In this document: piece after piece, positions 1 through 64,000 of the stretch
How the letters are laid out: every line of letters starts with the position of its first letter
How positions within the stretch are numbered: the first letter of the stretch is position 1
Source of the DNA: Chryseobacterium glaciei
GTDB lineage: Bacteria > Bacteroidota > Bacteroidia > Flavobacteriales > Weeksellaceae
Direction: 5' to 3'
Assembly (NCBI RefSeq): GCF_001648155.1
Contig: NZ_CP015199.1
Coordinates: 2,242,501-2,306,500, forward strand
DNA: 64,000 nucleotides
Made by a program: the position numbers and the translations under genes
The notes under the pieces: model-generated
The model's input: only the letters and a program-made list of their open reading frames with translations
Database searches by the model: none
Told to the model about the DNA's origin: nothing

Positions 1-1314
1 GATTCCGTGTGAATTAAGGATGCTTGCTGCGATCATGCTTCTGTAGCCTCCCGCACAATGTAGGAAGAAATGTTCAGAATCATCGATTGTGGTTACCCAA
101 TCGCTGATGTTGTCTAATGGTTTGTTGTAAGCATTGTCAATATGTTCTGCAGAGTATTCTCCGAGTTTTCTAACGTCTATTACTTTTGTGTTTTCAGTAA
201 ATTGTTCAGCAAATTCGGTAGGTGAAATTCTTGTTACTTCATCAATTTCGTTGTCTGAGTTTTTCCATGAATCAAATCCTCCTTTCAAATATCCTAAAAC
301 ATTATCAAACCCAACTCTGCTTAATCTTGTGATTACTTCCTCTTCTGTTCCTTCGTCAGAAACCAATAATAAAGGGTGTTTTACATCTACGATTAAAGTC
401 CCAACCCAAGGTGCGAAATCTCCTTTTAATCCAATATTAATAGAATTTGGAATAAAACCTTTCTGGAAATCGGCAGGCCCTCTTGTATCTAAAATTAAAG
501 CGCCTGTTTCTTCTGCAAAGCTTTCGAAATCTTCAACAGAAACAGGGTTTAATCCTTTATCCATAACATCATCAAGACTTTCGTAACCTCCTTTATTTAA
601 AGCCACGTTCATTCCGAAATATTTTGGTGGAGCTGTTAATCCGTCTAAAACCTCTCTGATGAATGATTCTTTATCGGGTTGATTTAATGCGTAATTGGTT
701 TTTCTTTGATTTCCCAAGATGTCAACAGTTTCCTTCTGCATATTCTTTCCGCAAGCCGAACCCGCTCCATGAGCCGGATAAACCGTAATGCTGTCATCTA
801 GTGGAAGTATTTTGCTGTGTAAACTTTCATATAAAATTCCTGCAAGATCTTCTTGAGTAAGATTGGTTGCTTTTTGAGCCAAATCCGGTCTTCCTACATC
901 TCCTAAAAATAAGGTGTCTCCTGTGAAAATTGCAGTTTCAACACCATTTTCATCAATTAAAAGATAGGTTGTGCTTTCCATGGTGTGACCAGGAGTATGT
1001 AAGGTCTTTATTTTTACTTTTCCGATCTCGAAGATCTGATTGTCTTCTGCAATAATTGCTTCAAAATCGGGGTTAGCAGTCGGTCCATAAACAATTGGAG
1101 CTCCCGTTTTCTTACTTAAATCCAAATGTCCTGAAACAAAATCTGCATGGAAATGGGTCTCAAAAATATATTTTAAAGTTACATTGTCTTTTTCAAGGCG
1201 GTCCAAATAGGGTTTAACTTCTCTTAATGGATCTATAATTACAGCTTCATTTTCTGATACTATATAATATGCCCCTTGAGCAAGGCAGCCTGTATATATT
1301 TGTTCAACTTTCAT
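1..1314 (-). CDS. MBL-fold hydrolase with two rhodanese domains (partial)
   Basis: The protein reads from ATG at 1314 to the window edge (438 codons, no stop), so its C-terminus is missing. Residues 1-250 form a metallo-beta-lactamase fold with the metal motif THFHADF at 53-59, TPGHT and a GDTLF segment, as in ETHE1-like persulfide dioxygenases. Two rhodanese domains follow. The first has no cysteine in its active-site loop (SDEG follows the LLLV strand). The second has HCAGGYRS with Cys at about 420. Inference: oxidation or transfer of persulfide sulfur in the cytoplasm, with the first rhodanese domain catalytically dead. The family is clear, the exact substrate is not. It is transcribed divergently from the HerA-like gene. 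Confidence 0.9.
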   Translation of the reverse strand, partial: MKVEQIYTGCLAQGAYYIVSENEAVIIDPLREVKPYLDRLEKDNVTLKYIFETHFHADFVSGHLDLSKKTGAPIVYGPTANPDFEAIIAEDNQIFEIGKVKIKTLHTPGHTMESTTYLLIDENGVETAIFTGDTLFLGDVGRPDLAQKATNLTQEDLAGILYESLHSKILPLDDSITVYPAHGAGSACGKNMQKETVDILGNQRKTNYALNQPDKESFIREVLDGLTAPPKYFGMNVALNKGGYESLDDVMDKGLNPVSVEDFESFAEETGALILDTRGPADFQKGFIPNSINIGLKGDFAPWVGTLIVDVKHPLLLVSDEGTEEEVITRLSRVGFDNVLGYLKGGFDSWKNSDNEIDEVTRISPTEFAEQFTENTKVIDVRKLGEYSAEHIDNAYNKPLDNISDWVTTIDDSEHFFLHCAGGYRSMIAASILNSHGI

Positions 1315-1633
1315 CTTATTTCTTTAACAATTTTGTTGTTATTATTCAATCTACAAAAATCGTGTTTTATTTTTTAAAAATGGGATAAAATAAAATATCG
1401 ATAATAATAGAGTAAATCTATAAAGTTTTATTTAGTCTAATTTATAGAAGGTCTTAAAGGGGGAAATTTATTTTATTTTCAGCTTTAATAAATATTCTCT
1501 CTGATTTTCTTTATTAGCATGACTAATTTAAGCAAAATTTATAGAAATTTGAAGCTGAACTAAATCATGAATATTCTTTAGATGATTAAAAGTTTTGTAA
1601 AAAATTTTATATTTATAAATTAAAAAAGATCAA
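1315..1633. other. Divergent intergenic region
   Basis: This 319-base AT-rich gap separates two divergent genes and must hold both promoters. I found no convincing TAnnTTTG box, hairpin, small ORF or RNA gene in it. Confidence 0.5.
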
Positions 1634-3148
1634 ATGGCAGATAAAGCGAAATTTATTGAAGAATTAACTCCCAGATATACCCCAAAAGGTGAACATATAA
1701 TACTAGGAAAAGGAATGCTAGACGGTGAGGTGGTGTCAGAAATTAATGTAACCATTCCTTTAAAAACAATCAACAGACACGGACTTATTGCCGGAGCAAC
1801 AGGTACCGGTAAAACCAAAACGTTACAGGTTTTTGCAGAACAGCTCTCTCATGCGGGAGTTCCGTCTTTGGTTTTGGATATCAAAGGAGATTTCTCAGGG
1901 ATTGCAGAAGCGGGACAAATGAATCCGATTATTGAAGAAAGATATGCTAAAACGCAGCTTCCATATAATCCGCAAGCGTTTCCGGTAGAATTGATGACGA
2001 TTTCGGGTGGAAAAGGAGTGAAATTAAGAGCTACTGTTACTGAATTTGGTCCTGTTTTATTAAGTAAAATTTTAGAATTGAATGATACTCAGCAAAGTAT
2101 CATGTCAATCGTTTTTAAATATTCTGATGATAAAGGATTGCCTTTGATTGATCTTAATGATTTGAAAAAGGTTCTGCAATATGTTACAGATAACGCACAA
2201 GGAAAGGCTGAACTAGCTGCTAATTACGGTTCAATTGCTCCTGCTTCTTTAGGTGCTATTTTGAGGTCAATTGTTGCGTTGGAACAGCAGGGAGCCGCAG
2301 ATTTCTTTGGTGAACTAAGTTTTGATGTTCATGATTTGCTTGAAACAAGAGATGGAAAAGGCGTTGTAAATATTTTGAGAGTTGCTGATATCCAGAATAA
2401 ACCGCAGTTGTTCTCTACATTTATGCTTTCTCTTTTTGCTGAAATTTATATGACTTTCCCAGAAGAAGGAGACAGCGGGAAACCGAAATTGGTTTTATTC
2501 ATTGATGAAGCCCATTTAATGTTTGACGAATCTTCAAAAGCATTGCTTTCGCAAATCGAAACAATGGTGAAACTGATTCGTTCTAAAGGAGTTGGGATTT
2601 ATTTTATCACTCAGATTCCGGGCGATGTGCCAGAAAGTGTGCTTTCTCAATTAGGGTTAAAAATTCAGCACGCATTGAGAGGTTTTACGGCAAAAGATAA
2701 AAAAGAAATATCAAAAGCCGTTGAAAATTATCCGACAACGGAGTTTTACAATGCCTCCAATTTAATTCAAAATCTAGGAATTGGTGAAGCGTTTATTACT
2801 GCTTTAGATGAAAAAGGAATTCCTACACCGTTGGTTCATACCTATTTAATTTCTCCGGAATCTAAAATGGATGTTTTAAGTGATTCTGAAGTTTCTGATT
2901 TGGTGAATAATTCTAGTTTAGTTGCTAAATATCAAGAAGATATAAATAAAGAATCAGCATACGAAATGTTAACAAGCAGAATGGAACAGGCTACTCAAAA
3001 TTCTGCTCCAACTCAGAAATCAAGACCTGTAAAGGAAGAACCGGGAATGTTTGAGCAGATTATGAAAAGTAGAGCAGTAAATACGTTTTTCAGTACTTTA
3101 TTGCGTGAAGGTGCAAAAGCTGTTTTCGGAAAGATTGGAAAAAGATAA
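1634..3148 (+). CDS. HerA-like ATPase, DUF853 family
   Basis: This 504-residue protein belongs to the DUF853 (YjgR-like) group of HerA/FtsK-type ATPases. Walker A is GATGTGKT at 54-61, and a Walker B strand with FIDEAH lies near 287-293. A QIPGDVPESVLSQLG segment follows the helicase core, and the last 60 or so residues are polar. Members are predicted DNA translocases or helicases of unsettled function. The start is the ATG after an AT-rich leader, and no alternative fits better. It stands alone, with no nuclease partner (NurA) beside it. Confidence 0.85.
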   Translation: MADKAKFIEELTPRYTPKGEHIILGKGMLDGEVVSEINVTIPLKTINRHGLIAGATGTGKTKTLQVFAEQLSHAGVPSLVLDIKGDFSGIAEAGQMNPIIEERYAKTQLPYNPQAFPVELMTISGGKGVKLRATVTEFGPVLLSKILELNDTQQSIMSIVFKYSDDKGLPLIDLNDLKKVLQYVTDNAQGKAELAANYGSIAPASLGAILRSIVALEQQGAADFFGELSFDVHDLLETRDGKGVVNILRVADIQNKPQLFSTFMLSLFAEIYMTFPEEGDSGKPKLVLFIDEAHLMFDESSKALLSQIETMVKLIRSKGVGIYFITQIPGDVPESVLSQLGLKIQHALRGFTAKDKKEISKAVENYPTTEFYNASNLIQNLGIGEAFITALDEKGIPTPLVHTYLISPESKMDVLSDSEVSDLVNNSSLVAKYQEDINKESAYEMLTSRMEQATQNSAPTQKSRPVKEEPGMFEQIMKSRAVNTFFSTLLREGAKAVFGKIGKR

Positions 3149-3463
3149 TAATTATGGGTTGATTTTGTCAATTCCAATATAATTATAGATAGTTTAAATT
3201 CAAGATTTACTTTTTTTTGACATAATTTTTGTTAATTTAGCACGACTGCCTCTATTCATCGACAAAAAATAGATGTATTCTTTGTTTGAAAAGTTGATTT
3301 CAACAATGAATTTTTACATAATGTGAGGGTGTATCAGGAAGATGAGATAAAATCCTTTTTATTTATGGCATAAGTTATGTACGTAGCTTATTGGGTACTG
3401 TAGGGATTTTGGTGGCAGTAATTATTAGTATTAATCATAAAATTAGCTGTATAACAGATTATA
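3149..3463. other. Intergenic region without recognised features
   Basis: This 315-base gap lies between two genes of the same strand. A TTGACA-like hexamer sits near 3217, but no TAnnTTTG box follows at the right distance. I saw no hairpin, repeat or small gene that I could support. Confidence 0.4.
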
Positions 3464-4687
3464 ATGTATTCAATAATAGATATAGAAAGTAATGGTGCAG
3501 GTTACAGGAAAGAATGCATTATAGATATTGCTGTCTACCGTTATGATGGTCAGAAGATTGTCGATCAGTTTATTTCTTTGGTAGATCCTGAAGGAGATAT
3601 CACGCCTTTTGTTCAGAAATTGACCAATATTACTCCAAAAATGGTCAAAACTGCTCCAAAATTCCATGAAATTGCAAAAAGAGTGATCGAAATTACTCAA
3701 AATACAACATTGGTTGGGCATAATATAGATTTCGATTACAGAATGCTTCGCCAATCGTTTGCAAGGCTTGGTTATGATTTCAAAATCAATACTTTAGATA
3801 CAATTCCTTTAGCTAAAAAACTGATTCCAGATGAGGTAAGTTATTCATTAGGAAAATTGGTGAAATCTTTAGGAATTCCTTTGACAAATCATCACAGAGC
3901 GGATGGTGATGCAAGAGCTACATTAGAATTATTCAAACTTTTAGTTTCGAAAGACACTAAAAATGAGATCATTCAGGAACAGCACGAAGAAACAAATGCA
4001 AATACTTATATCAATAAGATCAAGCAGTTAACGCAAGATCTTCCGAACGAAAAAGGTTTTGTTTATTTTCAAAACGAAAGCGGGAAAATTATCTTTACCG
4101 ATTATGTTCAGGATATTAATAAATTCTCGAAGAAAGTTTTTAATTCCAAATCTAAAAGATGGGAAGAAATTCAGACGGGAGTTACACAAATTAATTTTGA
4201 ACTTACCGGAACAGATATTATTGCCAAGTTGATATTGAATTCAAAAAATATCAAGAAAAGAGAAGTTTATCCTTTCGGACTTTATTTTAGAAATAATAAA
4301 TATATCGCTGAGAAAAATCAACTGAATAAATCAGAAAGACCAATTCTGAAGTTCAAATCTTTTACTCAAGGTACAAAAGCGGTCCAGTTTATTGGAAGTT
4401 TTGAAGAATATACTGATATTAATGTCTTCAAAAAGAAAATAGATTTCAAGAAAAGAAATGAGCTTTGGTTGGGGCAGGGAAGAAAACTAGGCGAAAAATT
4501 ATTCTTAATTATAGAAAACGGAAAAGCTGTTTCTTACGGTTTTTACGAACTTTTCACCCAAATTCAGACGTTGAGTATGATCTCTAAATTAAAAATAGAT
4601 CTGCCTCTATCAACCGCAGATTTAAATAATGATTTGCAGTTGGCGTTACTTCGTGGTGACTTTGAAACGCTGCCGTTACCAAAATAA
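3464..4687 (+). CDS. DEDDh-type 3'-5' exonuclease (DnaQ-like)
   Basis: Residues 1-165 form a DnaQ-family exonuclease. Motif I is DIE (Asp6, Glu8), motif II is VGHNIDFD near 85-92, and motif III is HHRADGDA near 144-151, giving the DEDDh set. The remaining 240 residues are an unrecognised charged extension. Bacteroidota carry several such epsilon-like proteins, some with a GIY-YIG domain, but I see no GIY-YIG motif here. The likely role is proofreading or repair exonuclease in the cytoplasm. The next gene is 260 bases away and separately promoted, so this is probably monocistronic. Confidence 0.82.
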   Translation: MYSIIDIESNGAGYRKECIIDIAVYRYDGQKIVDQFISLVDPEGDITPFVQKLTNITPKMVKTAPKFHEIAKRVIEITQNTTLVGHNIDFDYRMLRQSFARLGYDFKINTLDTIPLAKKLIPDEVSYSLGKLVKSLGIPLTNHHRADGDARATLELFKLLVSKDTKNEIIQEQHEETNANTYINKIKQLTQDLPNEKGFVYFQNESGKIIFTDYVQDINKFSKKVFNSKSKRWEEIQTGVTQINFELTGTDIIAKLILNSKNIKKREVYPFGLYFRNNKYIAEKNQLNKSERPILKFKSFTQGTKAVQFIGSFEEYTDINVFKKKIDFKKRNELWLGQGRKLGEKLFLIIENGKAVSYGFYELFTQIQTLSMISKLKIDLPLSTADLNNDLQLALLRGDFETLPLPK

Positions 4688-4767
4688 AAGGATGTTTTAC
4701 AACGTATTAATTCTTATCAAGAAGAGAACGTTTTTCAAACAATTTTCTCGAAATAAAAAAGAATTAG

Positions 4768-4775
4768 TATTTTTG
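4768..4775 (+). promoter_or_regulatory. Promoter -7 box of the lysA leader
   Basis: TATTTTTG matches the Bacteroidota TAnnTTTG box. It would start transcription near 4782, about 12 bases before the leader ORF. No clear TTG -33 box lies at 17-23 bases upstream. Confidence 0.5.
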
Positions 4776-4794
4776 TAAAAAATAAAACAAAGCA

Positions 4795-4866
4795 ATGCAC
4801 AATTTTAAACAAAATAAAGCTGGAAAAAAGGGAACTGTAAAGTTCTCTAAGGTTTGGAATGTTTAA
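4795..4866 (+). CDS. Putative lysine-rich leader peptide of lysA
   Basis: A 23-codon ORF runs from ATG 4795 to TAA 4864-4866. Six of its 23 residues are lysine, including a Lys-Lys pair at codons 11-12. Its stop codon touches the first arm of an antiterminator-like stem (4865-4876). A ribosome finishing the ORF would cover that arm, while one stalled at the lysine codons would leave it free, which is the logic of ribosome-mediated attenuation. The gene downstream, lysA, makes lysine. That it is translated is inferred. The alternative is a non-coding leader with a chance ORF. Confidence 0.5.
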   Translation: MHNFKQNKAGKKGTVKFSKVWNV

Positions 4867-4930
4867 AAGAGTTGCCTTGCATAAAAATAATACTTTGGCA
4901 GACTCTTTTTAGGAAGAATCTGCCTTTTTT
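4865..4930 (+). promoter_or_regulatory. Attenuator: competing antiterminator and terminator stems
   Basis: Arm 4865-4876 (AAAAGAGTTGCC) can pair with 4897-4909 (GGCAGACTCTTTT), with one bulged base. The same 3' arm can instead pair with 4914-4924: GGCAGA with TCTGCC and TCTT with AAGA, around a 6-base loop and one mismatch. Six T follow at 4925-4930, so the second fold is an intrinsic terminator. The two folds exclude each other. The lysA ATG lies 17 bases past the T run. Confidence 0.65.
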
Positions 4931-4946
4931 ATGCTAAAATAAAATT

Positions 4947-6146
4947 ATGAATTCAAAAGAATTATTAAAGATTGCCAATGAGTTTGGCACACCGGTGTAC
5001 GTTTACGATGCAGAATCGATTAAAATTCAATACGAGAAACTTACATCTTCTTTTTTAAAACACACAAGGTTCTTCTACGCGGCGAAGGCGCTGACAAACA
5101 TTAATATCCTTAAGTATGTCAAGAACTTGGGTGCTTCTTTGGATTGTGTATCAATTAATGAAGTAAAGCTTGGTTTAAAAGCAGGATTTACGAAAGAAAA
5201 AATATTATTCACGCCAAACTGTGTCGATTTAGCTGAAATTGAAGAAGCAATGACACACGGAGTTCACATTAATATCGATAACATCTCTATTCTTGAGCAA
5301 TTTGGGAACAAATACGGTAATACTTACCCAATTTTAGTAAGAATCAACCCGCATATTTTCGCGGGAGGAAACTATAAAATCTCAACAGGTCACATCGACA
5401 GCAAATTCGGCATTTCAATTCACCAGGTTCGTCACATCGAAAGAGTGATGAAAAGTACAAATCTGAATGTTGAAGGTCTTCACATGCACACGGGAAGTGA
5501 AATTAAAGATCCTGACGTTTTCTTACAGGCTTTAGATATCATGTTGGAGCTTTCTGAACATTTCCCGAATCTGAAATATTTGGATATGGGAAGCGGATTC
5601 AAAATTCCTTACCAAGACAGTGAAGAGGAAACGGATGTTAAGACATTAGGTAAAAAAGTTGAAAAAGTAATCGCTGAATTCTCTAAATCTACAGGCAAAA
5701 AATTCGAACTATGGTTTGAGCCAGGGAAATTCTTGGTCGGAAAAAGTGGATATCTTTTAGTAAAAGCGAATGTAATCAAGCAAACAACAGCAACCGTTTT
5801 TGTGGGAGTTAATTCTGGATTTAATCATTTGATTCGTCCAATGTTTTACGATTCTTATCATCAGATTGAAAATTTATCTAATCCAAAAGGTGCAGAAAGA
5901 ATTTATACCGTAGTTGGAAATATTTGTGAAACAGATACTTTCGCTTGGGACAGAAAATTGAATGAAGTAAGAGAAGGTGACGTTTTGGCTTTCCATAATG
6001 CGGGAGCTTACGGTTTTGAAATGAGTTCAAACTTTAATTCAAGATTAAAACCAGCCGAAGTTCTTTTCTTAGACGGAAAAGCACTCTTAATTCGTAAAAG
6101 AGATGAATTTGAAGATTTATTGAGAAATCAGATTGAAGTAATCTAA
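4947..6146 (+). CDS. lysA: Diaminopimelate decarboxylase
   Basis: LysA removes CO2 from meso-diaminopimelate to give L-lysine, the last step of the pathway, using PLP in the cytoplasm. The PLP lysine is Lys47 in FYAAKAL. Further family signatures are HIDSKFGI, a glycine-rich GSGFKIP phosphate site, EPGKFLVG near 258 and CETDTF near 329, where a cysteine and a glutamate complete the active site across the dimer. The length of 399 residues is normal. It sits alone behind the probable attenuator and ends in a strong terminator, so it is likely a single-gene unit controlled by lysine supply. Confidence 0.95.
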   Translation: MNSKELLKIANEFGTPVYVYDAESIKIQYEKLTSSFLKHTRFFYAAKALTNINILKYVKNLGASLDCVSINEVKLGLKAGFTKEKILFTPNCVDLAEIEEAMTHGVHINIDNISILEQFGNKYGNTYPILVRINPHIFAGGNYKISTGHIDSKFGISIHQVRHIERVMKSTNLNVEGLHMHTGSEIKDPDVFLQALDIMLELSEHFPNLKYLDMGSGFKIPYQDSEEETDVKTLGKKVEKVIAEFSKSTGKKFELWFEPGKFLVGKSGYLLVKANVIKQTTATVFVGVNSGFNHLIRPMFYDSYHQIENLSNPKGAERIYTVVGNICETDTFAWDRKLNEVREGDVLAFHNAGAYGFEMSSNFNSRLKPAEVLFLDGKALLIRKRDEFEDLLRNQIEVI

Positions 6147-6154
6147 ATAATACC

Positions 6155-6190
6155 AAGAACTCTGTAAGAAATTGCAGAGTTCTTTTTTTT
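6155..6190 (+). terminator. Terminator of lysA
   Basis: AAGAACTCTG (6155-6164) pairs with CAGAGTTCTT (6175-6184) around a 10-base loop and runs into T up to 6190. It begins 9 bases after the lysA stop. Confidence 0.85.
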
Positions 6191-6345
6191 AATATTGATT
6201 GAAAAAATTAATCAATTGTTTAACATCAGTTTTAAATTATTGCCTAAATTTGATAGAGGCATAATTCTTTACGGAAGAAAAAGTCTTAATTAATCCATAT
6301 CCATTCTATATTTTTTCGAATAGAAAACCCACAAAAATATTAATT

Positions 6346-8079
6346 ATGGCTAAAAACATAGCAGAGCAAATTGTTGAAATGCTCGAAAACGCAAATGTAA
6401 AAAGAATTTATGCAGTAACGGGCGACAGCCTTAATCACCTCAATATTGCCGTTAAAAAAAGCAGCATCGAATGGATTCATGTAAGGCATGAAGAAGTTGG
6501 AGCATACGCCGCTGCCGCCGAAGCCGAACTTGACGGTTTTGCAGTTTGTGCAGGAAGTTGCGGGCCGGGACACGTTCATTTGATCAACGGCGTTTACGAA
6601 GCGCATCGTTCTCACGTTCCGATGTTGGTTATTGCTTCAACGATTCCGACCGAAGAAATGGGAATGGATTATTTTCAGGAAACAAATACAATAAAATTAT
6701 TTGATGATTGTAGCTATTATAATCAAATGATCACAAGACCGGAGCAGGTTCAAAGAACGTTGCAAACAGCAATTCAACATGCAATTTCTAAAAAAGGAGT
6801 TGCAGTGATTGGACTTCCGGGCGATGTTTCAGAATTAGATGCTGAAGAAGCAACAACTTCCAATAAAATATTTAAAACAAACCCAATTATTCGTCCTTCT
6901 GATGATGAATTGAATGAATTGGCAAGTTTAATTAACGAAAGTGAAAAAGTAACCATCTACTGCGGAATCGGAGCAGAAAATTCCAATGCCGAAGTTGTAG
7001 AGTTATCAAAATATTTAAAAGCTCCTGTGGGATATTCTTTTCGTGGAAAAATGGCAATTCAGCCCAATAATCCTAATGAAGTTGGGTTAACCGGGCTTCT
7101 AGGACTTCCTTCCGCCTATCACGCGATGCATGAAGCAGATTTGCTGATTCTTTTGGGAACAGATTTTCCTTATCAAAAATTCATGCCTGTTAAAAATAAA
7201 ATCGTTCAGATTGATGAAAGTCCTGAAAGATTGGGCAGAAGAGCCAAGTTGGAATTGGGTCTGACAGGTGATGTTAAAGAAACCATCAAAGCTTTATTGC
7301 CTTTATTAAAAGAAAAAACAGACGCTCATTTCCTGAATCAACAATTGGAATTTTACGAAAAAGTAAAAGAAAGTCAGATGGCTTATGTAAAAGATTCCGG
7401 AAAAGAAGATGCTATTCAACCGGAATATGTAGCACATATTCTTGATCAAATCGCAAAAAAAGATGCCATTTTCACTGTAGATACAGGAATGTGCTGTGTT
7501 TGGGGAGCAAGATATATTACAGGAACGGGAGAACGTAAAATGCTAGGCTCTTTCAATCATGGTTCAATGGCGAATGCAATGCCGATGGCGATTGGAGCAT
7601 CTTTAGCTCATCCTGACAAACAAGTTATCGCGATGTGTGGTGATGGTGGATTATCAATGCTTTTGGGAGATATGGCGACTATTTTTCAGTATAAACTTCC
7701 GATAAAATTGATTGTTTTCAACAACCGAACGCTCGGAATGGTAAAATTGGAAATGGAAGTCGGCGGAATGCCCGATAACGAAACAGATATGATTAATCCA
7801 GACTTTGCAATGGTCGCACAGGCAATGGGATATCCTGGAAAAAACGTTCATAAACCGGAAGAAGTTGTCAACGCAATTATGGAATGTTTAAATCATGACG
7901 GACCTTATTTATTAAATATTTTCACAAATCCTAATGCATTGGCGCTACCTCCAAAAATCGAATTCGATCAGGTATTGGGAATGACAAAATCTATGACACA
8001 ATTAATGCTTGGCGGAAAAATGGAAGAAGCGTTAGATACCGTAAAAAGCAACTATAAACATATTAAAGGATTGTTGTAA
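6346..8079 (+). CDS. poxB: Thiamine-diphosphate-dependent pyruvate oxidase/dehydrogenase
   Basis: This 577-residue protein has the three-domain layout of the acetolactate synthase/pyruvate oxidase family: the Pyr domain with RHEE (catalytic Glu near 50), a central FAD/nucleotide-like domain, and the PP domain with GDGGLSML near 430 ending in FNN, which binds Mg-ThDP. Sequence and length fit E. coli PoxB-type pyruvate:quinone oxidoreductase, which makes acetate and CO2 at the membrane. Pyruvate oxidase making acetyl phosphate remains possible. A TAAATTTG box at 6245-6252 may be its promoter. The stop overlaps the start of the next gene (TAATG), so the two are coupled. Confidence 0.85.
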   Translation: MAKNIAEQIVEMLENANVKRIYAVTGDSLNHLNIAVKKSSIEWIHVRHEEVGAYAAAAEAELDGFAVCAGSCGPGHVHLINGVYEAHRSHVPMLVIASTIPTEEMGMDYFQETNTIKLFDDCSYYNQMITRPEQVQRTLQTAIQHAISKKGVAVIGLPGDVSELDAEEATTSNKIFKTNPIIRPSDDELNELASLINESEKVTIYCGIGAENSNAEVVELSKYLKAPVGYSFRGKMAIQPNNPNEVGLTGLLGLPSAYHAMHEADLLILLGTDFPYQKFMPVKNKIVQIDESPERLGRRAKLELGLTGDVKETIKALLPLLKEKTDAHFLNQQLEFYEKVKESQMAYVKDSGKEDAIQPEYVAHILDQIAKKDAIFTVDTGMCCVWGARYITGTGERKMLGSFNHGSMANAMPMAIGASLAHPDKQVIAMCGDGGLSMLLGDMATIFQYKLPIKLIVFNNRTLGMVKLEMEVGGMPDNETDMINPDFAMVAQAMGYPGKNVHKPEEVVNAIMECLNHDGPYLLNIFTNPNALALPPKIEFDQVLGMTKSMTQLMLGGKMEEALDTVKSNYKHIKGLL

Positions 8080-9323
8080 TGAGTAGTTCTCTAAAGAAAT
8101 TCTACATTATCGCTTGGGCATTCGGGCTTATTTTTTACTTTTTAGATTATGTGATCAGGTCTGCGCCAGCGGTAATGATTCCACAATTGGTTAATAATTT
8201 TAATACGACCGAACTGAAACTCATCAGCATGGTCGGAACGTATTATTACACCTATTCAACCTGTAGTTTGATTGCCGGAATTGCTTTAGATAAATTCGGC
8301 GGGAAAAAATCTCTTTTTGTCGGAACTTTAATTTTGGGATTTGGCTGCTTATTATTTTTAATTTCAACTCAGGTCGCCGGAGTTTCGGGAAGATTATTAC
8401 AAGGTGCAGGTTGTGCTTTTGCTTTTCCGGGCTGTGTTTATTTGGCGAGTAAAGGTTTTTCATCAAAATCTTTGGCTACGGCCATCGGTTTTACGCAATG
8501 CATAGGAATGCTGGGCGGAACAGCCGGACAGTTTGTAGTAGGGCCATGGGTTGAAAAAGGAGTTAATATTGATACTTTCTGGTTATGGTCAGGAATTGCC
8601 ACGATTGTTACGGCTTTCGGATTGTTTTTTGTGATTCCTAATGAAAAGAAATCTGAAAATTCTGAGGAAGCTAAAACTAAACATGTTGGTTATTTAGAAC
8701 CTTATAAAATTGTTTTTAAAAATCCACAATCTTGGCTTTGTGGGATTGTTTCTGGTCTTTTATTTGCTCCAACAACAATATTTGCGATGACTTGGGCAGT
8801 TGCTTTTTTTCAGAAAGATAAACAGTTTATTTTTCATGAAGCAGCGATTACAAGTGCGATGGTTGCTTTTGGATGGGTGTTCGGATGCCCGCTTTTAGGT
8901 TTTATTACAGATAAAATTGGACGTAGAAAACCAGTTTTGATTGCTGGTGCAGTTTTAATGATCATCAGTTTATTGCAGTTGATTTACTTACCGGATTTAT
9001 ATCCCGCCAAAATAAGCATGTTCATTCTCGGATTAGGTTCTGGAGCAGCAATGATTCCGTATTCTGTAATTAAAGAAGCGAATCCGGATTATGTAAAAGG
9101 AAGCGCAACGGGAGCGATTAATTTTATCACTTTTGGAGTTACCACTTTATTGAGCCCTATTTTCAGCAGATGGTTCGGGAAAAGTTTAGATATTTCTTCC
9201 GGCGATTTGCATTTTCAACATTCGATCTTATTTTGGATTGTTGGGATTGTTTTAGCGATTCTTGTTTCATTAATGTTGAAAGAAACAGGAAGCAAAGCTC
9301 AGAACCAAGTAATAGTTTCATAA
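8079..9323 (+). CDS. MFS transporter
   Basis: This is a 414-residue major facilitator with about 12 hydrophobic spans, a short charged central loop (near residues 190-210) and a conserved second-half loop DKIGRRKP near 285. It resembles organic-anion and sugar-acid carriers of the superfamily. Its ATG overlaps the stop of the pyruvate-oxidase-like gene by one base, so the two form one operon. The pairing suggests transport of a small carboxylate such as pyruvate or lactate, but that rests on context only. It lies in the inner membrane. Confidence 0.85.
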   Translation: MSSSLKKFYIIAWAFGLIFYFLDYVIRSAPAVMIPQLVNNFNTTELKLISMVGTYYYTYSTCSLIAGIALDKFGGKKSLFVGTLILGFGCLLFLISTQVAGVSGRLLQGAGCAFAFPGCVYLASKGFSSKSLATAIGFTQCIGMLGGTAGQFVVGPWVEKGVNIDTFWLWSGIATIVTAFGLFFVIPNEKKSENSEEAKTKHVGYLEPYKIVFKNPQSWLCGIVSGLLFAPTTIFAMTWAVAFFQKDKQFIFHEAAITSAMVAFGWVFGCPLLGFITDKIGRRKPVLIAGAVLMIISLLQLIYLPDLYPAKISMFILGLGSGAAMIPYSVIKEANPDYVKGSATGAINFITFGVTTLLSPIFSRWFGKSLDISSGDLHFQHSILFWIVGIVLAILVSLMLKETGSKAQNQVIVS

Positions 9324-9357
9324 TTTTACATTAAAATTTAATTAAATATTTTAATCA

Positions 9358-9388
9358 GGCTTTACACTTTTGTGTGAAGCTTTTTTTT
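9358..9388 (+). terminator. Terminator of the poxB-MFS operon
   Basis: GCTTTACAC (9359-9367) pairs with GTGTGAAGC (9372-9380), with one T-G wobble, followed by eight T. Confidence 0.8.
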
Positions 9389-9400
9389 GATGTAATTTTG
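9368..9400 (+). promoter_or_regulatory. Promoter of the TonB-like gene cluster
   Basis: TTTTG (9368-9372) and TAATTTTG (9393-9400) are 20 bases apart, a good match to the Bacteroidota -33/-7 pattern. The -33 box lies inside the preceding terminator hairpin. The first ATG is 20 bases downstream. Confidence 0.6.
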
Positions 9401-9419
9401 CTCTATTAAAAATATATTC

Positions 9420-9905
9420 ATGAAAACCTTAGCATTATTCATCGGGCTTTTTGTGGCAAATTTTGCTTTTGCACAACAAGATGTTGAAGAAAGAGACGAT
9501 ACTTTTACTTCGGAAAGCAATAAGAATCTTTTAAAAATAGATATCAAAGAGCCGTTATTGCAAATTGCGGCGAAAAACTGCAATGATTTTAAAGCTGCAG
9601 CTTTTGAAGGGGGAGTATTGGTTTATAAAGAAACATTGAGAAAATATATGTTTGATTATCTCAATTCTGATTTTTATGTCTTAAACGGTGATTTCAATTT
9701 TGTATTAACGATCGACCAAACTGGGAAAGTGACCAAAATTGAAGGATCTCCAAAAGTATCCAACAGTGAAGTCTTTTTTGATGACATGAAATATGTGGTG
9801 AGAAGAATCAAAAAAAACTGGATTCCTGCATCTTGCAACGGTCAGCCAATAACTTCTCAGGTTAAAATAAAAATGAATCTGTCATCTATTTCAACAGATC
9901 TGTAA
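9420..9905 (+). CDS. Secreted TonB C-terminal-like protein
   Basis: This 161-residue protein has a signal peptide ending FAFAQ (cleavage near 18) and one TonB_C-like domain in its second half. That part shows strand NFVLTIDQTGKVTKIEG, a helix near 120-140, then WIPASCNGQPI and a final strand. TonB itself has an N-terminal membrane anchor and a proline-rich spacer, both absent here, so this is probably a free periplasmic protein and not an energy transducer. The specific role is unknown. Two related genes follow with overlaps of 1 and 14 bases, and another relative lies beyond miaB. Confidence 0.75.
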   Translation: MKTLALFIGLFVANFAFAQQDVEERDDTFTSESNKNLLKIDIKEPLLQIAAKNCNDFKAAAFEGGVLVYKETLRKYMFDYLNSDFYVLNGDFNFVLTIDQTGKVTKIEGSPKVSNSEVFFDDMKYVVRRIKKNWIPASCNGQPITSQVKIKMNLSSISTDL

Positions 9906-10285
9906 TGAGAAAGTATATTATAATTCTATTTCTTTTCTTTTTTGGTTTCAAAGGTTTTTCGCAGGAAGTAAAAGCTGAATTTCCGGGTGGTGATGGGGCG
10001 TTTAAAACAGAATTTATGAATATGGTTCATGCCTACATAGATATTGCGCTGTATGCGATTCAAGGTGAAGTTACTTTTATCTTTAATATTGACGAAAAAG
10101 GTAAAACCAACAATCTGGATGTACTTCCAAAGTTTAAAAATAATGAGATGTTCATTGACGATATGAAGTACGCTATGAAAAAAGTAAAAAAGAAATGGAC
10201 ACCCGCCACAAAAGATGGAGTTCCCATTAATTCAAAATATATTTTGAAGGTTAATTTCAGTTCAAACACTTATGATCATGATTAA
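9905..10285 (+). CDS. Secreted TonB C-terminal-like protein
   Basis: This 126-residue relative of the preceding protein starts with a signal peptide (MRKYIIILFLFFFGF, cleavage after SQ near 20). One TonB_C-like domain follows: TFIFNIDEKGKTNNLDV, then a helix with DDMKYAMKKVKKKW, then TPATKDGVPI and a final strand. Its ATG overlaps the stop of the gene before it (TAATG). It looks like a tandem duplicate with a shorter N-terminus. Function unknown. Confidence 0.72.
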   Translation: MRKYIIILFLFFFGFKGFSQEVKAEFPGGDGAFKTEFMNMVHAYIDIALYAIQGEVTFIFNIDEKGKTNNLDVLPKFKNNEMFIDDMKYAMKKVKKKWTPATKDGVPINSKYILKVNFSSNTYDHD

Positions 10286-11012
10286 AAAAATATTTATTCT
10301 AATTTTTATTATCTCAATTAAATTACTGTATTCTCAGAATGAGGTTTTAGATGAATATCCTAAAAATGAATATTTTTACGAAGGCGGAGCAGTAAATTTT
10401 TACAAAGAAATACATGATTATCTTGAAAATAATAAGTTTTCTGAATGTGATGTTAAGGAAATATATCAGCCAAGAATTATTGTTACAAAAGATGCTGGTG
10501 TTAAGTTGGTGCAAGATGATGATACAGAAAATATAAAAAATAACAAATGCGCTTATGATTTGGCAAAGGAAGTTGTCAAAAATTTAAAACACTGGAAGCC
10601 TGCAGAAGTAAAAGGAAGGAAAATAGGAGCTTTGACAGAGTTTATTTTTTATCCAAAGGATCTAATGAGTAATTATAGGGAAAATTATAAAGCAGATAAC
10701 TTTGTAACACATGCGCAATATCCTGATGGAAATAAAGTTTTTTCGAAAGAGTTTCATGATAATTTCATGGTTCTTTTTGAGGATTATCATATCAATGGTG
10801 ATATTAATTTAGAGTTTTATATTGATAAAAATGGGCATATTGTAAATCCTAGAATCTACCCTGTAATTTTCGATAGAAAATTTAATATAGATTTTTTAAG
10901 AACTCTTTCACGATTAAAAAAAACTTGGAAACCAGCTTTATATTCTAATATTCCAATTAAAGAGAGGATTGGTATGCCTTTAAATTTTTCAATAACTTTT
11001 CTACAAAGATAA
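10272..11012 (+). CDS. Secreted protein with two TonB C-terminal-like domains
   Basis: After a signal peptide (ISIKLLYSQ) this 246-residue protein carries two TonB_C-like units. The first (about 65-130) has IIVTKDAGVKLV and KHWKPAEVKGRKIGA. The second (about 170-245) has NLEFYIDKNGHIVNPRIYP and KKTWKPALYSNIPI. The duplication is visible in the repeated WKPA motif. It overlaps the previous gene by 14 bases, and a second in-frame ATG at 10278 is an equally good start. The role is unknown, but it is likely made with its two upstream relatives. Confidence 0.7.
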   Translation: MIMIKKIFILIFIISIKLLYSQNEVLDEYPKNEYFYEGGAVNFYKEIHDYLENNKFSECDVKEIYQPRIIVTKDAGVKLVQDDDTENIKNNKCAYDLAKEVVKNLKHWKPAEVKGRKIGALTEFIFYPKDLMSNYRENYKADNFVTHAQYPDGNKVFSKEFHDNFMVLFEDYHINGDINLEFYIDKNGHIVNPRIYPVIFDRKFNIDFLRTLSRLKKTWKPALYSNIPIKERIGMPLNFSITFLQR

Positions 11013-11108
11013 CCCTGCCATTCTGGCACAATATTTTGTATCTTTGCAAACTAAACTATTTTTAGCATTGATATAAAACCCAATTTCTAAAATTTAATTT
11101 CTACAAAA

Positions 11109-12545
11109 GTGCAGGAAAAATATATAGACGAAACCAAGCAGGGAGAAGCTTTTGCGATTGCTGAAAGAGATGGGAATTCTAAAAAATTATTTTTAGAGAG
11201 CTATGGTTGTCAGATGAATTTCTCTGATTCTGAGATCGTTGCTTCTATTCTTAATGATCAGGGATACAATACCACTCTAAAAGTAGAAGAAGCAGATCTT
11301 ATCCTTTTAAATACATGTTCGATTCGTGAGAAAGCGGAGCAAACGGTGAGAATGCGTCTTGCTCAGTTCAAAAAACTGAAAAAAGAAAAACCCAACATGA
11401 CGGTTGGTGTTTTGGGCTGCATGGCGGAGAGATTAAAAACCAAGTTTTTAGAAGAAGAACAATTGGTTGATCTTGTGGTTGGCCCTGATGCTTACAGAGA
11501 TTTACCTAATCTTTTAAAAGAAACCGAAGACGGAAGAGATGCCATCAATGTAATTCTTTCTAAGGAAGAAACCTATGCAGATATAAACCCGGTTCGTTTG
11601 GGCGGAAATGGTGTTACAGCTTTCGTTACGATTACGAGAGGTTGTGATAATATGTGTACATTCTGTGTCGTTCCATTTACGAGAGGTAGAGAAAGAAGTC
11701 GTGATCCGCACTCAATTCTTGAAGAATGTAAAGGTCTTTGGGATAATGGATATAAAGAAATTACGCTTTTAGGACAAAACGTAGACTCTTACCTTTGGTA
11801 TGGAGGTGGACCTAAAAAAGATTTTGCCAAAGCATCTGAAATGCAGAAAGCTACAGCCGTTGATTTTGCACATTTGCTTGATCTTGTAGCTAAAGCAGTT
11901 CCTAATATGAGAATCAGATTCTCAACATCTAATCCTCAGGATATGAATTTGGATGTGTTCAGAATTATGGCGAAACACGACAATGTTTGCAATTACGTTC
12001 ACCTTCCCGTTCAAAGCGGAAGCAACAGAATGTTGGAAGCAATGAACAGACAGCATACTCGTGAAGAATATTTAGAATTAATTAATAAAGCGAAAGAAAT
12101 TGTTCCGGATATTTCTTTTTCTCAGGATATGATCATTGGTTTCTGCGGCGAAACGGAAGAAGATCATCAAGATACTTTAAGCCTGATGAAAGAAGTGGAA
12201 TATGACTACGGTTATATGTTCTCTTATTCAGAAAGACCGGGAACTCCTGCTCACAAGAAGATGGAAGACGATGTTCCGGCTGAGGTTAAACAAAGACGTC
12301 TGGCGGAAGTGATTGATTTACAGAGAGAATTGTCCAGACAAAGAATGGAAGGATATGTTGGACGTGTTCATCGTATTTTGATCGAAGGTGTTTCAAGAAA
12401 GAATGAAAAGCAATGGAAAGGAAGAAATTCTCAAAATGCCGTTTGCGTATTTGATATGCTTGAAGGACAAAAATTGGGTGACATTGTGGATGTTTTCGTT
12501 TTTGGGAATACGCAAGGCACACTTTTAGGGGAAACGGTTGTATAA
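11109..12545 (+). CDS. miaB: tRNA-2-methylthio-N6-dimethylallyladenosine synthase
   Basis: MiaB adds the methylthio group to i6A37 of tRNAs, using SAM and two Fe-S clusters. The N-terminal MTTase domain has [16 protein letters not shown] and GCMAERL, whose cysteines hold the auxiliary cluster. The radical-SAM motif is [10 protein letters not shown] near 178-187, and a TRAM domain ends the 478-residue protein. The reading frame has a GTG start at 11109 with no better upstream ATG. TATCTTTG at 11039-11046 is a plausible -7 box. It sits among unrelated small TonB-like genes. Confidence 0.95.
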
Positions 12546-12552
12546 ACTGCGA

Positions 12553-13062
12553 ATGAAAAACTTCCTATTCATATTATTTTTATTTCCACTGCTTACAAGT
12601 TGTCAGACAGAAAAAGCTGTCGTTTCAAAATATTCTGCTCACGTAGGTGATATTACCTTTGATGAGAAAATTGATGATCCTAAGTTTAAAAGATGTTTAA
12701 GCGAAGATTTTGGAATTCAATACTATAATGATTCTCAAGGATTTCAATATAAAGGAGAGAAAATTTCAATAGAAGAAAAATTAAAATCTTTAAATATTGA
12801 AGGAGATAAAAAACTAAAAGGATATATAACGGTTAGGTTTTTAGTAAATTGTGACGGAAAATCAGGGTTATTCAGGGTTCAGCAGATGAATCAAGAATAC
12901 AAAGAAACGGATGCTGATAAAGAGTTAACAGATCAGCTTCTTATTTTTACTAAAAATTTAAATGGCTGGATTCCAAAGAAATTAGATGGAAAAAAAGTAG
13001 ACTATTACCAATATTTAACGTATAAAATTGAAAATGGAAAAGTTTCAGAAATATTGCCTTAG
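12553..13062 (+). CDS. TonB C-terminal-like lipoprotein
   Basis: I chose ATG 12553, just after the miaB stop, because it starts directly with a lipoprotein signal (MKNFLFILFLFPLLTSC, lipid Cys17). The 169-residue product ends in a TonB_C-like unit: a strand GYITVRFLVNCDGKSG, a helix, and GWIPKKLDGKKVDYY. It is thus a lipid-anchored relative of the three proteins at 9.4-11 kb. Its end overlaps the next gene. Function unknown. Confidence 0.65.
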   Translation: MKNFLFILFLFPLLTSCQTEKAVVSKYSAHVGDITFDEKIDDPKFKRCLSEDFGIQYYNDSQGFQYKGEKISIEEKLKSLNIEGDKKLKGYITVRFLVNCDGKSGLFRVQQMNQEYKETDADKELTDQLLIFTKNLNGWIPKKLDGKKVDYYQYLTYKIENGKVSEILP

Positions 13063-13837
13063 TCTTTTAATTCTTGTTGTTTATACTAATTTACAATCTC
13101 AAGTTAACTGCAACACGATAGTTGGTGAAGATTGTAAAAAAGCTTGTGAAGTTTATAATTTTTTAGAATCACAGGGCCAAGGATATAAAGAATCACAGCA
13201 AGGATTTGACAAAGCCATAAAGCTTTGTCCTACTTTTTCCAATGCTTATAAAGAAAAAGCAGTTCCTTATTTGAAACGAGGAGAGTTTATTACTTGGAAA
13301 ATTCTTATTGATAAAGCCGTTGATTTAGATCCTAAAATGCATTTAGGATACAGAGGGTGGTGTAAATATCAATTTCTTAGAGATTATAAGGGAGCAATTG
13401 CTGATATTGAGGCTTTAGAAAAATTTTATCCAGTAGGATATTTAGGATATTCTGCAAATGGAGATTACGAATTGCACATTGCAAAAGCCATTTGTTATTC
13501 TGCGTTAGGAGAAAAAGAAAAAGCAATATCTATTATAGAGAGTCAATTGGCGAAAAAAGATCACAATGTTGGTTTTTATGATTACTACCAACTTGGTGTT
13601 ACTTATTTTGAGACTGGAAAATATGATAAAGCTCTAGAAAATTTTGAAAGACAAAGCAAAGAGAATGACTTTGCAGAAAATATATATTTTAAAAGTAAAG
13701 TTTCAAAAATTAGAAACAAAGATTATTTGGATTTAAAAAGGTTAGCATTGAAAACCTATGATGAGGGTAAAACCATGGAAGATGGCTATACTCATCATTT
13801 TAACAAAATTTACAGAAAACAAATTGAAGAACTGTAA
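13034..13837 (+). CDS. Secreted TPR protein
   Basis: From ATG 13034 the product has a signal peptide (LSLLILVVYTNLQSQ), a short Cys-containing segment (CNTIVGEDCKKAC), then helical repeats across about 45-235 in the TPR pattern, for example YDYYQLGVTYFETGKYDKAL. It overlaps the upstream lipoprotein by 29 bases, so the two are probably translated together. TPR proteins in this position usually act as periplasmic scaffolds. No specific partner can be named. Confidence 0.65.
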   Translation: MEKFQKYCLSLLILVVYTNLQSQVNCNTIVGEDCKKACEVYNFLESQGQGYKESQQGFDKAIKLCPTFSNAYKEKAVPYLKRGEFITWKILIDKAVDLDPKMHLGYRGWCKYQFLRDYKGAIADIEALEKFYPVGYLGYSANGDYELHIAKAICYSALGEKEKAISIIESQLAKKDHNVGFYDYYQLGVTYFETGKYDKALENFERQSKENDFAENIYFKSKVSKIRNKDYLDLKRLALKTYDEGKTMEDGYTHHFNKIYRKQIEEL

Positions 13838-13870
13838 ATAGAATTTAAATCAATAATCAAAAATTTACTT

Positions 13871-15163
13871 ATGAGTAACGACTTACAAAATATAAAGAAC
13901 CGCTTCGGAATTATCGGAAATTTTCCGGCTCTCAACCGTGCTTTAGAAAAATCTATTCAGGTAGCACCAACGGATATTTCCGTGTTGGTGATCGGTGAAA
14001 GTGGAGTGGGGAAAGAATTTATCCCGAAAATCATTCATTCAGAATCCAAAAGAAAACATCAGCCTTATATTGTTGTAAACTGTGGAGCAATTCCGGAAGG
14101 AACCATCGATTCCGAATTATTCGGACACGAAAAAGGAGCTTTTACAGGGGCAACAGGTACCAGAAAAGGTTATTTTGAAGTAGCAGACGGCGGAACGATT
14201 TTCCTTGATGAGGTTGGTGAACTTCCCTTACAGACGCAGGTTCGTCTTTTAAGAGTGCTGGAAAGTGGTGAATTTATGAAAGTGGGTTCTTCACAGGTTC
14301 AAAAAACGAACGTAAGAATTGTCGCAGCTACCAACGTCAACATGATGAAGGCAATTCATGACGGAAGATTCCGTGAAGATTTGTTTTATCGTTTAAATAC
14401 GGTACAAATAGATATGCCGCCTTTGAGAGAAAGAAAAGGAGATATTCATTTGTTATTCAGAAAGTTTGCCATCGATTTTGCCGAAAAATACAGAATGCCG
14501 GAATTGGAATTAGAACCAAACGCCGTTCATTATGTTGAAAATTATACTTTTCCGGGAAATGTTCGTCAGTTAAGAAACCTGGTTGAACAAATGACCGTGG
14601 TAGAGCGTGACAGAAGCGTAACGGTAGAAAAATTATCAGAATATATCCCAATGGAGACCCATTTGCCAATGGTGGTAAATGCTCCTAACAATCAGAAACA
14701 GAATGATTTCGGAAGCGAAAGAGAAATTATGTATAAAATTCTCTTCGATATGCGTAATGATATTAATGATTTAAAATCCTTAACTTCGGAACTGATAAAG
14801 AACAGAGGAACAGCAGATCTTAGCAATCAGGAAAAGAATCTGATCAGCAGAATTTATACTCCTGAGCCTCAGCAGGCAGCACCGGCAAGTTCTTTATTGT
14901 ATTTTGAAAATAATAATAATCCAACTGTTCAGACGCCGACCATTATATCAAATACTGATAATGATGACAGCTATGAAGATTTTGAAGACATTGAAATTGA
15001 GGAAAATAAACCTGAATCTCTGTCACTTCAAAACAATGAAAAAGATTTGATTATCAAAGCGTTGGATAAGCATAAAGGACGCAGGAACAAAGCGGCCGAT
15101 GAGTTGGGAATTTCACAAAGAACTTTATACAGAAAAATAAAACAATATAACCTAGAAGACTAA
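13871..15163 (+). CDS. Sigma-54-dependent transcriptional activator
   Basis: The protein has an AAA+ sigma-54 activator domain: Walker A GESGVGKE at 42-49, the sigma-54 contact loop GAFTGA at 89-94, FLDEVGELP as Walker B, and an R-finger region REDLFYRLN. A 140-residue variable linker and a Fis-type HTH (NKAADELGISQRTLYRKI) end it at 430 residues. There is no N-terminal receiver or GAF domain, so its activity must be controlled by other means. It heads a run of genes with lptE. The same order is familiar from other flavobacteria, though I have not compared genomes here. Confidence 0.88.
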   Translation: MSNDLQNIKNRFGIIGNFPALNRALEKSIQVAPTDISVLVIGESGVGKEFIPKIIHSESKRKHQPYIVVNCGAIPEGTIDSELFGHEKGAFTGATGTRKGYFEVADGGTIFLDEVGELPLQTQVRLLRVLESGEFMKVGSSQVQKTNVRIVAATNVNMMKAIHDGRFREDLFYRLNTVQIDMPPLRERKGDIHLLFRKFAIDFAEKYRMPELELEPNAVHYVENYTFPGNVRQLRNLVEQMTVVERDRSVTVEKLSEYIPMETHLPMVVNAPNNQKQNDFGSEREIMYKILFDMRNDINDLKSLTSELIKNRGTADLSNQEKNLISRIYTPEPQQAAPASSLLYFENNNNPTVQTPTIISNTDNDDSYEDFEDIEIEENKPESLSLQNNEKDLIIKALDKHKGRRNKAADELGISQRTLYRKIKQYNLED

Positions 15164-15170
15164 ACTAACC

Positions 15171-15869
15171 ATGGATTTTGACTTAATTATTAAAAGAGGA
15201 TACAATTTTAACATCGGAAAATACGTTTCAGACGGATTTGAACTTTTCAAAAAAGATATTGGAGGATTTATAGTGGCCACAATTCTTGCAATTGTAATGA
15301 GTATAATTCCTTTTTGCGGATTATTGGCATTAGGAAATTTTTATAAAATTTGCAGAAAAGTAGATGCAGGAGAAAAAGTTCAGGCCGGTGATATTTTTGA
15401 TTTTACAGATTTTTGGGTGTATTTCAAATTTATGATTTTGCTTTTTGTGGCAATTTTCATATTGATGATTCCTATTCAAGTGTCTATGGTTCCAATGATT
15501 ATGGCAGCAAAATATGGTGACGGTACAGGCGATGTCGGGACAGCATTATTTGCAAGCGGAATGGGAGTTTGGATGATCCTTTTTATATTGCTGATATTTG
15601 CATTTGCAATTTCTTTTTACTTTGTACAGCCGTTGATTTCGATTTACAGAGTGCAAAGTGTAAGAAAAGCGTATTCACTTTCTTGGAAAATTGCTAAGAA
15701 AAACTTCTTTATGATATTGGTTTTCAGCCTTGTTGTTGGAGTAATTTCAGAATTAGGAATCATAGCTTGCGGAATCGGGATACTTTTTACTGCGCCAATC
15801 GGGATCTGTATTAAATATGTCAGCTTTAAAGATATTTTAGAAACGCAAAATCAAAAGCAGGGTTTATGA
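15171..15869 (+). CDS. Multi-pass membrane protein
   Basis: This 232-residue inner-membrane protein has about five hydrophobic spans (near 30-60, 85-110, 125-155, 175-200 and 200-215). It resembles DUF975/DUF4013-like proteins in layout only. It starts 7 bases after the sigma-54 activator, and its TGA stop overlaps the lptE ATG, so it belongs to that operon. Function not recognised. Confidence 0.6.
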   Translation: MDFDLIIKRGYNFNIGKYVSDGFELFKKDIGGFIVATILAIVMSIIPFCGLLALGNFYKICRKVDAGEKVQAGDIFDFTDFWVYFKFMILLFVAIFILMIPIQVSMVPMIMAAKYGDGTGDVGTALFASGMGVWMILFILLIFAFAISFYFVQPLISIYRVQSVRKAYSLSWKIAKKNFFMILVFSLVVGVISELGIIACGIGILFTAPIGICIKYVSFKDILETQNQKQGL

Positions 15870-16393
15870 TAAGTAAAATGAAAATTATATTTGGATTTGT
15901 AATTCTTACATTGTTTCAGCAGTGTTATTCTTTTACGGGTTCATCTTTAACGGACGAAAAAACGGTACAGATCAATGAATTTCCGAATAATGCTGCCTTG
16001 GTGAATCCTGCCTTGTCACAGCAGTTTTCAACGGATATTCAGAACAGATTTTTACAAAGAACGACGTTAAAAGGAACCAAAGAAAATCCTGATATTTTGA
16101 TCGAAGGAGAAATCTCAGATTATTCTATAACACCGACTACGATTGGGTCAAATTCTACGACCAATCAAACGACGGGAGGAATTGTTCAGGATTCTCAAAA
16201 TAAATTAACAATCACAGTGAAAGTACATTATGAAAACAAAGTCCATCCGGATTCAAGTTTCGACAGGACCTATTCTGATGAAGCGGTTTTCAACAGTAAC
16301 TTATCACAATCAGATATAGAGGCTTCACAGGTGAAGATTGCAACAGATAGAATCATTAACAAGATATTTAACGATATTGTAGCGAATTGGTAA
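15866..16393 (+). CDS. lptE: LPS assembly lipoprotein LptE
   Basis: LptE is the outer-membrane lipoprotein that plugs the LptD barrel during LPS export. The product has a lipoprotein signal (lipid Cys20 in LFQQC), then the family core with INEFPNNA, FSTDIQNRF and PDILIEGEISDY, and ends in a helix with DRIINKIFNDIVANW. The length of 175 residues is normal for Bacteroidota. The start at 15866 overlaps the upstream stop (ATGA). A second ATG at 15878 would keep the signal peptide. It is followed at 1 base by the acidic protein gene. Confidence 0.85.
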   Translation: MISKMKIIFGFVILTLFQQCYSFTGSSLTDEKTVQINEFPNNAALVNPALSQQFSTDIQNRFLQRTTLKGTKENPDILIEGEISDYSITPTTIGSNSTTNQTTGGIVQDSQNKLTITVKVHYENKVHPDSSFDRTYSDEAVFNSNLSQSDIEASQVKIATDRIINKIFNDIVANW

Positions 16394-16394
16394 A

Positions 16395-18554
16395 ATGAAT
16401 CCAAGAGTTTTAGAATTATTAAAGAACCCCAAAAATATACAGTCAGAAGATCTTAATCTTTTGAAAGAGGAGATCAATTCTTTTCCTTATATTCAAAATA
16501 TCAGAGCATTACATCTGTATGGGATTCATCTTTATGATAAAGAAAATTATCAGAAAGAGCTTTCTACAACGGCTGCTTATACAACGGATAAGAAAATTCT
16601 TTATCAGTTGATTAACGGTAAAATTAAGCAAAAGCCAAAACCCGAAATTATTGAAGAGCAAAAGCCTTTGGTTTCTGCAAATACTTTCAAATATATTTAT
16701 AAAAGCAGCAGTTTTCCTATTAAAAGAGAGGAAAAAGAGCAACAACAGATCATCAAGGAAGAGCAAGCCGAACAGATCGTTAAAGATAAAAAGCACGAGG
16801 AAGCATTTCTTCTTCAGGCTCAAATCATACCGGAAATTAAGCATCTTCATGTAGATGGTGAAAGAAACCGCATCCTGTTTGAAGGTGAAGAAAACTTTCT
16901 TAATGACGATACTTTGGAAACAATTGATTTGGAATCTACTTTAGAGTCAGGATCTATTGTTACTCAAAAAGCTGAAAAGAAAGAAGTAGAAGAGGTGATT
17001 GATGAAGTTGAAGATATTCAGGAAGAACCAATTTCTGAGGAAGTTCAGCAAGAAAATCCTGTTGAAGAAATTTCAGAATTTACTCCAGAAACAATCATTA
17101 ATGAAGAGAAAGTAGATTCAATAGCAGAGGAAGAAAAAATTGATGATGAAGCTGATGTCAGCTACCATGAAATAGAACCTTCTTTAACTGAAAGTGAGCT
17201 TAAAGAAGATCATTTAGTTGAAGAAAACGATGCGGTTTCTTTTGAAAATGAAGAACTTAATGAAGTTGAAGCTAAAATAGAATTTACTCCCGAAGAAATC
17301 ATCAATGAAGAAGAAATTACTTCAGAAAGTGAAACAGAAAAGGTAAATAATGATGCTGAATTAAGTTTCCACGGAACAGATTCTTTCCTTCCTGACGTTA
17401 AAATTCAATCCAATACTGTTGAAGAAACTGTAAGCGAAGAAATTCCTCAGCCAAACATCAACAAACATGAAGATGAAATGCGACGCTTGATTGAAGAGGT
17501 TGAGAAAAAAATGAAAACGGTAAAGGTTTCTTCTGAACAAAAAGAAACTGAACCTGAAATTTCAGGACATGAAATAAGTTTTGCAGAAACTCAAAGTTTT
17601 AATGTTGAAGAACCTGCAAAAGAGAAAATTGAAGAAAAAACTGAGGAAGAGAAACCTGAATTAGTTGAAAATAAACCTGAAGAGGTTGAACCAGTTGAAG
17701 AAACTGTAAACGAAGAACTTCCAGAAGAAAAACCTGTCGCAGAAGCTCCACAAGAAGTTAAATCCGCATGGAAACCAATGAGCCTTGAGTCTCACGTTCC
17801 GGATTCTTTACTTAATAAATCAACAGAAACTCCTCAGCCAAAAGTTGAAGAGGTAAAAGAAGAAGCTCCAAAACAGGAAGAAATTGTACCTCAGGCAGAA
17901 GAAGTAGAGCTTCCTAAAGAAAATTCAGAGGAAATCGAAGCTATTGAAGAGCCTGTTGTCGAACGAAAAATTAAAAGACCTGAAACTGTAGAAGAAGACG
18001 AGGAAGAGGAAGAAGCTCCGGCTTTAAATGTTTCTTTCTTTAATTCAGATATTATTTCAAGCTGGGCAGTTGATGCCAATAAAGCTAAAGAAGAGCAGCA
18101 AAAGGAAAAAGAGGAGATCGTAGAAATTCCTGCCGAAAAGATAAATCCTATAGACAGCAATGTTCCCGGATTTATCAATACATGGCAAAGCTGGTTGAAA
18201 ATCGACAGACCATCTGATGAAACAGAAGAAACTGTAGAAGATGTTGAGCCGATAGAAGAAGCAGAACCTGTAGATAAAGTAAAAACTGAAATTAAAAATA
18301 AGGTTATTGAATCTTTCATAGAAAATAACCCTAAAATTTCTCAGCTAAAAGATGAAGTTAATTTCGTTGTGAAAGAAAAAACGGATGATATTTCACATCT
18401 AATGACAGAAACTCTGGCGACTCTGTATTTCGAACAAAAATTGTACACAAAAGCGATCAAAGCTTTCAATATATTAATAACCAAACATCCTGAAAAGAAA
18501 GAATATTTTGAAGGAAAAATTCAAGAAATCAAGGATATTCGAGGGAAAAACTAA
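16395..18554 (+). CDS. Large acidic protein with C-terminal TPR-like unit
   Basis: This 719-residue protein has three parts. A helical N-terminus (1-75) has TPR-like spacing. A very long Glu/Val/Pro-rich, low-complexity middle (about 150-600) has imprecise repeats such as FTPEEIINEE and EPVEETVNEE. A short C-terminal TPR-like unit (about 665-719) contains TLYFEQKLYTKAIKAF. No signal peptide or membrane span is visible, so it is probably cytoplasmic. It starts one base after lptE. Function is not known. The acidic middle suggests a disordered spacer. Confidence 0.7.
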   Translation: MNPRVLELLKNPKNIQSEDLNLLKEEINSFPYIQNIRALHLYGIHLYDKENYQKELSTTAAYTTDKKILYQLINGKIKQKPKPEIIEEQKPLVSANTFKYIYKSSSFPIKREEKEQQQIIKEEQAEQIVKDKKHEEAFLLQAQIIPEIKHLHVDGERNRILFEGEENFLNDDTLETIDLESTLESGSIVTQKAEKKEVEEVIDEVEDIQEEPISEEVQQENPVEEISEFTPETIINEEKVDSIAEEEKIDDEADVSYHEIEPSLTESELKEDHLVEENDAVSFENEELNEVEAKIEFTPEEIINEEEITSESETEKVNNDAELSFHGTDSFLPDVKIQSNTVEETVSEEIPQPNINKHEDEMRRLIEEVEKKMKTVKVSSEQKETEPEISGHEISFAETQSFNVEEPAKEKIEEKTEEEKPELVENKPEEVEPVEETVNEELPEEKPVAEAPQEVKSAWKPMSLESHVPDSLLNKSTETPQPKVEEVKEEAPKQEEIVPQAEEVELPKENSEEIEAIEEPVVERKIKRPETVEEDEEEEEAPALNVSFFNSDIISSWAVDANKAKEEQQKEKEEIVEIPAEKINPIDSNVPGFINTWQSWLKIDRPSDETEETVEDVEPIEEAEPVDKVKTEIKNKVIESFIENNPKISQLKDEVNFVVKEKTDDISHLMTETLATLYFEQKLYTKAIKAFNILITKHPEKKEYFEGKIQEIKDIRGKN

Positions 18555-18575
18555 GGTTTAAAAAAAGAAAATATA

Positions 18576-18608
18576 AAAAATGCTGAGTCCTAAAGATTCA
18601 GCATTTTT
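18576..18608. terminator. Bidirectional terminator
   Basis: ATGCTGA (18580-18586) pairs with TCAGCAT (18598-18604), flanked by A runs on the left and T runs on the right. It lies between convergent genes and can serve both. Confidence 0.8.
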
Positions 18609-18611
18609 GTT

Positions 18612-19220
18612 TTATGTATTATTGACGACATTTTTCTTACTTCTCAATTTTCGCCATGCCTTTCGTCCGTAAACGACAACGAGAATAACTAAAATTATAG
18701 CGAAGATTCCGGCCAAAATAGGCATTGCCATTGCTAAAACAGTCATAATTCCCGCTCCTGCTGTTTCTGTAGTTCCAACAACTGAATTTCCGAGTCCGCC
18801 TGTGGTGGCTGTAGAAGCTGCCCGAAGTCCTGCAAACCCCGAACTTATGGTTGCTGCTGTTCCTCCTCCCGCGATCAAAGCCAAAGCCCATTGCGGAAAA
18901 GTTCCCAAATCTGCGAACTGACTCGCAAACAAAACAGATCCGGCAACAGTCGCCATCGGAACAGAGATCGTATCCAATAAATGATCGATGAACGGAATAT
19001 AATAAGCGAGGATCTCAGCTACCGTAGCAATTCCGGTTGTGATAAGTGTCGGAAGGCCGGAAAGCCATTCAAAGTTCTCATTCGTCGGAATCCAATGCAG
19101 ATATGAAGCCAGACTTACCGCAAACATCGGAAGAAAAACTCTGAAGCCGGTCGCAGCAGCCAGTCCGATACCGATAAATGCACTCAGAACATAAGGTAAA
19201 AAGGGAATATGATCTAACAT
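18612..19220 (-). CDS. DUF4126 family membrane protein
   Basis: This 202-residue protein is rich in Gly/Ala with several hydrophobic spans, a GFRVFLPMFAVSLASY segment near 25-40 and a charged KAWRKLRSKK tail, all typical of DUF4126 proteins. It is predicted to be an inner-membrane protein of unknown function. It stands alone between the terminator at 18.6 kb and rnpA. Confidence 0.75.
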   Translation of the reverse strand: MLDHIPFLPYVLSAFIGIGLAAATGFRVFLPMFAVSLASYLHWIPTNENFEWLSGLPTLITTGIATVAEILAYYIPFIDHLLDTISVPMATVAGSVLFASQFADLGTFPQWALALIAGGGTAATISSGFAGLRAASTATTGGLGNSVVGTTETAGAGIMTVLAMAMPILAGIFAIILVILVVVYGRKAWRKLRSKKNVVNNT

Positions 19221-19336
19221 TTTAATTTTCAGATTAATTGTTTCCCATAAAGTTACAAAAAGTATGCAAAGATTTTAATGAATTTTTAATTCTCAGCGAA
19301 TCATATTTAAGCACAAGAAAGTACCACACAATCATC

Positions 19337-19373
19337 TGTGCAAATCTGAGTAATCTGTGGGATAAAAAAGTTA
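19337..19373. repeat. Fragment of a dispersed CTGTG-type repeat
   Basis: The stretch ATCTGTGCAAATCTGAGTAA followed by TCTGTGGGAT resembles an intergenic repeat common in Bacteroidota genomes. A larger copy lies at 19804-19884 on the other side of rnpA. Identification is from memory of the pattern. Confidence 0.4.
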
Positions 19374-19387
19374 AATTAAAATGGAAT

Positions 19388-19771
19388 TTAAGCCTTTTTC
19401 TGAGGCTGATTAGACTGACAAAGCTTAATAAACTGCGCTTCCACATCCTGAAATTTCGCAGGCATTTCAGGCGAAACCCAAAACATCATCGCAATCGTTT
19501 TTTCACCAAAAGCTTCCCTGAAAAGATCTTTATTCAAACGATAACATTCTCGTAATAATCTCTTTACGCGATTTCTGTGAACTGCTTTCTTGAAATATCT
19601 TTTAGAAACAGAAACTCCAATTTTTAAAGCTTCTACAGGTAAAGTAGGTTTATCTTTTAGAATAATAATTCTCAAATTTCCAAAGGTTCTCCATTTACCT
19701 TTTTCAAAAAGTAAAGTGATCTCATTGTCTTTTTTGAGTTTTTCGGCTCTGGGATATTTGAAATTTGTCAT
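19388..19771 (-). CDS. rnpA: Ribonuclease P protein component
   Basis: RnpA is the basic protein subunit of RNase P, which matures tRNA 5' ends. The signature KAVHRNRVKRLLRECYR near 63-79 is the RNR motif of the family, preceded by IGVSVSKRYF. The length of 127 residues is normal. It is not next to rpmH or dnaA, which is usual in this phylum. Copies of a dispersed repeat flank it. Confidence 0.92.
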   Translation of the reverse strand: MTNFKYPRAEKLKKDNEITLLFEKGKWRTFGNLRIIILKDKPTLPVEALKIGVSVSKRYFKKAVHRNRVKRLLRECYRLNKDLFREAFGEKTIAMMFWVSPEMPAKFQDVEAQFIKLCQSNQPQKKA

Positions 19772-19803
19772 TTACAGGGTGTAAATATAGTCTTATTTTG
19801 AAT

Positions 19804-19884
19804 TTTTCTCACAGATTTCACAAATTCTCACAGAGAAAAATAAAACATAAACATCCGTGTTGATCCGTGAAATCTGTGAGAAAA
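19804..19884. repeat. Dispersed inverted repeat, 18-base perfect arms
   Basis: TTTTCTCACAGATTTCAC (19804-19821) and its exact complement at 19867-19884 enclose 45 bases. The element lies between tcdA and rnpA, 7 bases past the tcdA stop, and could also end transcription of tcdA. Confidence 0.65.
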
Positions 19885-19891
19885 TAAATTT

Positions 19892-20617
19892 TTAATCTTT
19901 TTTCAATAAATGGTTAATAACCTCCGAAGCAGTATAGAGTCCAAAAATCGCAGGCATATAACTTATCGTTCCATAAAAAGATCTTTTAAAATTAGTTCCG
20001 TCTGTCATTTTCAGGCTTTCTTCATCTTGAATATCGTTTGAAAAAACGCAACGAACGCCTTTATCAATTTTCTCTTTTTTTAATCTTTTTCTTACCTGCC
20101 TTGCAAGATGGCAATGCTCAGTTTTGCTGATGTCTCTTACCATTACCTTGCTTGGATCGGTCTTCCCTCCAGCTCCCATTGAGCTTACAATTTTTATTTT
20201 TCTTCTTTTTGCAGCAATGATTAAACAAAGTTTTGGCGTTACACTGTCGATACAATCTAAAACATAATCAAATTTTGCAGAGTCCAGGACTTCATCCATT
20301 CTTTCCGGATTTAGAAACTCATTGATTTTGGTTAAATTAAGTGTAGGATTAATATCTAAAAGTCTTTCTGCAACAACCTCTACTTTATGTTTTCCTATTG
20401 TTGAATGTAAAGCTGGTAACTGTCTGTTAATGTTTGTAATATCTACCGTGTCACCATCTACGATCGTCATAGTTCCGACTCCCGCTCTTGCCAGAAATTC
20501 TGCCGCAAACGAGCCAACTCCGCCTAATCCGACAACCAGAACAGTCGCTTTATTCAATCTTTCCAAACCTTCTTCTTTGATGAGAAGTTCCGTTCTCTCC
20601 AACCAGTTTTTATCCAT
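19892..20617 (-). CDS. tcdA: tRNA threonylcarbamoyladenosine dehydratase
   Basis: TcdA (ThiF/E1-like) uses ATP to cyclise t6A37 of tRNA to ct6A. The nucleotide-binding loop GLGGVGSFAAE lies near 30-40, followed by DGDTVDITNINRQ and a DCIDSV segment, as in the family. It has 241 residues. Its start overlaps the end of tatD by 8 bases, so tatD and tcdA form one operon. The extra zinc-binding cysteines of true E1 enzymes are absent, which supports TcdA over MoeB or ThiF. Confidence 0.88.
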   Translation of the reverse strand: MDKNWLERTELLIKEEGLERLNKATVLVVGLGGVGSFAAEFLARAGVGTMTIVDGDTVDITNINRQLPALHSTIGKHKVEVVAERLLDINPTLNLTKINEFLNPERMDEVLDSAKFDYVLDCIDSVTPKLCLIIAAKRRKIKIVSSMGAGGKTDPSKVMVRDISKTEHCHLARQVRKRLKKEKIDKGVRCVFSNDIQDEESLKMTDGTNFKRSFYGTISYMPAIFGLYTASEVINHLLKKD

Positions 20618-21236
20618 TTTTTATCGTCTCTAAATTTTCTACAATTTGTTCGTTCAGTTTTTCCAAAGAAATCCCCTTGAGTTCTGAAGTTTTTTGATAT
20701 AAATCTTCAATGTTAAAATCTTCATTATCAGTTTCTAAAAAGATTTTGTCTAAAGGGGTAATTTTCAGAATATTTTGCAAAGATAAATTATACAAAACCG
20801 CTTTTCCAAAACTCAAATAAAAATTATTTTTAAGCAGGTCTTCGGCAATGCTTTGTTTTTTATTAAAACCATGAATGATCATTGCCTGTTCAGCCTTTTT
20901 TTTGAAGGAAATCACTTCGTAAAATTTTCTTACACAATGAATAATCAAAGGTTTTTTTACTTCATTTGAAATTTTTATCTGTCTTAGAAAAATGTCTTCC
21001 TGAATTTTTTGATCGATTTCAACAAAAGAATCCAGTCCGCATTCTCCGATTGCAAAACAATTTTCATTGATGTTTGATTGTAACCAATCAATTTGATTAT
21101 CAATTGATTCAATATTAATGTCTTGAGGGTGAATCCCAATAGAATACAGCGAATCTGGCGGAATATTATTTAAATCTAAATTATAAATTCCGTAGGTCAC
21201 ATTTTTCTTATGATGATGAAAATCAAAAAAATCCAT
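20610..21236 (-). CDS. TatD-family metal-dependent hydrolase
   Basis: The product follows the TatD fold: DFHHH at the N-terminus, GECGLD near 66-71 with the metal-binding Glu, IHC near 98, IHGF near 120 and ETDNE near 170. TatD proteins are 3'-5' exonucleases or hydrolases. At 208 residues it is shorter than E. coli TatD (about 260), as many Bacteroidota copies are. I start it at ATG 21236 and not at the TTG two codons upstream. It precedes and overlaps tcdA. Confidence 0.82.
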   Translation of the reverse strand: MDFFDFHHHKKNVTYGIYNLDLNNIPPDSLYSIGIHPQDINIESIDNQIDWLQSNINENCFAIGECGLDSFVEIDQKIQEDIFLRQIKISNEVKKPLIIHCVRKFYEVISFKKKAEQAMIIHGFNKKQSIAEDLLKNNFYLSFGKAVLYNLSLQNILKITPLDKIFLETDNEDFNIEDLYQKTSELKGISLEKLNEQIVENLETIKNG

Positions 21237-21242
21237 GTACAA

Positions 21243-21591
21243 AAATACTAACTATTTATCTGTTGTGTATTTTGAGTCTTTGTATTTCGAAAATAAGTGA
21301 AACGCCTTTGTTTATCTTAGTTTAAAGGTTTTAAAATCAATTCTTTGTATTTCTTTGCATTTAATAATCGCAAGGTTAAACAAAGAACTTTTGAAGTAGA
21401 ATAATTTTTGATAGAGATAAACAAAGCCATTTCATTTAAAAAAGTAAAACAAAAATATGTGTTTAATTATCAGCTAATTAAGACTGTTTTAAAATGGACA
21501 ACATGTTAGCGATTTAGAATTAATATAAAATTCTTAAACGAACGTTTATAAATATGTTAAAAATTTCTTAACTTTACTCAAACTACACTTC
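21243..21591. repeat. Intergenic region with nested inverted repeats
   Basis: CTTTGTTTATCT (21306-21317) is complemented exactly by AGATAAACAAAG (21415-21426). Inside that pair, TTCTTTG near 21341 faces CAAAGAA near 21380, so the whole 120 bases can fold as a long imperfect hairpin. Nearer the tetR-type gene, AAAC and GTTT arms around 21536-21547 form a small palindrome that could be an autoregulatory operator (weak evidence). Confidence 0.5.
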
Positions 21592-22221
21592 ATGAAGAAA
21601 AAATTTACGGAAAAACAAATCCATATTTTAGACATCGCCGAAGAGCTGATTGCGAAAAAAGGATATGAAGGAACGTCGGTGAGGGATATCTGTTCCAAAG
21701 CCAGTATTAATGTCGCAATGATCTCTTATTATTTCGGTTCTAAGGAGAAAATGATGTCTTATCTCTATCAGTACAGAGTTCTAAAGACAAGGGAAAATTT
21801 TTCGGAATTTGCAGATACGATCAAAGATGGCAAACCGGAAATGCAGATGAAGGAAATTATTAAATATATTGTCTCTCAATTATTTAAATATAATTATTTT
21901 CACGGATTTGTTACACAGGAACTTCGACATACAGAAAATTTAAAGGATGAACTTCTCGATTTTTATCAGTTATTCGTTAAAAAACTGGACGAAGTCATAA
22001 AAAAAGGAGTTACGTCCGGAGTTTTCACATTTACTCCAAAACCGGAGGATATTTTGACCACAATTATAGGTTCTACATTGTTTGTAATTCGTAATAAAAA
22101 CTTTTATGAGCTCTATGTTCCGAGTAAAAACGAAGAAGCTTACAGTAAAGAAGCCGAAAAAAAGGTAAGAATGAATCTTTTGATGAGTATTTTTGCAATT
22201 TTGGGATACGCTGCAGACTAA
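21592..22221 (+). CDS. TetR-family transcriptional regulator
   Basis: This 209-residue protein has an N-terminal HTH typical of TetR: ILDIAEELIAKKGYEGTSV, then DICSKASINVAMISYYFGSKEKMM near 32-55. The C-terminal ligand domain is helical with no assignable ligand. No efflux or biosynthetic gene lies next to it. bamD downstream is separately promoted. It may act on its own promoter or elsewhere. Confidence 0.85.
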   Translation: MKKKFTEKQIHILDIAEELIAKKGYEGTSVRDICSKASINVAMISYYFGSKEKMMSYLYQYRVLKTRENFSEFADTIKDGKPEMQMKEIIKYIVSQLFKYNYFHGFVTQELRHTENLKDELLDFYQLFVKKLDEVIKKGVTSGVFTFTPKPEDILTTIIGSTLFVIRNKNFYELYVPSKNEEAYSKEAEKKVRMNLLMSIFAILGYAAD

Positions 22222-22323
22222 AATTACGTTAAATATTCATAAAAAAAAATCTATTGACAAAAAAGTTATATTTTTGCAAATTAATAGATCGGTCATATAA
22301 TCCGAAAACTGTGAATTTTTTAT

Positions 22324-23319
22324 ATGAAAAAATATATTTTAGGTCTTTTTGCTGTAGCTGTGGTATCTTCATGTGTGAGTCAGCAAGATAAAGCGATGAA
22401 AAGTGCGGATAAAAACTACATCTTAAAGGTTGCAAATGAGAACTTTGCAAAAAAGAAGTGGAAAAATTCACTGGCTCTTTATGACAGGTTGGCTAATTTG
22501 GTTGCAGGTACGGATGATTTCCCTAATGTGGGTTTCAATACGGCGTATGCAAACTATTATGATAAAAATTATAAGTTGGCTGGGCATCAGTTCAAAAACT
22601 TTGCAGTAAGTTTTCCAAAGGATCCTAGAGCAGAAGAGGCGGCGTATATGTCGGCTTTATGTTACTATGAAGGGTCAATGGATTATAATTTGGATCAGTC
22701 TAGTACAGAATTGGCAATTAATGAGTTACAGGATTTCTTGAATAATTATCCAACTTCTGAAAGATCTAAAAATATCACAACTCTTATTGATGAGCTGTCT
22801 TACAAGTTAGAGTTCAAATCTTACGAAAACGGAAGACAATACTTCAATATGGGTGATTATAAAGCTGCAAATACGGCTTTAGAAAACGTATTGGAAGATT
22901 TCCCGAGTACAAAACTTCGTCCGAAAATCTATGATTATATGATGAAGTCACGTTACTTATTGGCTCAAAAATCGATCTATGATCTTAAAGACGAACGTAT
23001 TGAAAGTGCATTGTCATTTACAAAACAAGTTGAAAAAGATCTTCCGAATACAGAATATTCTAAAACTGCATTGGATCTTAGAGAGAAATTAGAGAAAGAA
23101 AAGAAAGATTTCGCAGTTGTAAAAAAACAAACAGAAGCTAGAATTGCAACATTAACTGCAAGACAGAAAAAAGAAGTAGAAAAGCTGGCTGAAAAGAACA
23201 AAACTGAAGATCAGATTAAAAATCAGATCGATGCTGAGAAGAAAGCAATGCAGATCCAGAGGGACAGTGCGAAGCTTCAGACACCTCCACCGGCAGCGAC
23301 TTTCAAAATCCAAAGATAA
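22324..23319 (+). CDS. bamD: Outer membrane assembly lipoprotein BamD
   Basis: BamD is the TPR lipoprotein of the BAM complex that inserts beta-barrels into the outer membrane. The product has a lipid signal (VVSSC, Cys17), then TPR repeats over about 30-250 with the family feature YELAxxxF-like spacing (KLAGHQFKNFAVSFPKDPRAEEAAY). A charged coiled-coil tail (about 255-320) is typical of the flavobacterial form. TATTTTTG at 22269-22276 is a likely -7 box. rpoZ follows 42 bases later. Confidence 0.88.
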   Translation: MKKYILGLFAVAVVSSCVSQQDKAMKSADKNYILKVANENFAKKKWKNSLALYDRLANLVAGTDDFPNVGFNTAYANYYDKNYKLAGHQFKNFAVSFPKDPRAEEAAYMSALCYYEGSMDYNLDQSSTELAINELQDFLNNYPTSERSKNITTLIDELSYKLEFKSYENGRQYFNMGDYKAANTALENVLEDFPSTKLRPKIYDYMMKSRYLLAQKSIYDLKDERIESALSFTKQVEKDLPNTEYSKTALDLREKLEKEKKDFAVVKKQTEARIATLTARQKKEVEKLAEKNKTEDQIKNQIDAEKKAMQIQRDSAKLQTPPPAATFKIQR

Positions 23320-23361
23320 TTCGTAAATTTGCCACCTTATAAATAAATTAATTTTCTCAAA

Positions 23362-23685
23362 ATGAGTGTAAAAGATACAAAAGCAGAAGTAAATACTATT
23401 ACTTACGATAAAGACAAGATTGAAGATAAAGTAGGTTCAATCTATGAAGCTATTGTTATCATGGGAAAGAGAGCAGAGCAGATCAACGCAGAAATTCGTA
23501 CAGAATTGCATAACAAATTAGACGAATTTGCTGTTCACAACTCTACATTGGAAGAAGTTTTCGAAAACAGAGAACAGATTGAGATCTCTAAACATTACGA
23601 AAAACTTCCAAAACCAACTTCTATCGCGATCGAAGAATGGTTAAACGAAGATATTTACTTCAGAAAAACTGAAGAAAGAAAATAA
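23362..23685 (+). CDS. rpoZ: RNA polymerase omega subunit (Bacteroidota type)
   Basis: This 107-residue protein matches the divergent omega of Bacteroidota: a short N-terminus, the core helix SIYEAIVIMGKRAEQINAEIR with conserved GKRAxQI near 34-41, and an acidic C-terminus with EEWLNEDIYF. Omega stabilises beta-prime in RNA polymerase. It lies between bamD and coaBC, an order I recall as common in the class. A TAAATTTG box at 23324-23331 may add a promoter. Confidence 0.85.
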   Translation: MSVKDTKAEVNTITYDKDKIEDKVGSIYEAIVIMGKRAEQINAEIRTELHNKLDEFAVHNSTLEEVFENREQIEISKHYEKLPKPTSIAIEEWLNEDIYFRKTEERK

Positions 23686-23709
23686 AAACCGTTTGGTTTT
23701 TAATAGATG

Positions 23710-23744
23710 AAGGTCATAAAGGAACTATTTCTTTTATGACCTTT
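23710..23744 (+). terminator. Hairpin after rpoZ
   Basis: AAGGTCATAAAG (23710-23721) pairs with CTTTTATGACCTT (23731-23743), with one bulged base. The T run after it is short, so termination may be partial. Confidence 0.6.
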
Positions 23745-23805
23745 GTTGTTTAAATGGTTTGTGAGAAAAAATAAGTATTTTAGTGTTTTAAAAAATTAAA
23801 ACTAA

Positions 23806-25008
23806 ATGAGTATTTCCGGGAAAAAGATTCTTATTGCCGTTTCTGGAGGAATTGCAGCCTATAAAATTCATTTTCTGATAAGAGATTTTATCAAAAAAGG
23901 TGCGGAAGTTCAGGTGATTATGACTCCGGATGCCGAGCATTTTGTAACGAAGCTGAGCTTGTCTACGCTATCGAAGAAATCTGTTTATACAGATTTCTAC
24001 AACGAAAACGGAACATGGAACAGCCATGTTGAAATGGCGTTGTGGGCAGATGTAATGATCGTTGCGCCGTGTACAGCAAATACTTTGGCTAAAATGACGC
24101 ACGGAATGTGTGATAATTTAGTCATTGCAACCTATATGTCAGCGAAATGCCCTGTTTTTATAGCTCCTGCAATGGATTTGGATATGTACGCACATCCTTC
24201 CACAAAACAGAATTTAGAATTGGCTGAGGATTTCGGGCATTTCATTATTCCTGCAGAAGATGGCGAGCTGGCAAGCGGACTGATCGGGCAGGGAAGAATG
24301 GCGGAACCGGAAACAATTGCTAAAGCGGTTGAAGAATTTTTTAATTCAAATCATAAAAAAACTTTAGAAGGAAAAACGGTTTTAATTACAGCCGGACCAA
24401 CTTATGAAGCCCTTGATCCTGTAAGATTTATAGGAAATCATTCTTCAGGAAAAATGGGATTCTCTTTGGCGGAAGAAGCTTCAAAAAGAGGTGCAAAAGT
24501 TATTTTGATATCAGGGCCGACTTCTCAGGTGATGAATGATAAAAATGTTGATGTTCATAAAATTACTTCTGCAAAAGAAATGTTGACGAAAGTATTTGAG
24601 TTTTATGATACAATTGATATTGGAATCGCAAGTGCAGCTGTTGCAGACTATGCTCCAAAGGAAGTCGCTAAGGAAAAAATCAAAAAAAATGATGACAGCC
24701 TAACGATTGAATTAATTAAAAATCCGGATATTCTCAAAACAATGGGCGAAAAGAAAACCCATCAGTTTTTAGTCGGTTTTGCCTTGGAAACCCAAAATGA
24801 AGAAGAAAATGCCAAAGGAAAATTGGAAAAGAAAAATCTTGATATGATTGTTTTGAATTCTCTTCGTGATGAAGGCGCAGGATTTAAAAATGACACCAAT
24901 AAAATAAAAATATTCACCAAAACGGAGAAAAAAGAATTTGAACTAAAATCTAAGGACGATGTTGCAAAAGACATTCTTAATTTTGTTGAGTCTCAGATAT
25001 TGAAATAA
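23806..25008 (+). CDS. coaBC: Phosphopantothenoylcysteine decarboxylase/phosphopantothenate-cysteine ligase
   Basis: CoaBC makes 4'-phosphopantetheine for coenzyme A in two steps. The N-terminal flavin-dependent CoaC half has SGGIAAYK, the active His in SHVEMALWADVMIVAP and CTANTLAKM. The usual PAMN motif reads PAMDLDMY here, as I recall for relatives. The CoaB half begins near 185 with ITAGPTYEALDPVRFIGNHSSGKMG and has the DIGIASAAVADYAP segment. The length of 400 residues is normal for the fusion. Confidence 0.93.
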   Translation: MSISGKKILIAVSGGIAAYKIHFLIRDFIKKGAEVQVIMTPDAEHFVTKLSLSTLSKKSVYTDFYNENGTWNSHVEMALWADVMIVAPCTANTLAKMTHGMCDNLVIATYMSAKCPVFIAPAMDLDMYAHPSTKQNLELAEDFGHFIIPAEDGELASGLIGQGRMAEPETIAKAVEEFFNSNHKKTLEGKTVLITAGPTYEALDPVRFIGNHSSGKMGFSLAEEASKRGAKVILISGPTSQVMNDKNVDVHKITSAKEMLTKVFEFYDTIDIGIASAAVADYAPKEVAKEKIKKNDDSLTIELIKNPDILKTMGEKKTHQFLVGFALETQNEEENAKGKLEKKNLDMIVLNSLRDEGAGFKNDTNKIKIFTKTEKKEFELKSKDDVAKDILNFVESQILK

Positions 25009-25044
25009 TTTTAATAAATTTCCGTTCTCAATTTTTAATAGATA

Positions 25045-25956
25045 ATGAAAAAATACATAAGTTTATTTTTACTGCTTTTCATATGTAATCTTAGCTTTTC
25101 TCAGGAGTTGCTGGCTACCGTTCAGGTAAATGCTCAACAATTGGGTGGAAGTAACCAGCAGGCATATAAAGCCTTGGAAAAAAGTCTTAGGGATTTCATC
25201 AATAATACAAGTTGGACGGGGAAAAAGCTTCAGAATTTTGAAAAGGTAAAATGTAATTTTGCTATTGTTCTGACAGAAAGTCCAGGTAATAATAAATACA
25301 AAGGAAATATCGTTGTTCAGGCGGTACGTCCGGTTTATAATACCAATTATGAATCAACATTAATAAATCTTCAGGATCAGAGATTTTCTTTTGAATATAT
25401 TGAAAATGAGAATCTTATTTTTAACGAAAGACAATTTTCCGGTAAAAACTTAATTGATATGATTAGTTTTTATGTTTATGTAATTTTAGGTTATGATGCA
25501 GACAGTTTCCAGTCTTCGGGTGGAACTCCATGGTTTCAAAAAGCTCAACAAATTGCGCAAAACGGAGAATCTCAGAATACTTATGAAGGATGGAAGCAAA
25601 TCAACGAACCGAGAAACCGTTCACAGTTGATCAGAGAAATTATGAGTCCTAATATGGTACAGTTAAGATCTTTATTTTATACTTATCACAGAGCGGGCTT
25701 AGATAATTTGTTCAATCAGGATCAGACACAGGCAAAGAAAGTTATTTTTGATGGTTTGTTACAGTTGAAAACTTATGAAAGCAATTTCACCCAGAATTAT
25801 TATTTAGATCTTTTTCTGATGAATAAAGCGGATGAGATTTTTAATATTTTTAATTCTAATAATAATGGAGGAATTGCATTGGGTGATCTGAAACAATTAT
25901 TGATCCTCATGAATCCGAAAAATACAGACTCTAAGTGGAGTCAGTGGAAACAATAA
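25045..25956 (+). CDS. DUF4835 protein, PorD-like T9SS component
   Basis: The 303-residue product has a signal peptide (LLFICNLSFSQ, cleavage near 19) and the full DUF4835 body: NCNF-like KVKCNFAIVLTE, DIQ-like VVQAVRPVYNT and DMISFYVYVILGYDADSF. DUF4835 proteins are annotated as PorD, an accessory protein of type IX secretion and gliding; the exact role is not known. It lies between coaBC and recN and is probably periplasmic. Confidence 0.75.
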   Translation: MKKYISLFLLLFICNLSFSQELLATVQVNAQQLGGSNQQAYKALEKSLRDFINNTSWTGKKLQNFEKVKCNFAIVLTESPGNNKYKGNIVVQAVRPVYNTNYESTLINLQDQRFSFEYIENENLIFNERQFSGKNLIDMISFYVYVILGYDADSFQSSGGTPWFQKAQQIAQNGESQNTYEGWKQINEPRNRSQLIREIMSPNMVQLRSLFYTYHRAGLDNLFNQDQTQAKKVIFDGLLQLKTYESNFTQNYYLDLFLMNKADEIFNIFNSNNNGGIALGDLKQLLILMNPKNTDSKWSQWKQ

Positions 25957-25974
25957 AACTCTGATTTTTCAGTC

Positions 25975-26005
25975 TTGAATTCTGAATTTTAAAGTTCTAT
26001 ATTTG
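25975..26005 (+). promoter_or_regulatory. Promoter of recN
   Basis: TTG (25975-25977) and TATATTTG (25998-26005) are 20 bases apart, matching the Bacteroidota pattern. The recN ATG is 26 bases downstream. Confidence 0.65.
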
Positions 26006-26030
26006 CATTACCTAAAGTAACGCTACATCA

Positions 26031-27680
26031 ATGCTTTCGAGAATTTACATTAAAAATTTTGCCCTAATTGATACGCTTGATGTATCATTACACAACGGTT
26101 TACAAGTAATAACTGGGGAAACCGGTGCCGGCAAATCTATTATTTTGGGTGCTCTCAGACTTATTTTGGGTGAGAGAGCAGACGTAAAATCTATTTCAAA
26201 TGCAGCAGAAAAAAGCATTGTAGAAACGGAATTTGAATTAAATAATCAGTTCAAAAAATTCTTTATCGAAAATGATCTCGATTATGAGCATCAAACCATT
26301 ATCCGCAGAGAAATTTCTCCTGCCGGGAAATCCAGAGCGTTTATTAATGATGTTCCGGTTACGTTGGATGTTTTAAGAGAATTGTCTTCGCAACTTATTG
26401 ATATTCATTCACAGTTTGAAACTTCAAACCTTTTCACATCAGAATATCAGTTTAAAATCATTGACGGACTTTCCGAAAATAAAAAGATCGTTGAAGAATA
26501 TCAGCATGAATTTTTAGAATTTCAAAGCTTAAAAACTCAACTAAAAAAATTACAGACACAACTTTCCGAAAGCAATAAAGAAAGCGATTACAAGCAGTTT
26601 TTATTGAATGAATTGGAAGAGTTGAATCTGGATGATGTTGATTATGAAGAATTAAAAAATCTGCTTTCTATTCAGGAAAATGCAGGAATGATTTCCGAAA
26701 ATCTGGCTCAGGTTTTATCAAGATTTCATCAGGAAGAAATCGGGATTTTATCTTTCTTTAATGAAGCTAAAAATAAATTGTCAAAAATTTCTGAGGTTTC
26801 AAACAGCTTTTCTGAGCTTGACCAAAGATTAGAAATATCTTTTGTAGAATTAAAAGACATCATTTCCGAGTTGGAAAACGAGTCTGAAAAAATTGAAATC
26901 AATCCTGAAAATCTTGCTTCACTTTCTGAATTGAATAATAAACTCAATGCTCTATTTATTAAGCATAATGTTTCTGATGTTAATGAATTAAAAGAAATCA
27001 GAGATCAGTTAGCAGGAGAACAACAAGGTGCATCAGAATTAGAATCAAATATTATTGAAATTGAAGAAAATATTTCTAAAAAGGAAAAATCTCTTCAATC
27101 TCTTTCCGAAAAACTTTCTAAAAATAGAAAGAAAAGTATTCCTGTTTTCATTAAAAAAGCAGAAAGCTTACTTAAAAAACTAGGTCTTGAAAAAGCTAAA
27201 GTTGATATTGAGCTTCAAGATACTTCAGAATTCAATCAATTCGGGAAAGAAAATATTCAGTTATTGTTTCAGGCAAACTCTGGGTTTCCTTTAAAGCCTA
27301 TTCAAACAGCTATTTCCGGCGGTGAAAGATCACGAGTAATGTTGGCTGTCAAAAAAATCATTGCTGAAAGTGACGAGCTTCCAACGCTTATTTTAGACGA
27401 AATCGATAGCGGAGTTTCAGGAAAAGTAGCCGAAGAAATCGGAAATCTGATGCGTGAAATGTCTCAGGACATGCAGTTGATCGTTATTTCTCACTTAGCG
27501 CAGGTTGCCGCAAAAGGAAATAATAATTACAAAGTGGTAAAACAGGATATTGCAGGAAAAACGCAATCAACCATTGTTACTTTGAGTGACGAAGAAAAAC
27601 TCAACGAAATTGCCCAATTACTTTCCGGAAGTAAAATTACTGAAGCGGCTTTGGCGCAGGCGAAAGAATTAATTGGCTAA
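26031..27680 (+). CDS. recN: DNA repair protein RecN
   Basis: RecN is an SMC-like ATPase in double-strand-break repair. Walker A is GETGAGKS at 29-36. Coiled-coil segments fill about 150-365. The ABC signature region ISGGERSRVMLA lies near 430 and Walker B LILDEIDSGVSG near 455, followed by the H-loop ISHLAQVAA. The length of 549 residues is normal. It has its own promoter. Confidence 0.94.
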   Translation: MLSRIYIKNFALIDTLDVSLHNGLQVITGETGAGKSIILGALRLILGERADVKSISNAAEKSIVETEFELNNQFKKFFIENDLDYEHQTIIRREISPAGKSRAFINDVPVTLDVLRELSSQLIDIHSQFETSNLFTSEYQFKIIDGLSENKKIVEEYQHEFLEFQSLKTQLKKLQTQLSESNKESDYKQFLLNELEELNLDDVDYEELKNLLSIQENAGMISENLAQVLSRFHQEEIGILSFFNEAKNKLSKISEVSNSFSELDQRLEISFVELKDIISELENESEKIEINPENLASLSELNNKLNALFIKHNVSDVNELKEIRDQLAGEQQGASELESNIIEIEENISKKEKSLQSLSEKLSKNRKKSIPVFIKKAESLLKKLGLEKAKVDIELQDTSEFNQFGKENIQLLFQANSGFPLKPIQTAISGGERSRVMLAVKKIIAESDELPTLILDEIDSGVSGKVAEEIGNLMREMSQDMQLIVISHLAQVAAKGNNNYKVVKQDIAGKTQSTIVTLSDEEKLNEIAQLLSGSKITEAALAQAKELIG

Positions 27681-27730
27681 AAATCTGTAACATATTTTGC
27701 ATTCCACTTACTAATGTAAAAAAGTAAACT

Positions 27731-29197
27731 ATGTTTGTAAAGTTCCTAAGGCTAGAAATAAAAAGTTTTTTTCGCGGTACTTCTGTTGGGGTAAATTTGG
27801 CCATGAAGATCTTACGGTTTATGGGGATTCTTTATTTTATGGCATGTTTGGTGGGAGGGGCTTTTGCTGTTTTCTACATGGTTCAGGAAAAGATGAATGC
27901 CGATCCTATAAAAGTAGTTTCAAAATTCATGATTATTGCCTGGGTAGTAGATTTGATTGTCAAATACATGTGGCAGGAAATGTCTACCCAAAACATAAAA
28001 CCCCTTCTTACGCTGAATATCTCTAAGAAAACATTGGTCAATTACATGTTGATCAAAACATTTTTATCGGTTTTCAGTTGGATAAATTCTTTATTTTTCA
28101 TCACATTTTCTATCGTCGCGCTATTCAACGGATACGGATTTGTAGAAGTTTTGGCTTGGTTTATTGGAGTTTCTTTGCTTTTCTACCTTAATAATTTCAT
28201 CAATATACTTTTCAATAATAAAGAAACGATTGCTATCGTAATTGGTTCTATATTCGTAGGATTAGGACTTTTGACGTATTACCATATCATTCCGCTTTTG
28301 TCTTATTCTGAAACCTTTTTCTATGGTTTTTATACAAAGCCTTATTTAATTTTAATACCAATCGTTTTGTTTTCGGGACTTTGGTGGATTTGTTTTAAAC
28401 ATGTTTATCAGGAATTTTACTTGGATCAAGGATTGGAAGCAAAAAAAGTGATTGGAAGAACCGAAAATATTGCCTTTTTAAATAAATATGGTGTCCTCGG
28501 AACATTTATTAATAACGATATCAAGCTGTTAAGACGTAATAAAGTAGCCAAAGGAATCATTTTAGGGAGTTTTCTGTTTATTTTCTATGGAATGCTCATG
28601 TTCAGTTCATCAGTCTATAAAACGCCTTACATGATGATGCTTATGGGACTTTTTGTGACGGGAGGTTTTCAATTTTTGTTTGGGCAAAGGGTTCCGGCTT
28701 TCGACAGTTCTTATTATCCTTTGATGATGACCTTGAATGGTCCTTATAAAGAATATTTAAAAGCAAAATGGTGGTTGATGAATATTGTAACTGGAGTTTC
28801 CATGATTATTGCCATATTTTATGCTTATTGGGGTTGGGAAATCTACATTACTTTCTTCGCAGCGGGGTTGTACAATATTGGAGTTAATTCTCAATTTACG
28901 CTTTGGTCTGGAGCATTTAATAAAACTCAAATCGATCTTAATTCCAGAGAAAAAAGGATTGGACAGAAAAATAGTTTCAATATGAAAGCTTTGCTGTTAT
29001 TAATTCCAAAAATGCTTTTACCGATGGCTGTTTTTGGAATTTCAAAATATTTCTTCGGAATGACTGCCGGTGTGGTAAGCATCGCAATTTTAGGATTAAT
29101 TGGATTTTTATTGAGAGAAAAAATCTTCGACACCATCGTAAGACACTATAAAAAAGAGAAATACAGTACGTTAGACGCATTCAAAAACAAAGATTAA
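27731..29197 (+). CDS. DUF5687 membrane protein, ABC transporter permease
   Basis: This 488-residue protein has about 10-12 hydrophobic spans and the DUF5687 start (FLRLEIKSFFRG). The ABC ATPase gene begins 1 base after its stop, so the two form a transporter, probably an exporter in the inner membrane. The substrate is unknown. Confidence 0.75.
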   Translation: MFVKFLRLEIKSFFRGTSVGVNLAMKILRFMGILYFMACLVGGAFAVFYMVQEKMNADPIKVVSKFMIIAWVVDLIVKYMWQEMSTQNIKPLLTLNISKKTLVNYMLIKTFLSVFSWINSLFFITFSIVALFNGYGFVEVLAWFIGVSLLFYLNNFINILFNNKETIAIVIGSIFVGLGLLTYYHIIPLLSYSETFFYGFYTKPYLILIPIVLFSGLWWICFKHVYQEFYLDQGLEAKKVIGRTENIAFLNKYGVLGTFINNDIKLLRRNKVAKGIILGSFLFIFYGMLMFSSSVYKTPYMMMLMGLFVTGGFQFLFGQRVPAFDSSYYPLMMTLNGPYKEYLKAKWWLMNIVTGVSMIIAIFYAYWGWEIYITFFAAGLYNIGVNSQFTLWSGAFNKTQIDLNSREKRIGQKNSFNMKALLLLIPKMLLPMAVFGISKYFFGMTAGVVSIAILGLIGFLLREKIFDTIVRHYKKEKYSTLDAFKNKD

Positions 29198-29198
29198 T

Positions 29199-29921
29199 AT
29201 GATTACTATAAATAATTTATCTAAAACATACGGAACTGCGACTGTTCTGAATATCGAAAATATTGAAATCCCAAACGGCGAAACTTTCGGTCTTGTAGGA
29301 AATAACGGAGCCGGAAAAACAACGTTATTCAGCTTAATGTTAGATCTGATTCAGGCTACCACAGGTTCTGTAAGCATTGACGGAATTAAAGTAAGCGAAT
29401 CCGAAGCCTGGAAAAGCAAAGTTTCAGCTTTTGTGGATGATACTTTTTTAATTGGTTATCTGACACCAGAGGAATATTTCTATTTCATCGGTGAACTGAG
29501 AGGACAGAATAAAGCTTCTGTAGATGAATTTTTAAAACAGTTTCATGATTTATTTAATGGAGAAATTTTGAATTCAGGAAAATATGTTCGTGATCTGTCA
29601 AAAGGAAATCAGAAAAAAGTAGGAATTGTAGGCGCAATTATCGGAAATCCTGAAATTATTATTCTGGATGAGCCTTTTGCCAACTTAGATCCTTCCACAC
29701 AGATTAAACTGAAGAATTTAATTAAAGAATTATCGAAACAAGATGGGGTGACGTTTCTTATTTCAAGTCACGATCTTTCACATACGACAGAGGTTTGCAA
29801 CAGAATTGTTGTGGTAAATAAAGGTCAGTTGGTAAAAGATATTCAGACCAATCCTGAAACTTTGAAAGAGCTTGAACAGTATTTTGCAGATCAGGTTTCA
29901 ACTCCGACTGAGGCAATTTAA
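29199..29921 (+). CDS. ABC transporter ATP-binding protein
   Basis: The ATPase has Walker A GNNGAGKT at 34-41, the signature LSKGNQKK near 139-146, Walker B IILDEPFANLD near 160, and a switch His in ISSHDLSH. Its 240 residues match the CcmA/NatA-like exporters. It works with the DUF5687 permease just upstream and is followed by a strong terminator. Confidence 0.9.
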   Translation: MITINNLSKTYGTATVLNIENIEIPNGETFGLVGNNGAGKTTLFSLMLDLIQATTGSVSIDGIKVSESEAWKSKVSAFVDDTFLIGYLTPEEYFYFIGELRGQNKASVDEFLKQFHDLFNGEILNSGKYVRDLSKGNQKKVGIVGAIIGNPEIIILDEPFANLDPSTQIKLKNLIKELSKQDGVTFLISSHDLSHTTEVCNRIVVVNKGQLVKDIQTNPETLKELEQYFADQVSTPTEAI

Positions 29922-29981
29922 GTTAAAATTTTAAGTTACTCTTTTACGAAAAAATAAGTTGAAACAGAGTAAATAGAATAT

Positions 29982-30013
29982 AAAAGGTCAGAACATATTT
30001 CTGACCTTTTTGT
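29982..30013 (+). terminator. Terminator of the DUF5687/ABC operon
   Basis: AAAAGGTCAGAA (29982-29993) pairs with TTCTGACCTTTT (29999-30010) around a 5-base loop, with T residues after it. Confidence 0.85.
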
Positions 30014-30187
30014 TTTTGAAACTTTTAAGTTTAGATTTATTTAATTTTATAATCATTTGATTTATAGATTTTTGTATTTGCTTGTTAAATAGGAAAAATA
30101 TTAATTCAAAATCTTTTTTAATAAAAATATATTTTTGTGTAACCTTTTTAGGTTTTCGTTGTCTTTACCATAGAAACAGTTTTAAGA

Positions 30188-30754
30188 ATGAAAATTTTGT
30201 TCGGAAATAAAAAAGAAGATTTGCTGAGCCGTCTTAAGAAACAAGATCCGGCTGCTCAGAAAGTTTTCTATGAGCAAAACGTTAAGAAGTTCCTGAGCGT
30301 GGGTAAAAGCTACATCATAGACCTCTATCAGGCGGAAGACTGTATTATCAAAGCTTTCTGTAAAATTTTTAAAAATATTGAAGCTTTTCGTGGTGATGGT
30401 AATCTCGAAGGATGGGCAAGAAGAATTGTGGTGAATGAATGTCTTAATTTTATCAAAAGCCATAAAACGGTTTTTTACATTGACGATATCAACCCATCTT
30501 TTATGGTAGAAGTTCTGGAAGATGAAATTACCGTTGATTTCGATGCTCAGGAGTTGTTGAATCAGCTTCCGGATGCTTACAGAATGGTTTTCAACTTGTA
30601 CGTTCTGGAAGGCTACTCGCATCAGGAAATTTCCGATACATTACAGATTTCGCTGGCGGTAAGCAAGACGCAACTGTTTCGAGCTAAAGAGAAGTTAAGA
30701 GTACTTTATCTTCAACAACAAAAAACAATGAAAAATGAGCACGCACAAAGATAA
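30188..30754 (+). CDS. ECF-type RNA polymerase sigma factor
   Basis: This 188-residue sigma-70 family protein has region 2 with DLYQAEDCIIKAFCKIFKNI near 45-65 and region 4 with LPDAYRMVFNLYVLEGYSHQEI near 125-150, as in ECF factors. TATTTTTG at 30130-30137 may be its -7 box. The next gene overlaps by 20 bases and encodes a membrane protein likely to be its anti-sigma factor. Confidence 0.88.
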   Translation: MKILFGNKKEDLLSRLKKQDPAAQKVFYEQNVKKFLSVGKSYIIDLYQAEDCIIKAFCKIFKNIEAFRGDGNLEGWARRIVVNECLNFIKSHKTVFYIDDINPSFMVEVLEDEITVDFDAQELLNQLPDAYRMVFNLYVLEGYSHQEISDTLQISLAVSKTQLFRAKEKLRVLYLQQQKTMKNEHAQR

Positions 30755-31349
30755 TTTAGAACATCAGATAAAAAAACATATAGAAGAAAGAGAAATCACT
30801 CCTTCAAGAGATCTGTGGTTAGAAATTGAATTACAGAAAGAGCAGAAAAAATCTACATCTTATATCAGCAGGGCTTTGGCTGCCGCATGCATCGTTCTGG
30901 CTTTTGGTTTGGGATTCGTTCTTTTTTCAAATCCTTCAGTGAAAGGAAAAACTCAACATACAGAAATTGCTGAGATAAAAAATGAACCTACACCAAAAGA
31001 ATCTTCTGAAAAAGTAAATAAAGATACAGAGCTGGTTTATGCGGATAAAAATTCAGTTCCCGAAAACAAGGATGTTTCAACTAAAATTACCGATGAAGTT
31101 CAACCTTCAAAAGTTTTAGCAGAACAGAAACAAATACTTCCGCAAAAAGAATGGCTGCAAATGGTCGTTCCACAGCTTCCTAAAATTAAGACTGAACAAA
31201 TTATGGCTCAGGCAGATTCTGCAAAAATTCCTGCGAAAAGAAAAAAATATGTAGATCCAGCCACATTACTTTTTTCTGTTGAACATAAAGATGTTATTGA
31301 AAAAACTAAAGAAAGCAACGTCGCGAGCGTTGATCTGAACGCAAAATAA
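30735..31349 (+). CDS. Single-span membrane protein, probable anti-sigma factor
   Basis: The 204-residue product has a 45-residue cytoplasmic helix-rich start, one membrane span (about 46-65, RALAAACIVLAFGLGFVLF) and a polar periplasmic tail. This layout, with a 20-base overlap to the ECF sigma gene, fits an anti-sigma protein. No zinc-binding ZAS motif is visible, so the call rests on context. Confidence 0.6.
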   Translation: MSTHKDNLEHQIKKHIEEREITPSRDLWLEIELQKEQKKSTSYISRALAAACIVLAFGLGFVLFSNPSVKGKTQHTEIAEIKNEPTPKESSEKVNKDTELVYADKNSVPENKDVSTKITDEVQPSKVLAEQKQILPQKEWLQMVVPQLPKIKTEQIMAQADSAKIPAKRKKYVDPATLLFSVEHKDVIEKTKESNVASVDLNAK

Positions 31350-31379
31350 AACTCATTTTAACAATAAAAAATTAATAAT

Positions 31380-32420
31380 ATGATCAAGAAAATTATCATG
31401 ATGGGATTCCTATGTGTATTATCCACATCAGCGTATTCACAGAGAAAATCATTATCAGTAAACCTTCAGTCAAAAAATGATACCGAGGTAAGCCCTATTG
31501 TAAAGGAAAAAGTAGATGAGTATGCCCAAAAAATAGATGCAATCATTCAGGAAGAGAAAAAGCTGATGGAAGCAGAATTAGTTACTCTCTAATCAAAAAA
31601 CCTTGACAAAATTGAGTTTGATAAACAAAAATCACTCATAGCCGATCGTTTCTCCGAAAAAATTGATATAAGAATTGAAGAATTGGGCTTTGATCTTGAC
31701 AACGTAATTCAAAAGCAGGTAAGATATTCCCTTCTTAACTCTGATATTGCATCTAATGAAGAGTTAAAAGCACAATTGATCAAAAAATTCAGACCAACTA
31801 AAAGTCTTTCAGGATATTTTTCTTACGGAATCATGAATCTTACCAATAATAAAGCTGATAACCATTTAGATAAAAACTTAGGATATGCCGGAAATTTTGA
31901 ATTTGGTTTTAAACTTAATTATCAGTTTGGAAGAACAAGTTCGTGGGGATTGATTTCAGGAATTGGTTTTTCTTGGAGAACTTTAAATATTGATAACAAT
32001 ATGTTTTTCATGAAAAATATCAATGCCAATCCTGTCCTTGCTCATTATGAAAATGGATTGAGCAAAAGTAAGCTGAGAACCGGATACATCATAGTTCCGC
32101 TTGGTATTCAGTATAATTTTTCGAAGATCAAAAACGCCGGGATGGATGTTGAGTACCGAGATTATAATAAAGGTTTCAAAGTGGGAGCGAATGTTTATGG
32201 TGGAGTAAAAATGGCTACCAATAATATTGTCAAAGGAGATGGAATCAGTGACAGAGATAGAAGCAATTATCAGGTGAGTCCTTTTATCTATGGAGGGCAG
32301 TTCACGGTTTCTTACAATGAGTTCAGCATTTTTGTGAAAAAAGATTTTGGTAATTTCTTTAAAAACGGAAATTTTGAAAATGATAAAGCTTTAATTTTTG
32401 GGGTAGTACTTTGGTGGTAA
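31380..32420 (+). pseudogene. Outer-membrane beta-barrel protein gene with in-frame stop
   Basis: One reading frame runs from ATG 31380 to TAA 32418-32420 but is broken by a TAA at 31590-31592. Both parts are in the same frame, and the 30 codons between the stop and the first later start-like codon (TTG 31683) are open. The first part holds a signal peptide (STSAYSQ) and a helical segment. The second has alternating strands (YFSYGIMNL, FGFKLNYQF, FTVSYNEFSIFVKKDF) ending in VLWW, like an outer-membrane barrel. A single substitution explains the break. It follows the sigma/anti-sigma pair. Confidence 0.75.
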
Positions 32421-32444
32421 AAGACATGTAACCATTCATATATG

Positions 32445-32477
32445 AAAAAACGCTGGGAAAAATTTCTCAGCGTTTTT
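32445..32477. terminator. Bidirectional terminator
   Basis: AAAAAACGCTG (32445-32455) pairs with CAGCGTTTTT (32468-32477) between the convergent barrel gene and fumC. Confidence 0.8.
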
Positions 32478-32503
32478 ACAATATAATAATTAAATCTAGT
32501 TTT

Positions 32504-33898
32504 CTATTTTAAACTTCCAACCATATCTTCCGGCTTCACCCACTCGTCAAATTGTTCAGCAGTTAAAAGTCCAAGATTTATAGCTTCTTCTTTCAACGTC
32601 GTTCCGTTTTTGTGAGCTGTTTTTGCAATTTTTGCTGCATTTTCATAACCGATATGGGTATTCAAAGCAGTAACAAGCATCAGAGATTTATCTACCAATT
32701 CTTTAATTCTTTCATTGTTAGGTTCAATTCCAACGGCGCAATGATCATTAAATGAAATACATGCATCAGCAATTAGCTGTGCAGATTGTAAGAAATTGTA
32801 AGCCATCACTGGTTTGAAAACATTCAACTCATAATTTCCTTGAGTTCCCGCAAAAGAAATTGTCGTATCATTTCCTAAAACCTGTGCGCAAACCATTGTT
32901 AACGCTTCATTTTGGGTAGGATTTACTTTTCCGGGCATAATGGAAGATCCCGGCTCATTTTCCGGAATGTGAATTTCACCAATTCCTGAACGCGGCCCGG
33001 AAGCCATTAATCTGATATCCTGAGCAATTTTAAATAAAGAAACGGCCAATTGTTTTAAAGCTCCATGAGACTCAACAATAGCATCGTGAGCAGCTAAAGC
33101 TTCAAATTTATTTTCAGCGGTCACGAATGGAAGATTGGTGAATTTTGCAATATATTCTGCTACTTTTATATCATAACCTTGAGGTGTATTTAAACCAGTT
33201 CCAACTGCTGTTCCTCCCAAAGCAAGTTCAGAAAGATGAGGTAACGTATTTTTTAAAGCTTTTAAACCGTAATTTAGCTGAGCAACATATCCTGAAAACT
33301 CCTGTCCTAAAGTCAGTGGAGTTGCATCCATTAGATGCGTTCTTCCGATTTTTACAATATCTTTAAATGCAGCCGATTTTTCAGCTAACGTATCTCTTAA
33401 TTTTTCAACCGCCGGAATCGTTGTTTCCACTACTTTTTTGTACGCTGCGATGTGCATTGCTGTTGGATAGGTATCGTTTGAGGATTGTGATTTATTCACG
33501 TCATCATTAGCATGAACTTCAGATTTGTCACCTAAATTTCCTCCGTTGTTGACATGCGCTCTGTTAGAAATAACTTCATTCACATTCATGTTAGATTGTG
33601 TCCCTGAGCCAGTTTGCCAGATGACTAAAGGAAATTGATCGTTTAATTTTCCTTCTAAGATTTCTTTGCAAACTTTAGCGATCATATCTCTTTTTTCGGC
33701 AGGAAGAACTCCCAGATCGGTATTGGTGAAGGCTGCAGCTTTTTTTAAATAAGCAAAAGCTTCAATAATTTCGTGGGGCATTGAACCTTCAGGACCAATC
33801 TTAAAATTGTTTCTTGAACGTTCCGTCTGTGCTCCCCAAAACTTATCAGCAGGCACTTGTACCTCACCCATGGTGTCTTTTTCTATTCTGTAATTCAT
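32504..33898 (-). CDS. fumC: Fumarate hydratase, class II
   Basis: FumC interconverts fumarate and malate in the TCA cycle without an iron-sulfur cluster. The family signature [12 protein letters not shown] lies near 314-325, with the [10 protein letters not shown] and [13 protein letters not shown] motifs upstream. The length of 464 residues is normal. A small secreted protein gene ends one base before its start. The oxygen-sensitive class I enzyme is encoded 600 bases away on the other strand. Confidence 0.95.
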
Positions 33899-33899
33899 A

Positions 33900-34355
33900 T
33901 TATTTATTTGATTTTTCTTTTGTTAGTATAATATCATCCATGTCCTCCATATTCACTGTTACATCATCCATTATCCAACATGTTGGACCAACTGATTTTA
34001 AATTTAATTTCATATTGTTTTCCGACAAATCGGAAATTGTTATAGTTCCTTTGGAGAAAATGCATTTTTCAAAGCGTAATGAAGAAACTTTGGCCTCTTT
34101 TATATTGATAATGAATTCATTTTTTTCGTTTGTTGAAACATCAGATTTTTGTACAATAAACTTTACATTTTGAAAATTAATAAACGAAAATGTAAAAGAA
34201 TTTTGGCTGTCTTCCAATATTTGAAATTTAATGGGATCTTCTCCAATTTTTCCTACCCAAGTTCCTGAAAGTTTGGAAATGTTATCTAGTTTTTTCTGAG
34301 CAAAACTATTGTTGCAAATAGCAAGAAAGAAAAGTATGATTAAAATATTTTTCAT
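33900..34355 (-). CDS. Secreted protein of unknown function
   Basis: This 151-residue protein begins with a signal peptide ([10 protein letters not shown], cleavage near 19) and then a beta-rich body with [18 protein letters not shown], a pattern seen in lipocalin-like periplasmic proteins. It ends 1 base before the fumC start, so the two probably share a transcript. I do not recognise the family. Confidence 0.6.
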
Positions 34356-34504
34356 TGAAATTAAATAATTATTGCTTTTAAAAACTTTTTGGTTAAAAAT
34401 ACGTTTCTATAAAATTAATCATAAACTCAGAATCCCGCAATTTATAATCATTATAAATATCAATTCAAGTCACTGATTTTACTCATGCTTTTTTGCGTAA
34501 GGCG

Positions 34505-34512
34505 TATTTTTG
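34505..34512 (+). promoter_or_regulatory. Promoter -7 box of class I fumarase
   Basis: TATTTTTG matches TAnnTTTG. A TTG at 34510 could open the reading frame but is part of this box, so the true start is ATG 34531, leaving a leader of about 12 bases. Confidence 0.55.
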
Positions 34513-34530
34513 CATCAAGAAAAAATTGAA

Positions 34531-36138
34531 ATGGAATTTAGATATCAGGATCCGTACCCGATTCAAAAGGACGATACGGTTTATAAAAAGTTGACTTCAG
34601 AGTATGTAAAAGTTGAAAAACTGGGAGACAGAGAAATTTTAACCGTTGATCCAAAAGGACTGGAGTTATTGGCTGAAGAAGCTATGGCAGATGTTTCTTT
34701 CATGCTTCGTTCGTCTCACTTAGAAAGTTTGAAAAGAATTATTGATGATCCTGAAGCTACCGATAATGACAGATTCGTTGCCTATAACTTATTACAGAAT
34801 GCTGCTGTAGCAGTGGAAGGAGCGTTGCCTTCTTGCCAAGATACAGGAACTGCTATCGTAATGGGTAAAAAAGGAGAGAACGTTTACACAGGCGTTGATG
34901 ACGGTGAATATTTAAGCAAAGGAATTTACAATACATACCAAAAAAGAAATTTAAGATATTCTCAGGTTGTTCCTTTGAATATGTTTGATGAGAAAAATTC
35001 TGGTTCAAATCTTCCGGCGCAGATTGATTTGTATGCTAAAAAAGGAGATTCTTACGAGTTTTTATTCTTAACGAAAGGAGGAGGTTCTGCCAACAAAACA
35101 TTTTTATATCAAAAAACGAAGTCTTTGCTGAACGAAAAATCTTTGGAAGCTTTTGTAAAAGAGAGAATTTCAGATTTGGGAACTGCTGCTTGCCCGCCTT
35201 ATCACTTGGCTTTGGTGATTGGAGGAACTTCTGCGGAAGCGAATTTGGCTACAGTAAAGAAAGCATCTGCAAAATATTACGATAATCTTCCGACAGAAGG
35301 AAATGAAGCTGGTCAGGCGTTCAGAGATTTGGAATGGGAAGCTAAAGTTCAGAAAATCTGCCAGGAAAGTGCTATTGGCGCTCAGTTTGGTGGAAAATAT
35401 TTAACCCACGATGTTCGAGTTATCAGACTTCCTCGTCACGCGGCTTCTTGCCCGGTTGGAATGGGAGTTTCTTGTTCAGCAGATAGAAATATTAAAGGAA
35501 AAATCACTAAAGACGGTATTTTCTTAGAGCAATTGGAGGAAGATCCAAAGAGATTCTTACCTGCAACTCCGCCACACTTAGAGGAAGCGGTCGAGATCAA
35601 TTTGAATAAGCCAATGCCTGAAATTCTTGCCGAGCTTTCAAAATATCCAATTAAAACAAGATTAAAATTAAACGGAACATTGATCGTTGCAAGAGATATC
35701 GCTCACGCAAAGATCAAAGAATTGTTGGATAGCGGACAGCCAATGCCTGAATATTTCAAAAATCACCCGATCTATTATGCGGGACCAGCAAAAACTCCGG
35801 AAGGAATGGCTTCAGGAAGCTTCGGACCCACGACTGCGGGAAGAATGGATGTTTACGTTGACGAATTCCAAAGCCATGGCGGAAGTATGGTGATGCTGGC
35901 AAAAGGAAACAGAACGAAAGACGTTACCGATGCTTGTCATAAATACGGAGGATTCTATATTGGTTCAATTGGAGGGCCTGCCGCAATCTTGGCAAAAGAC
36001 AATATTTTGTCTGTTGAGGTGGTTGATTTCCCTGAATTAGGAATGGAAGCGGTAAGAAAAATTGAAGTGAAAGATTTCCCTGCATTCATCATTACCGATG
36101 ATAAAGGAAATGATTTCTTCGCAAATCTTGCTCATTAA
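34531..36138 (+). CDS. Fumarate hydratase, class I (Fe-S)
   Basis: This is the single-chain, iron-sulfur class I fumarase (FumA/FumB type, 535 residues). The three cluster cysteines are visible in LPSCQDTG near 102, [10 protein letters not shown] near 221 and the [10 protein letters not shown] region near 306-316. The C-terminal half carries [19 protein letters not shown]. It catalyses the same step as FumC but is sensitive to oxygen, so the pair likely gives flexibility with iron and oxygen supply. It is monocistronic. Confidence 0.93.
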
Positions 36139-36187
36139 ATTAGTAGAAGTTAATTTTATGCTCAGAAATTCCGACAACAACTATAAG

Positions 36188-36215
36188 TCTAATTTCTAAC
36201 ATCTAATATCTAACT
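36188..36215. repeat. Four-copy heptamer tandem repeat
   Basis: TCTAATT, TCTAACA, TCTAATA and TCTAACT follow one another exactly (consensus TCTAAYN). It lies between class I fumarase and the next gene. No function is apparent. Confidence 0.6.
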
Positions 36216-36268
36216 TCTCCATCAATTAGTTTAAAATAAAAATAAATAATGAAAATAGGGCGCTGATC

Positions 36269-36301
36269 TTTTGTTTAAAAAAGAAAAAAGTTCTATTTTT
36301 G
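36269..36301 (+). promoter_or_regulatory. Promoter of the small membrane protein gene
   Basis: TTTTG (36269-36273) and TATTTTTG (36294-36301) are 20 bases apart. The ATG is 19 bases downstream. Confidence 0.65.
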
Positions 36302-36320
36302 CCTAAAATATATAAGAAAA

Positions 36321-36602
36321 ATGATGTTATCAGCATTTTGGCCGTTTTATCAGTTCCTTTGGACAATCTACTTTGTTACAATGTTCCTTGTAGGATTCTG
36401 GTGTATCTTTATGTTTTTTGGATTGGTAATCCCAATGTGGTTAAGTGAAGGTTTGATGGAATACTTCGGTAAAGTAAAACCTTTTGATCCGGAAGATATC
36501 AGAAGAAAAGAATTGAATGAGCAGAAGGGTGTAGAAGTGATCTTCAGCAACCCTAAAGGAAACGGACCTTTCTTACACGATAGTCACGGACATCATCATT
36601 AA
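36321..36602 (+). CDS. Small membrane protein
   Basis: This 93-residue protein has one or two hydrophobic spans (about 5-45, rich in Phe and Trp), then a polar tail with KPFDPEDIRRKELNEQKGVEVIF and a His-rich end (HDSHGHHH). It has a clear promoter of its own and an intrinsic terminator after it. A second ATG directly follows the first. Function unknown. The histidine tail might bind metal, but this is only a possibility. Confidence 0.7.
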   Translation: MMLSAFWPFYQFLWTIYFVTMFLVGFWCIFMFFGLVIPMWLSEGLMEYFGKVKPFDPEDIRRKELNEQKGVEVIFSNPKGNGPFLHDSHGHHH

Positions 36603-36666
36603 TTGATTGTCATTGCTTTTTCACATGAATTCTGAAAAAGTAATATCAAAGCAAAACAACATATAT

Positions 36667-36693
36667 AAACCACTTAATTTATTAGGTGGTTTT
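36667..36693. terminator. Bidirectional terminator
   Basis: AAACCAC (36667-36673) pairs with GTGGTTT (36686-36692), and the inner bases TTAA and TTAG extend the stem. It lies between convergent genes. Confidence 0.75.
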
Positions 36694-36699
36694 CTGTTT

Positions 36700-37590
36700 T
36701 TATCCGTTTCTTAATGTTTCAGGGGATACTCCGTATTTTTTCTTAAATGCTCTTGTGAAATTTTGAACGTATTCATAGCCGCATTCAATGGCGATTTCTT
36801 TGATCATGATTTCTTTATCGATGATCATTTTTTTTGCTTTAAGCATTCTTAGTTCAGAAAGATAATCGGTGACGGTAATATGATATTGAGCTTTAAACTC
36901 TTTTCTTATTTTGTTTTGATTGATTCCTATCAGCTTTCCGATCTCTTCAACTTTTATATTCTTGTGAAAATTTTCATCAACAAATTTTTTAATGATTGAT
37001 GGTGTTTTGGGAGAAGTCTCGATCGTATTTTTTTCATTGAATTGTTCAAAAATTAAAATCAAAAGCTTAATAATCTTCGCTTCAATGAATAATTTCTGCA
37101 TCACACCTCTTTTAGAATAACTTACAATTTCCCTTAAAATGATATGCATTTCGACAGTCATATTCGGAGGTGTTTCTTTGTGAAGAAAAATATAATTGTT
37201 TTCGATCATATTTTCCAAAATCTCCGCACTTTCTCGATTAGATTCAGGATTGATAAGATTAAATATATATTGATAATTGATCTGAATTTGAAGATATTTT
37301 AAAACTTCCTGATTTTCCGTCCAAAGTTTAGCCGTACTTTCTTGACGCGAATAATGAAGAATGTATTGGTTTTTCTTGAATATAAAATGAGTTCCACAAT
37401 CTTGGGCTTCCAGATTGATATTAGGACTTAACAAAAAGATTAAGTTAAAGCTCGATTTTCCTTCGATCATATTAGATCTGGAATAGGTTTCAGGGCACGA
37501 GTCTTCCTGCATTATGATTTTAATGTCTTCGGATCTGAACAATAACCCATTTTTAGATTGATTCTTCATACGACAAGTTTTTACGAGCAT
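36700..37590 (-). CDS. AraC-family transcriptional regulator
   Basis: The last 100 residues of this 296-residue protein form the double HTH of AraC/XylS regulators: HKNIKVEEIGKLIGINQNKI, then IKEIAIECGYEYVQNFTRAFKKKYGVSPE. The N-terminal 190 residues are an unrecognised sensing domain. ATG 37590 is the first start; the ATG at 37569 is also possible. It is divergent from the T9SS protein gene, with a perfect 18-base palindrome between them. Confidence 0.85.
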   Translation of the reverse strand: MLVKTCRMKNQSKNGLLFRSEDIKIIMQEDSCPETYSRSNMIEGKSSFNLIFLLSPNINLEAQDCGTHFIFKKNQYILHYSRQESTAKLWTENQEVLKYLQIQINYQYIFNLINPESNRESAEILENMIENNYIFLHKETPPNMTVEMHIILREIVSYSKRGVMQKLFIEAKIIKLLILIFEQFNEKNTIETSPKTPSIIKKFVDENFHKNIKVEEIGKLIGINQNKIRKEFKAQYHITVTDYLSELRMLKAKKMIIDKEIMIKEIAIECGYEYVQNFTRAFKKKYGVSPETLRNG

Positions 37591-37667
37591 GGTACAATTT
37601 AACGTGAAAGCCAGACATCAGATAACAAAAAGTTTGGAAATGATAACTTACGGTTAAGAATGTCAAC

Positions 37668-37685
37668 TAATTTTGCGCAAAATTA
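37668..37685. promoter_or_regulatory. Perfect 18-base palindrome between divergent genes
   Basis: TAATTTTGCGCAAAATTA is its own complement. Each half also contains TAATTTTG, a TAnnTTTG-like box, one per strand. It lies between the AraC gene and the T9SS gene, so it is a good candidate for a regulator binding site or overlapping divergent promoters. Confidence 0.55.
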
Positions 37686-37744
37686 AATTAAATTTAGAAT
37701 AAATAAAAATAATATTCATTATGTTCGGAAATTTATATTTTGCG

Positions 37745-39784
37745 ATGAAAAAAATTGGGGTGGGATTAGGGTTGCTTACTATCGCAGGAAGTTACTCATA
37801 CGCACAGCAATGGGAGAATGTTGGATCGGTGCAACCGATATCAGCAGCAGGAACGAGCCACAATAATTTGGTGGTAGACAATTCGGGAAATTATTTTATT
37901 TCTTATTATGATGCATCTGTAACAAAAGGTTCTGTTCAGAAATTTAACGGAACTTCTTGGTCTTATGCCGGAGGAAGTGCCGGAATTACATCAGGAATAG
38001 CATTGTACAACTCTTTATCTGTTGATGGTTCAGGTAATATCTATTATACAAATCAAGGAACGGGATTAGAAGTTCGTCAGTTTAACGGAACCGCTTGGTC
38101 TCAATTGCTAAGTGCAACAACGAGTACGGTTAATTATCATGCTTCTGCGGTATCCCCGTCGAATGTATTATTCACTTTTGGTACTAATAATTCAGGAACG
38201 GTTCAGCGTTATGTGAACGGAGCTTGGGAGCAGGTAGGAAATACAGGTTTCTCTAGTGGAGCTTCATTTGCAGAAATGGTGATCGGAACTAATAACAAAG
38301 TGTATACTTGCAACGTAGCAAGTGGAGTAAGAGTATACGAAAATACAACGACTGCAACCACTTCTGACAATTGGGTATTGACGGGCGGAAGTATTGTTGA
38401 TGCTTCATCTTCAGGAGAAAGTTATACATCGGATATAGCAATTGATGCTAATAATAATCTATATGTTGCTTATGTTTCAAACTCTGCAAACTCAAGAAAG
38501 GTAAATGTTAAGAAATTTGACGGAACTTCTTGGGTGCAGTTAGGAAATGCCTATTTTTCTTCAGGAGGTGTTCAGCATGTTGCCATTGCAGTAACTTCTG
38601 CTGGCGAGCCTTACGTGGTAGCAAGCCGTTGGGAAAATGATGATTTACTGAGAAATACAGTTTACAAATTAGATAACGCTACTCAAATATGGGGAACTTT
38701 AGGAGGGAATTTCCTTTCTGACGGACAGGCAACTTACAATGATCTGGCTATTGATAAAGTGAATAATTATCTTGTTTTAGCTTATACAGACGGAGGTTTA
38801 AAAGTAAAAAGAATTTCTTTAGGAAATGCTTCTCAGCTTTGTAATAATACAGATCCGGGAACTAATATTGGTGACTTGGGTTGTGTTACTTTTACCTATA
38901 AAGGACAGCCTGTTACATATACAACAGTAAGAGGATCAGACGGAAAAATTTGGCTTCAGCAAAACTTAGGAAGCGCCCAGGTGGCAACTGCTCAGGCAGA
39001 TGCAGATTCTTATGGAGACCTTTTCCAATGGGGAAGATGGGATGACGGCCATCAGGCAAGAAATTCATCAATTATTAATGCTCCTTCAACGAATAATCCA
39101 AGTGCATTGGCAGGTGTTAATTCATTTATTATTGGTTCTAGTGCAAGCTCATGGTGGGGTGGAAACGCTTCAAGCGACCAATGGACAGCGAATAACGCTT
39201 CAGCAGTAAATCCAGCAATCGGAGCAGATCCTTGTAAAGCAATCGGACAGGGTTGGAAAATGCCTTCTCAGGCAGATTGGACATCGGCTATAAATGCAGC
39301 ATCGATCAGCAATCCGACTTCAGCTTTTAACAGTAAATTAAAATTGCCGGCAGGTGGTTATAGAGGCAGTACAGATGGTGGATTTACCTATGTAGGACAA
39401 AGAGGTTATTTCTGGAGTTCAGATGTAGCAAACACTGGCGGAAAATATCTTTACGTAGGAACTACAATTGCAAACGCTTCTTCTGGGGCTCCAAGAGGTC
39501 AGGGTGCTTCTGTAAGGTGTGTTAAAGATTTTACAGGTTTAAGTACTTCAGATATTAAACTTAATACACTAGGAATTTATCCCAACCCAACCAACGGAAT
39601 TCTTTACATTAAAGCAGATTCAGCGATTGAAAATGTAAATGTAATGAATATTGTTGGGCAGAAAATTAATGTAAGATTCTCTAATGACCAGATCGATATG
39701 CAAGGACTTCCAAAAGGAATTTACATTGTAGAATTGAAATTAAAGAACGGACAGACTTTCTCTAAAAAAATCAGCAAAAACTAA
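37745..39784 (+). CDS. T9SS-secreted protein with FISUMP domain
   Basis: I start at ATG 37745, which gives a direct signal peptide (MKKIGVGLGLLTIAGSYSYAQ); an ATG at 37721 lies upstream in frame. Residues about 25-360 carry repeats of the type FNGTSWSYAG and DGSGNIYY, which suggest a beta-propeller. Residues about 370-600 match the Fibrobacter succinogenes major paralogous (FISUMP) domain, with GYRGSTDGGFTYVGQRGYFWSSD and ASVRCVKD. A T9SS type A sorting domain starts near 612 (YPNPTNG) and ends in QTFSKKISKN. It is exported and attached or released at the surface. Confidence 0.85.
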   Translation: MKKIGVGLGLLTIAGSYSYAQQWENVGSVQPISAAGTSHNNLVVDNSGNYFISYYDASVTKGSVQKFNGTSWSYAGGSAGITSGIALYNSLSVDGSGNIYYTNQGTGLEVRQFNGTAWSQLLSATTSTVNYHASAVSPSNVLFTFGTNNSGTVQRYVNGAWEQVGNTGFSSGASFAEMVIGTNNKVYTCNVASGVRVYENTTTATTSDNWVLTGGSIVDASSSGESYTSDIAIDANNNLYVAYVSNSANSRKVNVKKFDGTSWVQLGNAYFSSGGVQHVAIAVTSAGEPYVVASRWENDDLLRNTVYKLDNATQIWGTLGGNFLSDGQATYNDLAIDKVNNYLVLAYTDGGLKVKRISLGNASQLCNNTDPGTNIGDLGCVTFTYKGQPVTYTTVRGSDGKIWLQQNLGSAQVATAQADADSYGDLFQWGRWDDGHQARNSSIINAPSTNNPSALAGVNSFIIGSSASSWWGGNASSDQWTANNASAVNPAIGADPCKAIGQGWKMPSQADWTSAINAASISNPTSAFNSKLKLPAGGYRGSTDGGFTYVGQRGYFWSSDVANTGGKYLYVGTTIANASSGAPRGQGASVRCVKDFTGLSTSDIKLNTLGIYPNPTNGILYIKADSAIENVNVMNIVGQKINVRFSNDQIDMQGLPKGIYIVELKLKNGQTFSKKISKN

Positions 39785-39807
39785 AGTCCATAGATATTTG
39801 ATTGATG

Positions 39808-39836
39808 AACAAAAGGCTTTTTTGAGGCCTTTTGTT
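39808..39836 (+). terminator. Terminator of the T9SS protein gene
   Basis: AACAAAAGGC (39808-39817) pairs with GCCTTTTGTT (39827-39836). Confidence 0.75.
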
Positions 39837-39866
39837 TTACATATTAGTTCATTATTAAATTGCAGA

Positions 39867-39905
39867 AACCCGTTGTGTATGATAAAAATACACATCGGGT
39901 TTTAT
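39867..39905. terminator. Second hairpin after the T9SS protein gene
   Basis: AACCCG plus TGTGTAT (39867-39880) pair with ATACACA plus CGGGTT (39888-39901), with one mismatch and a T-rich tail. It adds a second stop signal before the remnant gene. Confidence 0.6.
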
Positions 39906-40020
39906 TTTATAAATTGATGAGCTTCGAATAGCTAAAGTTTGAATTTTTATAGTTAAAAGCAAAAATTTCTCAAAAAACAATTTACTTTCATATCGTACTA
40001 GTTGAAAAAAACAAACTTTT

Positions 40021-40618
40021 ATGAAGAAATTTTATTCAAGTGTATTGTTGTTTATGACAGTCCTTATTTTTGGACAGATAAGTTATACAATTACACCAAA
40101 TCCTTTCAATGATCCGAATGGATTAATTACAAGAATTTACGTGTACAATAACACGGCGAGTACTGTTCAGAATGTTGTAGTTATAGCCAATTATGATACT
40201 TCTGAAAAAGATGTTGTGCCTTACTTCCCGTACACAGGACAGTGGAAAAATTTACTGGATAACAATAGTATCAATAGTTTCTTCTACAACAGCTCCCATT
40301 AATCTACAACCGGGAGAATTTAGAATTTTCGAAAATTATACGGGAACTTTATCTATAATTGATGCTAACGCAGAAAATAAATTATCACTTCAAATTGCAG
40401 ACAATCCTGTTAAAAACGGCTTGGCGAAATTAATTTATCATAAAGCTAAAAACGGTGAAATTATAATTTATGACATGAGTGGTAAAAAAATGGATTCCAT
40501 TAAGCTTAAAAATGAGTCCGGAACTTATGAATTAAAAGCTAATTATCCTACCGGAACCTATCTGGTGCATTTAAAATCTAAAACCGGAGTTGCTATACAG
40601 AAAATGATTATTAAATAA
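40021..40618 (+). pseudogene. Remnant of a T9SS-secreted amylase-like gene
   Basis: The first frame (40021-40302) gives a signal peptide (LLFMTVLIFGQ), a SYTITPNPFNDP start as in secreted flavobacterial alpha-amylases, then a segment like the end of an amylase C-terminal domain (FPYTGQWKNLLDN). Near 40276 the protein switches frame by one base: removing one A after codon AAT restores NNSINVSSTTAPINLQPGEF, then a T9SS type A sorting domain to 40618. The catalytic domain is missing altogether. So it carries a large internal deletion plus a frameshift. Identity as an amylase is from the flanking motifs only. Confidence 0.65.
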
Positions 40619-40721
40619 ATATATTTTAAACAAAGAGAGGTAATGAAAATTATCTCTCTTTTTATTTGCTGTAAAATTTACATTCACCATTCACATTTTA
40701 ACAGTTCACCATTCACAAATT

Positions 40722-40752
40722 TTTGCAGTTTTAAATTATTAATCTACCTTTG
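40722..40752 (+). promoter_or_regulatory. Promoter of the SAM riboswitch
   Basis: TTTG (40722-40725) and TACCTTTG (40745-40752) are 19 bases apart. Transcription would begin about 40759, at the foot of the riboswitch. Confidence 0.65.
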
Positions 40753-40756
40753 CAGT

Positions 40757-40862
40757 AGATTTATCAAGAAAGGTGGAGGGATTTGGCCCTGTGAAACCTT
40801 AGCAACCGACACAATTCCAGCGTGTAAAGGTGCTAATTCCAACCCGATTGAGGGTAGATAAG
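40757..40862 (+). ncRNA. SAM-I (S-box) riboswitch
   Basis: The sequence shows the SAM-I core in order: P1 arm TTATC (40761-40765), AAGAAAGGTGGAGGGA, GGCCCTGTGAAACCTTAGCAACC, a variable hairpin, AAGGTGCTAATTCCAAC, and the closing P1 arm GATAA (40857-40861). The kink-turn and core bases of the class are recognisable. SAM-I riboswitches turn off methionine and SAM genes when SAM is plentiful. Here it precedes a TonB-dependent receptor. A hairpin around 40894-40928 could be the expression platform, but no clear T run follows. Confidence 0.9.
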
Positions 40863-40917
40863 TGAAGCAATATTCTAAATATTCATTCCATTTCTTGACA
40901 ATCTTTGTTGGCGGATT

Positions 40918-40947
40918 TTTGTCCGTCAGGGTTTATTATTAATTTTG
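40918..40947 (+). promoter_or_regulatory. Possible second promoter downstream of the riboswitch
   Basis: TTTG (40918-40921) and TAATTTTG (40940-40947) are 18 bases apart, just before the receptor ATG at 40961. If used, it would bypass the riboswitch. Confidence 0.45.
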
Positions 40948-40960
40948 CAAAAAACAAAAG

Positions 40961-43402
40961 ATGAAGAAACTAAGCATATCTGTATTATTGCTTGGAGCGG
41001 TTTTCGTATCGGCTCAGGAACTTGAAAAAGAAAAACAAATCGAAGACGTCATTATCGTCGGAAACCGAAACGCTAAAAGAACAAAACTGGAAACACCTGT
41101 TCCGGTAGATGTTATCAATATTGAAAAAATACAAAAATCTGCCCCTCAAACAACGGTTCAGGATCTTTTAAACTATGTAATTCCCTCTTTTAATGCGGTG
41201 AGACAGTCTGCTTCTGATGGAACAGAGCATATTGATCCGATGACCTTAAGAGGAATGGGACCCGATCAGGTTTTGGTTTTAGTGAATGGAAAAAGAAGAC
41301 ATACAACATCATTAGTTAATTATCAAAATACAGTCGGAAACGGCTCTGTTGGTACAGATTTAAGCACAATTCCAGTAATTGCGATCGACAGAATTGAGGT
41401 TTTAAGAGACGGAGCAGCAGCACAATATGGTTCTGATGCCATTGCAGGCGTTATTAATATCATTCTTAAAAAAGACATCGGTGCTTCGGCAAGTTTAAAT
41501 TACGGATTATCAGGAAGAAATGACGGCGAAACCTATCAGGGAGCAGTCAATTACGGAACTTCTTTAGGAAAAGATAAAAGTTACATCAACTTATCATTAC
41601 AATTAAGTCAAAGAGGAAAAACGACTAGAACGCAGAATCATAAATTAGATATTTTTGGAGATAACTTTGCATATGAATTCGCTCCAAATCCTGCTATTGC
41701 AGAACAGGCAGATGATGCGATGATTAGTCAAAGAGGCTTAACCCGCGATGATTTCAACTTTCAAATTGGTGATGCTCAAATAAAACAAGCTCAGTTATTT
41801 TTCAATGCAGAATATCCATTTAATGATAATTTTAAGCTCTATACTTTTGGAGGGTTTAGTTTAAAAGAGGGGCAAGGTTTTGGCTTTAGAAGACTTCCTA
41901 GCGAAACTTCGAATATTGTTTCTTCAATTTATCCAAACGGTTTTCAGGCTAATTTAAAATCACAGGTGTACGATCTTTCTTACGCTGTCGGAACGAAATA
42001 CAATGTAAACAACTGGTTTTTTGATCTAAGCAATACTTTCGGGAGCAATACATTCAATTATAATGTTAATAACACTAATAATGCTTCTTTAGGTGCGAAA
42101 TCTCCGACAAGTTTTTATGCGGGAGCGCACAGTTTTCTTCAAAATACCGTTAATCTTGATGTTTCTAAAAACTTAAATAATTTCAATGTTGCTTTCGGGG
42201 GAGAATTCAGATTTGAGCAATATCAAATCAAGGCCGGAGATGAAGCATCTTATGCGAGATATGATATCAATGGAAATATTGCAACGCCCGGATCTACAGT
42301 TGTTGGAAATGGTGGCTCACAGTCTTTTATGGGATTTTCGCCAGATAATGCATTGAAAAAATCAAGACATTCTACTGCGGTTTATGCAGATGTTTCTTAT
42401 GATTTAGATAAAAAATTAAATATCGATGCGGCTGCAAGATTTGAAAATTATTCCGACTTCGGGAATACTTTGAATGGAAAATTGGCGGTGAGATATGAAT
42501 TCATAAAAAATTACGCGATTCGCGGAGCGGTGGGGACAGGTTTCAGAGCACCTTCTTTGCAACAGCAATATTTTAATAACTCGTATGCTGATATTTCCAC
42601 TTCCGGAATCGGAATTGTAAGAAAAGGAATATTCACAACAGACAGTAAAGCGGCTGAGGTTCTTGGTTTTGATAAATTAAAGCAGGAAACTTCTGTCAAC
42701 GCAAGTCTTGGATTTACTTTAAAACCAGCCAAAGGACTTTTCATCACGTTGGACGGGTATTGGATCGGAGTAAAAGACAGAATTGTTATCACCAGCAACA
42801 TCACAGACGAAAGATTATCAGATCCTGAATTGGTCGGCGAAAATAATATTGCAGAAAGCGGTAGATTCTTCGCCAATGCGATTGATACGGAAACGAAAGG
42901 GGTTGATTTGGTTGTTTCCTACGACTGGAAATTAGCAGGTGGGAATTTAAACATCAATTTAGCTGGAAATTACACCGAAACTAAAATCACAGATTTCCAT
43001 TTTCCTCAAAATTTAGGAACACCTCAAAACGAATTTTTCGGGCCGGATCAAATTAATATTATTGAAACTCTTTCTCCCAAAGCAAAAGCAACATTAGGTT
43101 TGAATTACGGGATTGGTAAATTCAATTTCTTAGTGCGAAATACGTATTTTGGTAAGGTCATCAGAGACGGTTATCCTTTCGGTGGTGTTCAGGAATTTGC
43201 TCCTAAAATTGTTACGGATGTAAGTATTGGTTATGATATTACTAAAAATGTAAACCTTACGATTGGAGCCAATAATTTATTGGATGTTTTCCCTGATCTG
43301 CAAATTTACGAGAATTCTTATTACGGAGTTTTCAAATACGCGCCGGTTCAGATGGGAACGTTGGGAAGTTATTTCTTCGGAAGAGTTAATTTTACTTTTT
43401 AA
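40961..43402 (+). CDS. TonB-dependent outer-membrane receptor
   Basis: This 813-residue protein has a signal peptide (LLGAVFVSAQ), a plug domain with the TonB-box-like start (IEDVIIVGNRNAKRT), TLRGMGPDQVLVLVNGKRR and the RIEVLRDGAAAQYGSDAIAGVINI motif near 145-170, then a 22-strand-type barrel ending in FFGRVNFTF. Placement behind a SAM-I riboswitch and before an amino acid permease suggests import of methionine or a precursor. The substrate is inferred. Confidence 0.9.
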   Translation: MKKLSISVLLLGAVFVSAQELEKEKQIEDVIIVGNRNAKRTKLETPVPVDVINIEKIQKSAPQTTVQDLLNYVIPSFNAVRQSASDGTEHIDPMTLRGMGPDQVLVLVNGKRRHTTSLVNYQNTVGNGSVGTDLSTIPVIAIDRIEVLRDGAAAQYGSDAIAGVINIILKKDIGASASLNYGLSGRNDGETYQGAVNYGTSLGKDKSYINLSLQLSQRGKTTRTQNHKLDIFGDNFAYEFAPNPAIAEQADDAMISQRGLTRDDFNFQIGDAQIKQAQLFFNAEYPFNDNFKLYTFGGFSLKEGQGFGFRRLPSETSNIVSSIYPNGFQANLKSQVYDLSYAVGTKYNVNNWFFDLSNTFGSNTFNYNVNNTNNASLGAKSPTSFYAGAHSFLQNTVNLDVSKNLNNFNVAFGGEFRFEQYQIKAGDEASYARYDINGNIATPGSTVVGNGGSQSFMGFSPDNALKKSRHSTAVYADVSYDLDKKLNIDAAARFENYSDFGNTLNGKLAVRYEFIKNYAIRGAVGTGFRAPSLQQQYFNNSYADISTSGIGIVRKGIFTTDSKAAEVLGFDKLKQETSVNASLGFTLKPAKGLFITLDGYWIGVKDRIVITSNITDERLSDPELVGENNIAESGRFFANAIDTETKGVDLVVSYDWKLAGGNLNINLAGNYTETKITDFHFPQNLGTPQNEFFGPDQINIIETLSPKAKATLGLNYGIGKFNFLVRNTYFGKVIRDGYPFGGVQEFAPKIVTDVSIGYDITKNVNLTIGANNLLDVFPDLQIYENSYYGVFKYAPVQMGTLGSYFFGRVNFTF

Positions 43403-43473
43403 TTGAATGAAAAATATATGGCCAGTATTTCATGTCTTTTTTCTTTACTCTATGTTCTTAAAGTCTATATAAA

Positions 43474-44775
43474 ATGAGCACAACTTCACATCAAATAGGC
43501 TGGAAAACAGCAGTCGCCATCGTTGTATCCAATATGATCGGGACGGGGATTTTTACGACCTTAGGTTTTCAGTTGGTAGATGTTACTAATACGTACAGCA
43601 TTTTTCTGCTTTGGATGATTGGCGGTGTTTTGGCTCTATTTGGAGCATTCTGTTATGCCGAATTGGGTTCTCATTTTAAAGGAAATGGAGGCGATTTTAT
43701 TTATCTTAAAGAAACCTATCATCCGCTTTTGGGCTATTTGGTGAGTTGGATTTCTTTGATTATCGGATTTTCTTCACCTGTAGCTTTGGCGGCTTTGGCC
43801 ATGTCACAATATCTTTCCGCTTTTGATTTCACTTTTGGAACCTGGTTTTCGATTGTCGTCATATTTTTGGTGGCGTTTTCTTTATCTTTTAGTTTAAAAG
43901 CTTCAAGCAGATTTCATAACTTTTTTACATTTATCAAAGTCGCTTTTATTGTTGTCCTGATTATTTTGGGCGTTGTACTTTCAGAACCTCAAATTGGAAA
44001 CAGCCTAAGTTTCACCGACAGTTGGAAAGATGAAATGATGCTTCCCGCTTTTGCAACCTCGTTGGTTTTCGTAACCTATTCTTACACAGGCTGGAATTCC
44101 GCATCTTACATCGCAGGAGAAATTAAAGATGTTCAAAAAAATCTTCCCAAAGCATTAATTGTAGGAACAGTTTTCGTGACGGTTTGCTATATTTTGATCA
44201 ATTATATTATGCTGAAACATGCTCCCATCCACCAATTGGCAGGAAAAGAAGATGTAATGAGAGAAGCGGCCAATAATATGCTTGGTCATTCTTTTGGAAA
44301 AATAGTTAATGTTTTTATTGCCTTACAATTGGTCGCAACAATCAGTGGATATTTGTGGGTTGGTTCCAGATTGACACAGGCTTTCGCTAAAGAAAATAAG
44401 TTATGGAAATCTTTATCGGTTAATAATAAAAAAGGAATTCCGGTTCGTGCTATTTTTGCCCATGCGGTTATTGCGACTTTGATTATTCTGACGGGAAGTT
44501 TTAAAGAAATTTTTGTGTATACTTCATTTATTCTTCAACTGTTTGCAACGTTGGCGATTTCTACGGTTTTCTTTCTTAAAAAAAGTCAGCGGAAAATATT
44601 TAAATCTAATATTTTCTATGTTTTTCCAACAGTTTTTATATTATTCAGTGTCTATATCTTATATTTTACGTTTGTTCACAATCCTAAAGAAAGTCTCATC
44701 GGATTAGGTATTATTGCTGTAGGAATTGTTTTGTATTTGATTGATAAAAAGCTTTCCAAGAGTGCTTCTGAATAA
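43474..44775 (+). CDS. APC-family amino acid permease
   Basis: The 433-residue protein has about 12 membrane spans and the APC start (VSNMIGTGIFTTLGF near 17-31), followed by GGVLALFGAFCYAELG. It lies 71 bases after the receptor gene without a visible promoter or terminator between, so the two may share the riboswitch-controlled transcript. Together they could move an amino acid across outer and inner membranes. The specific substrate is not visible. Confidence 0.85.
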   Translation: MSTTSHQIGWKTAVAIVVSNMIGTGIFTTLGFQLVDVTNTYSIFLLWMIGGVLALFGAFCYAELGSHFKGNGGDFIYLKETYHPLLGYLVSWISLIIGFSSPVALAALAMSQYLSAFDFTFGTWFSIVVIFLVAFSLSFSLKASSRFHNFFTFIKVAFIVVLIILGVVLSEPQIGNSLSFTDSWKDEMMLPAFATSLVFVTYSYTGWNSASYIAGEIKDVQKNLPKALIVGTVFVTVCYILINYIMLKHAPIHQLAGKEDVMREAANNMLGHSFGKIVNVFIALQLVATISGYLWVGSRLTQAFAKENKLWKSLSVNNKKGIPVRAIFAHAVIATLIILTGSFKEIFVYTSFILQLFATLAISTVFFLKKSQRKIFKSNIFYVFPTVFILFSVYILYFTFVHNPKESLIGLGIIAVGIVLYLIDKKLSKSASE

Positions 44776-45142
44776 GTTTAACGGTTTAATCGACATAGGA
44801 AAATGGAGCGTTAAAAAAATAAAATATGTGAACGTTAAGAAAATTCTACTGTTTGAGTGCGGGATAAATAGTTAAACAAAACAGAAAAAGTACATCCGCA
44901 CGAGTTTTAGAATTTTTAGAGAACAGAATTTATTTTTAGCGGAAGTTTCCAGTCTTGAATTTTTCGTTCTTTTGTTTCAAGACAAAAGGACTTAAATAAA
45001 AATCTAGATCTTATTTTAAAATCAAATCGATATAATATTAATTGATAGACAAAATAATACATATCAAATAGTTACAGTTTATCCAAAGACTATTGAGTAT
45101 TGAATTAATAATTCTTATCTTTGCATCCACAAAATTTCTACA
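44776..45142. other. Intergenic region with one inverted repeat and the prfA promoter
   Basis: The 367-base gap has the inverted pair GTCTTGAA (44952-44959) and TTCAAGAC (44976-44983), part of a T-rich stretch I recall as a dispersed repeat in related genomes. The prfA promoter lies at 45093-45123. I found nothing else. Confidence 0.5.
45093..45123 (+). promoter_or_regulatory. Promoter of prfA
   Basis: TTG (45093-45095) and TATCTTTG (45116-45123) are 20 bases apart. The ATG follows 20 bases later. Confidence 0.65.
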
Positions 45143-46228
45143 ATGTCTAAGTCGTTAATTCCAAAACTAGAAGCTATAAAACAAAGATATAATGAGGTAG
45201 CAGACCTTATTATACAGCCTGATGTAATTTCAGATCAAAAAAAATATTCTTCATTAAATAAAGAATACAGCGATTTAGGAAAAATTGTAAGAGTTTACGA
45301 TCAGTACAAAGGCGCTTTAGATAATATCGCAGAATCTGAGGAAATCATCGCTGATGGTTCAGACAGAGACTTGGTCGATATGGCTAAAGAAGAAAAAGTT
45401 GAAGCTCAGGGTAAACTTCCAGGTCTGGAAGAAGAATTGAAAGTACTTTTGATTCCTAAAGATCCAACCGATGATAAAAACGTAATCGTAGAACTCCGTG
45501 CCGGAACCGGTGGAGATGAAGCTGCTATTTTCGTGGAAGACGTTTACAGAGCCTATGCAATGTTCTTTAAGACTAAAGGTTGGAAGCACGAAATAACAGA
45601 TTCAAGCGAAGCTGCAAAAGGTTATAAAGAACTTATTTTAAAGATTGAAGGAGACGGTGTTTATGGAGTCATGAAGTTTGAGTCCGGTGTTCACCGTGTA
45701 CAGCGTGTTCCTGAAACAGAATCTCAAGGTAGAGTGCATACTTCTGCAATTACCGTTGCTGTTTTACCGGAAGCTGAGGAAATCGATTTTGAATTAAATC
45801 CTGCCGATATCGAAATGCAGACTTCACGTTCAGGTGGAGCGGGTGGACAAAACGTAAACAAGGTTGAAACCAAAGTACAGTTAACACATAAACCTTCAGG
45901 AATGGTGGTTGTTTGTCAGCAGGCACGTTCTCAGTTGGCCAACAGAGAATTGGCGATGGAAATGCTTCGTACCAAATTATATGATATCGAAGTACAGAAA
46001 TCTGTCGGAGATATTGCTGCACAACGTAAATCAATGGTTTCTACAGGTGACCGTTCTGCAAAGATCAAAACCTACAACTATCCTCAGGGAAGAGTTACCG
46101 ATCATAGAATCAACAAATCGATGTATAATCTTGATGCTTACATGAATGGTGATATATCTGAAATGATCGATGCCGTGATCATGGCAGAGAACGCCGAGAA
46201 GATGAAAGGTGAAGAAGAAAATTACTAA
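45143..46228 (+). CDS. prfA: Peptide chain release factor 1
   Basis: RF1 ends translation at UAA and UAG. The GGQ motif is present ([10 protein letters not shown] near 230-239), and the protein has the helical N-terminal domain, the stop-codon domain and the length of 361 residues expected. Its homologue PrfH is encoded 15 kb downstream. It ends in a strong terminator. Confidence 0.95.
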
Positions 46229-46247
46229 TACGTAACTAAAATAAATC

Positions 46248-46276
46248 AAGCTCTTGTGAATCAAGAGCTTTTTTTT
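46248..46276 (+). terminator. Terminator of prfA
   Basis: AAGCTCTTG (46248-46256) pairs with CAAGAGCTT (46262-46270), followed by a run of T to 46276. Confidence 0.9.
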
Positions 46277-46318
46277 GCCATAAAATCTATGAAAACTTTA
46301 AAATAACGAATAAACACG

Positions 46319-46996
46319 ATGGGACGAATTAAAGGTATGCTGTTTTTAATGCTAATTTTTTGTGTCAAAAACCTAAGCGCTCAATCAACTGTTCTAAAAC
46401 CCGATAAAGTATTCGGTTTATACTTTGATACTTTTGTGAAGCATGACGAAAATGCTTTAAACAACCTCAATACTTATCTTAAAAACTTTGTAGGAGAAGA
46501 TGGGATCTATAAAAATAATACAGAAACTGCCTATACGGAGGAACTGAAAGGTTTAACGAATCTTTTTCTTTCAGGATTTTCCGAAAACATCCGTGAAGAA
46601 TGCCGAGAGGATGCTAAAAACTATTTTGCAGCATTATTTGACAGGTACAAAACAGCCACGTACACCATAAAAAGTATGGAAACAATGAGAAATGACTATT
46701 CTCAAAGTCAGGATATTTCGGAAGTTTTTTATGATGTAATGATTAAAGTTCCAGCCAAGGTTACCATCATAGATCTTAAAAAGATAAAAAAAATTAGCGC
46801 TAAAGAATTAAAAGGATATCTTAAAAGTTTAACGAATGAACTTGTGAATGCAGATAAAGAGATTTCACTTTCAGAGAAGTTTAATTTATACCAAATATAT
46901 AAAGGAAGTGACGTTTTTTACTGGAACGGAGGGCCTCAGGAGCTCCTATGGAAAGTGAATAATTTTTATTTTAAAAATATCAATTCGGGTAAATAA
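46319..46996 (+). CDS. Secreted protein of unknown function
   Basis: This 225-residue protein has a signal peptide (LMLIFCVKNLSAQ, cleavage near 22) and a mainly helical body with many Lys, Glu and Asn residues. Recognisable motifs are absent. It sits alone between the prfA terminator and the prolyl oligopeptidase gene. The likely place is the periplasm. Confidence 0.6.
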   Translation: MGRIKGMLFLMLIFCVKNLSAQSTVLKPDKVFGLYFDTFVKHDENALNNLNTYLKNFVGEDGIYKNNTETAYTEELKGLTNLFLSGFSENIREECREDAKNYFAALFDRYKTATYTIKSMETMRNDYSQSQDISEVFYDVMIKVPAKVTIIDLKKIKKISAKELKGYLKSLTNELVNADKEISLSEKFNLYQIYKGSDVFYWNGGPQELLWKVNNFYFKNINSGK

Positions 46997-47138
46997 TCAT
47001 TCAATTATATCATAAAAGCAGTCGGTTTTGGATGCTTTTTTTGTTGGTGTGAATTTCCGAAATCTGTTATCATTTGATTTAAATGAAACAACTTTTTTAT
47101 TTAAAGCAGATTACGTATTTTTGAGAAAATCGTTCGAA

Positions 47139-49244
47139 ATGAATTTTAAACCTATCTTATTAACGGCTGGAGTTTTGTTTTCAGCAACATTTTATTCTCA
47201 AAAAATGAATTATCCTAAAGCATTAAAAGGTAATCAGACAGATACTTATTTCGGAACTGCGGTGGCAGATCCTTTCAGAGATTTAGAAAATGATTCTGAA
47301 GCTACCAAGAAATGGGTTGATGAAGAGGTGAATTTTACTCAAAGTTATCTTTCAAAAATCCCTTTCAGAGATCAAATCAAAAATCAATTGAAAGAGGTCT
47401 GGAATTACGAAAAAATTTCTGCACCATTCAAAGAAGGTGATTATACATATTATTCTAAAAATGACGGTCTACAGGCTCAGTCAGTTTTCTACAGAACAAA
47501 TAATAAAACGAAAGCGACTGAAGTTTTCTTAGATCCGAATAAATTTTCAGAGAAAGGAACAACCTCTTTGGCTCAGTTATCATTCAATAAAAAAGGAACT
47601 TTAGCAGGATATTCTATTTCTGAAGGCGGAAGCGACTGGAACAAGATTATCATCATTGACGCGATTACAAAAAAGCAGATCGATGAAACTTTAGTTGATG
47701 TAAAATTCAGTGGAATTTCTTGGCTGGGCGATGAAGGTTTCTATTATTCAAGCTATGATAAACCGAAAGAAGGAACTGTACTTTCTGGGATGACAGATAA
47801 GCATAAAGTATTTTACCATAAATTAGGAACAAAACAGTCTGAAGATCAATTGATTTTTGGAGGTGAAAAAACACCTAGAAGATATTTGGGAGCATATGTG
47901 ACGGAAGACCAAAGATATTTGGTTATTTCAGCAGCAAATGCAACCAATGGGAATGAATTATACATAAAAGATCTAAAAAAAGGTGGTGATTTTATTCAGA
48001 TCAATAAAGGATTTGACATCAATGCCAATATCGTTGATACGGATGGAGATGATATCTTTATTTCAACAGATAAAGATGCTCCGAACATGCGTTTGGTAAA
48101 GACAACCATTAAAAATCCATCTCCTGAAACTTGGAAAAATGTAATTCCTGAAACAGAAAATGTTCTTGGAGTTAATTCTGCAGGTGGATATTTCTTCGCA
48201 ACCTATATGATCGATGCCATTGATCAGGTGAAGCAATATGACAAAACAGGAAAACTGATCAGAGAAATCGCTCTTCCGGGAAAAGGAACTGTCGGTGGTT
48301 TTGGTGGAAAGAAAACGGAGAAAGAACTGTATTTCTCGTTCGGAAATTATATCACGCCGGGAACCATTTATAAGTTTAATGCAGATTCAGGAAAATCAGA
48401 AGTATATCAGAAGCCAAAAGTGAAATTTAATCCTGAAGATTATGTTTCTGAACAGGTGTTTTATACCTCAAAAGATGGAACGAAAGTTCCAATGATGATC
48501 AATTATAAAAAAGGAACTAAGCTTAATGGTAAAAATCCTACAATCCTTTATGCTTATGGAGGTTTCAATGTAAGTTTACAGCCAGGTTTCTCTGTTTCTA
48601 ATGCAATCTGGATGGAAAATGGAGGCGTTTATGCCGTTCCAAACATCCGTGGAGGTGGAGAATACGGAAAAAAATGGCATGATGCAGGAACAAAACTTCA
48701 AAAGAAGAATGTTTTTGATGATTTCATTGCAGCAGGAGAATATCTGCAAAGCAAAGGCTATACTTCTAAAGAATATATGGCTATTTCCGGAGGTTCAAAC
48801 GGAGGTTTATTGGTAGGAGCAACGATGACCATTCGTCCAGATTTAGCAAGAGTAGCATTTCCGGCAGTTGGAGTATTGGATATGTTGAGATACAATAAAT
48901 TCACAGCCGGTGCAGGTTGGTCTTATGACTACGGAACGGCAGAAGACAGCAAAGAAATGTTTGAATATCTAAAATCATACTCACCTTTACATAATGTAAA
49001 AAAAGTTTGTTATCCATCAACAATGGTGACAACGAGTGATCATGATGACAGAGTAGTTCCTGCCCATTCATTTAAATTCGGAGCAGAATTACAGGAAAAA
49101 CAAAGTTGTGATAACCCTGTTTTATTAAGAATTGAAAAGAATGCAGGTCACGGCGCAGGAAGATCTACAGAACAGATCATTGGTGAAAGTGCAGATAAAT
49201 TGTCTTTCGCTTTGTATGAGATGGGAATTAAAACTTTAAAGTAA
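47139..49244 (+). CDS. Prolyl oligopeptidase (S9A family)
   Basis: The start is ATG 47139 because a TATTTTTG -7 box (47116-47123) lies inside the upstream extension of the frame, and because this ATG gives a direct signal peptide (LLTAGVLFSATFYSQ). Residues about 35-420 form the beta-propeller and about 450-702 the hydrolase domain, with catalytic Ser near 553 in GGSNGG, Asp near 636 in DHDDRVVP and His near 671 in NAGHGAG. It cleaves peptides after proline and is exported to the periplasm. The 702-residue length is typical. Confidence 0.92.
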   Translation: MNFKPILLTAGVLFSATFYSQKMNYPKALKGNQTDTYFGTAVADPFRDLENDSEATKKWVDEEVNFTQSYLSKIPFRDQIKNQLKEVWNYEKISAPFKEGDYTYYSKNDGLQAQSVFYRTNNKTKATEVFLDPNKFSEKGTTSLAQLSFNKKGTLAGYSISEGGSDWNKIIIIDAITKKQIDETLVDVKFSGISWLGDEGFYYSSYDKPKEGTVLSGMTDKHKVFYHKLGTKQSEDQLIFGGEKTPRRYLGAYVTEDQRYLVISAANATNGNELYIKDLKKGGDFIQINKGFDINANIVDTDGDDIFISTDKDAPNMRLVKTTIKNPSPETWKNVIPETENVLGVNSAGGYFFATYMIDAIDQVKQYDKTGKLIREIALPGKGTVGGFGGKKTEKELYFSFGNYITPGTIYKFNADSGKSEVYQKPKVKFNPEDYVSEQVFYTSKDGTKVPMMINYKKGTKLNGKNPTILYAYGGFNVSLQPGFSVSNAIWMENGGVYAVPNIRGGGEYGKKWHDAGTKLQKKNVFDDFIAAGEYLQSKGYTSKEYMAISGGSNGGLLVGATMTIRPDLARVAFPAVGVLDMLRYNKFTAGAGWSYDYGTAEDSKEMFEYLKSYSPLHNVKKVCYPSTMVTTSDHDDRVVPAHSFKFGAELQEKQSCDNPVLLRIEKNAGHGAGRSTEQIIGESADKLSFALYEMGIKTLK

Positions 49245-49267
49245 TAATTCAATCTATTATATTTGAT

Positions 49268-49294
49268 AAAATCCGGATACCCATCCGGATTTTT
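49268..49294 (+). terminator. Terminator of the prolyl oligopeptidase gene
   Basis: AATCCGGAT pairs with ATCCGGATT (49270-49291) around a 4-base loop, followed by T residues. Confidence 0.8.
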
Positions 49295-49383
49295 CTTTTG
49301 TTAAATATCAGATAAACTTAAGGTTAATGTAAGTTTCATGTTTCATGCAAAAAAATTAACTTTACGGAGATAAAATTAGTGGA

Positions 49384-51501
49384 ATGCGAAAGATAATTTC
49401 TGTAAAAAAACCGGACTTCAGTGTATTGCCTCAGGAAAGAGAAGTATATAGTTTCGAAAAAGATGGATTAGAATTAAAATCATCTTATACAAAAGACGAT
49501 GTTAAAAATGAATCTTTAACACAGACTTCTCCGGGAATTGCACCTTATTTAAGAGGTCCTTATTCTACGATGTATGTACAAAAACCTTGGACGGTTCGTC
49601 AGTATGCAGGTTTTTCTACGGCAGAAGAGTCTAATGCATTTTACAGAAGAAACTTGGCGGCAGGCCAAAAAGGACTTTCTGTAGCTTTCGATTTAGCAAC
49701 TCACAGAGGTTACGATTCGGATCACGCAAGAGTTGTTGGTGACGTCGGAAAAGCGGGAGTTGCGATCGATTCTGTTGAGGATATGAAGATCTTGTTTAAT
49801 GAAATTCCATTAGATCAGATCTCGGTTTCCATGACGATGAACGGTGCGGTACTTCCAATTTTATCTTTCTATATCGTAGCAGCAGAAGAACAGGGTGTAA
49901 AGCAGGAGCTTCTTTCAGGAACCATTCAGAATGATATTTTAAAGGAATTCATGGTGAGAAATACCTACATTTATCCACCTGCACCTTCCATGAAAATTAT
50001 CGCTGATATTTTCGAATATACAGCACAAAATATTCCCAAGTTCAATTCAATTTCAATTTCAGGCTATCACATGCAGGAAGCCGGGGCAACTCCGGTTTTG
50101 GAAATGGCTTACACTTTAGCAGATGGTTTGGAATATGTAAGAACAGGTATAAAAGCAGGAATGAATGTCGATGAGTTCGCTCCAAGATTATCGTTTTTCT
50201 GGGCAATCGGGATGAATCACTTCATGGAAATTGCTAAAATGAGAGCCGCAAGATATATCTGGGCTGAATTGTTGAAGCAATTTAATCCTCAAAATCCAAA
50301 ATCTTTAGCATTAAGAACGCATTCCCAAACTTCTGGTTGGTCTTTAACCGAACAGGAACCTTTTAATAATATCACAAGAACTGCGATTGAAGCATTGTCT
50401 TCAGCGTTGGGAGGAACGCAGTCTTTACATACAAATGCTTTGGATGAAGCGATTGCTCTTCCAACAGATTATTCAGCGAAAATTGCAAGAAATACACAAA
50501 TCATTCTTCAACAGGAAAGCGGAATCTGCGATGTTGTAGATCCAATGGGTGGAAGTAATTTAGTTGAAAGCCTTACCCAGCAAATGATCGAAGAAGCAAT
50601 GAAATACATCGATGAGGTTGAGAAAGAAGGTGGAATGACAAAAGCTATCGAAGCCGGAATTCCGAAAATGAGAATTGAAGAAGCCGCAGCCAAAAAGCAG
50701 GCTAAAATTGATAGTGGAGAAGAATTTATTATCGGAGTAAATTCATTCAGATCTTCATTAAAACAGACTCAAATTGAGATTTTAGATATTGATAATACGG
50801 AAGTTCGTAGAAAGCAAATCGAAAGATTAGAATCAATAAAAAAAGAAAGAAATGCCGATGCTGTTGAGCAGATTTTAAATGAAATCAGAGAATCAGCAAA
50901 AACAGGAAAAGGAAATCTTTTAGCATTATGTATCGAAGCGGCTCGCAGAAGAGTAACCCTAGGCGAAATGAGCGATGCCATGGAAGAAAGTTTCGGAAGA
51001 TATAAAGCAAATATTAGAACAATTTCTGGAGTATATGCAATGAATGCAGGAAAAAATGAATATTTCGGACAAGCCCTTGCGCTCACTCAAAAATTTGAAG
51101 AAGAAGAAGGTCGTCGTCCAAGATTGATGGTTGCTAAAATGGGTCAGGATGGTCACGACAGAGGTGCAAAAGTAGTAGCAACAGCATTTGCCGATATGGG
51201 ATTTGATGTGGATGTTGCCCCGTTATTCCAAACTCCGGAAGAGGTGGCCAAACAGGCGGTGGAAAATGATATTCATATTTTAGGAGTATCTTCTTTGGCG
51301 GCAGGTCATAAAACTTTGGTTCCACAAGTTGTTGAAGAGTTGAAGAAACTTGGAGCCGATGATATCACGATCGTTGTCGGCGGAGTGATTCCGCAACAGG
51401 ATTATGAATTTTTGTATGCCAACGGAGCAGATTTTATCTTTGGTCCTGGAACAAACCTTCCGAAGTGCGCTGTAGATATTTTAGAAAGATTTTTGAATTA
51501 A
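49384..51501 (+). CDS. scpA: Methylmalonyl-CoA mutase
   Basis: This B12-dependent enzyme interconverts methylmalonyl-CoA and succinyl-CoA. The N-terminal barrel (to about 560) has [20 protein letters not shown] with the substrate tyrosine. The C-terminal cobalamin domain has [10 protein letters not shown] with the cobalt-binding His near 592. At 705 residues it matches the catalytic chain of the two-chain type or the homodimeric Sbm type. No small-subunit gene lies beside it. MeaB, its GTPase chaperone, is encoded at 62.7 kb. Confidence 0.95.
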
Positions 51502-51567
51502 ATTAACTTTTATAAAGTATAAGTTGCATAACATTTGTATTGTAGATCATAACCAAAACAAAATATT

Positions 51568-52059
51568 ATGGCTTATACAGTAATTTCAGTTTTTCCTGCA
51601 ACTGTAAACACAGAGGAAATTAAAAAAGATTTAAGAGATCAGGGTTTTGATGATGCTAATGTCATTGTTTCAACATCCAAATTAGAAAATGAATCATCAC
51701 ACCATGATTATCAGGAAGATGTGAAAACAAGAAGTTTTTGGGACTATGTTTTTGCTCAGGATGTAGAGTTATTGGATGCTTATAGCAAACATAGCGTAGG
51801 AAAAAATAATGTTGTTGTCTATGCTGATAATCTCGAGGAAGCTCACAAAGCGAAGGCAATTCTCAATGCAAAAGGTGCAGTTGAAGTTCATGAAAATGAA
51901 CCTGAATCTCAAGCACCTGAGGGAATGGCTCAAGAAAAATACAATGGGATCATTGCAAAGGCAAAACATGATGTTTATTTCCTTGATCCTGAAAGAATTT
52001 ACCGACCAAGCAGCAGAGGAATGGATGACACGATGGATGATCTTGGCTCAAAAGATTAA
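51568..52059 (+). CDS. YflT-like general stress protein
   Basis: The 163-residue product starts with a ferredoxin-like strand-helix unit (YTVISVFPATVNTEEIKKDLRDQGFDDANVIV) as in the heat-induced YflT (GSP17M) family, repeats a similar unit (KNNVVVYADNLEEAHKAKAIL), and ends in an acidic tail. It is cytoplasmic with no signal peptide. Function unknown in this phylum. Confidence 0.7.
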   Translation: MAYTVISVFPATVNTEEIKKDLRDQGFDDANVIVSTSKLENESSHHDYQEDVKTRSFWDYVFAQDVELLDAYSKHSVGKNNVVVYADNLEEAHKAKAILNAKGAVEVHENEPESQAPEGMAQEKYNGIIAKAKHDVYFLDPERIYRPSSRGMDDTMDDLGSKD

Positions 52060-52075
52060 ATGACCACGATATAAA

Positions 52076-53056
52076 ATGAATCTTAAAAACATATTAAAAC
52101 CTGCGAAGAGTAAAATCATTCTTTTCGTGGGTTTATTTTTTATAAGCATTTTTAGTTTTGATTCTTTTAGAGGATCTCAGGCAGTGGAAAAATCGCATGT
52201 TCCGGCTGATATAAATTTGGTTAAAGAATATTTAACCGCACTTACGAAAACTCCCCAGTTTCGAAACTATAAAAACCTGGATCAACTTAATACAATTGCA
52301 GAATATATTCATCAAAACTTTAATAAATACAGCGATAGTACGAGTTTTCAAGAATATAAAGTCGGAGAAGAAACATATAAAAATGTGATCTGCTCTTTCG
52401 GGACTGAAAATAAAAAAAGAATCATTATTGGAGCTCATTATGATGTCTGCGGAGATCAGCAGGGAGCGGATGATAATGCAACCGGAGTTACGGCATTGCT
52501 GGAATTGGCGAGAATGCTTAAAGGTCAAAAGCTCAATTACAGAATAGATTTGGTTGCTTATACTTTGGAAGAACCTCCATATTTCAGAACTGAAAATATG
52601 GGAAGTTATATTCATGCAAAATATCTGAAAGACAACAATATCGATGTGTACGGAATGGCAAGTGTAGAAATGATCGGATATTTTAAAGATGAAAAAAATT
52701 CTCAGGATTATCCTTTGGGAATCCTTTCGTGGATTTATGGAAATAAAGGAAATTATATTACTTTGGTTAGAAAAATTGGAGCAGAAAATTTCGTGAAAAA
52801 TTTTATTGAAGGATTTAAAGATTCCAATCAAGTCAAAGCGAAAATCTTTTCTGCTCCAAAATTTGTGACTGGAATCGATTATTCTGATCATTTAAATTAT
52901 TGGAAGTTTGGCTATTCCGCTATGATGATTACCGATACTTCTTTTTTCAGAAATAAAAATTATCATCAAACAACTGATAGGTTGGAAACATTGGATTTAA
53001 AGAGAATGACAAAAGTAATTGACGGTATTTTCCTCAGCTTAATTCATTTAGAGTAA
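52076..53056 (+). CDS. M28-family zinc metallopeptidase
   Basis: The 326-residue product has an N-terminal hydrophobic segment (18-36), likely a signal anchor, and an M28 aminopeptidase core. Metal ligands and catalytic residues are seen in GAHYDVCG (His near 121), GADDNATG, TLEEPPYF with Glu near 165, VEMIGYF and DYSDHLNYW near 270. It probably trims peptides outside the cytoplasm. It lies 16 bases after the stress-type gene. Confidence 0.88.
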   Translation: MNLKNILKPAKSKIILFVGLFFISIFSFDSFRGSQAVEKSHVPADINLVKEYLTALTKTPQFRNYKNLDQLNTIAEYIHQNFNKYSDSTSFQEYKVGEETYKNVICSFGTENKKRIIIGAHYDVCGDQQGADDNATGVTALLELARMLKGQKLNYRIDLVAYTLEEPPYFRTENMGSYIHAKYLKDNNIDVYGMASVEMIGYFKDEKNSQDYPLGILSWIYGNKGNYITLVRKIGAENFVKNFIEGFKDSNQVKAKIFSAPKFVTGIDYSDHLNYWKFGYSAMMITDTSFFRNKNYHQTTDRLETLDLKRMTKVIDGIFLSLIHLE

Positions 53057-53060
53057 AGAA

Positions 53061-53089
53061 AAATGGCTACCAAAAATTGATAGCCATTT
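53061..53089. terminator. Bidirectional terminator
   Basis: AAATGGCTA (53061-53069) pairs exactly with TAGCCATTT (53081-53089) between convergent genes. Confidence 0.8.
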
Positions 53090-53096
53090 GTTTATT

Positions 53097-54287
53097 TTAT
53101 ATTTTCCATGAACGGAGCAACCATCGGTAAATCAATTCTTTCACAAAGAAATAAACCAATATCGGAATAATAATAATCGCTGTCCAAAGCCAAGGATTAA
53201 TATAGATTGATAACAATCCGTTCGATACACTGGATTTCGCCAGAAAATACTGTCCGGCAGCTATTAAAATTAGACTTAAAGCTAAGACAGTCATTAAATT
53301 AATACTGAAACGTCTGCTGATATCACTCACCATTTTTTTCGGTGAATATCCCAAACTGTTTTTAATAGAAACTTCTTCCTGTTTTTCTAAAAACTGAATT
53401 TTAATAAAGCTTACAATAATGTAAAGACACAACGCAAAAATGAAAATACCTAATACCGCAATCGCCTTTAAAACAAGGAAAAGTTTAGACTTTATCTTGG
53501 CAGAACGCAGGCTTTCCTGATTCGATTCATAATTGTTTTCTTTCATTTTTGAGATCAAACCTTCATCTCCGGAATCTTTCACCTGAACCAAAACTCTGTT
53601 GTAGATTTTAGGTTGATTTGCAAGTTGAGGTTTTTCTGCCAAATTCAAAGAATCAAGAAATTTTTTCGGAATCAAAACTGAATGTATTCGATCTGAAAGT
53701 CCAACCATTCGTCCTTTATATGTCTTGTTTTGTTTGTTGACGACAATATTAATGTTGATCTCAATTTTCTTGGCAAAATCTTCTGAAATTTGTGGAAGCC
53801 CTTGATTTAAAGCAAATCCGTAATTGTAAAGATTCAGATATTCCCTTGAAATAATGATCGGAATGACGTCTCCTTTCACCTGAAATTCTTCGTCTGTCAA
53901 CGGGACATCAATCGCTTTTAAATCCAGACCTTCAAAATAAAGATCAGTATAAAAAGGAATAAAATCTCCGCCGTTTGCTGAAGCTTTAAATTCATTCGCA
54001 GAAAACGGATAAACGGTCTTTATTTCAGACCATTTTTTCAGTTTTGCAACATCGTTTTCATTAAAACCAAGAAGTTCTTTTCTTCCGATATTATCTGGCG
54101 TCAGTTTTTTACTGAAAGTCAGCCAATAGTTGCTATCACTGCTTTTGCTTCCGAAAAGTCTATTGGCATTTTCGTACAGTTGCAGGCAGGATATCACAAG
54201 AATGAATGCAATAAACAATCCTGCGTACAATATGATTGAGTTAAAAATTTTCTTCATAAGCTTATAAATGAAGAATTTGATAATCAT
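53097..54287 (-). CDS. FtsX-like ABC transporter permease
   Basis: This protein has one N-terminal membrane span, a large periplasmic domain (about 35-275) and three further spans (about 280-395), the layout of MacB/FtsX permeases. I start it at ATG 54287 (MIIKFFIYKLMKK), overlapping the ATPase gene by 26 bases. ATG 54257 is also possible. It pairs with the ATPase upstream and with the DUF4836 lipoprotein. The cargo is unknown. Confidence 0.75.
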   Translation of the reverse strand: MIIKFFIYKLMKKIFNSIILYAGLFIAFILVISCLQLYENANRLFGSKSSDSNYWLTFSKKLTPDNIGRKELLGFNENDVAKLKKWSEIKTVYPFSANEFKASANGGDFIPFYTDLYFEGLDLKAIDVPLTDEEFQVKGDVIPIIISREYLNLYNYGFALNQGLPQISEDFAKKIEININIVVNKQNKTYKGRMVGLSDRIHSVLIPKKFLDSLNLAEKPQLANQPKIYNRVLVQVKDSGDEGLISKMKENNYESNQESLRSAKIKSKLFLVLKAIAVLGIFIFALCLYIIVSFIKIQFLEKQEEVSIKNSLGYSPKKMVSDISRRFSINLMTVLALSLILIAAGQYFLAKSSVSNGLLSIYINPWLWTAIIIIPILVYFFVKELIYRWLLRSWKI

Positions 54288-54909
54288 GCTCAAAAGGAAA
54301 TTCATTCAGTTCAAAAAATAAAACTGAACTTTCGCTTTTTTGAGACACTTCATTAATTAATGAAAAAGCAATCTTTTTGTTCTCCATATCCAGGTGGCTG
54401 AAACATTCGTCGTAGATCAGAAAATCGGTTGGATTCACCAAGCTTCTCACGATGGCACTTCTTTGTCTTTCCCCATAAGAGCAGTTTTCTGCTTTCTTGT
54501 TTAATAAACTTTCCACGCCTAACCTTGATGCGTATTCTTCCATAATCGGAATGAATTTTTTTCGATCCTGATTAAAAACACGCAGCAAAATATTCTCAGA
54601 AATCGTAAGATCTTTAATCAATCTCACGTCCTGAAATAATAAGCTTACGCCATCTTTTCTGTTTTCTACAATCTTCTCAAGATGAAGATTTTTTACAATC
54701 TGCTGATCGTATTTTATATTGCCTTCATACTGAAAATGCGTTCCGAGAATAGCTGTCGCCAAAGTAGATTTTCCACTCCCAGAGGGCGCAACAATAAGGA
54801 ATTTCTTTCCCTTCTGGAAAATAATGTTCTTTTTCCAGATCTGTGACTGTTCCAAATCTTTGGGAGTGAAATATTTAGGAGAAATATTTTCTAAAACAAT
54901 ATTATCCAT
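54262..54909 (-). CDS. ABC transporter ATP-binding protein
   Basis: The 215-residue ATPase has Walker A APSGSGKST at 41-49, the signature SYGERQRS near 143-150 and Walker B FLIYDECFSHLD near 158-169. The usual switch His region is poor (the sequence ends LFFELNEF), so hydrolysis details may differ. It overlaps the DUF4836 gene by 8 bases and the permease gene by 26, so all three are one operon. Confidence 0.85.
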   Translation of the reverse strand: MDNIVLENISPKYFTPKDLEQSQIWKKNIIFQKGKKFLIVAPSGSGKSTLATAILGTHFQYEGNIKYDQQIVKNLHLEKIVENRKDGVSLLFQDVRLIKDLTISENILLRVFNQDRKKFIPIMEEYASRLGVESLLNKKAENCSYGERQRSAIVRSLVNPTDFLIYDECFSHLDMENKKIAFSLINEVSQKSESSVLFFELNEFPFEHDYQILHL

Positions 54910-56356
54910 TCATTATCAAATAATACAATGCGTTTTCGTCTTTTTTGTCTAAAGTAAATACCGTTTTAGAAACCATGTTTCCAGCGTCTTCTTTAGTTTC
55001 GTTCACCATATCAATGATCTTCACCGCAGGTTTTTCTTTCGTATTGTACTCTTTTCCATCTGACCAAGAATAAGCCGTAACACCTGATTTTTTGTCAAGT
55101 TTAGCATTCTTCCCAGCTTTTTTATTTTGAAACTGATAAATTGCGTTGTTGTCTTCAGAGAAAATGACTTGATTATCAGTAATCATATACTTTTTACTTT
55201 GACCAAGAGGACCTGCCAATAAAGAAGTAAGATCAGCCTTTTTCTTAGGATTAAAGCCTAATACAACCGCGTTGTTTGATCTGTAATAATCCATAGAATC
55301 AGATGGAAGAGATTTGAAATCTACAAATGCATAATCTCCCGTGAAAGTAGAAGTAATGTCTTCCAAAGTTTTGTCGGTTGAAGATAAATAATGATTGATA
55401 GTAGCTTCAAAACCAGCTTCTTTAATCAGATATTTCATAAAATCTAAGCTGAAAAATCCGATAGAGAAAGATTTAGCATTATCAAGCTCTACATTTTTTA
55501 CTAGATCGTAATTAATGTTGTTTTTACTGTAATATTTTTCAACAATTTTCTTCATATCTGCGTTGAAGAAAGTTTTGGTATCCATTTCAGATTTCCCTTT
55601 GTCAAAATTAAAATCGAAACCAATTCCGGAATCTTTTATTAATTTATTCACAGCAAGTGTTTCGATGTAACCTTTTGATGCATAGCTTGCAACAGCGGCA
55701 AGATTTACCCATCCGCTAACGTCTTTATCACCAACCAAAGATTGATCTACCTGATCTTTGATCGCAGAATTTGAAGTTCCTTTACGGCTCCAGAAATCTG
55801 TGAAATATTTCTCATTAAGTTTAGAAGAAGTGTCAATACCTGGAGTATTCATAGAGTCATAACCGCCTGCATAAGGACTATAGCTCTTATCGGTTGTTAC
55901 GATGGCCATATCACCTTTTATGCTTCCACTTAACTTACCATCTACATAGATGTAATCTTTTTTGTCTACCGTTACTTTGCTTTTAGTAAGATCAGACATG
56001 CTTTTTTGGAATTTCGCCTTGTCATCAACCCAGAAAAAAGCTTTTACATCCGGATCGTAAGTTGATTTTCCCTGATCAACGATAAAATAAAGAGGTTTGT
56101 CAATATTAATCCCTGATTCTTTAGGTTTGCTGACCAATTGTAAGAAGAATTTCTCCTCTTCTTTTAGGTCTTTCTTTTCCTTTAGTATTTTTTCAACAGG
56201 AATTTTATCAGAAATTGTTTTAAGATTTACTCTTGATAATCCTAATGTTGCATCTGTGGTATAATTCAGAATGTCACTGTTCTTGTTAGAATTACAGGAG
56301 AATAGGATCGCGACCGCGAAGACGTAAAATAACGTTCTCAATAAAGTGTTTTTCAT
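54902..56356 (-). CDS. DUF4836 lipoprotein
   Basis: This 484-residue protein has a lipid signal (VAILFSCNS, Cys21) and the DUF4836 body, beginning with DATLGLSRVNLKTISDKIP and holding repeated beta-strand/helix units (FINADMKKIVEKYY-like). Its TATATTTG -7 box lies on the minus strand at 56376-56383. It leads an operon with an ABC ATPase and an FtsX-like permease. The role of DUF4836 is not known. It may be the substrate-binding or accessory lipoprotein of the transporter. Confidence 0.8.
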   Translation of the reverse strand: MKNTLLRTLFYVFAVAILFSCNSNKNSDILNYTTDATLGLSRVNLKTISDKIPVEKILKEKKDLKEEEKFFLQLVSKPKESGINIDKPLYFIVDQGKSTYDPDVKAFFWVDDKAKFQKSMSDLTKSKVTVDKKDYIYVDGKLSGSIKGDMAIVTTDKSYSPYAGGYDSMNTPGIDTSSKLNEKYFTDFWSRKGTSNSAIKDQVDQSLVGDKDVSGWVNLAAVASYASKGYIETLAVNKLIKDSGIGFDFNFDKGKSEMDTKTFFNADMKKIVEKYYSKNNINYDLVKNVELDNAKSFSIGFFSLDFMKYLIKEAGFEATINHYLSSTDKTLEDITSTFTGDYAFVDFKSLPSDSMDYYRSNNAVVLGFNPKKKADLTSLLAGPLGQSKKYMITDNQVIFSEDNNAIYQFQNKKAGKNAKLDKKSGVTAYSWSDGKEYNTKEKPAVKIIDMVNETKEDAGNMVSKTVFTLDKKDENALYYLIMNG

Positions 56357-56465
56357 AGTTTTTATTATAAGAAAACAAATATACTCTTTTGTGGGTAATG
56401 AGAATGAAATTTCATCTCAAAGAGACTTATTTACAGCTAAATATCAAAAAAATAAAAATAAAATC

Positions 56466-56493
56466 TTGATTTTCAAGAATTTTTATATATTTG
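56466..56493 (+). promoter_or_regulatory. Promoter of the short leader-like transcript
   Basis: TTG (56466-56468) and TATATTTG (56486-56493) are 17 bases apart. The start of transcription is expected near 56500. Confidence 0.65.
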
Positions 56494-56535
56494 CACCAGA
56501 AAATAAAGTTTAACCAATAAAAAAACAACGAAGCA

Positions 56536-56613
56536 ATGTTCAAATTAGATCATAATTCTCCTTTCGGTTTGCCACTTATGGTGGTGAGGCTTCGTGGTTT
56601 GGTACACTCTTAG
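56536..56613 (+). CDS. Putative Leu/Val-rich leader peptide
   Basis: A 25-codon ORF from ATG 56536 to TAG 56611-56613 has 5 leucines and 3 valines (its centre reads LPLMVVRLRGLV), the composition of branched-chain leader peptides. Its start shares ACRAAGCAATG context with the lysA leader. Translation is inferred. Because no branched-chain gene follows, it may be an orphan or a small RNA with a chance ORF. Confidence 0.4.
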   Translation: MFKLDHNSPFGLPLMVVRLRGLVHS

Positions 56614-56635
56614 AATAACAGTACAATGATATATC

Positions 56636-56667
56636 AAAACCCGAAGTCGTAAGATTTCGGGTTTTTT
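56636..56667 (+). terminator. Terminator of the short leader-like transcript
   Basis: AAAACCCGAA (56636-56645) pairs with TTCGGGTTTT (56656-56665) and ends in a run of T. Confidence 0.85.
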
Positions 56668-56958
56668 ATTGCGCAATAATTCAAACTTCAAGTTTCCCCG
56701 AAATCATTTTTAATACAATTTAGGAGCTATTTCCCGCTTTCCGCTATATCTTTTTTGCCTTTGCTTTTTTCAAGCCATCGCAAAAAAAGGATGTCGCTGC
56801 AATCGGGGCTAATGATAACGCTCTGCCAATAAAACCTAACAGGTTTCAAAAACCTATGAGGTTTGAAGAACTCATCAACTAAAATATTAGTTGACAAAGA
56901 TTTAATGTGATGTGTCATAGGCTAAATCCAGATACTTCACCTCTAATATCTATAATTA
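56668..56958. other. Gap with palindrome and dispersed repeats
   Basis: A perfect palindrome TTATTGCGCAATAA lies at 56666-56679, next to the terminator. The stretch 56723-56810 (starts GGAGCTATTTCCCGC, ends AATCGGGGCT) is one I recall as a dispersed element in flavobacterial genomes. A second repeat lies at 56832-56863. Confidence 0.5.
56832..56863. repeat. AAACCTAACAGGTTT palindromic repeat, diverged copy
   Basis: AAACCTAACAGGTTT is followed by AAACCTATGAGGTTT, so the second arm has drifted. A perfect copy lies at 59181-59213, on the far side of rtcB. Confidence 0.7.
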
Positions 56959-57708
56959 ATGGAAAATGATAACCTTCTGTTTTCAAGATTGAGAAGTCTG
57001 AGAAGCAGAAAAAGAATAATAAAAAAAGATGTAGAAAAGCAGATAAGAAAAAAGTATAAGCGTAATAGAGAACTTTGGGAAACAAGAAGAAAAATTCCGT
57101 TAGTTCCATTGGAAAATCCTTATCAGAAAGGTTTTGTAAGATTCTTTGTGGTCAGAGATGACGTGAAAAGAACTAAAGACGGAAAGTTTTTTGAAGGAAT
57201 TCTTTCGAAGATCAACACCTATATGTATTCTGAAACCCGAAAATTTTTAAAAAAGAAAAGAAAATTCGGAAGAAAAATATATGTACCGAGAGATCAGAAG
57301 CTAGGTCGTCTTTTACCCTACCAATGGAATGATCCAAAATTGGGATTAACAATCAGAGAAAAACAATACTTTCTGAAAAGAGAAGAATACGATCCGTTCA
57401 GAAAAAGATACAACGTTTATTACGAATTCATCGAGCCATGGAGGTTTACCTTACAAGTAAAACCGTATATGATCACTCATTACAAACCTTTAAACTCAGA
57501 TTTAGAAAAAGAAATAGATGAACTAGATTCTTATTTAAATCAACATAAAATTAAAGGAATTATTTGTAAAAAAATAAATGGGGGATTAGGCAAATTAAGA
57601 TATGAAGATGAAAAAATTGATCTTATCGAGAGTAGAAAATACTTTCACTACAAAAAAATGTCCGCAACAGAGTTTGCAGATTATTTTATGGACGAATGCG
57701 TCCGCTAA
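56959..57708 (+). CDS. Basic protein of unknown function next to rtcB
   Basis: This 249-residue protein is rich in Lys, Arg and Tyr, especially at the start (RLRSLRSRKRIIKKDVEKQIR), with no signal peptide or membrane span. A central part has GKFFEGILSKINTYMYSETRKFLKKKRKFGRK and IYVPRDQKLGRLLPYQW. I do not recognise a domain. Its basic character fits RNA or ribosome binding. Its stop abuts the first possible start of rtcB (57709), so the two are coupled, which points to the same pathway. Confidence 0.65.
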   Translation: MENDNLLFSRLRSLRSRKRIIKKDVEKQIRKKYKRNRELWETRRKIPLVPLENPYQKGFVRFFVVRDDVKRTKDGKFFEGILSKINTYMYSETRKFLKKKRKFGRKIYVPRDQKLGRLLPYQWNDPKLGLTIREKQYFLKREEYDPFRKRYNVYYEFIEPWRFTLQVKPYMITHYKPLNSDLEKEIDELDSYLNQHKIKGIICKKINGGLGKLRYEDEKIDLIESRKYFHYKKMSATEFADYFMDECVR

Positions 57709-57726
57709 ATGTTTAAAACAAAAACA

Positions 57727-59118
57727 ATGGGAAATTTAAAACTTAAAGGAAAAGATATATTAAAAATAGGCTATCCAAACAATCAGAGTGTAAACATCGC
57801 TTTGGAAGTCATGAAAAGAAATTTTGCAACGAAAAATATTCATCATGTAAAATCTCTTTTAAAAGAAATTCTGACTAATCCGGAAGATTTCGAAAAAGAT
57901 TTAACCTTCGGACAAATTGCAGAAGCCTTGCTTTCATCCAAGAAAACAGAAAAAAGAATGTTGAATGCCAACCGTACTTCTTTTCAGATTTTCGGAAACA
58001 ATATTTCGGATGAAGCAAAAAATCAATTATACACAGGATTGAAACTTCCGATTGCAATACAGGGAGCCTTGATGCCTGATGCTCACAGCGGTTACGGACT
58101 TCCGATTGGCGGAGTTCTCGCAGTAGAAAACGCGGTAATTCCTTACGGAGTCGGCATGGATATTGGCTGCAGAATGAGCCTCAGTATTTTGGATACCCCT
58201 ATTTCATATCTGGATGGAGCAAGAGATAAATATGAAAAAGCTCTTGCCGAACATACCAAATTCGGAATGTACGAAACGCATAAATCTCACGTCGATCATG
58301 AAATTTTCGACAGAGATACATTCGATATGATCCCGATTTTGAAAAGATTAAAAGGAAAAGCCATCAAACAAATGGGTAGTTCCGGTGGTGGAAACCACTT
58401 TGTAGAATTCGGAGAAGTTGAAATCACAGAAGAAGACGAGCAAATCGGACTTCCAAAAGGAAAATACCTCGGAATTCTTTCTCACAGCGGTTCGCGTGGA
58501 TTGGGTGCTGAGATCGCTCAATATTATTCAAGAGTTGCAACAGAACAATGTCCATTGCCAAAAGAAGCGCAAAACTTTGCCTGGCTGGATTTAAACACGC
58601 ATCTCGGATTAGAATATTGGACGGCGATGAACTTGGCGGGAGATTATGCTTCAGCCTGTCACGACGATATTCACAGAAGATTGGTGAAAGCGGTCGGAGG
58701 AAGAGTAAAAGCTAAAATCGAAAATCATCACAATTTTGCTTGGAAAGAAATCCACAATGGAAGAGAAATGATCGTCCACAGAAAAGGCGCAACTCCCGCC
58801 AATGAAAATGAATTGGGTATGATTCCCGGATCAATGACCGCAAAAGGTTTCATCGTTCGCGGAAAAGGAAATCCAGATTCGTTGAATTCAGCTTCACACG
58901 GTGCGGGAAGAGCTTTTTCAAGAGGAGAATGCAGAAACCTTTTCACTCAAAATGACATCAAAAAAGAATTGAAATTAAAGAATGTCATTTTGATGGGTGG
59001 AAACACCGAAGAAGCACCAATGGCTTACAAAGACATCAACGAAGTCATGAATGCCCAAAGCGAATTGGTAGATATCCTCGGAACTTTTCAACCAAGAATT
59101 GTGAGGATGGATAGATAA
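57727..59118 (+). CDS. rtcB: RNA ligase RtcB
   Basis: RtcB joins RNA ends with 2',3'-cyclic phosphate or 3'-phosphate to 5'-OH, using GTP and manganese. Key features are MPDAHSGYGLPIGGVLA, GMDIGCRM with the metal Cys, GGNHFVEFGE, LSHSGSRGLG, ENHHNFAW and the GMP-linked His in SHGAGRAFSRGE. I start at ATG 57727 (MGNLKLKGKDILKIGYP); ATG 57709 is in frame and abuts the upstream gene. At 463 residues the length fits. With prfH downstream this is likely the ribosome-repair type (RtcB2), which rejoins cut 16S rRNA. Confidence 0.93.
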   Translation: MGNLKLKGKDILKIGYPNNQSVNIALEVMKRNFATKNIHHVKSLLKEILTNPEDFEKDLTFGQIAEALLSSKKTEKRMLNANRTSFQIFGNNISDEAKNQLYTGLKLPIAIQGALMPDAHSGYGLPIGGVLAVENAVIPYGVGMDIGCRMSLSILDTPISYLDGARDKYEKALAEHTKFGMYETHKSHVDHEIFDRDTFDMIPILKRLKGKAIKQMGSSGGGNHFVEFGEVEITEEDEQIGLPKGKYLGILSHSGSRGLGAEIAQYYSRVATEQCPLPKEAQNFAWLDLNTHLGLEYWTAMNLAGDYASACHDDIHRRLVKAVGGRVKAKIENHHNFAWKEIHNGREMIVHRKGATPANENELGMIPGSMTAKGFIVRGKGNPDSLNSASHGAGRAFSRGECRNLFTQNDIKKELKLKNVILMGGNTEEAPMAYKDINEVMNAQSELVDILGTFQPRIVRMDR

Positions 59119-59180
59119 ATTGGTTGATGGGTTATAGTTGTTGGTTGATGGATTTTTCACTGACGACTATTAGTAAGGCT

Positions 59181-59213
59181 AAACCTAACAGGTTTCAAAA
59201 ACCTGTTAGGTTT
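59181..59213. repeat. AAACCTAACAGGTTT palindromic repeat, perfect copy
   Basis: AAACCTAACAGGTTT (59181-59195) and AAACCTGTTAGGTTT (59199-59213) are exact complements with a 3-base gap. This type of repeat is widely dispersed in flavobacteria. It sits between rtcB and the zinc-ribbon gene. The other copy is at 56832. Confidence 0.75.
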
Positions 59214-59230
59214 GAATATCCTTCACCAAA

Positions 59231-59842
59231 ATGACAAAAAGAAAATTTAAAAAAATGACAAAAAGATACAAACAAGAATATTTCAATTATCATGAGAGCA
59301 TTCTCGTTGTCTGTCCAGATTGTGGAGAAGATGCTGTTGTTAAAAATGAACACAGTTACAAACAAGCAATATTAGAATGCAGGCATTGTGATTTGAAGAA
59401 AAATGGGCTGGATTTGGTCGTTTATAAAGCAATAATTAAACTTAACTGTCCTATTTGCAGTCATCATATTCATAATGAGCAAGGTAATTTAAAAGAAAAG
59501 CCTAAAAATGTACCTGTGAAATGTGATGAGTGTGATTCAAGGTTTGATATTCAACCAAAATTTGAGAAATATCTCAATTCTATTTTAAGAGAAGAGGGTT
59601 TGATTCATGATCAGGTTTTTGGATGCCCTTATTATTTTCAGGAAGATTTCAAAGGGAAATTATTCTGGGCTAGAAATAGAGAACACCTTTTGGAAATGGA
59701 AAATTATGTTTCATCAGATCTTAGAACACGATTGCCTTACAGAATGCGAATGGTAGAAAAATTACCAACATTTATTAAAGAAGCAAAAAACAGAGATGCT
59801 ATCTTAAAAATTTTACAAAAATGGAAAAACTCATACAAATAA
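59231..59842 (+). CDS. Double zinc-ribbon protein
   Basis: The 203-residue product has two zinc-ribbon-like units: CPDCGE with CRHCDL (about 29-55), and CPICSHH with KCDECDS (about 75-105). The C-terminal half has a region with FGCPYYFQEDFKGKLFWARNREHLLEM and many basic residues. There is no signal peptide. It overlaps prfH by 22 bases, so they are translated together. Zinc ribbons often bind nucleic acid or ribosomes. I do not recognise a named family. A second in-frame ATG lies at 59255. Confidence 0.7.
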   Translation: MTKRKFKKMTKRYKQEYFNYHESILVVCPDCGEDAVVKNEHSYKQAILECRHCDLKKNGLDLVVYKAIIKLNCPICSHHIHNEQGNLKEKPKNVPVKCDECDSRFDIQPKFEKYLNSILREEGLIHDQVFGCPYYFQEDFKGKLFWARNREHLLEMENYVSSDLRTRLPYRMRMVEKLPTFIKEAKNRDAILKILQKWKNSYK

Positions 59843-60519
59843 CCTCAGGAAGAGGACCTTTAGAATGCCAATGGGTAGTAGCGAAAGTTCTGAAGGTTTT
59901 CCTTGAGGAAGTAAAAAATAATAATATAGATTACGAAATCATACACCGCGAAAACGGTGATGAAAATCTGACATTAAAATCCGTAACCATCATTTTAAAA
60001 TCAAAAGATTTATCTGAATTTTTAAAAACATGGTTAGGAAGTATTTGCTGGACAGGAAAAAGTACATTCCGGAAACTGCACAAAAGAAGCAATTGGTTCA
60101 TCGGTGTTTTTGAATTGGAAGGTTTAGAGAAGATTAATTTTAATGAAAAAGATATTCAATTCCAAACAGCGAGAAGTCAGGGAAGTGGCGGACAAAATGT
60201 GAATAAAGTGAACACAGCTGTTCGCGCGACCCATTTACCTACTGGACAAAGTGTTTTCGTACAGGATACACGTTCACAATTGGAGAATAAAAAACTGTCC
60301 ATAACAAGATTAAAAGAAAAAGTTTTGGAACAGAATATTATTCAACTTCAAAAAAGAATGCAGGAAACATGGAATAATCATTTGCAGGTGCAAAGAGGAA
60401 ATCCGATTCGTACATTTTCTGGAACAGATTTTAAAAAGAATTATCAGGAAAGATCTTTCAAAAAGCAAAGAAACGTCCTGAAAACCGAATTAAAAAACTA
60501 CAAGAATGACGTTAACTAA
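59821..60519 (+). CDS. prfH: Release-factor homologue PrfH
   Basis: PrfH resembles the catalytic half of RF1/RF2 with GGQ intact (GSGGQNVNK near 120-128) but lacks the stop-codon-reading helical domains of RF1 (361 residues here against 232). PrfH is known to recognise ribosomes cut in the 16S decoding centre and release the stuck peptide so that RtcB can rejoin the RNA. The N-terminus here (RGPLECQWVVAKVLKVFLEEV) matches the family. It overlaps both its neighbours. Confidence in the family is high. The repair role is by homology. Confidence 0.9.
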   Translation: MEKLIQITSGRGPLECQWVVAKVLKVFLEEVKNNNIDYEIIHRENGDENLTLKSVTIILKSKDLSEFLKTWLGSICWTGKSTFRKLHKRSNWFIGVFELEGLEKINFNEKDIQFQTARSQGSGGQNVNKVNTAVRATHLPTGQSVFVQDTRSQLENKKLSITRLKEKVLEQNIIQLQKRMQETWNNHLQVQRGNPIRTFSGTDFKKNYQERSFKKQRNVLKTELKNYKNDVN

Positions 60520-61021
60520 AAGTAAGTATTACTTCGAGGCTCTTGATAATTATCCTTACAGCTTACCGGATTGTCTGGAAGCGCTGAATTATGCGCTGTC
60601 CTACGATCCTGAAGATGCAGACAGCCTGTGTTTAATGGGAAGAATCTACAGCGAAATGTTAATCGATTACGAAAAAGCAAAGCTGTATTTTGAAGAAGCA
60701 ATGCTCTGCGATGTGACGAACTTAAATGTTCCACAATATTACATCAAATGTCTTTTGGATAACGAAGATTTCCATGAAGCGGAAAAACTGATCCGATATT
60801 CTTTGAAAATTAAAGGGATTGATAAATCAGTCATTTGGCTTTACCGATCTTTGCTTTCCGAGAAAAGAGGAAGCTTAAGAAATGCTTTGAAGTTTTTAAA
60901 TGAAGCAGAAAAGTACTGTTTCACATCCTGCAGTCTTGATTCAATAAAAGGACGCAAAAAATTTGTGAAATCTAAAATGCCGAAGAAAAAACAAACTAAA
61001 AAGAATAAGGAGACGAAATAA
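60506..61021 (+). CDS. TPR protein in the rtcB-prfH cluster
   Basis: The 171-residue product holds TPR-like helices (ALSYDPEDADSLCLMGRIYSEMLIDYEKAKLYFEEA near 28-62 and a second set to 145) and a very basic tail (PKKKQTKKNKETK). It overlaps prfH by 14 bases and its end forms part of the operon terminator. TPR proteins often hold complexes together, and the basic tail could touch RNA. Role not known. Confidence 0.75.
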   Translation: MTLTKSKYYFEALDNYPYSLPDCLEALNYALSYDPEDADSLCLMGRIYSEMLIDYEKAKLYFEEAMLCDVTNLNVPQYYIKCLLDNEDFHEAEKLIRYSLKIKGIDKSVIWLYRSLLSEKRGSLRNALKFLNEAEKYCFTSCSLDSIKGRKKFVKSKMPKKKQTKKNKETK

Positions 61022-61034
61022 GTCTCCTTTTTTT
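61007..61034 (+). terminator. Terminator of the RNA repair cluster
   Basis: AAGGAGAC (61007-61014) pairs with GTCTCCTT (61022-61029), followed by T to 61034. The stem overlaps the last codons of the TPR gene. Confidence 0.9.
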
Positions 61035-61046
61035 GTAAATTTAATA

Positions 61047-62039
61047 ATGGAATTACGTTTTGAACTCAAAATTTTACGTTTAAAAGAAACATTCTCAATC
61101 GCTTACGGAAATTACGACAAAAGAGACGCTCTACTCATAGAATTATCTTATCAAAATTGTAAAGGTTACGGAGAATGTGTTGCGATTGATTATTATCAAA
61201 TTGATCTTCAAAGTTTTGTTTTAAAATTAAAAGAAATTCAAGCTAAAATTGAAGTTCAAAAAATCATTCATCCAAAAGAATTTTTCAAAATTTTATTTAG
61301 TTTAAATCTTCATCCGTTTTTACTTTCTGCGTTGGATTGTGCCTATTGGGATCTTTTCGGAAAGCTAGAGAACAAAAGTTTTATTGAATTAAATAAACTT
61401 CCTTTCGAAAATTTGATTGAAAGTTCGATCACAATTTCTGTTGGAGATATTGATAAACAGGTCCAAAAAATTGAAAAAAGCAGTTGGAATAAATTCAAAG
61501 TGAAATGTAAAGGTTTAGATAAAACTCATATTGAAAAACTTTTAGAATTAAATAGAAATATCGCCTTAGATTCCAATGCAAGTTTTACCGATGAAGACTG
61601 TATTTGGCTTCAGGAAAATGCTGAGGTTCAGAATTTTTCCTATTTAGAACAACCAAGACCGATTGATCAATATAAAGTATTAAATAAAAGTGGTTTTGCG
61701 AATTGGATGGCAGACGAAGATTGTCAAAACTTAGACTCTTTGGACGAATTAATTCCTTATTACAAAAGTATTAATATCAAATTAATGAAATCTGGTGGTT
61801 TAACTCCAGCTTTAGAAATGGTAAAAAAAGCCCGGGAATTAAATTATAAAATCATGATCGGCTGTATGACGGAATCTACTGTCGGGATTTCTGCTGGTTG
61901 TGCTTTGGCAGGACTTGTCGATTATGCAGATTTGGATGGAGCAAATCTCATTTCCAATGATTATGCAATAGGAAATTTCGTTGAAAACGGTAAAATAATA
62001 TTATCCGAAAAGCCAGGATTAGGAATTTCGTTAAAATAA
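61047..62039 (+). CDS. Dipeptide epimerase-like enolase-superfamily enzyme
   Basis: This 330-residue protein has the muconate-cycloisomerase/Ala-Glu epimerase layout: KVK-type pair in KFKVKCKG near 150, metal ligands Asp near 175 (ALDSNASF), Glu near 201 (LEQPRP) and Asp near 223 (ADEDC), and the second catalytic Lys near 245 in IKLMKSGG, plus GCMTEST near 272. L-Ala-D/L-Glu epimerase, used in murein recycling, is the usual call in this class, but substrates vary in the superfamily. It starts 12 bases past the repair-cluster terminator. Confidence 0.85.
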   Translation: MELRFELKILRLKETFSIAYGNYDKRDALLIELSYQNCKGYGECVAIDYYQIDLQSFVLKLKEIQAKIEVQKIIHPKEFFKILFSLNLHPFLLSALDCAYWDLFGKLENKSFIELNKLPFENLIESSITISVGDIDKQVQKIEKSSWNKFKVKCKGLDKTHIEKLLELNRNIALDSNASFTDEDCIWLQENAEVQNFSYLEQPRPIDQYKVLNKSGFANWMADEDCQNLDSLDELIPYYKSINIKLMKSGGLTPALEMVKKARELNYKIMIGCMTESTVGISAGCALAGLVDYADLDGANLISNDYAIGNFVENGKIILSEKPGLGISLK

Positions 62040-62085
62040 AAAAAGCCTTCAAACGAAGACTTTAGATGTATTTAATTGTAAGAAA

Positions 62086-62376
62086 TTACTTTTTCACAGA
62101 AACAATATAATCGTAAACCCACTGATGTTGTTCATCTGTTAACTTCGCTTTTGGAGCCATAGAATTCATAATTCCGACCCATTGCACAGAAGTATGCGCT
62201 GTAGGATCTGGTAATTTATGACATCTTGTGCATGAGTTTTCAAAGATTGTTTTTCCTTGAGCAATTTGCTCTGCCGTAGAAGTTGAAGCCATCGGAGCGG
62301 TTGCCGTCGTTGCTTTTGGCGTACAAGATGCTAATAAAACAGCAGTGAATGATGCTATGGCGAATATTTTTTTCAT
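62086..62376 (-). CDS. Small cytochrome c lipoprotein
   Basis: I start at ATG 62376, which gives a lipid signal (AVLLASC, Cys18), a Thr/Ala-rich spacer and one haem site CTRCH at 49-53, with a Met ligand candidate in IMNSMAP near 73. The 96-residue product is a periplasm-facing electron carrier. It lies alone. Confidence 0.85.
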   Translation of the reverse strand: MKKIFAIASFTAVLLASCTPKATTATAPMASTSTAEQIAQGKTIFENSCTRCHKLPDPTAHTSVQWVGIMNSMAPKAKLTDEQHQWVYDYIVSVKK

Positions 62377-62519
62377 ATTTAAACTATTTGATTGAAACAA
62401 ATGTAGGAAATTCCCTTTTTCATTGATAAAATAATACTTAATTTAGAAGAAATACAAATTAGGAAAAGAGAAAAAGTGAATGGTGAATTTTTTGAAATGC
62501 TTTAAATTATTTTTTTTAA

Positions 62520-62557
62520 CGCAAGGTTTGCAAAAATTTTATTATACAAACTTTGCG
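62520..62557. repeat. Imperfect inverted repeat
   Basis: CGCAAGGTTTG (62520-62530) and CAAACTTTGCG (62547-62557) are complementary apart from one base. It is a common intergenic element type in this phylum. Confidence 0.5.
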
Positions 62558-62649
62558 ATCCTTGGGTTTAAATAGTTTCAAGATAATAAAGATGTCTAAA
62601 AATTCATAAGCAAAGCAAATTCACTATTGACCATTCACGGTTTAATCCT

Positions 62650-62657
62650 TATTTTTG
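62650..62657 (+). promoter_or_regulatory. Promoter -7 box of meaB
   Basis: TATTTTTG matches TAnnTTTG. It lies inside the upstream extension of the frame, so the start is ATG 62663 and not 62627. Confidence 0.5.
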
Positions 62658-62662
62658 AACTA

Positions 62663-63652
62663 ATGAAATTTTCTACACAAGAGCTTATAGAAGGAATACA
62701 GTCAGGCAATAAACGGTTGATCGCAAAAGCTATTACTTTGGTTGAAAGCAAAAAAGCCGAACATAGAATTCAGGCTGAAGATTTATTAAAACAAATCATG
62801 CCTTTCACCGGAAAATCTGTTCGTGTAGGAATTACAGGTGTTCCAGGAGCCGGAAAATCAACTTTTATAGAAAATTTTGGAAGACTTGTGATTTCTCACG
62901 GTAAAAAGGTCGCTGTTCTGGCTATTGATCCAAGTTCAGCGATCAATAAAGGGAGTATTTTGGGTGATAAAACCCGAATGGAAGAACTTTCGAAGGAAGA
63001 AAATGCTTTTATCCGACCTTCCCCGAGCTCGGGATTTTTAGGCGGTGTTGCGAATACAACTTTTGAAACGATGATGATCTGCGAAGCGGCAGGTTACGAT
63101 TATATTTTAATTGAAACCGTTGGAGTGGGGCAGTCCGAGGTTTTGGTTGCCGATATTACCGATGTGTTTTTATTTTTAAAAATCATTGGGGGTGGAGACG
63201 AACTTCAAGGGATAAAAAGAGGTATCATGGAAATGGTTGACCTAATTTTCATTAATAAAGTAGATCAGGATAACCTTCAAAAAGCAAAAAATACAAGACT
63301 TGAATTAAAAAGAGCACTTGATTTTATTCCGCCCAAAGAAAAAGACTGGAAAATTCCTGTTTTGCTAGGTTCTGCGCTAAATAACGAAGGTTTAGGAGAG
63401 ATTTACGCTAAAATTGATGAATTCATCGATTTAAAAAAGAAAACTGAACGCTTTGAAATTGTAAGAACTCAACAAGCCGAAAAACGTTTTGAGTATTGGG
63501 TTCAGGAATATATTTTAGCGATGATGAAAAAAAGTGATTCCGTAGAAGAAGCGTATCTTGACCATAAAAAAAATGCTTCGACAATGGTTTCAAATCCAAG
63601 TACCGAAGCAAAATTATTTGTTGAAAAATTTCTTTCTAAAGACTCTGATTAA
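62663..63652 (+). CDS. meaB: Methylmalonyl-CoA mutase-associated GTPase MeaB
   Basis: MeaB loads and protects the B12 cofactor of methylmalonyl-CoA mutase. Walker A GVPGAGKS lies at 59-66, then the family segments AVLAIDPSSAINKGSILGDKTRM near 80-103 and ETVGVGQSE near 151-159, and an INKVD guanine motif near 200. It is 329 residues long. Its partner scpA is at 49.4 kb, not adjacent. It overlaps the convergent next gene by 4 bases. Confidence 0.94.
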   Translation: MKFSTQELIEGIQSGNKRLIAKAITLVESKKAEHRIQAEDLLKQIMPFTGKSVRVGITGVPGAGKSTFIENFGRLVISHGKKVAVLAIDPSSAINKGSILGDKTRMEELSKEENAFIRPSPSSGFLGGVANTTFETMMICEAAGYDYILIETVGVGQSEVLVADITDVFLFLKIIGGGDELQGIKRGIMEMVDLIFINKVDQDNLQKAKNTRLELKRALDFIPPKEKDWKIPVLLGSALNNEGLGEIYAKIDEFIDLKKKTERFEIVRTQQAEKRFEYWVQEYILAMMKKSDSVEEAYLDHKKNASTMVSNPSTEAKLFVEKFLSKDSD

Positions 63653-64000
63653 GGCTGTTTTGGCGTAGTTTCTTCATTTTTAGAAATATATCCGTCATAA
63701 GAGATTGGCTGTCTGTCATTACTTCTCATTGAGGTAAATGCTTTTCCGTTTTTATAAACTTCTATGATGATTTCATCTACATTATTTACATCGTTAGGTT
63801 TGATTTTAATGATCCATTTTCCTTTTTTATTCTGAGATTTATTAACTGTAAAATCTTTTGAAGTAAATCTGTAACTGTTATCACCACCATAATTTGCTTT
63901 AAATGATCTTCCAAAATAGGGAAGTACAACATCCAAAACATTATTTTTTATTTCAATGGTGTAGTCTCCATTTAAATCTAAAATTCTCGTTGCGGTAGAA
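63649..64000 (-). CDS. DUF4251 protein (partial)
   Basis: The frame is open to the window edge, so the N-terminus is missing (117 codons visible, counting the stop). The core matches DUF4251: LDLNGDYTIEIKNN, LPYFGRSFKANYGGDNSYRF, FTVNKSQNKKGKWIIKIKP, then a strand pair and a polar tail. These are secreted proteins of unknown function in Bacteroidota. A TTG at 63936 inside the frame is not the start. Confidence 0.75.
   Translation of the reverse strand, partial: STATRILDLNGDYTIEIKNNVLDVVLPYFGRSFKANYGGDNSYRFTSKDFTVNKSQNKKGKWIIKIKPNDVNNVDEIIIEVYKNGKAFTSMRSNDRQPISYDGYISKNEETTPKQP

Follow-up and report, generated by a model that had tools for sequence, protein, structure and literature searches.

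The DNA analysed here, a 64,000-nt stretch of Chryseobacterium glaciei (GCF_001648155.1, NZ_CP015199.1, positions 2,242,501-2,306,500 of the forward strand; hereafter the window), carries at 56959-61021 five plus-strand genes, found by open reading frame (ORF) calling, and a hairpin scan places one terminator after the last of them. The order is P249 (56959-57708), coding for a basic protein of 249 aa (pI 9.9) with no assignable family in Pfam, NCBIfam or PADLOC; rtcB (57709-59118), for an RNA ligase; the zinc-ribbon gene Zn203 (59231-59842); prfH (59821-60519), for release factor H; and a TPR-repeat protein gene (60506-61021), whose TPR matches lie below cut-off. P249 and rtcB abut, Zn203 overlaps prfH by 22 nt, prfH overlaps the TPR gene by 14 nt, and the 112 bp gap between rtcB and Zn203 contains a dispersed palindrome. 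The operon's intrinsic terminator, a terminator-like hairpin with a T run, lies at 61007-61029 on the same strand. An earlier sequence-only reading had described a compact cluster of rtcB and prfH with a single terminator, and the ORFs, profile matches and hairpin bear this out; its span of 56959 to 61021 takes in the genes but misses a conserved leader upstream, at 56525-56667. GC content is 35.1% in the cluster and 34.3% in the window.

The prfH product scores 208.4 bits against TIGR03072 (curated cut-off 166.65). It is 232 aa long, is without RF domain 1, matches the RF2 profile from position 119 onward and has its GGQ motif at residues 123-125. Two features described for PrfH, a GP instead of the GG of RF1 and RF2 and an arginine adjoining the anticodon-like motif (PMC1586002), are found here as GRGP from residue 10 and as Arg84. 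At the position of the SXY anticodon-like motif (Baranov 2006) the protein has STF; four proteobacterial or actinobacterial PrfH proteins also vary there (SPY twice, SEL and SRF), so the tyrosine is not diagnostic. In a tree the protein falls into one clade with other PrfH. By its motifs and placement it is a true PrfH, with the diagnostic residues present.

The ligase matches PF01139 at 269.4 bits (cut-off 27), and all seven residues of the metal/GMP site (D, C, N, H, H, H, H) are present at positions that we take over from E. coli RtcB. It had been assigned to RtcB2, the known partner of PrfH, and this we reject: its score against TIGR03073 (RtcB2) is 143.3 bits, below the curated cut-off of 271.8, and the trees place the two in separate clades. 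The eight proteobacterial and actinobacterial PrfH-linked RtcB form a clade of their own (100/99), the Bacteroidota PrfH-linked RtcB are nested in a Bacteroidota RtcB clade that includes 20 rows without an adjoining PrfH, and a single clade for all PrfH-linked RtcB is rejected (p 0.02 with 82 rows; AU p 3.3e-5 with 73 rows). The first tree was built after thinning near-identical Chryseobacterium RtcB and leaving out broken or short rows, the second after further thinning and removal of the two longest branches (L128 and L136); L034, L035 and L038, where rtcB and prfH lie 1.4-4.9 kb apart, were tagged as PrfH-linked by hand. The trees neither demonstrate nor reject that the PrfH-linked RtcB of Bacteroidota are monophyletic (SH-aLRT 80 in the first tree, AU p 0.33 in the further-thinned one). 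The tree check thus went half against the sequence-only reading: the window's RtcB does not group with RtcB2, but four of its five nearest rows are PrfH-linked, the fifth coming from a genome that has lost prfH. RtcB2 is the lineage with tested activity, and the difference in lineage is a point against the repair function proposed below.

The link between the two genes is close. Besides sharing an operon with prfH in the window, this type of RtcB (at least 57% identity to the window's) accompanies PrfH (over its cut-off) in 60 of 148 family genomes, with PrfH alone in one, RtcB alone in one and neither in 86; the pairing is not chance, since 60 of 61 genomes are shared each way. Judging by gene pairing and trees, this release factor has a ligase of a different lineage as its partner here. 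The trees show PrfH paired with two separate RtcB lineages, which implies more than one origin or exchange of the partnership, and these Bacteroidota ligases should not be called RtcB2.

Accessory genes recur around this pair. Relatives of the TPR gene are found at 52 of 61 Bacteroidota prfH loci (L141 having been dropped as the same as L050) and a Pol-beta nucleotidyltransferase at 23 of the 61, with no match to the latter in the C. glaciei genome; RNase T-type exonuclease genes also occur in relatives' loci, and neither gene is present in the window's cluster. The neighbourhood comparison covered flanks of only 1.5-4 kb at the eight proteobacterial and actinobacterial loci and, as a rule, about 5-6 kb at RtcB-only loci (less at L121), so that genes farther away would escape. 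Zn203, 203 aa long with a basic C-terminal part, has four CxxC pairs, invariant in nine rows, and its zinc-ribbon profile matches fall below cut-off. The idea that the window's accessory genes are new was rejected, as they are, by description, on the list of Burroughs and Aravind 2019 (PMC6514570, available part). Zn203 appears to be their zinc-ribbon item, matched by description, and P249, equated by description only, is likely their charged orphan protein.

Upstream of the genes, on the same strand, lies a candidate attenuator leader (56525-56667; 140.5 bits with covariance model R1, the window being among the 29 model-building rows). It is preceded by a candidate promoter, TATATTTG (56486-56493), resembling the Bacteroidota -7 motif TAnnTTTG. 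The leader comprises four segments, defined by covariation: segment 1 (56528-56534), which can pair with segment 2; segment 2 (56589-56598), with segment 1 or 3 as partner; segment 3 (56639-56647), the 5' arm of a terminator; and segment 4 (56654-56662), its 3' arm, followed by a T run to 56667. A leader ORF, MFKLDHNSPFGLPLMVVRLRGLVHS, of 25 codons and a TAG stop (56536-56613) reaches segment 2 at about codon 18, and a hairpin within it, P (56568-56588), stands directly 5' of that segment. The leader and the first gene are 291 nt apart, and a Flavo-1 RNA lies in this gap on the opposite strand. Our pattern scan had admitted only ORFs of 18-34 codons, so that open ORFs were partly a product of selection; when the count was redone on the model's matches, the ORF was 24-28 codons long in 56 of 57 leaders, as against 220 of 4000 random stretches. 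The exception, L042, has 30 codons; L042 and L044 are without the full terminator and T run. The distance from ATG to segment 2 is a multiple of three in 45 of 46 leaders, and hairpin P has at least 6 bp in 45 of 46, with differing sequences. The encoded peptides vary between clades, having mainly the residues encoded by segment 2 in common; before that segment no residue occurs more than five times, and the commonest one varies among the 46 leaders. An amino-acid-specific attenuator was rejected, as a regulatory codon common to the leaders is missing.

Helices 1:2, 2:3 and 3:4 are mutually exclusive, and each shows compensatory changes. Across 29 leaders, 96.6% of cells are paired in 1:2, 94.3% in 2:3 and 98.1% in 3:4, and both sides are altered in 18, 21 and 32 cells, respectively. 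No shuffle out of 500 attains the observed pairing fraction, number of both-side changes or covariation score, and for slid partners the paired share is 15.9-62.5%. On the other side, the two measures based on the number of pairs or of pair types do not stand out from the shuffles, which are as high in 117 and 147 of 500 cases for 1:2, 280 and 431 for 2:3, and 92 and 25 for 3:4. These 29 rows (alignment A4) were drawn from the 46 of A3, leaving out 17 with shifted arms (L004, L024, L035, L108 and L140) or that were near-copies or irregular, and related rows are counted many times in the statistics. Counted on the full set of 46, before L105 and L108 (anchored on the wrong CTTC) were corrected, 1:2 has its variable pairs formed in 41, 43 and 42 rows and 2:3 in 40, 39, 41 and 43. 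In folding calculations 2:3 is preferred over 1:2 before segment 4 exists, even without a ribosome (P 0.98), and the full transcript prefers 3:4 in all five states tried; the switch would therefore have to work by timing, which counts against it. Two marks of a ribosome-mediated attenuator, a leader ORF before an intrinsic terminator and an antiterminator exclusive of that terminator, are seen in the sequence.

The covariance model matches 57 of the 61 Bacteroidota prfH loci at E 0.001; 29 of these leaders built the model and 28 did not. Among the 148 family genomes, strong matches occur in 61 of 61 that are prfH-positive and in two of 87 that are prfH-negative. In all 61 the element lies on the same contig and strand as prfH, 121 to 3664 nt before it, and the C. 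glaciei genome has a single match. None of 18 RtcB loci without prfH matches at E 0.01. At that threshold 68 genomes match, the 63 strong ones (some with a second, weak match) and five prfH-negative genomes with weak matches only (G007, G105, G114, G126 and G131; 44.6 bits at most); the 148 genomes overlap in part with the organisms whose loci were used, and the stricter filters of the genome search lose weak matches. A known Rfam leader was rejected, no family reaching its gathering score in the two leaders scanned: Trp_leader scores 22.2 (of 41) in the window, and His_leader 29.6 (of 49), Thr_leader 28 (of 55) and Phe_leader 19.6 (of 55) in L104. The leader is thus a candidate cis-regulatory RNA without an Rfam match, associated almost one-to-one with prfH operons in the family, and could be used for finding further repair operons.

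Based on these observations, we consider it probable that the cluster is an operon for rescue and repair of ribosomes and that a leader-peptide attenuator controls its transcription. The genes, ligase lineage, leader, ORF, three alternative helices and link to prfH are features of the sequence itself; the biochemical function we infer from work in E. coli, where rtcB2-prfH is reported to shield cells from colicin E3 (PMC9223846). Repair of toxin-cut ribosomes, the job proposed by the sequence-only reading, is still the most likely one given the PrfH-RtcB module, the PrfH residues and the complete ligase site, and the cluster very probably rescues and mends such ribosomes. Where the 16S rRNA is cut in the decoding centre, PrfH would release the nascent peptide from the ribosome, the Bacteroidota-type RtcB would reseal the cut, and the TPR, zinc-ribbon and basic orphan proteins would probably aid binding or assembly on rRNA. 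The E3-type domain PF09000 occurs in three of the 148 family genomes, all prfH-positive and one with a partial match (one-sided P 0.07).

As for the switch, a ribosome reading the leader ORF to its end would cover segment 2, letting the 3:4 terminator form and keeping the operon off. If a ribosome begins the leader and stops within its first dozen codons, segment 2 would be available to segment 3 before segment 4 has been transcribed, and the 2:3 pairing would block the terminator so that the repair genes are made. We infer that the switch depends on ribosomes and that what it naturally responds to is damaged ones. Colicin E3-cut ribosomes are reported to retain about 75% of control initiation, and the authors extrapolate that peptides longer than about eight residues are essentially not made (PMC2615495). 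We propose, tentatively, that ribosomes cut in the decoding centre may start on the leader, stall within about eight codons and so turn on their own repair operon; if true, the loop would be closed, the damaged ribosome itself inducing the genes that mend it. Any early translation arrest would trigger the switch, a point against damage sensing. In the literature available to us we came across no description of what induces rtcB-prfH operons, and the leader offers a concrete sensor tied to the repair genes.

In a broader reading, the leader senses translation arrest generally, as caused by antibiotics, starvation or cold, with damage as one trigger and not the selected one. The drifting peptides and the lack of a recurrent residue before segment 2 are consistent with it, as are the antibiotic-sensing leader attenuators reported in other bacteria; a general sensor could be expected before other operons too, but in the 148 genomes strong matches occur only at prfH operons and at two remnants, and we regard this reading as rather unlikely. 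One of these matches, in G006, precedes a TPR gene without rtcB or prfH and, with the 291 nt and the opposite-strand Flavo-1 RNA that separate the window's element from its first gene, might suggest that the element does not act in cis and either ends a short transcript of its own or is a small RNA that happens to lie beside the operon. This seems very improbable in view of its constant position and strand relative to prfH in 61 of 61 genomes, and a plain terminator has no use for an antiterminator helix with compensatory changes.

The target of repair may also be questioned. The module could mend a site other than that of E3, such as breaks in tRNA or elsewhere in rRNA, with PrfH freeing the ribosomes jammed by them. 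The differing RtcB lineage and the nucleotidyltransferase-like and RNase T-type exonuclease genes of relatives' loci point this way, the nucleotidyltransferase, present in some cases only, having been suggested for tRNA repair (Burroughs and Aravind 2019, PMC6514570). The window's cluster has neither gene, however, its PrfH retains RFH residues as in the E. coli type, and the module of E. coli reportedly gives no protection against tRNA-cutting toxins (PMC9223846). We consider such a target unlikely, and repair of ribosomes cut in the decoding centre remains our preferred reading.

The trp, his and thr leaders and those that sense antibiotics combine a leader ORF, a pairing logic of 1:2, 2:3 and 3:4, and an intrinsic terminator. 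The candidate leader shares with these ribosome-mediated attenuators its ORF, three-helix logic and terminator, and differs from them in having no common regulatory codon, a drifting peptide and a ribosome-repair operon attached. Like the RFH-RtcB operons with accretions (PMC6514570), the cluster has, by description, a TPR protein, a protein of one or two zinc ribbons with a positively charged C-terminal helical region, and a charged orphan, items 1, 3 and 4 of the list; the available part of that paper names no leader, attenuator or exonuclease, and the leader appears to be new. With RtcB2-PrfH of E. coli ATCC25922 (PMC9223846) the cluster shares the diagnostic PrfH motifs, a single operon with an RtcB ligase and, probably, the order of release followed by resealing. 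When the 350 nt ahead of rtcB were searched with a simple scan, some gene starts being approximate, a terminator-like hairpin turned up at one of seven proteobacterial loci (Tritonibacter) and not at the one actinobacterial locus. Unlike the E. coli module, the operon described here has an RtcB of another lineage (AU p 3.3e-5) and combines TPR, zinc-ribbon and basic proteins with an attenuator leader.

Five plus-strand genes (56959-61021) and the intrinsic terminator at the end of the last of them (61007-61029, plus strand) form the compact, singly terminated cluster that the sequence-only reading described. In order, they encode P249, a basic protein of 249 aa without a family in Pfam, NCBIfam or PADLOC; the RNA ligase RtcB; Zn203, a 203-aa protein with zinc ribbons; PrfH; and a TPR protein. 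P249 and rtcB directly abut, while Zn203 overlaps prfH by 22 nt and prfH overlaps the TPR gene by 14 nt; neither P249 nor Zn203 has a recognised fold. The nearest named prfH loci belong to Chryseobacterium, with protein identity of up to 92%. Between P249 and an attenuator-like leader (56525-56667), a Flavo-1 RNA (RF01705; 66.1 bits, gathering score 42) lies on the minus strand at 56726-56814. A palindromic repeat found in 20 places in the genome (at most two mismatches) occurs at 56835-56861 and at 59184-59210, one copy sitting between rtcB and Zn203.

The cluster had been read as a ribosome-repair module of the PrfH-RtcB2 kind. We show that its PrfH is genuine, scoring over the TIGR03072 cut-off and carrying GGQ, GP where RF1 and RF2 have GG, and the RFH-typical Arg, the last two being RFH features described by Baranov et al. 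(2006; PMC1586002). A tree that adds 30 RF1/RF2-like sequences separates all 45 PrfH sequences from the rest by a single branch (SH-aLRT 100). PDB entries 9mor and 9mq4 contain a close relative under the name peptide chain release factor H; a literature search with these codes returned no paper.

The ligase of this operon is not RtcB2: it scores 143.3 against a TIGR03073 cut-off of 271.8. All seven catalytic residues are present, at positions that we take from E. coli RtcB. Nor does it group with RtcB2, as the PrfH-linked RtcB of Bacteroidota and those of Proteobacteria and Actinobacteria fall in separate clades. In a 73-row tree, the eight proteobacterial and actinobacterial PrfH-linked sequences make one clade (100/99), nested in a 23-row clade (100/89) that also contains E. 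coli RtcB1, and those of Bacteroidota lie within a 45-row Bacteroidota clade (94/94) alongside 20 rows without adjoining PrfH. Long branches on the RtcB2 side leave the precise position of RtcB2 uncertain, and the data neither support nor reject a single clade of Bacteroidota PrfH-linked RtcB. Joining all PrfH-linked RtcB in one clade lowers the log-likelihood by 65.7 units (AU p 3.3e-5; p 0.02 in an 82-row tree). The genome holds a second, distant RtcB; one genus of the family carries a further RtcB (48-53% identity), in some cases together with PrfH and in others without it.

Upstream of the operon, window positions 56480-56720 have blastn matches in 46 loci (70-92% identity over 86-248 columns), some representing one genome twice. 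In the leader, read from 5' to 3', a promoter-like TATATTTG is followed by segment 1 and, 1-6 nt beyond that (1 nt in the window), by the start codon of an ORF that encloses hairpin P and then segment 2; after the stop codon, segments 3 and 4 build an intrinsic terminator. An ORF of 24-28 codons stands at the expected place in 56 of 57 model-found leaders, including 27 of the 28 outside the model-building set; among 4000 random stretches drawn from these loci, each having an ATG at the equivalent position, 220 had one of that length. The number of nucleotides from the ATG to segment 2 is divisible by three in all but one of 46 leaders. The peptide itself drifts (pN/pS 0.62, codons 2-17, 27 leaders), and recurrence across clades is largely limited to residues that segment 2 encodes. 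Despite a sequence that varies between clades, hairpin P has at least six base pairs in all but one of 46 leaders; of the 46 hairpins, 44 end 0-5 nt short of segment 2 and two end 8 or 10 nt short of it, and the median z is -1.38 (below -1 in 35/46; control stretch 0.76).

Three alternative helices are maintained across 29 aligned leaders: 1:2, 2:3 and 3:4 have 96.6%, 94.3% and 98.1% of cells paired and 18, 21 and 32 cells changed on both sides, although independent changes are fewer than these counts because related sequences count repeatedly. Pairs exchange for one another among 46 rows, for example C-G 39 and T-A 4, or A-T 31 and C-G 8, between segments 1 and 2, and G-C 32 and A-T 9, or T-A 25 and C-G 13, between segments 2 and 3. 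None of 500 shuffles matched the pairing percentage, both-side changes or covariation scores of the three helices, and sliding the partners by 1-3 columns left pairing at only 15.9-62.5%. Pair-count and pair-type measures were not clearly above shuffles, with 117 and 147 of 500 as high for 1:2, 280 and 431 for 2:3, and 92 and 25 for 3:4.

R1, a covariance model built from 29 leaders, detects the leader at 57 of 61 prfH loci with an E threshold of 0.001, those 29 included. It misses L032, where the contig breaks off within prfH, and three more distant loci (L084, L110, L111), from a Persicobacteraceae plasmid and two genomes sharing class only. A single strong match (at least 53.9 bits; next best 44.8) is present in each of 63 among 148 family genomes: all 61 that are prfH-positive, where the leader is always on the contig and strand of prfH and 121 to 3664 nt upstream of it, plus G051 and G006. 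At the looser E 0.01, weak matches appear in five additional, prfH-negative genomes, and none in 18 RtcB-only loci or the six proteobacterial prfH loci searched. In the leaders of the window and of locus L104, all Rfam families stay below their gathering scores.

In the same 148 genomes, PrfH (above cut-off) and RtcB of this type (identity at least 57%) each occur in 61, 60 being common to both. G069 has leader, prfH and TPR gene without such an RtcB; G051 keeps leader, rtcB and TPR gene without prfH or a recognisable remnant of it. In G006 the leader directly precedes the TPR gene, with rtcB and prfH not found in the 5.5 kb taken, and this locus is likely a remnant; the G051 and G006 loci (L140, L161) look like decaying operons. 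At the prfH-TPR loci L042 and L050/L141, which have the leader, rtcB was not found in the stretch examined, and PrfH may therefore work with a distant ligase or none.

Across 61 Bacteroidota prfH loci, window included, RtcB accompanies prfH in 58 and the TPR gene does so in 52; members of the P249 family occur in 28, a nucleotidyltransferase-like gene of 181 aa in 23, Zn203 and an RNase T-type exonuclease in nine each, and two further small families in two each. Within the flanks examined, these accessory genes were found at none of eight proteobacterial or actinobacterial prfH loci and none of 18 Bacteroidota RtcB loci without prfH. The consulted text of Burroughs and Aravind (2019; PMC6514570) already lists the TPR gene, a Pol-beta nucleotidyltransferase, a charged orphan protein and a zinc-ribbon protein whose C-terminal helical region is positively charged; the exonuclease is absent from the accessory list in its main text. 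The exonuclease (L034, L038, L040, L042, L044, L045, L048, L105, L107) is joined by the nucleotidyltransferase-like gene in five of nine loci, and the two could possibly trim and refill RNA ends ahead of ligation. A second, distant RtcB type lies near the operon in Maribacter, Zobellia, Kordia and Aquimarina (L039, L040, L041, L043, L044, L047), together with a CCA-enzyme-like gene at L039 and L041, and precedes rtcB2-prfH on a Shinella plasmid (L146). Proteins related to Zn203, or to its C-terminal part, occur away from prfH (L153-L156, in G140, G122, G078 and G026), also in prfH-negative genomes, and more small unknown genes (162, 206-214 aa) adjoin rtcB at L005, L008 and L009.

In the window, helices 1:2, 2:3 and 3:4 have energies of -11.3, -15.4 and -16.3 kcal/mol. 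Folding the transcript up to 56650 gives 2:3 a probability of 0.98-1.0, falling to 0 if a ribosome occupies segment 2 or the stop codon. Once the transcript is complete, 3:4 prevails in all five states tried, and the choice must therefore precede the emergence of segment 4. Because of this timing, completed leader translation would turn the operon off, and a ribosome stopping short of segment 2 would turn it on. Ribosomes cut by colicin E3 start translation at about 75% of the control level and stop within a few codons; by the authors' extrapolation, they make essentially no peptide longer than about eight residues (Lancaster et al. 2008; PMC2615495, consulted in part). Segment 2 starts at about codon 18 and would thus stay free, from which we infer that the halt of an E3-cut ribosome may be the signal that turns the operon on. 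The E3-type nuclease domain PF09000 occurs in three of 148 family genomes, all prfH-positive, one match being partial (one-sided P 0.07), which is suggestive only. According to sections of PMC9223846, rtcB2-prfH protects E. coli ATCC25922 against colicin E3 and rtcB2 overexpression alone also restores viability, so prfH may not always be needed.

A literature search confined to the main text of published, mostly open-access papers, with PMC9723704 and PMC2965389 covered in part, returned no published attenuator for rtcB-prfH. PMC9723704 describes leader-peptide attenuation ahead of amino-acid operons in Flavobacterium psychrophilum, and its main text does not name rtcB. The operon type and the logic of attenuation are already known; as far as searched, their combination is new, and the ligase that partners PrfH here is one other than RtcB2. 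As in classical attenuators, the choice of helix in this leader would fall before segment 4 emerges.
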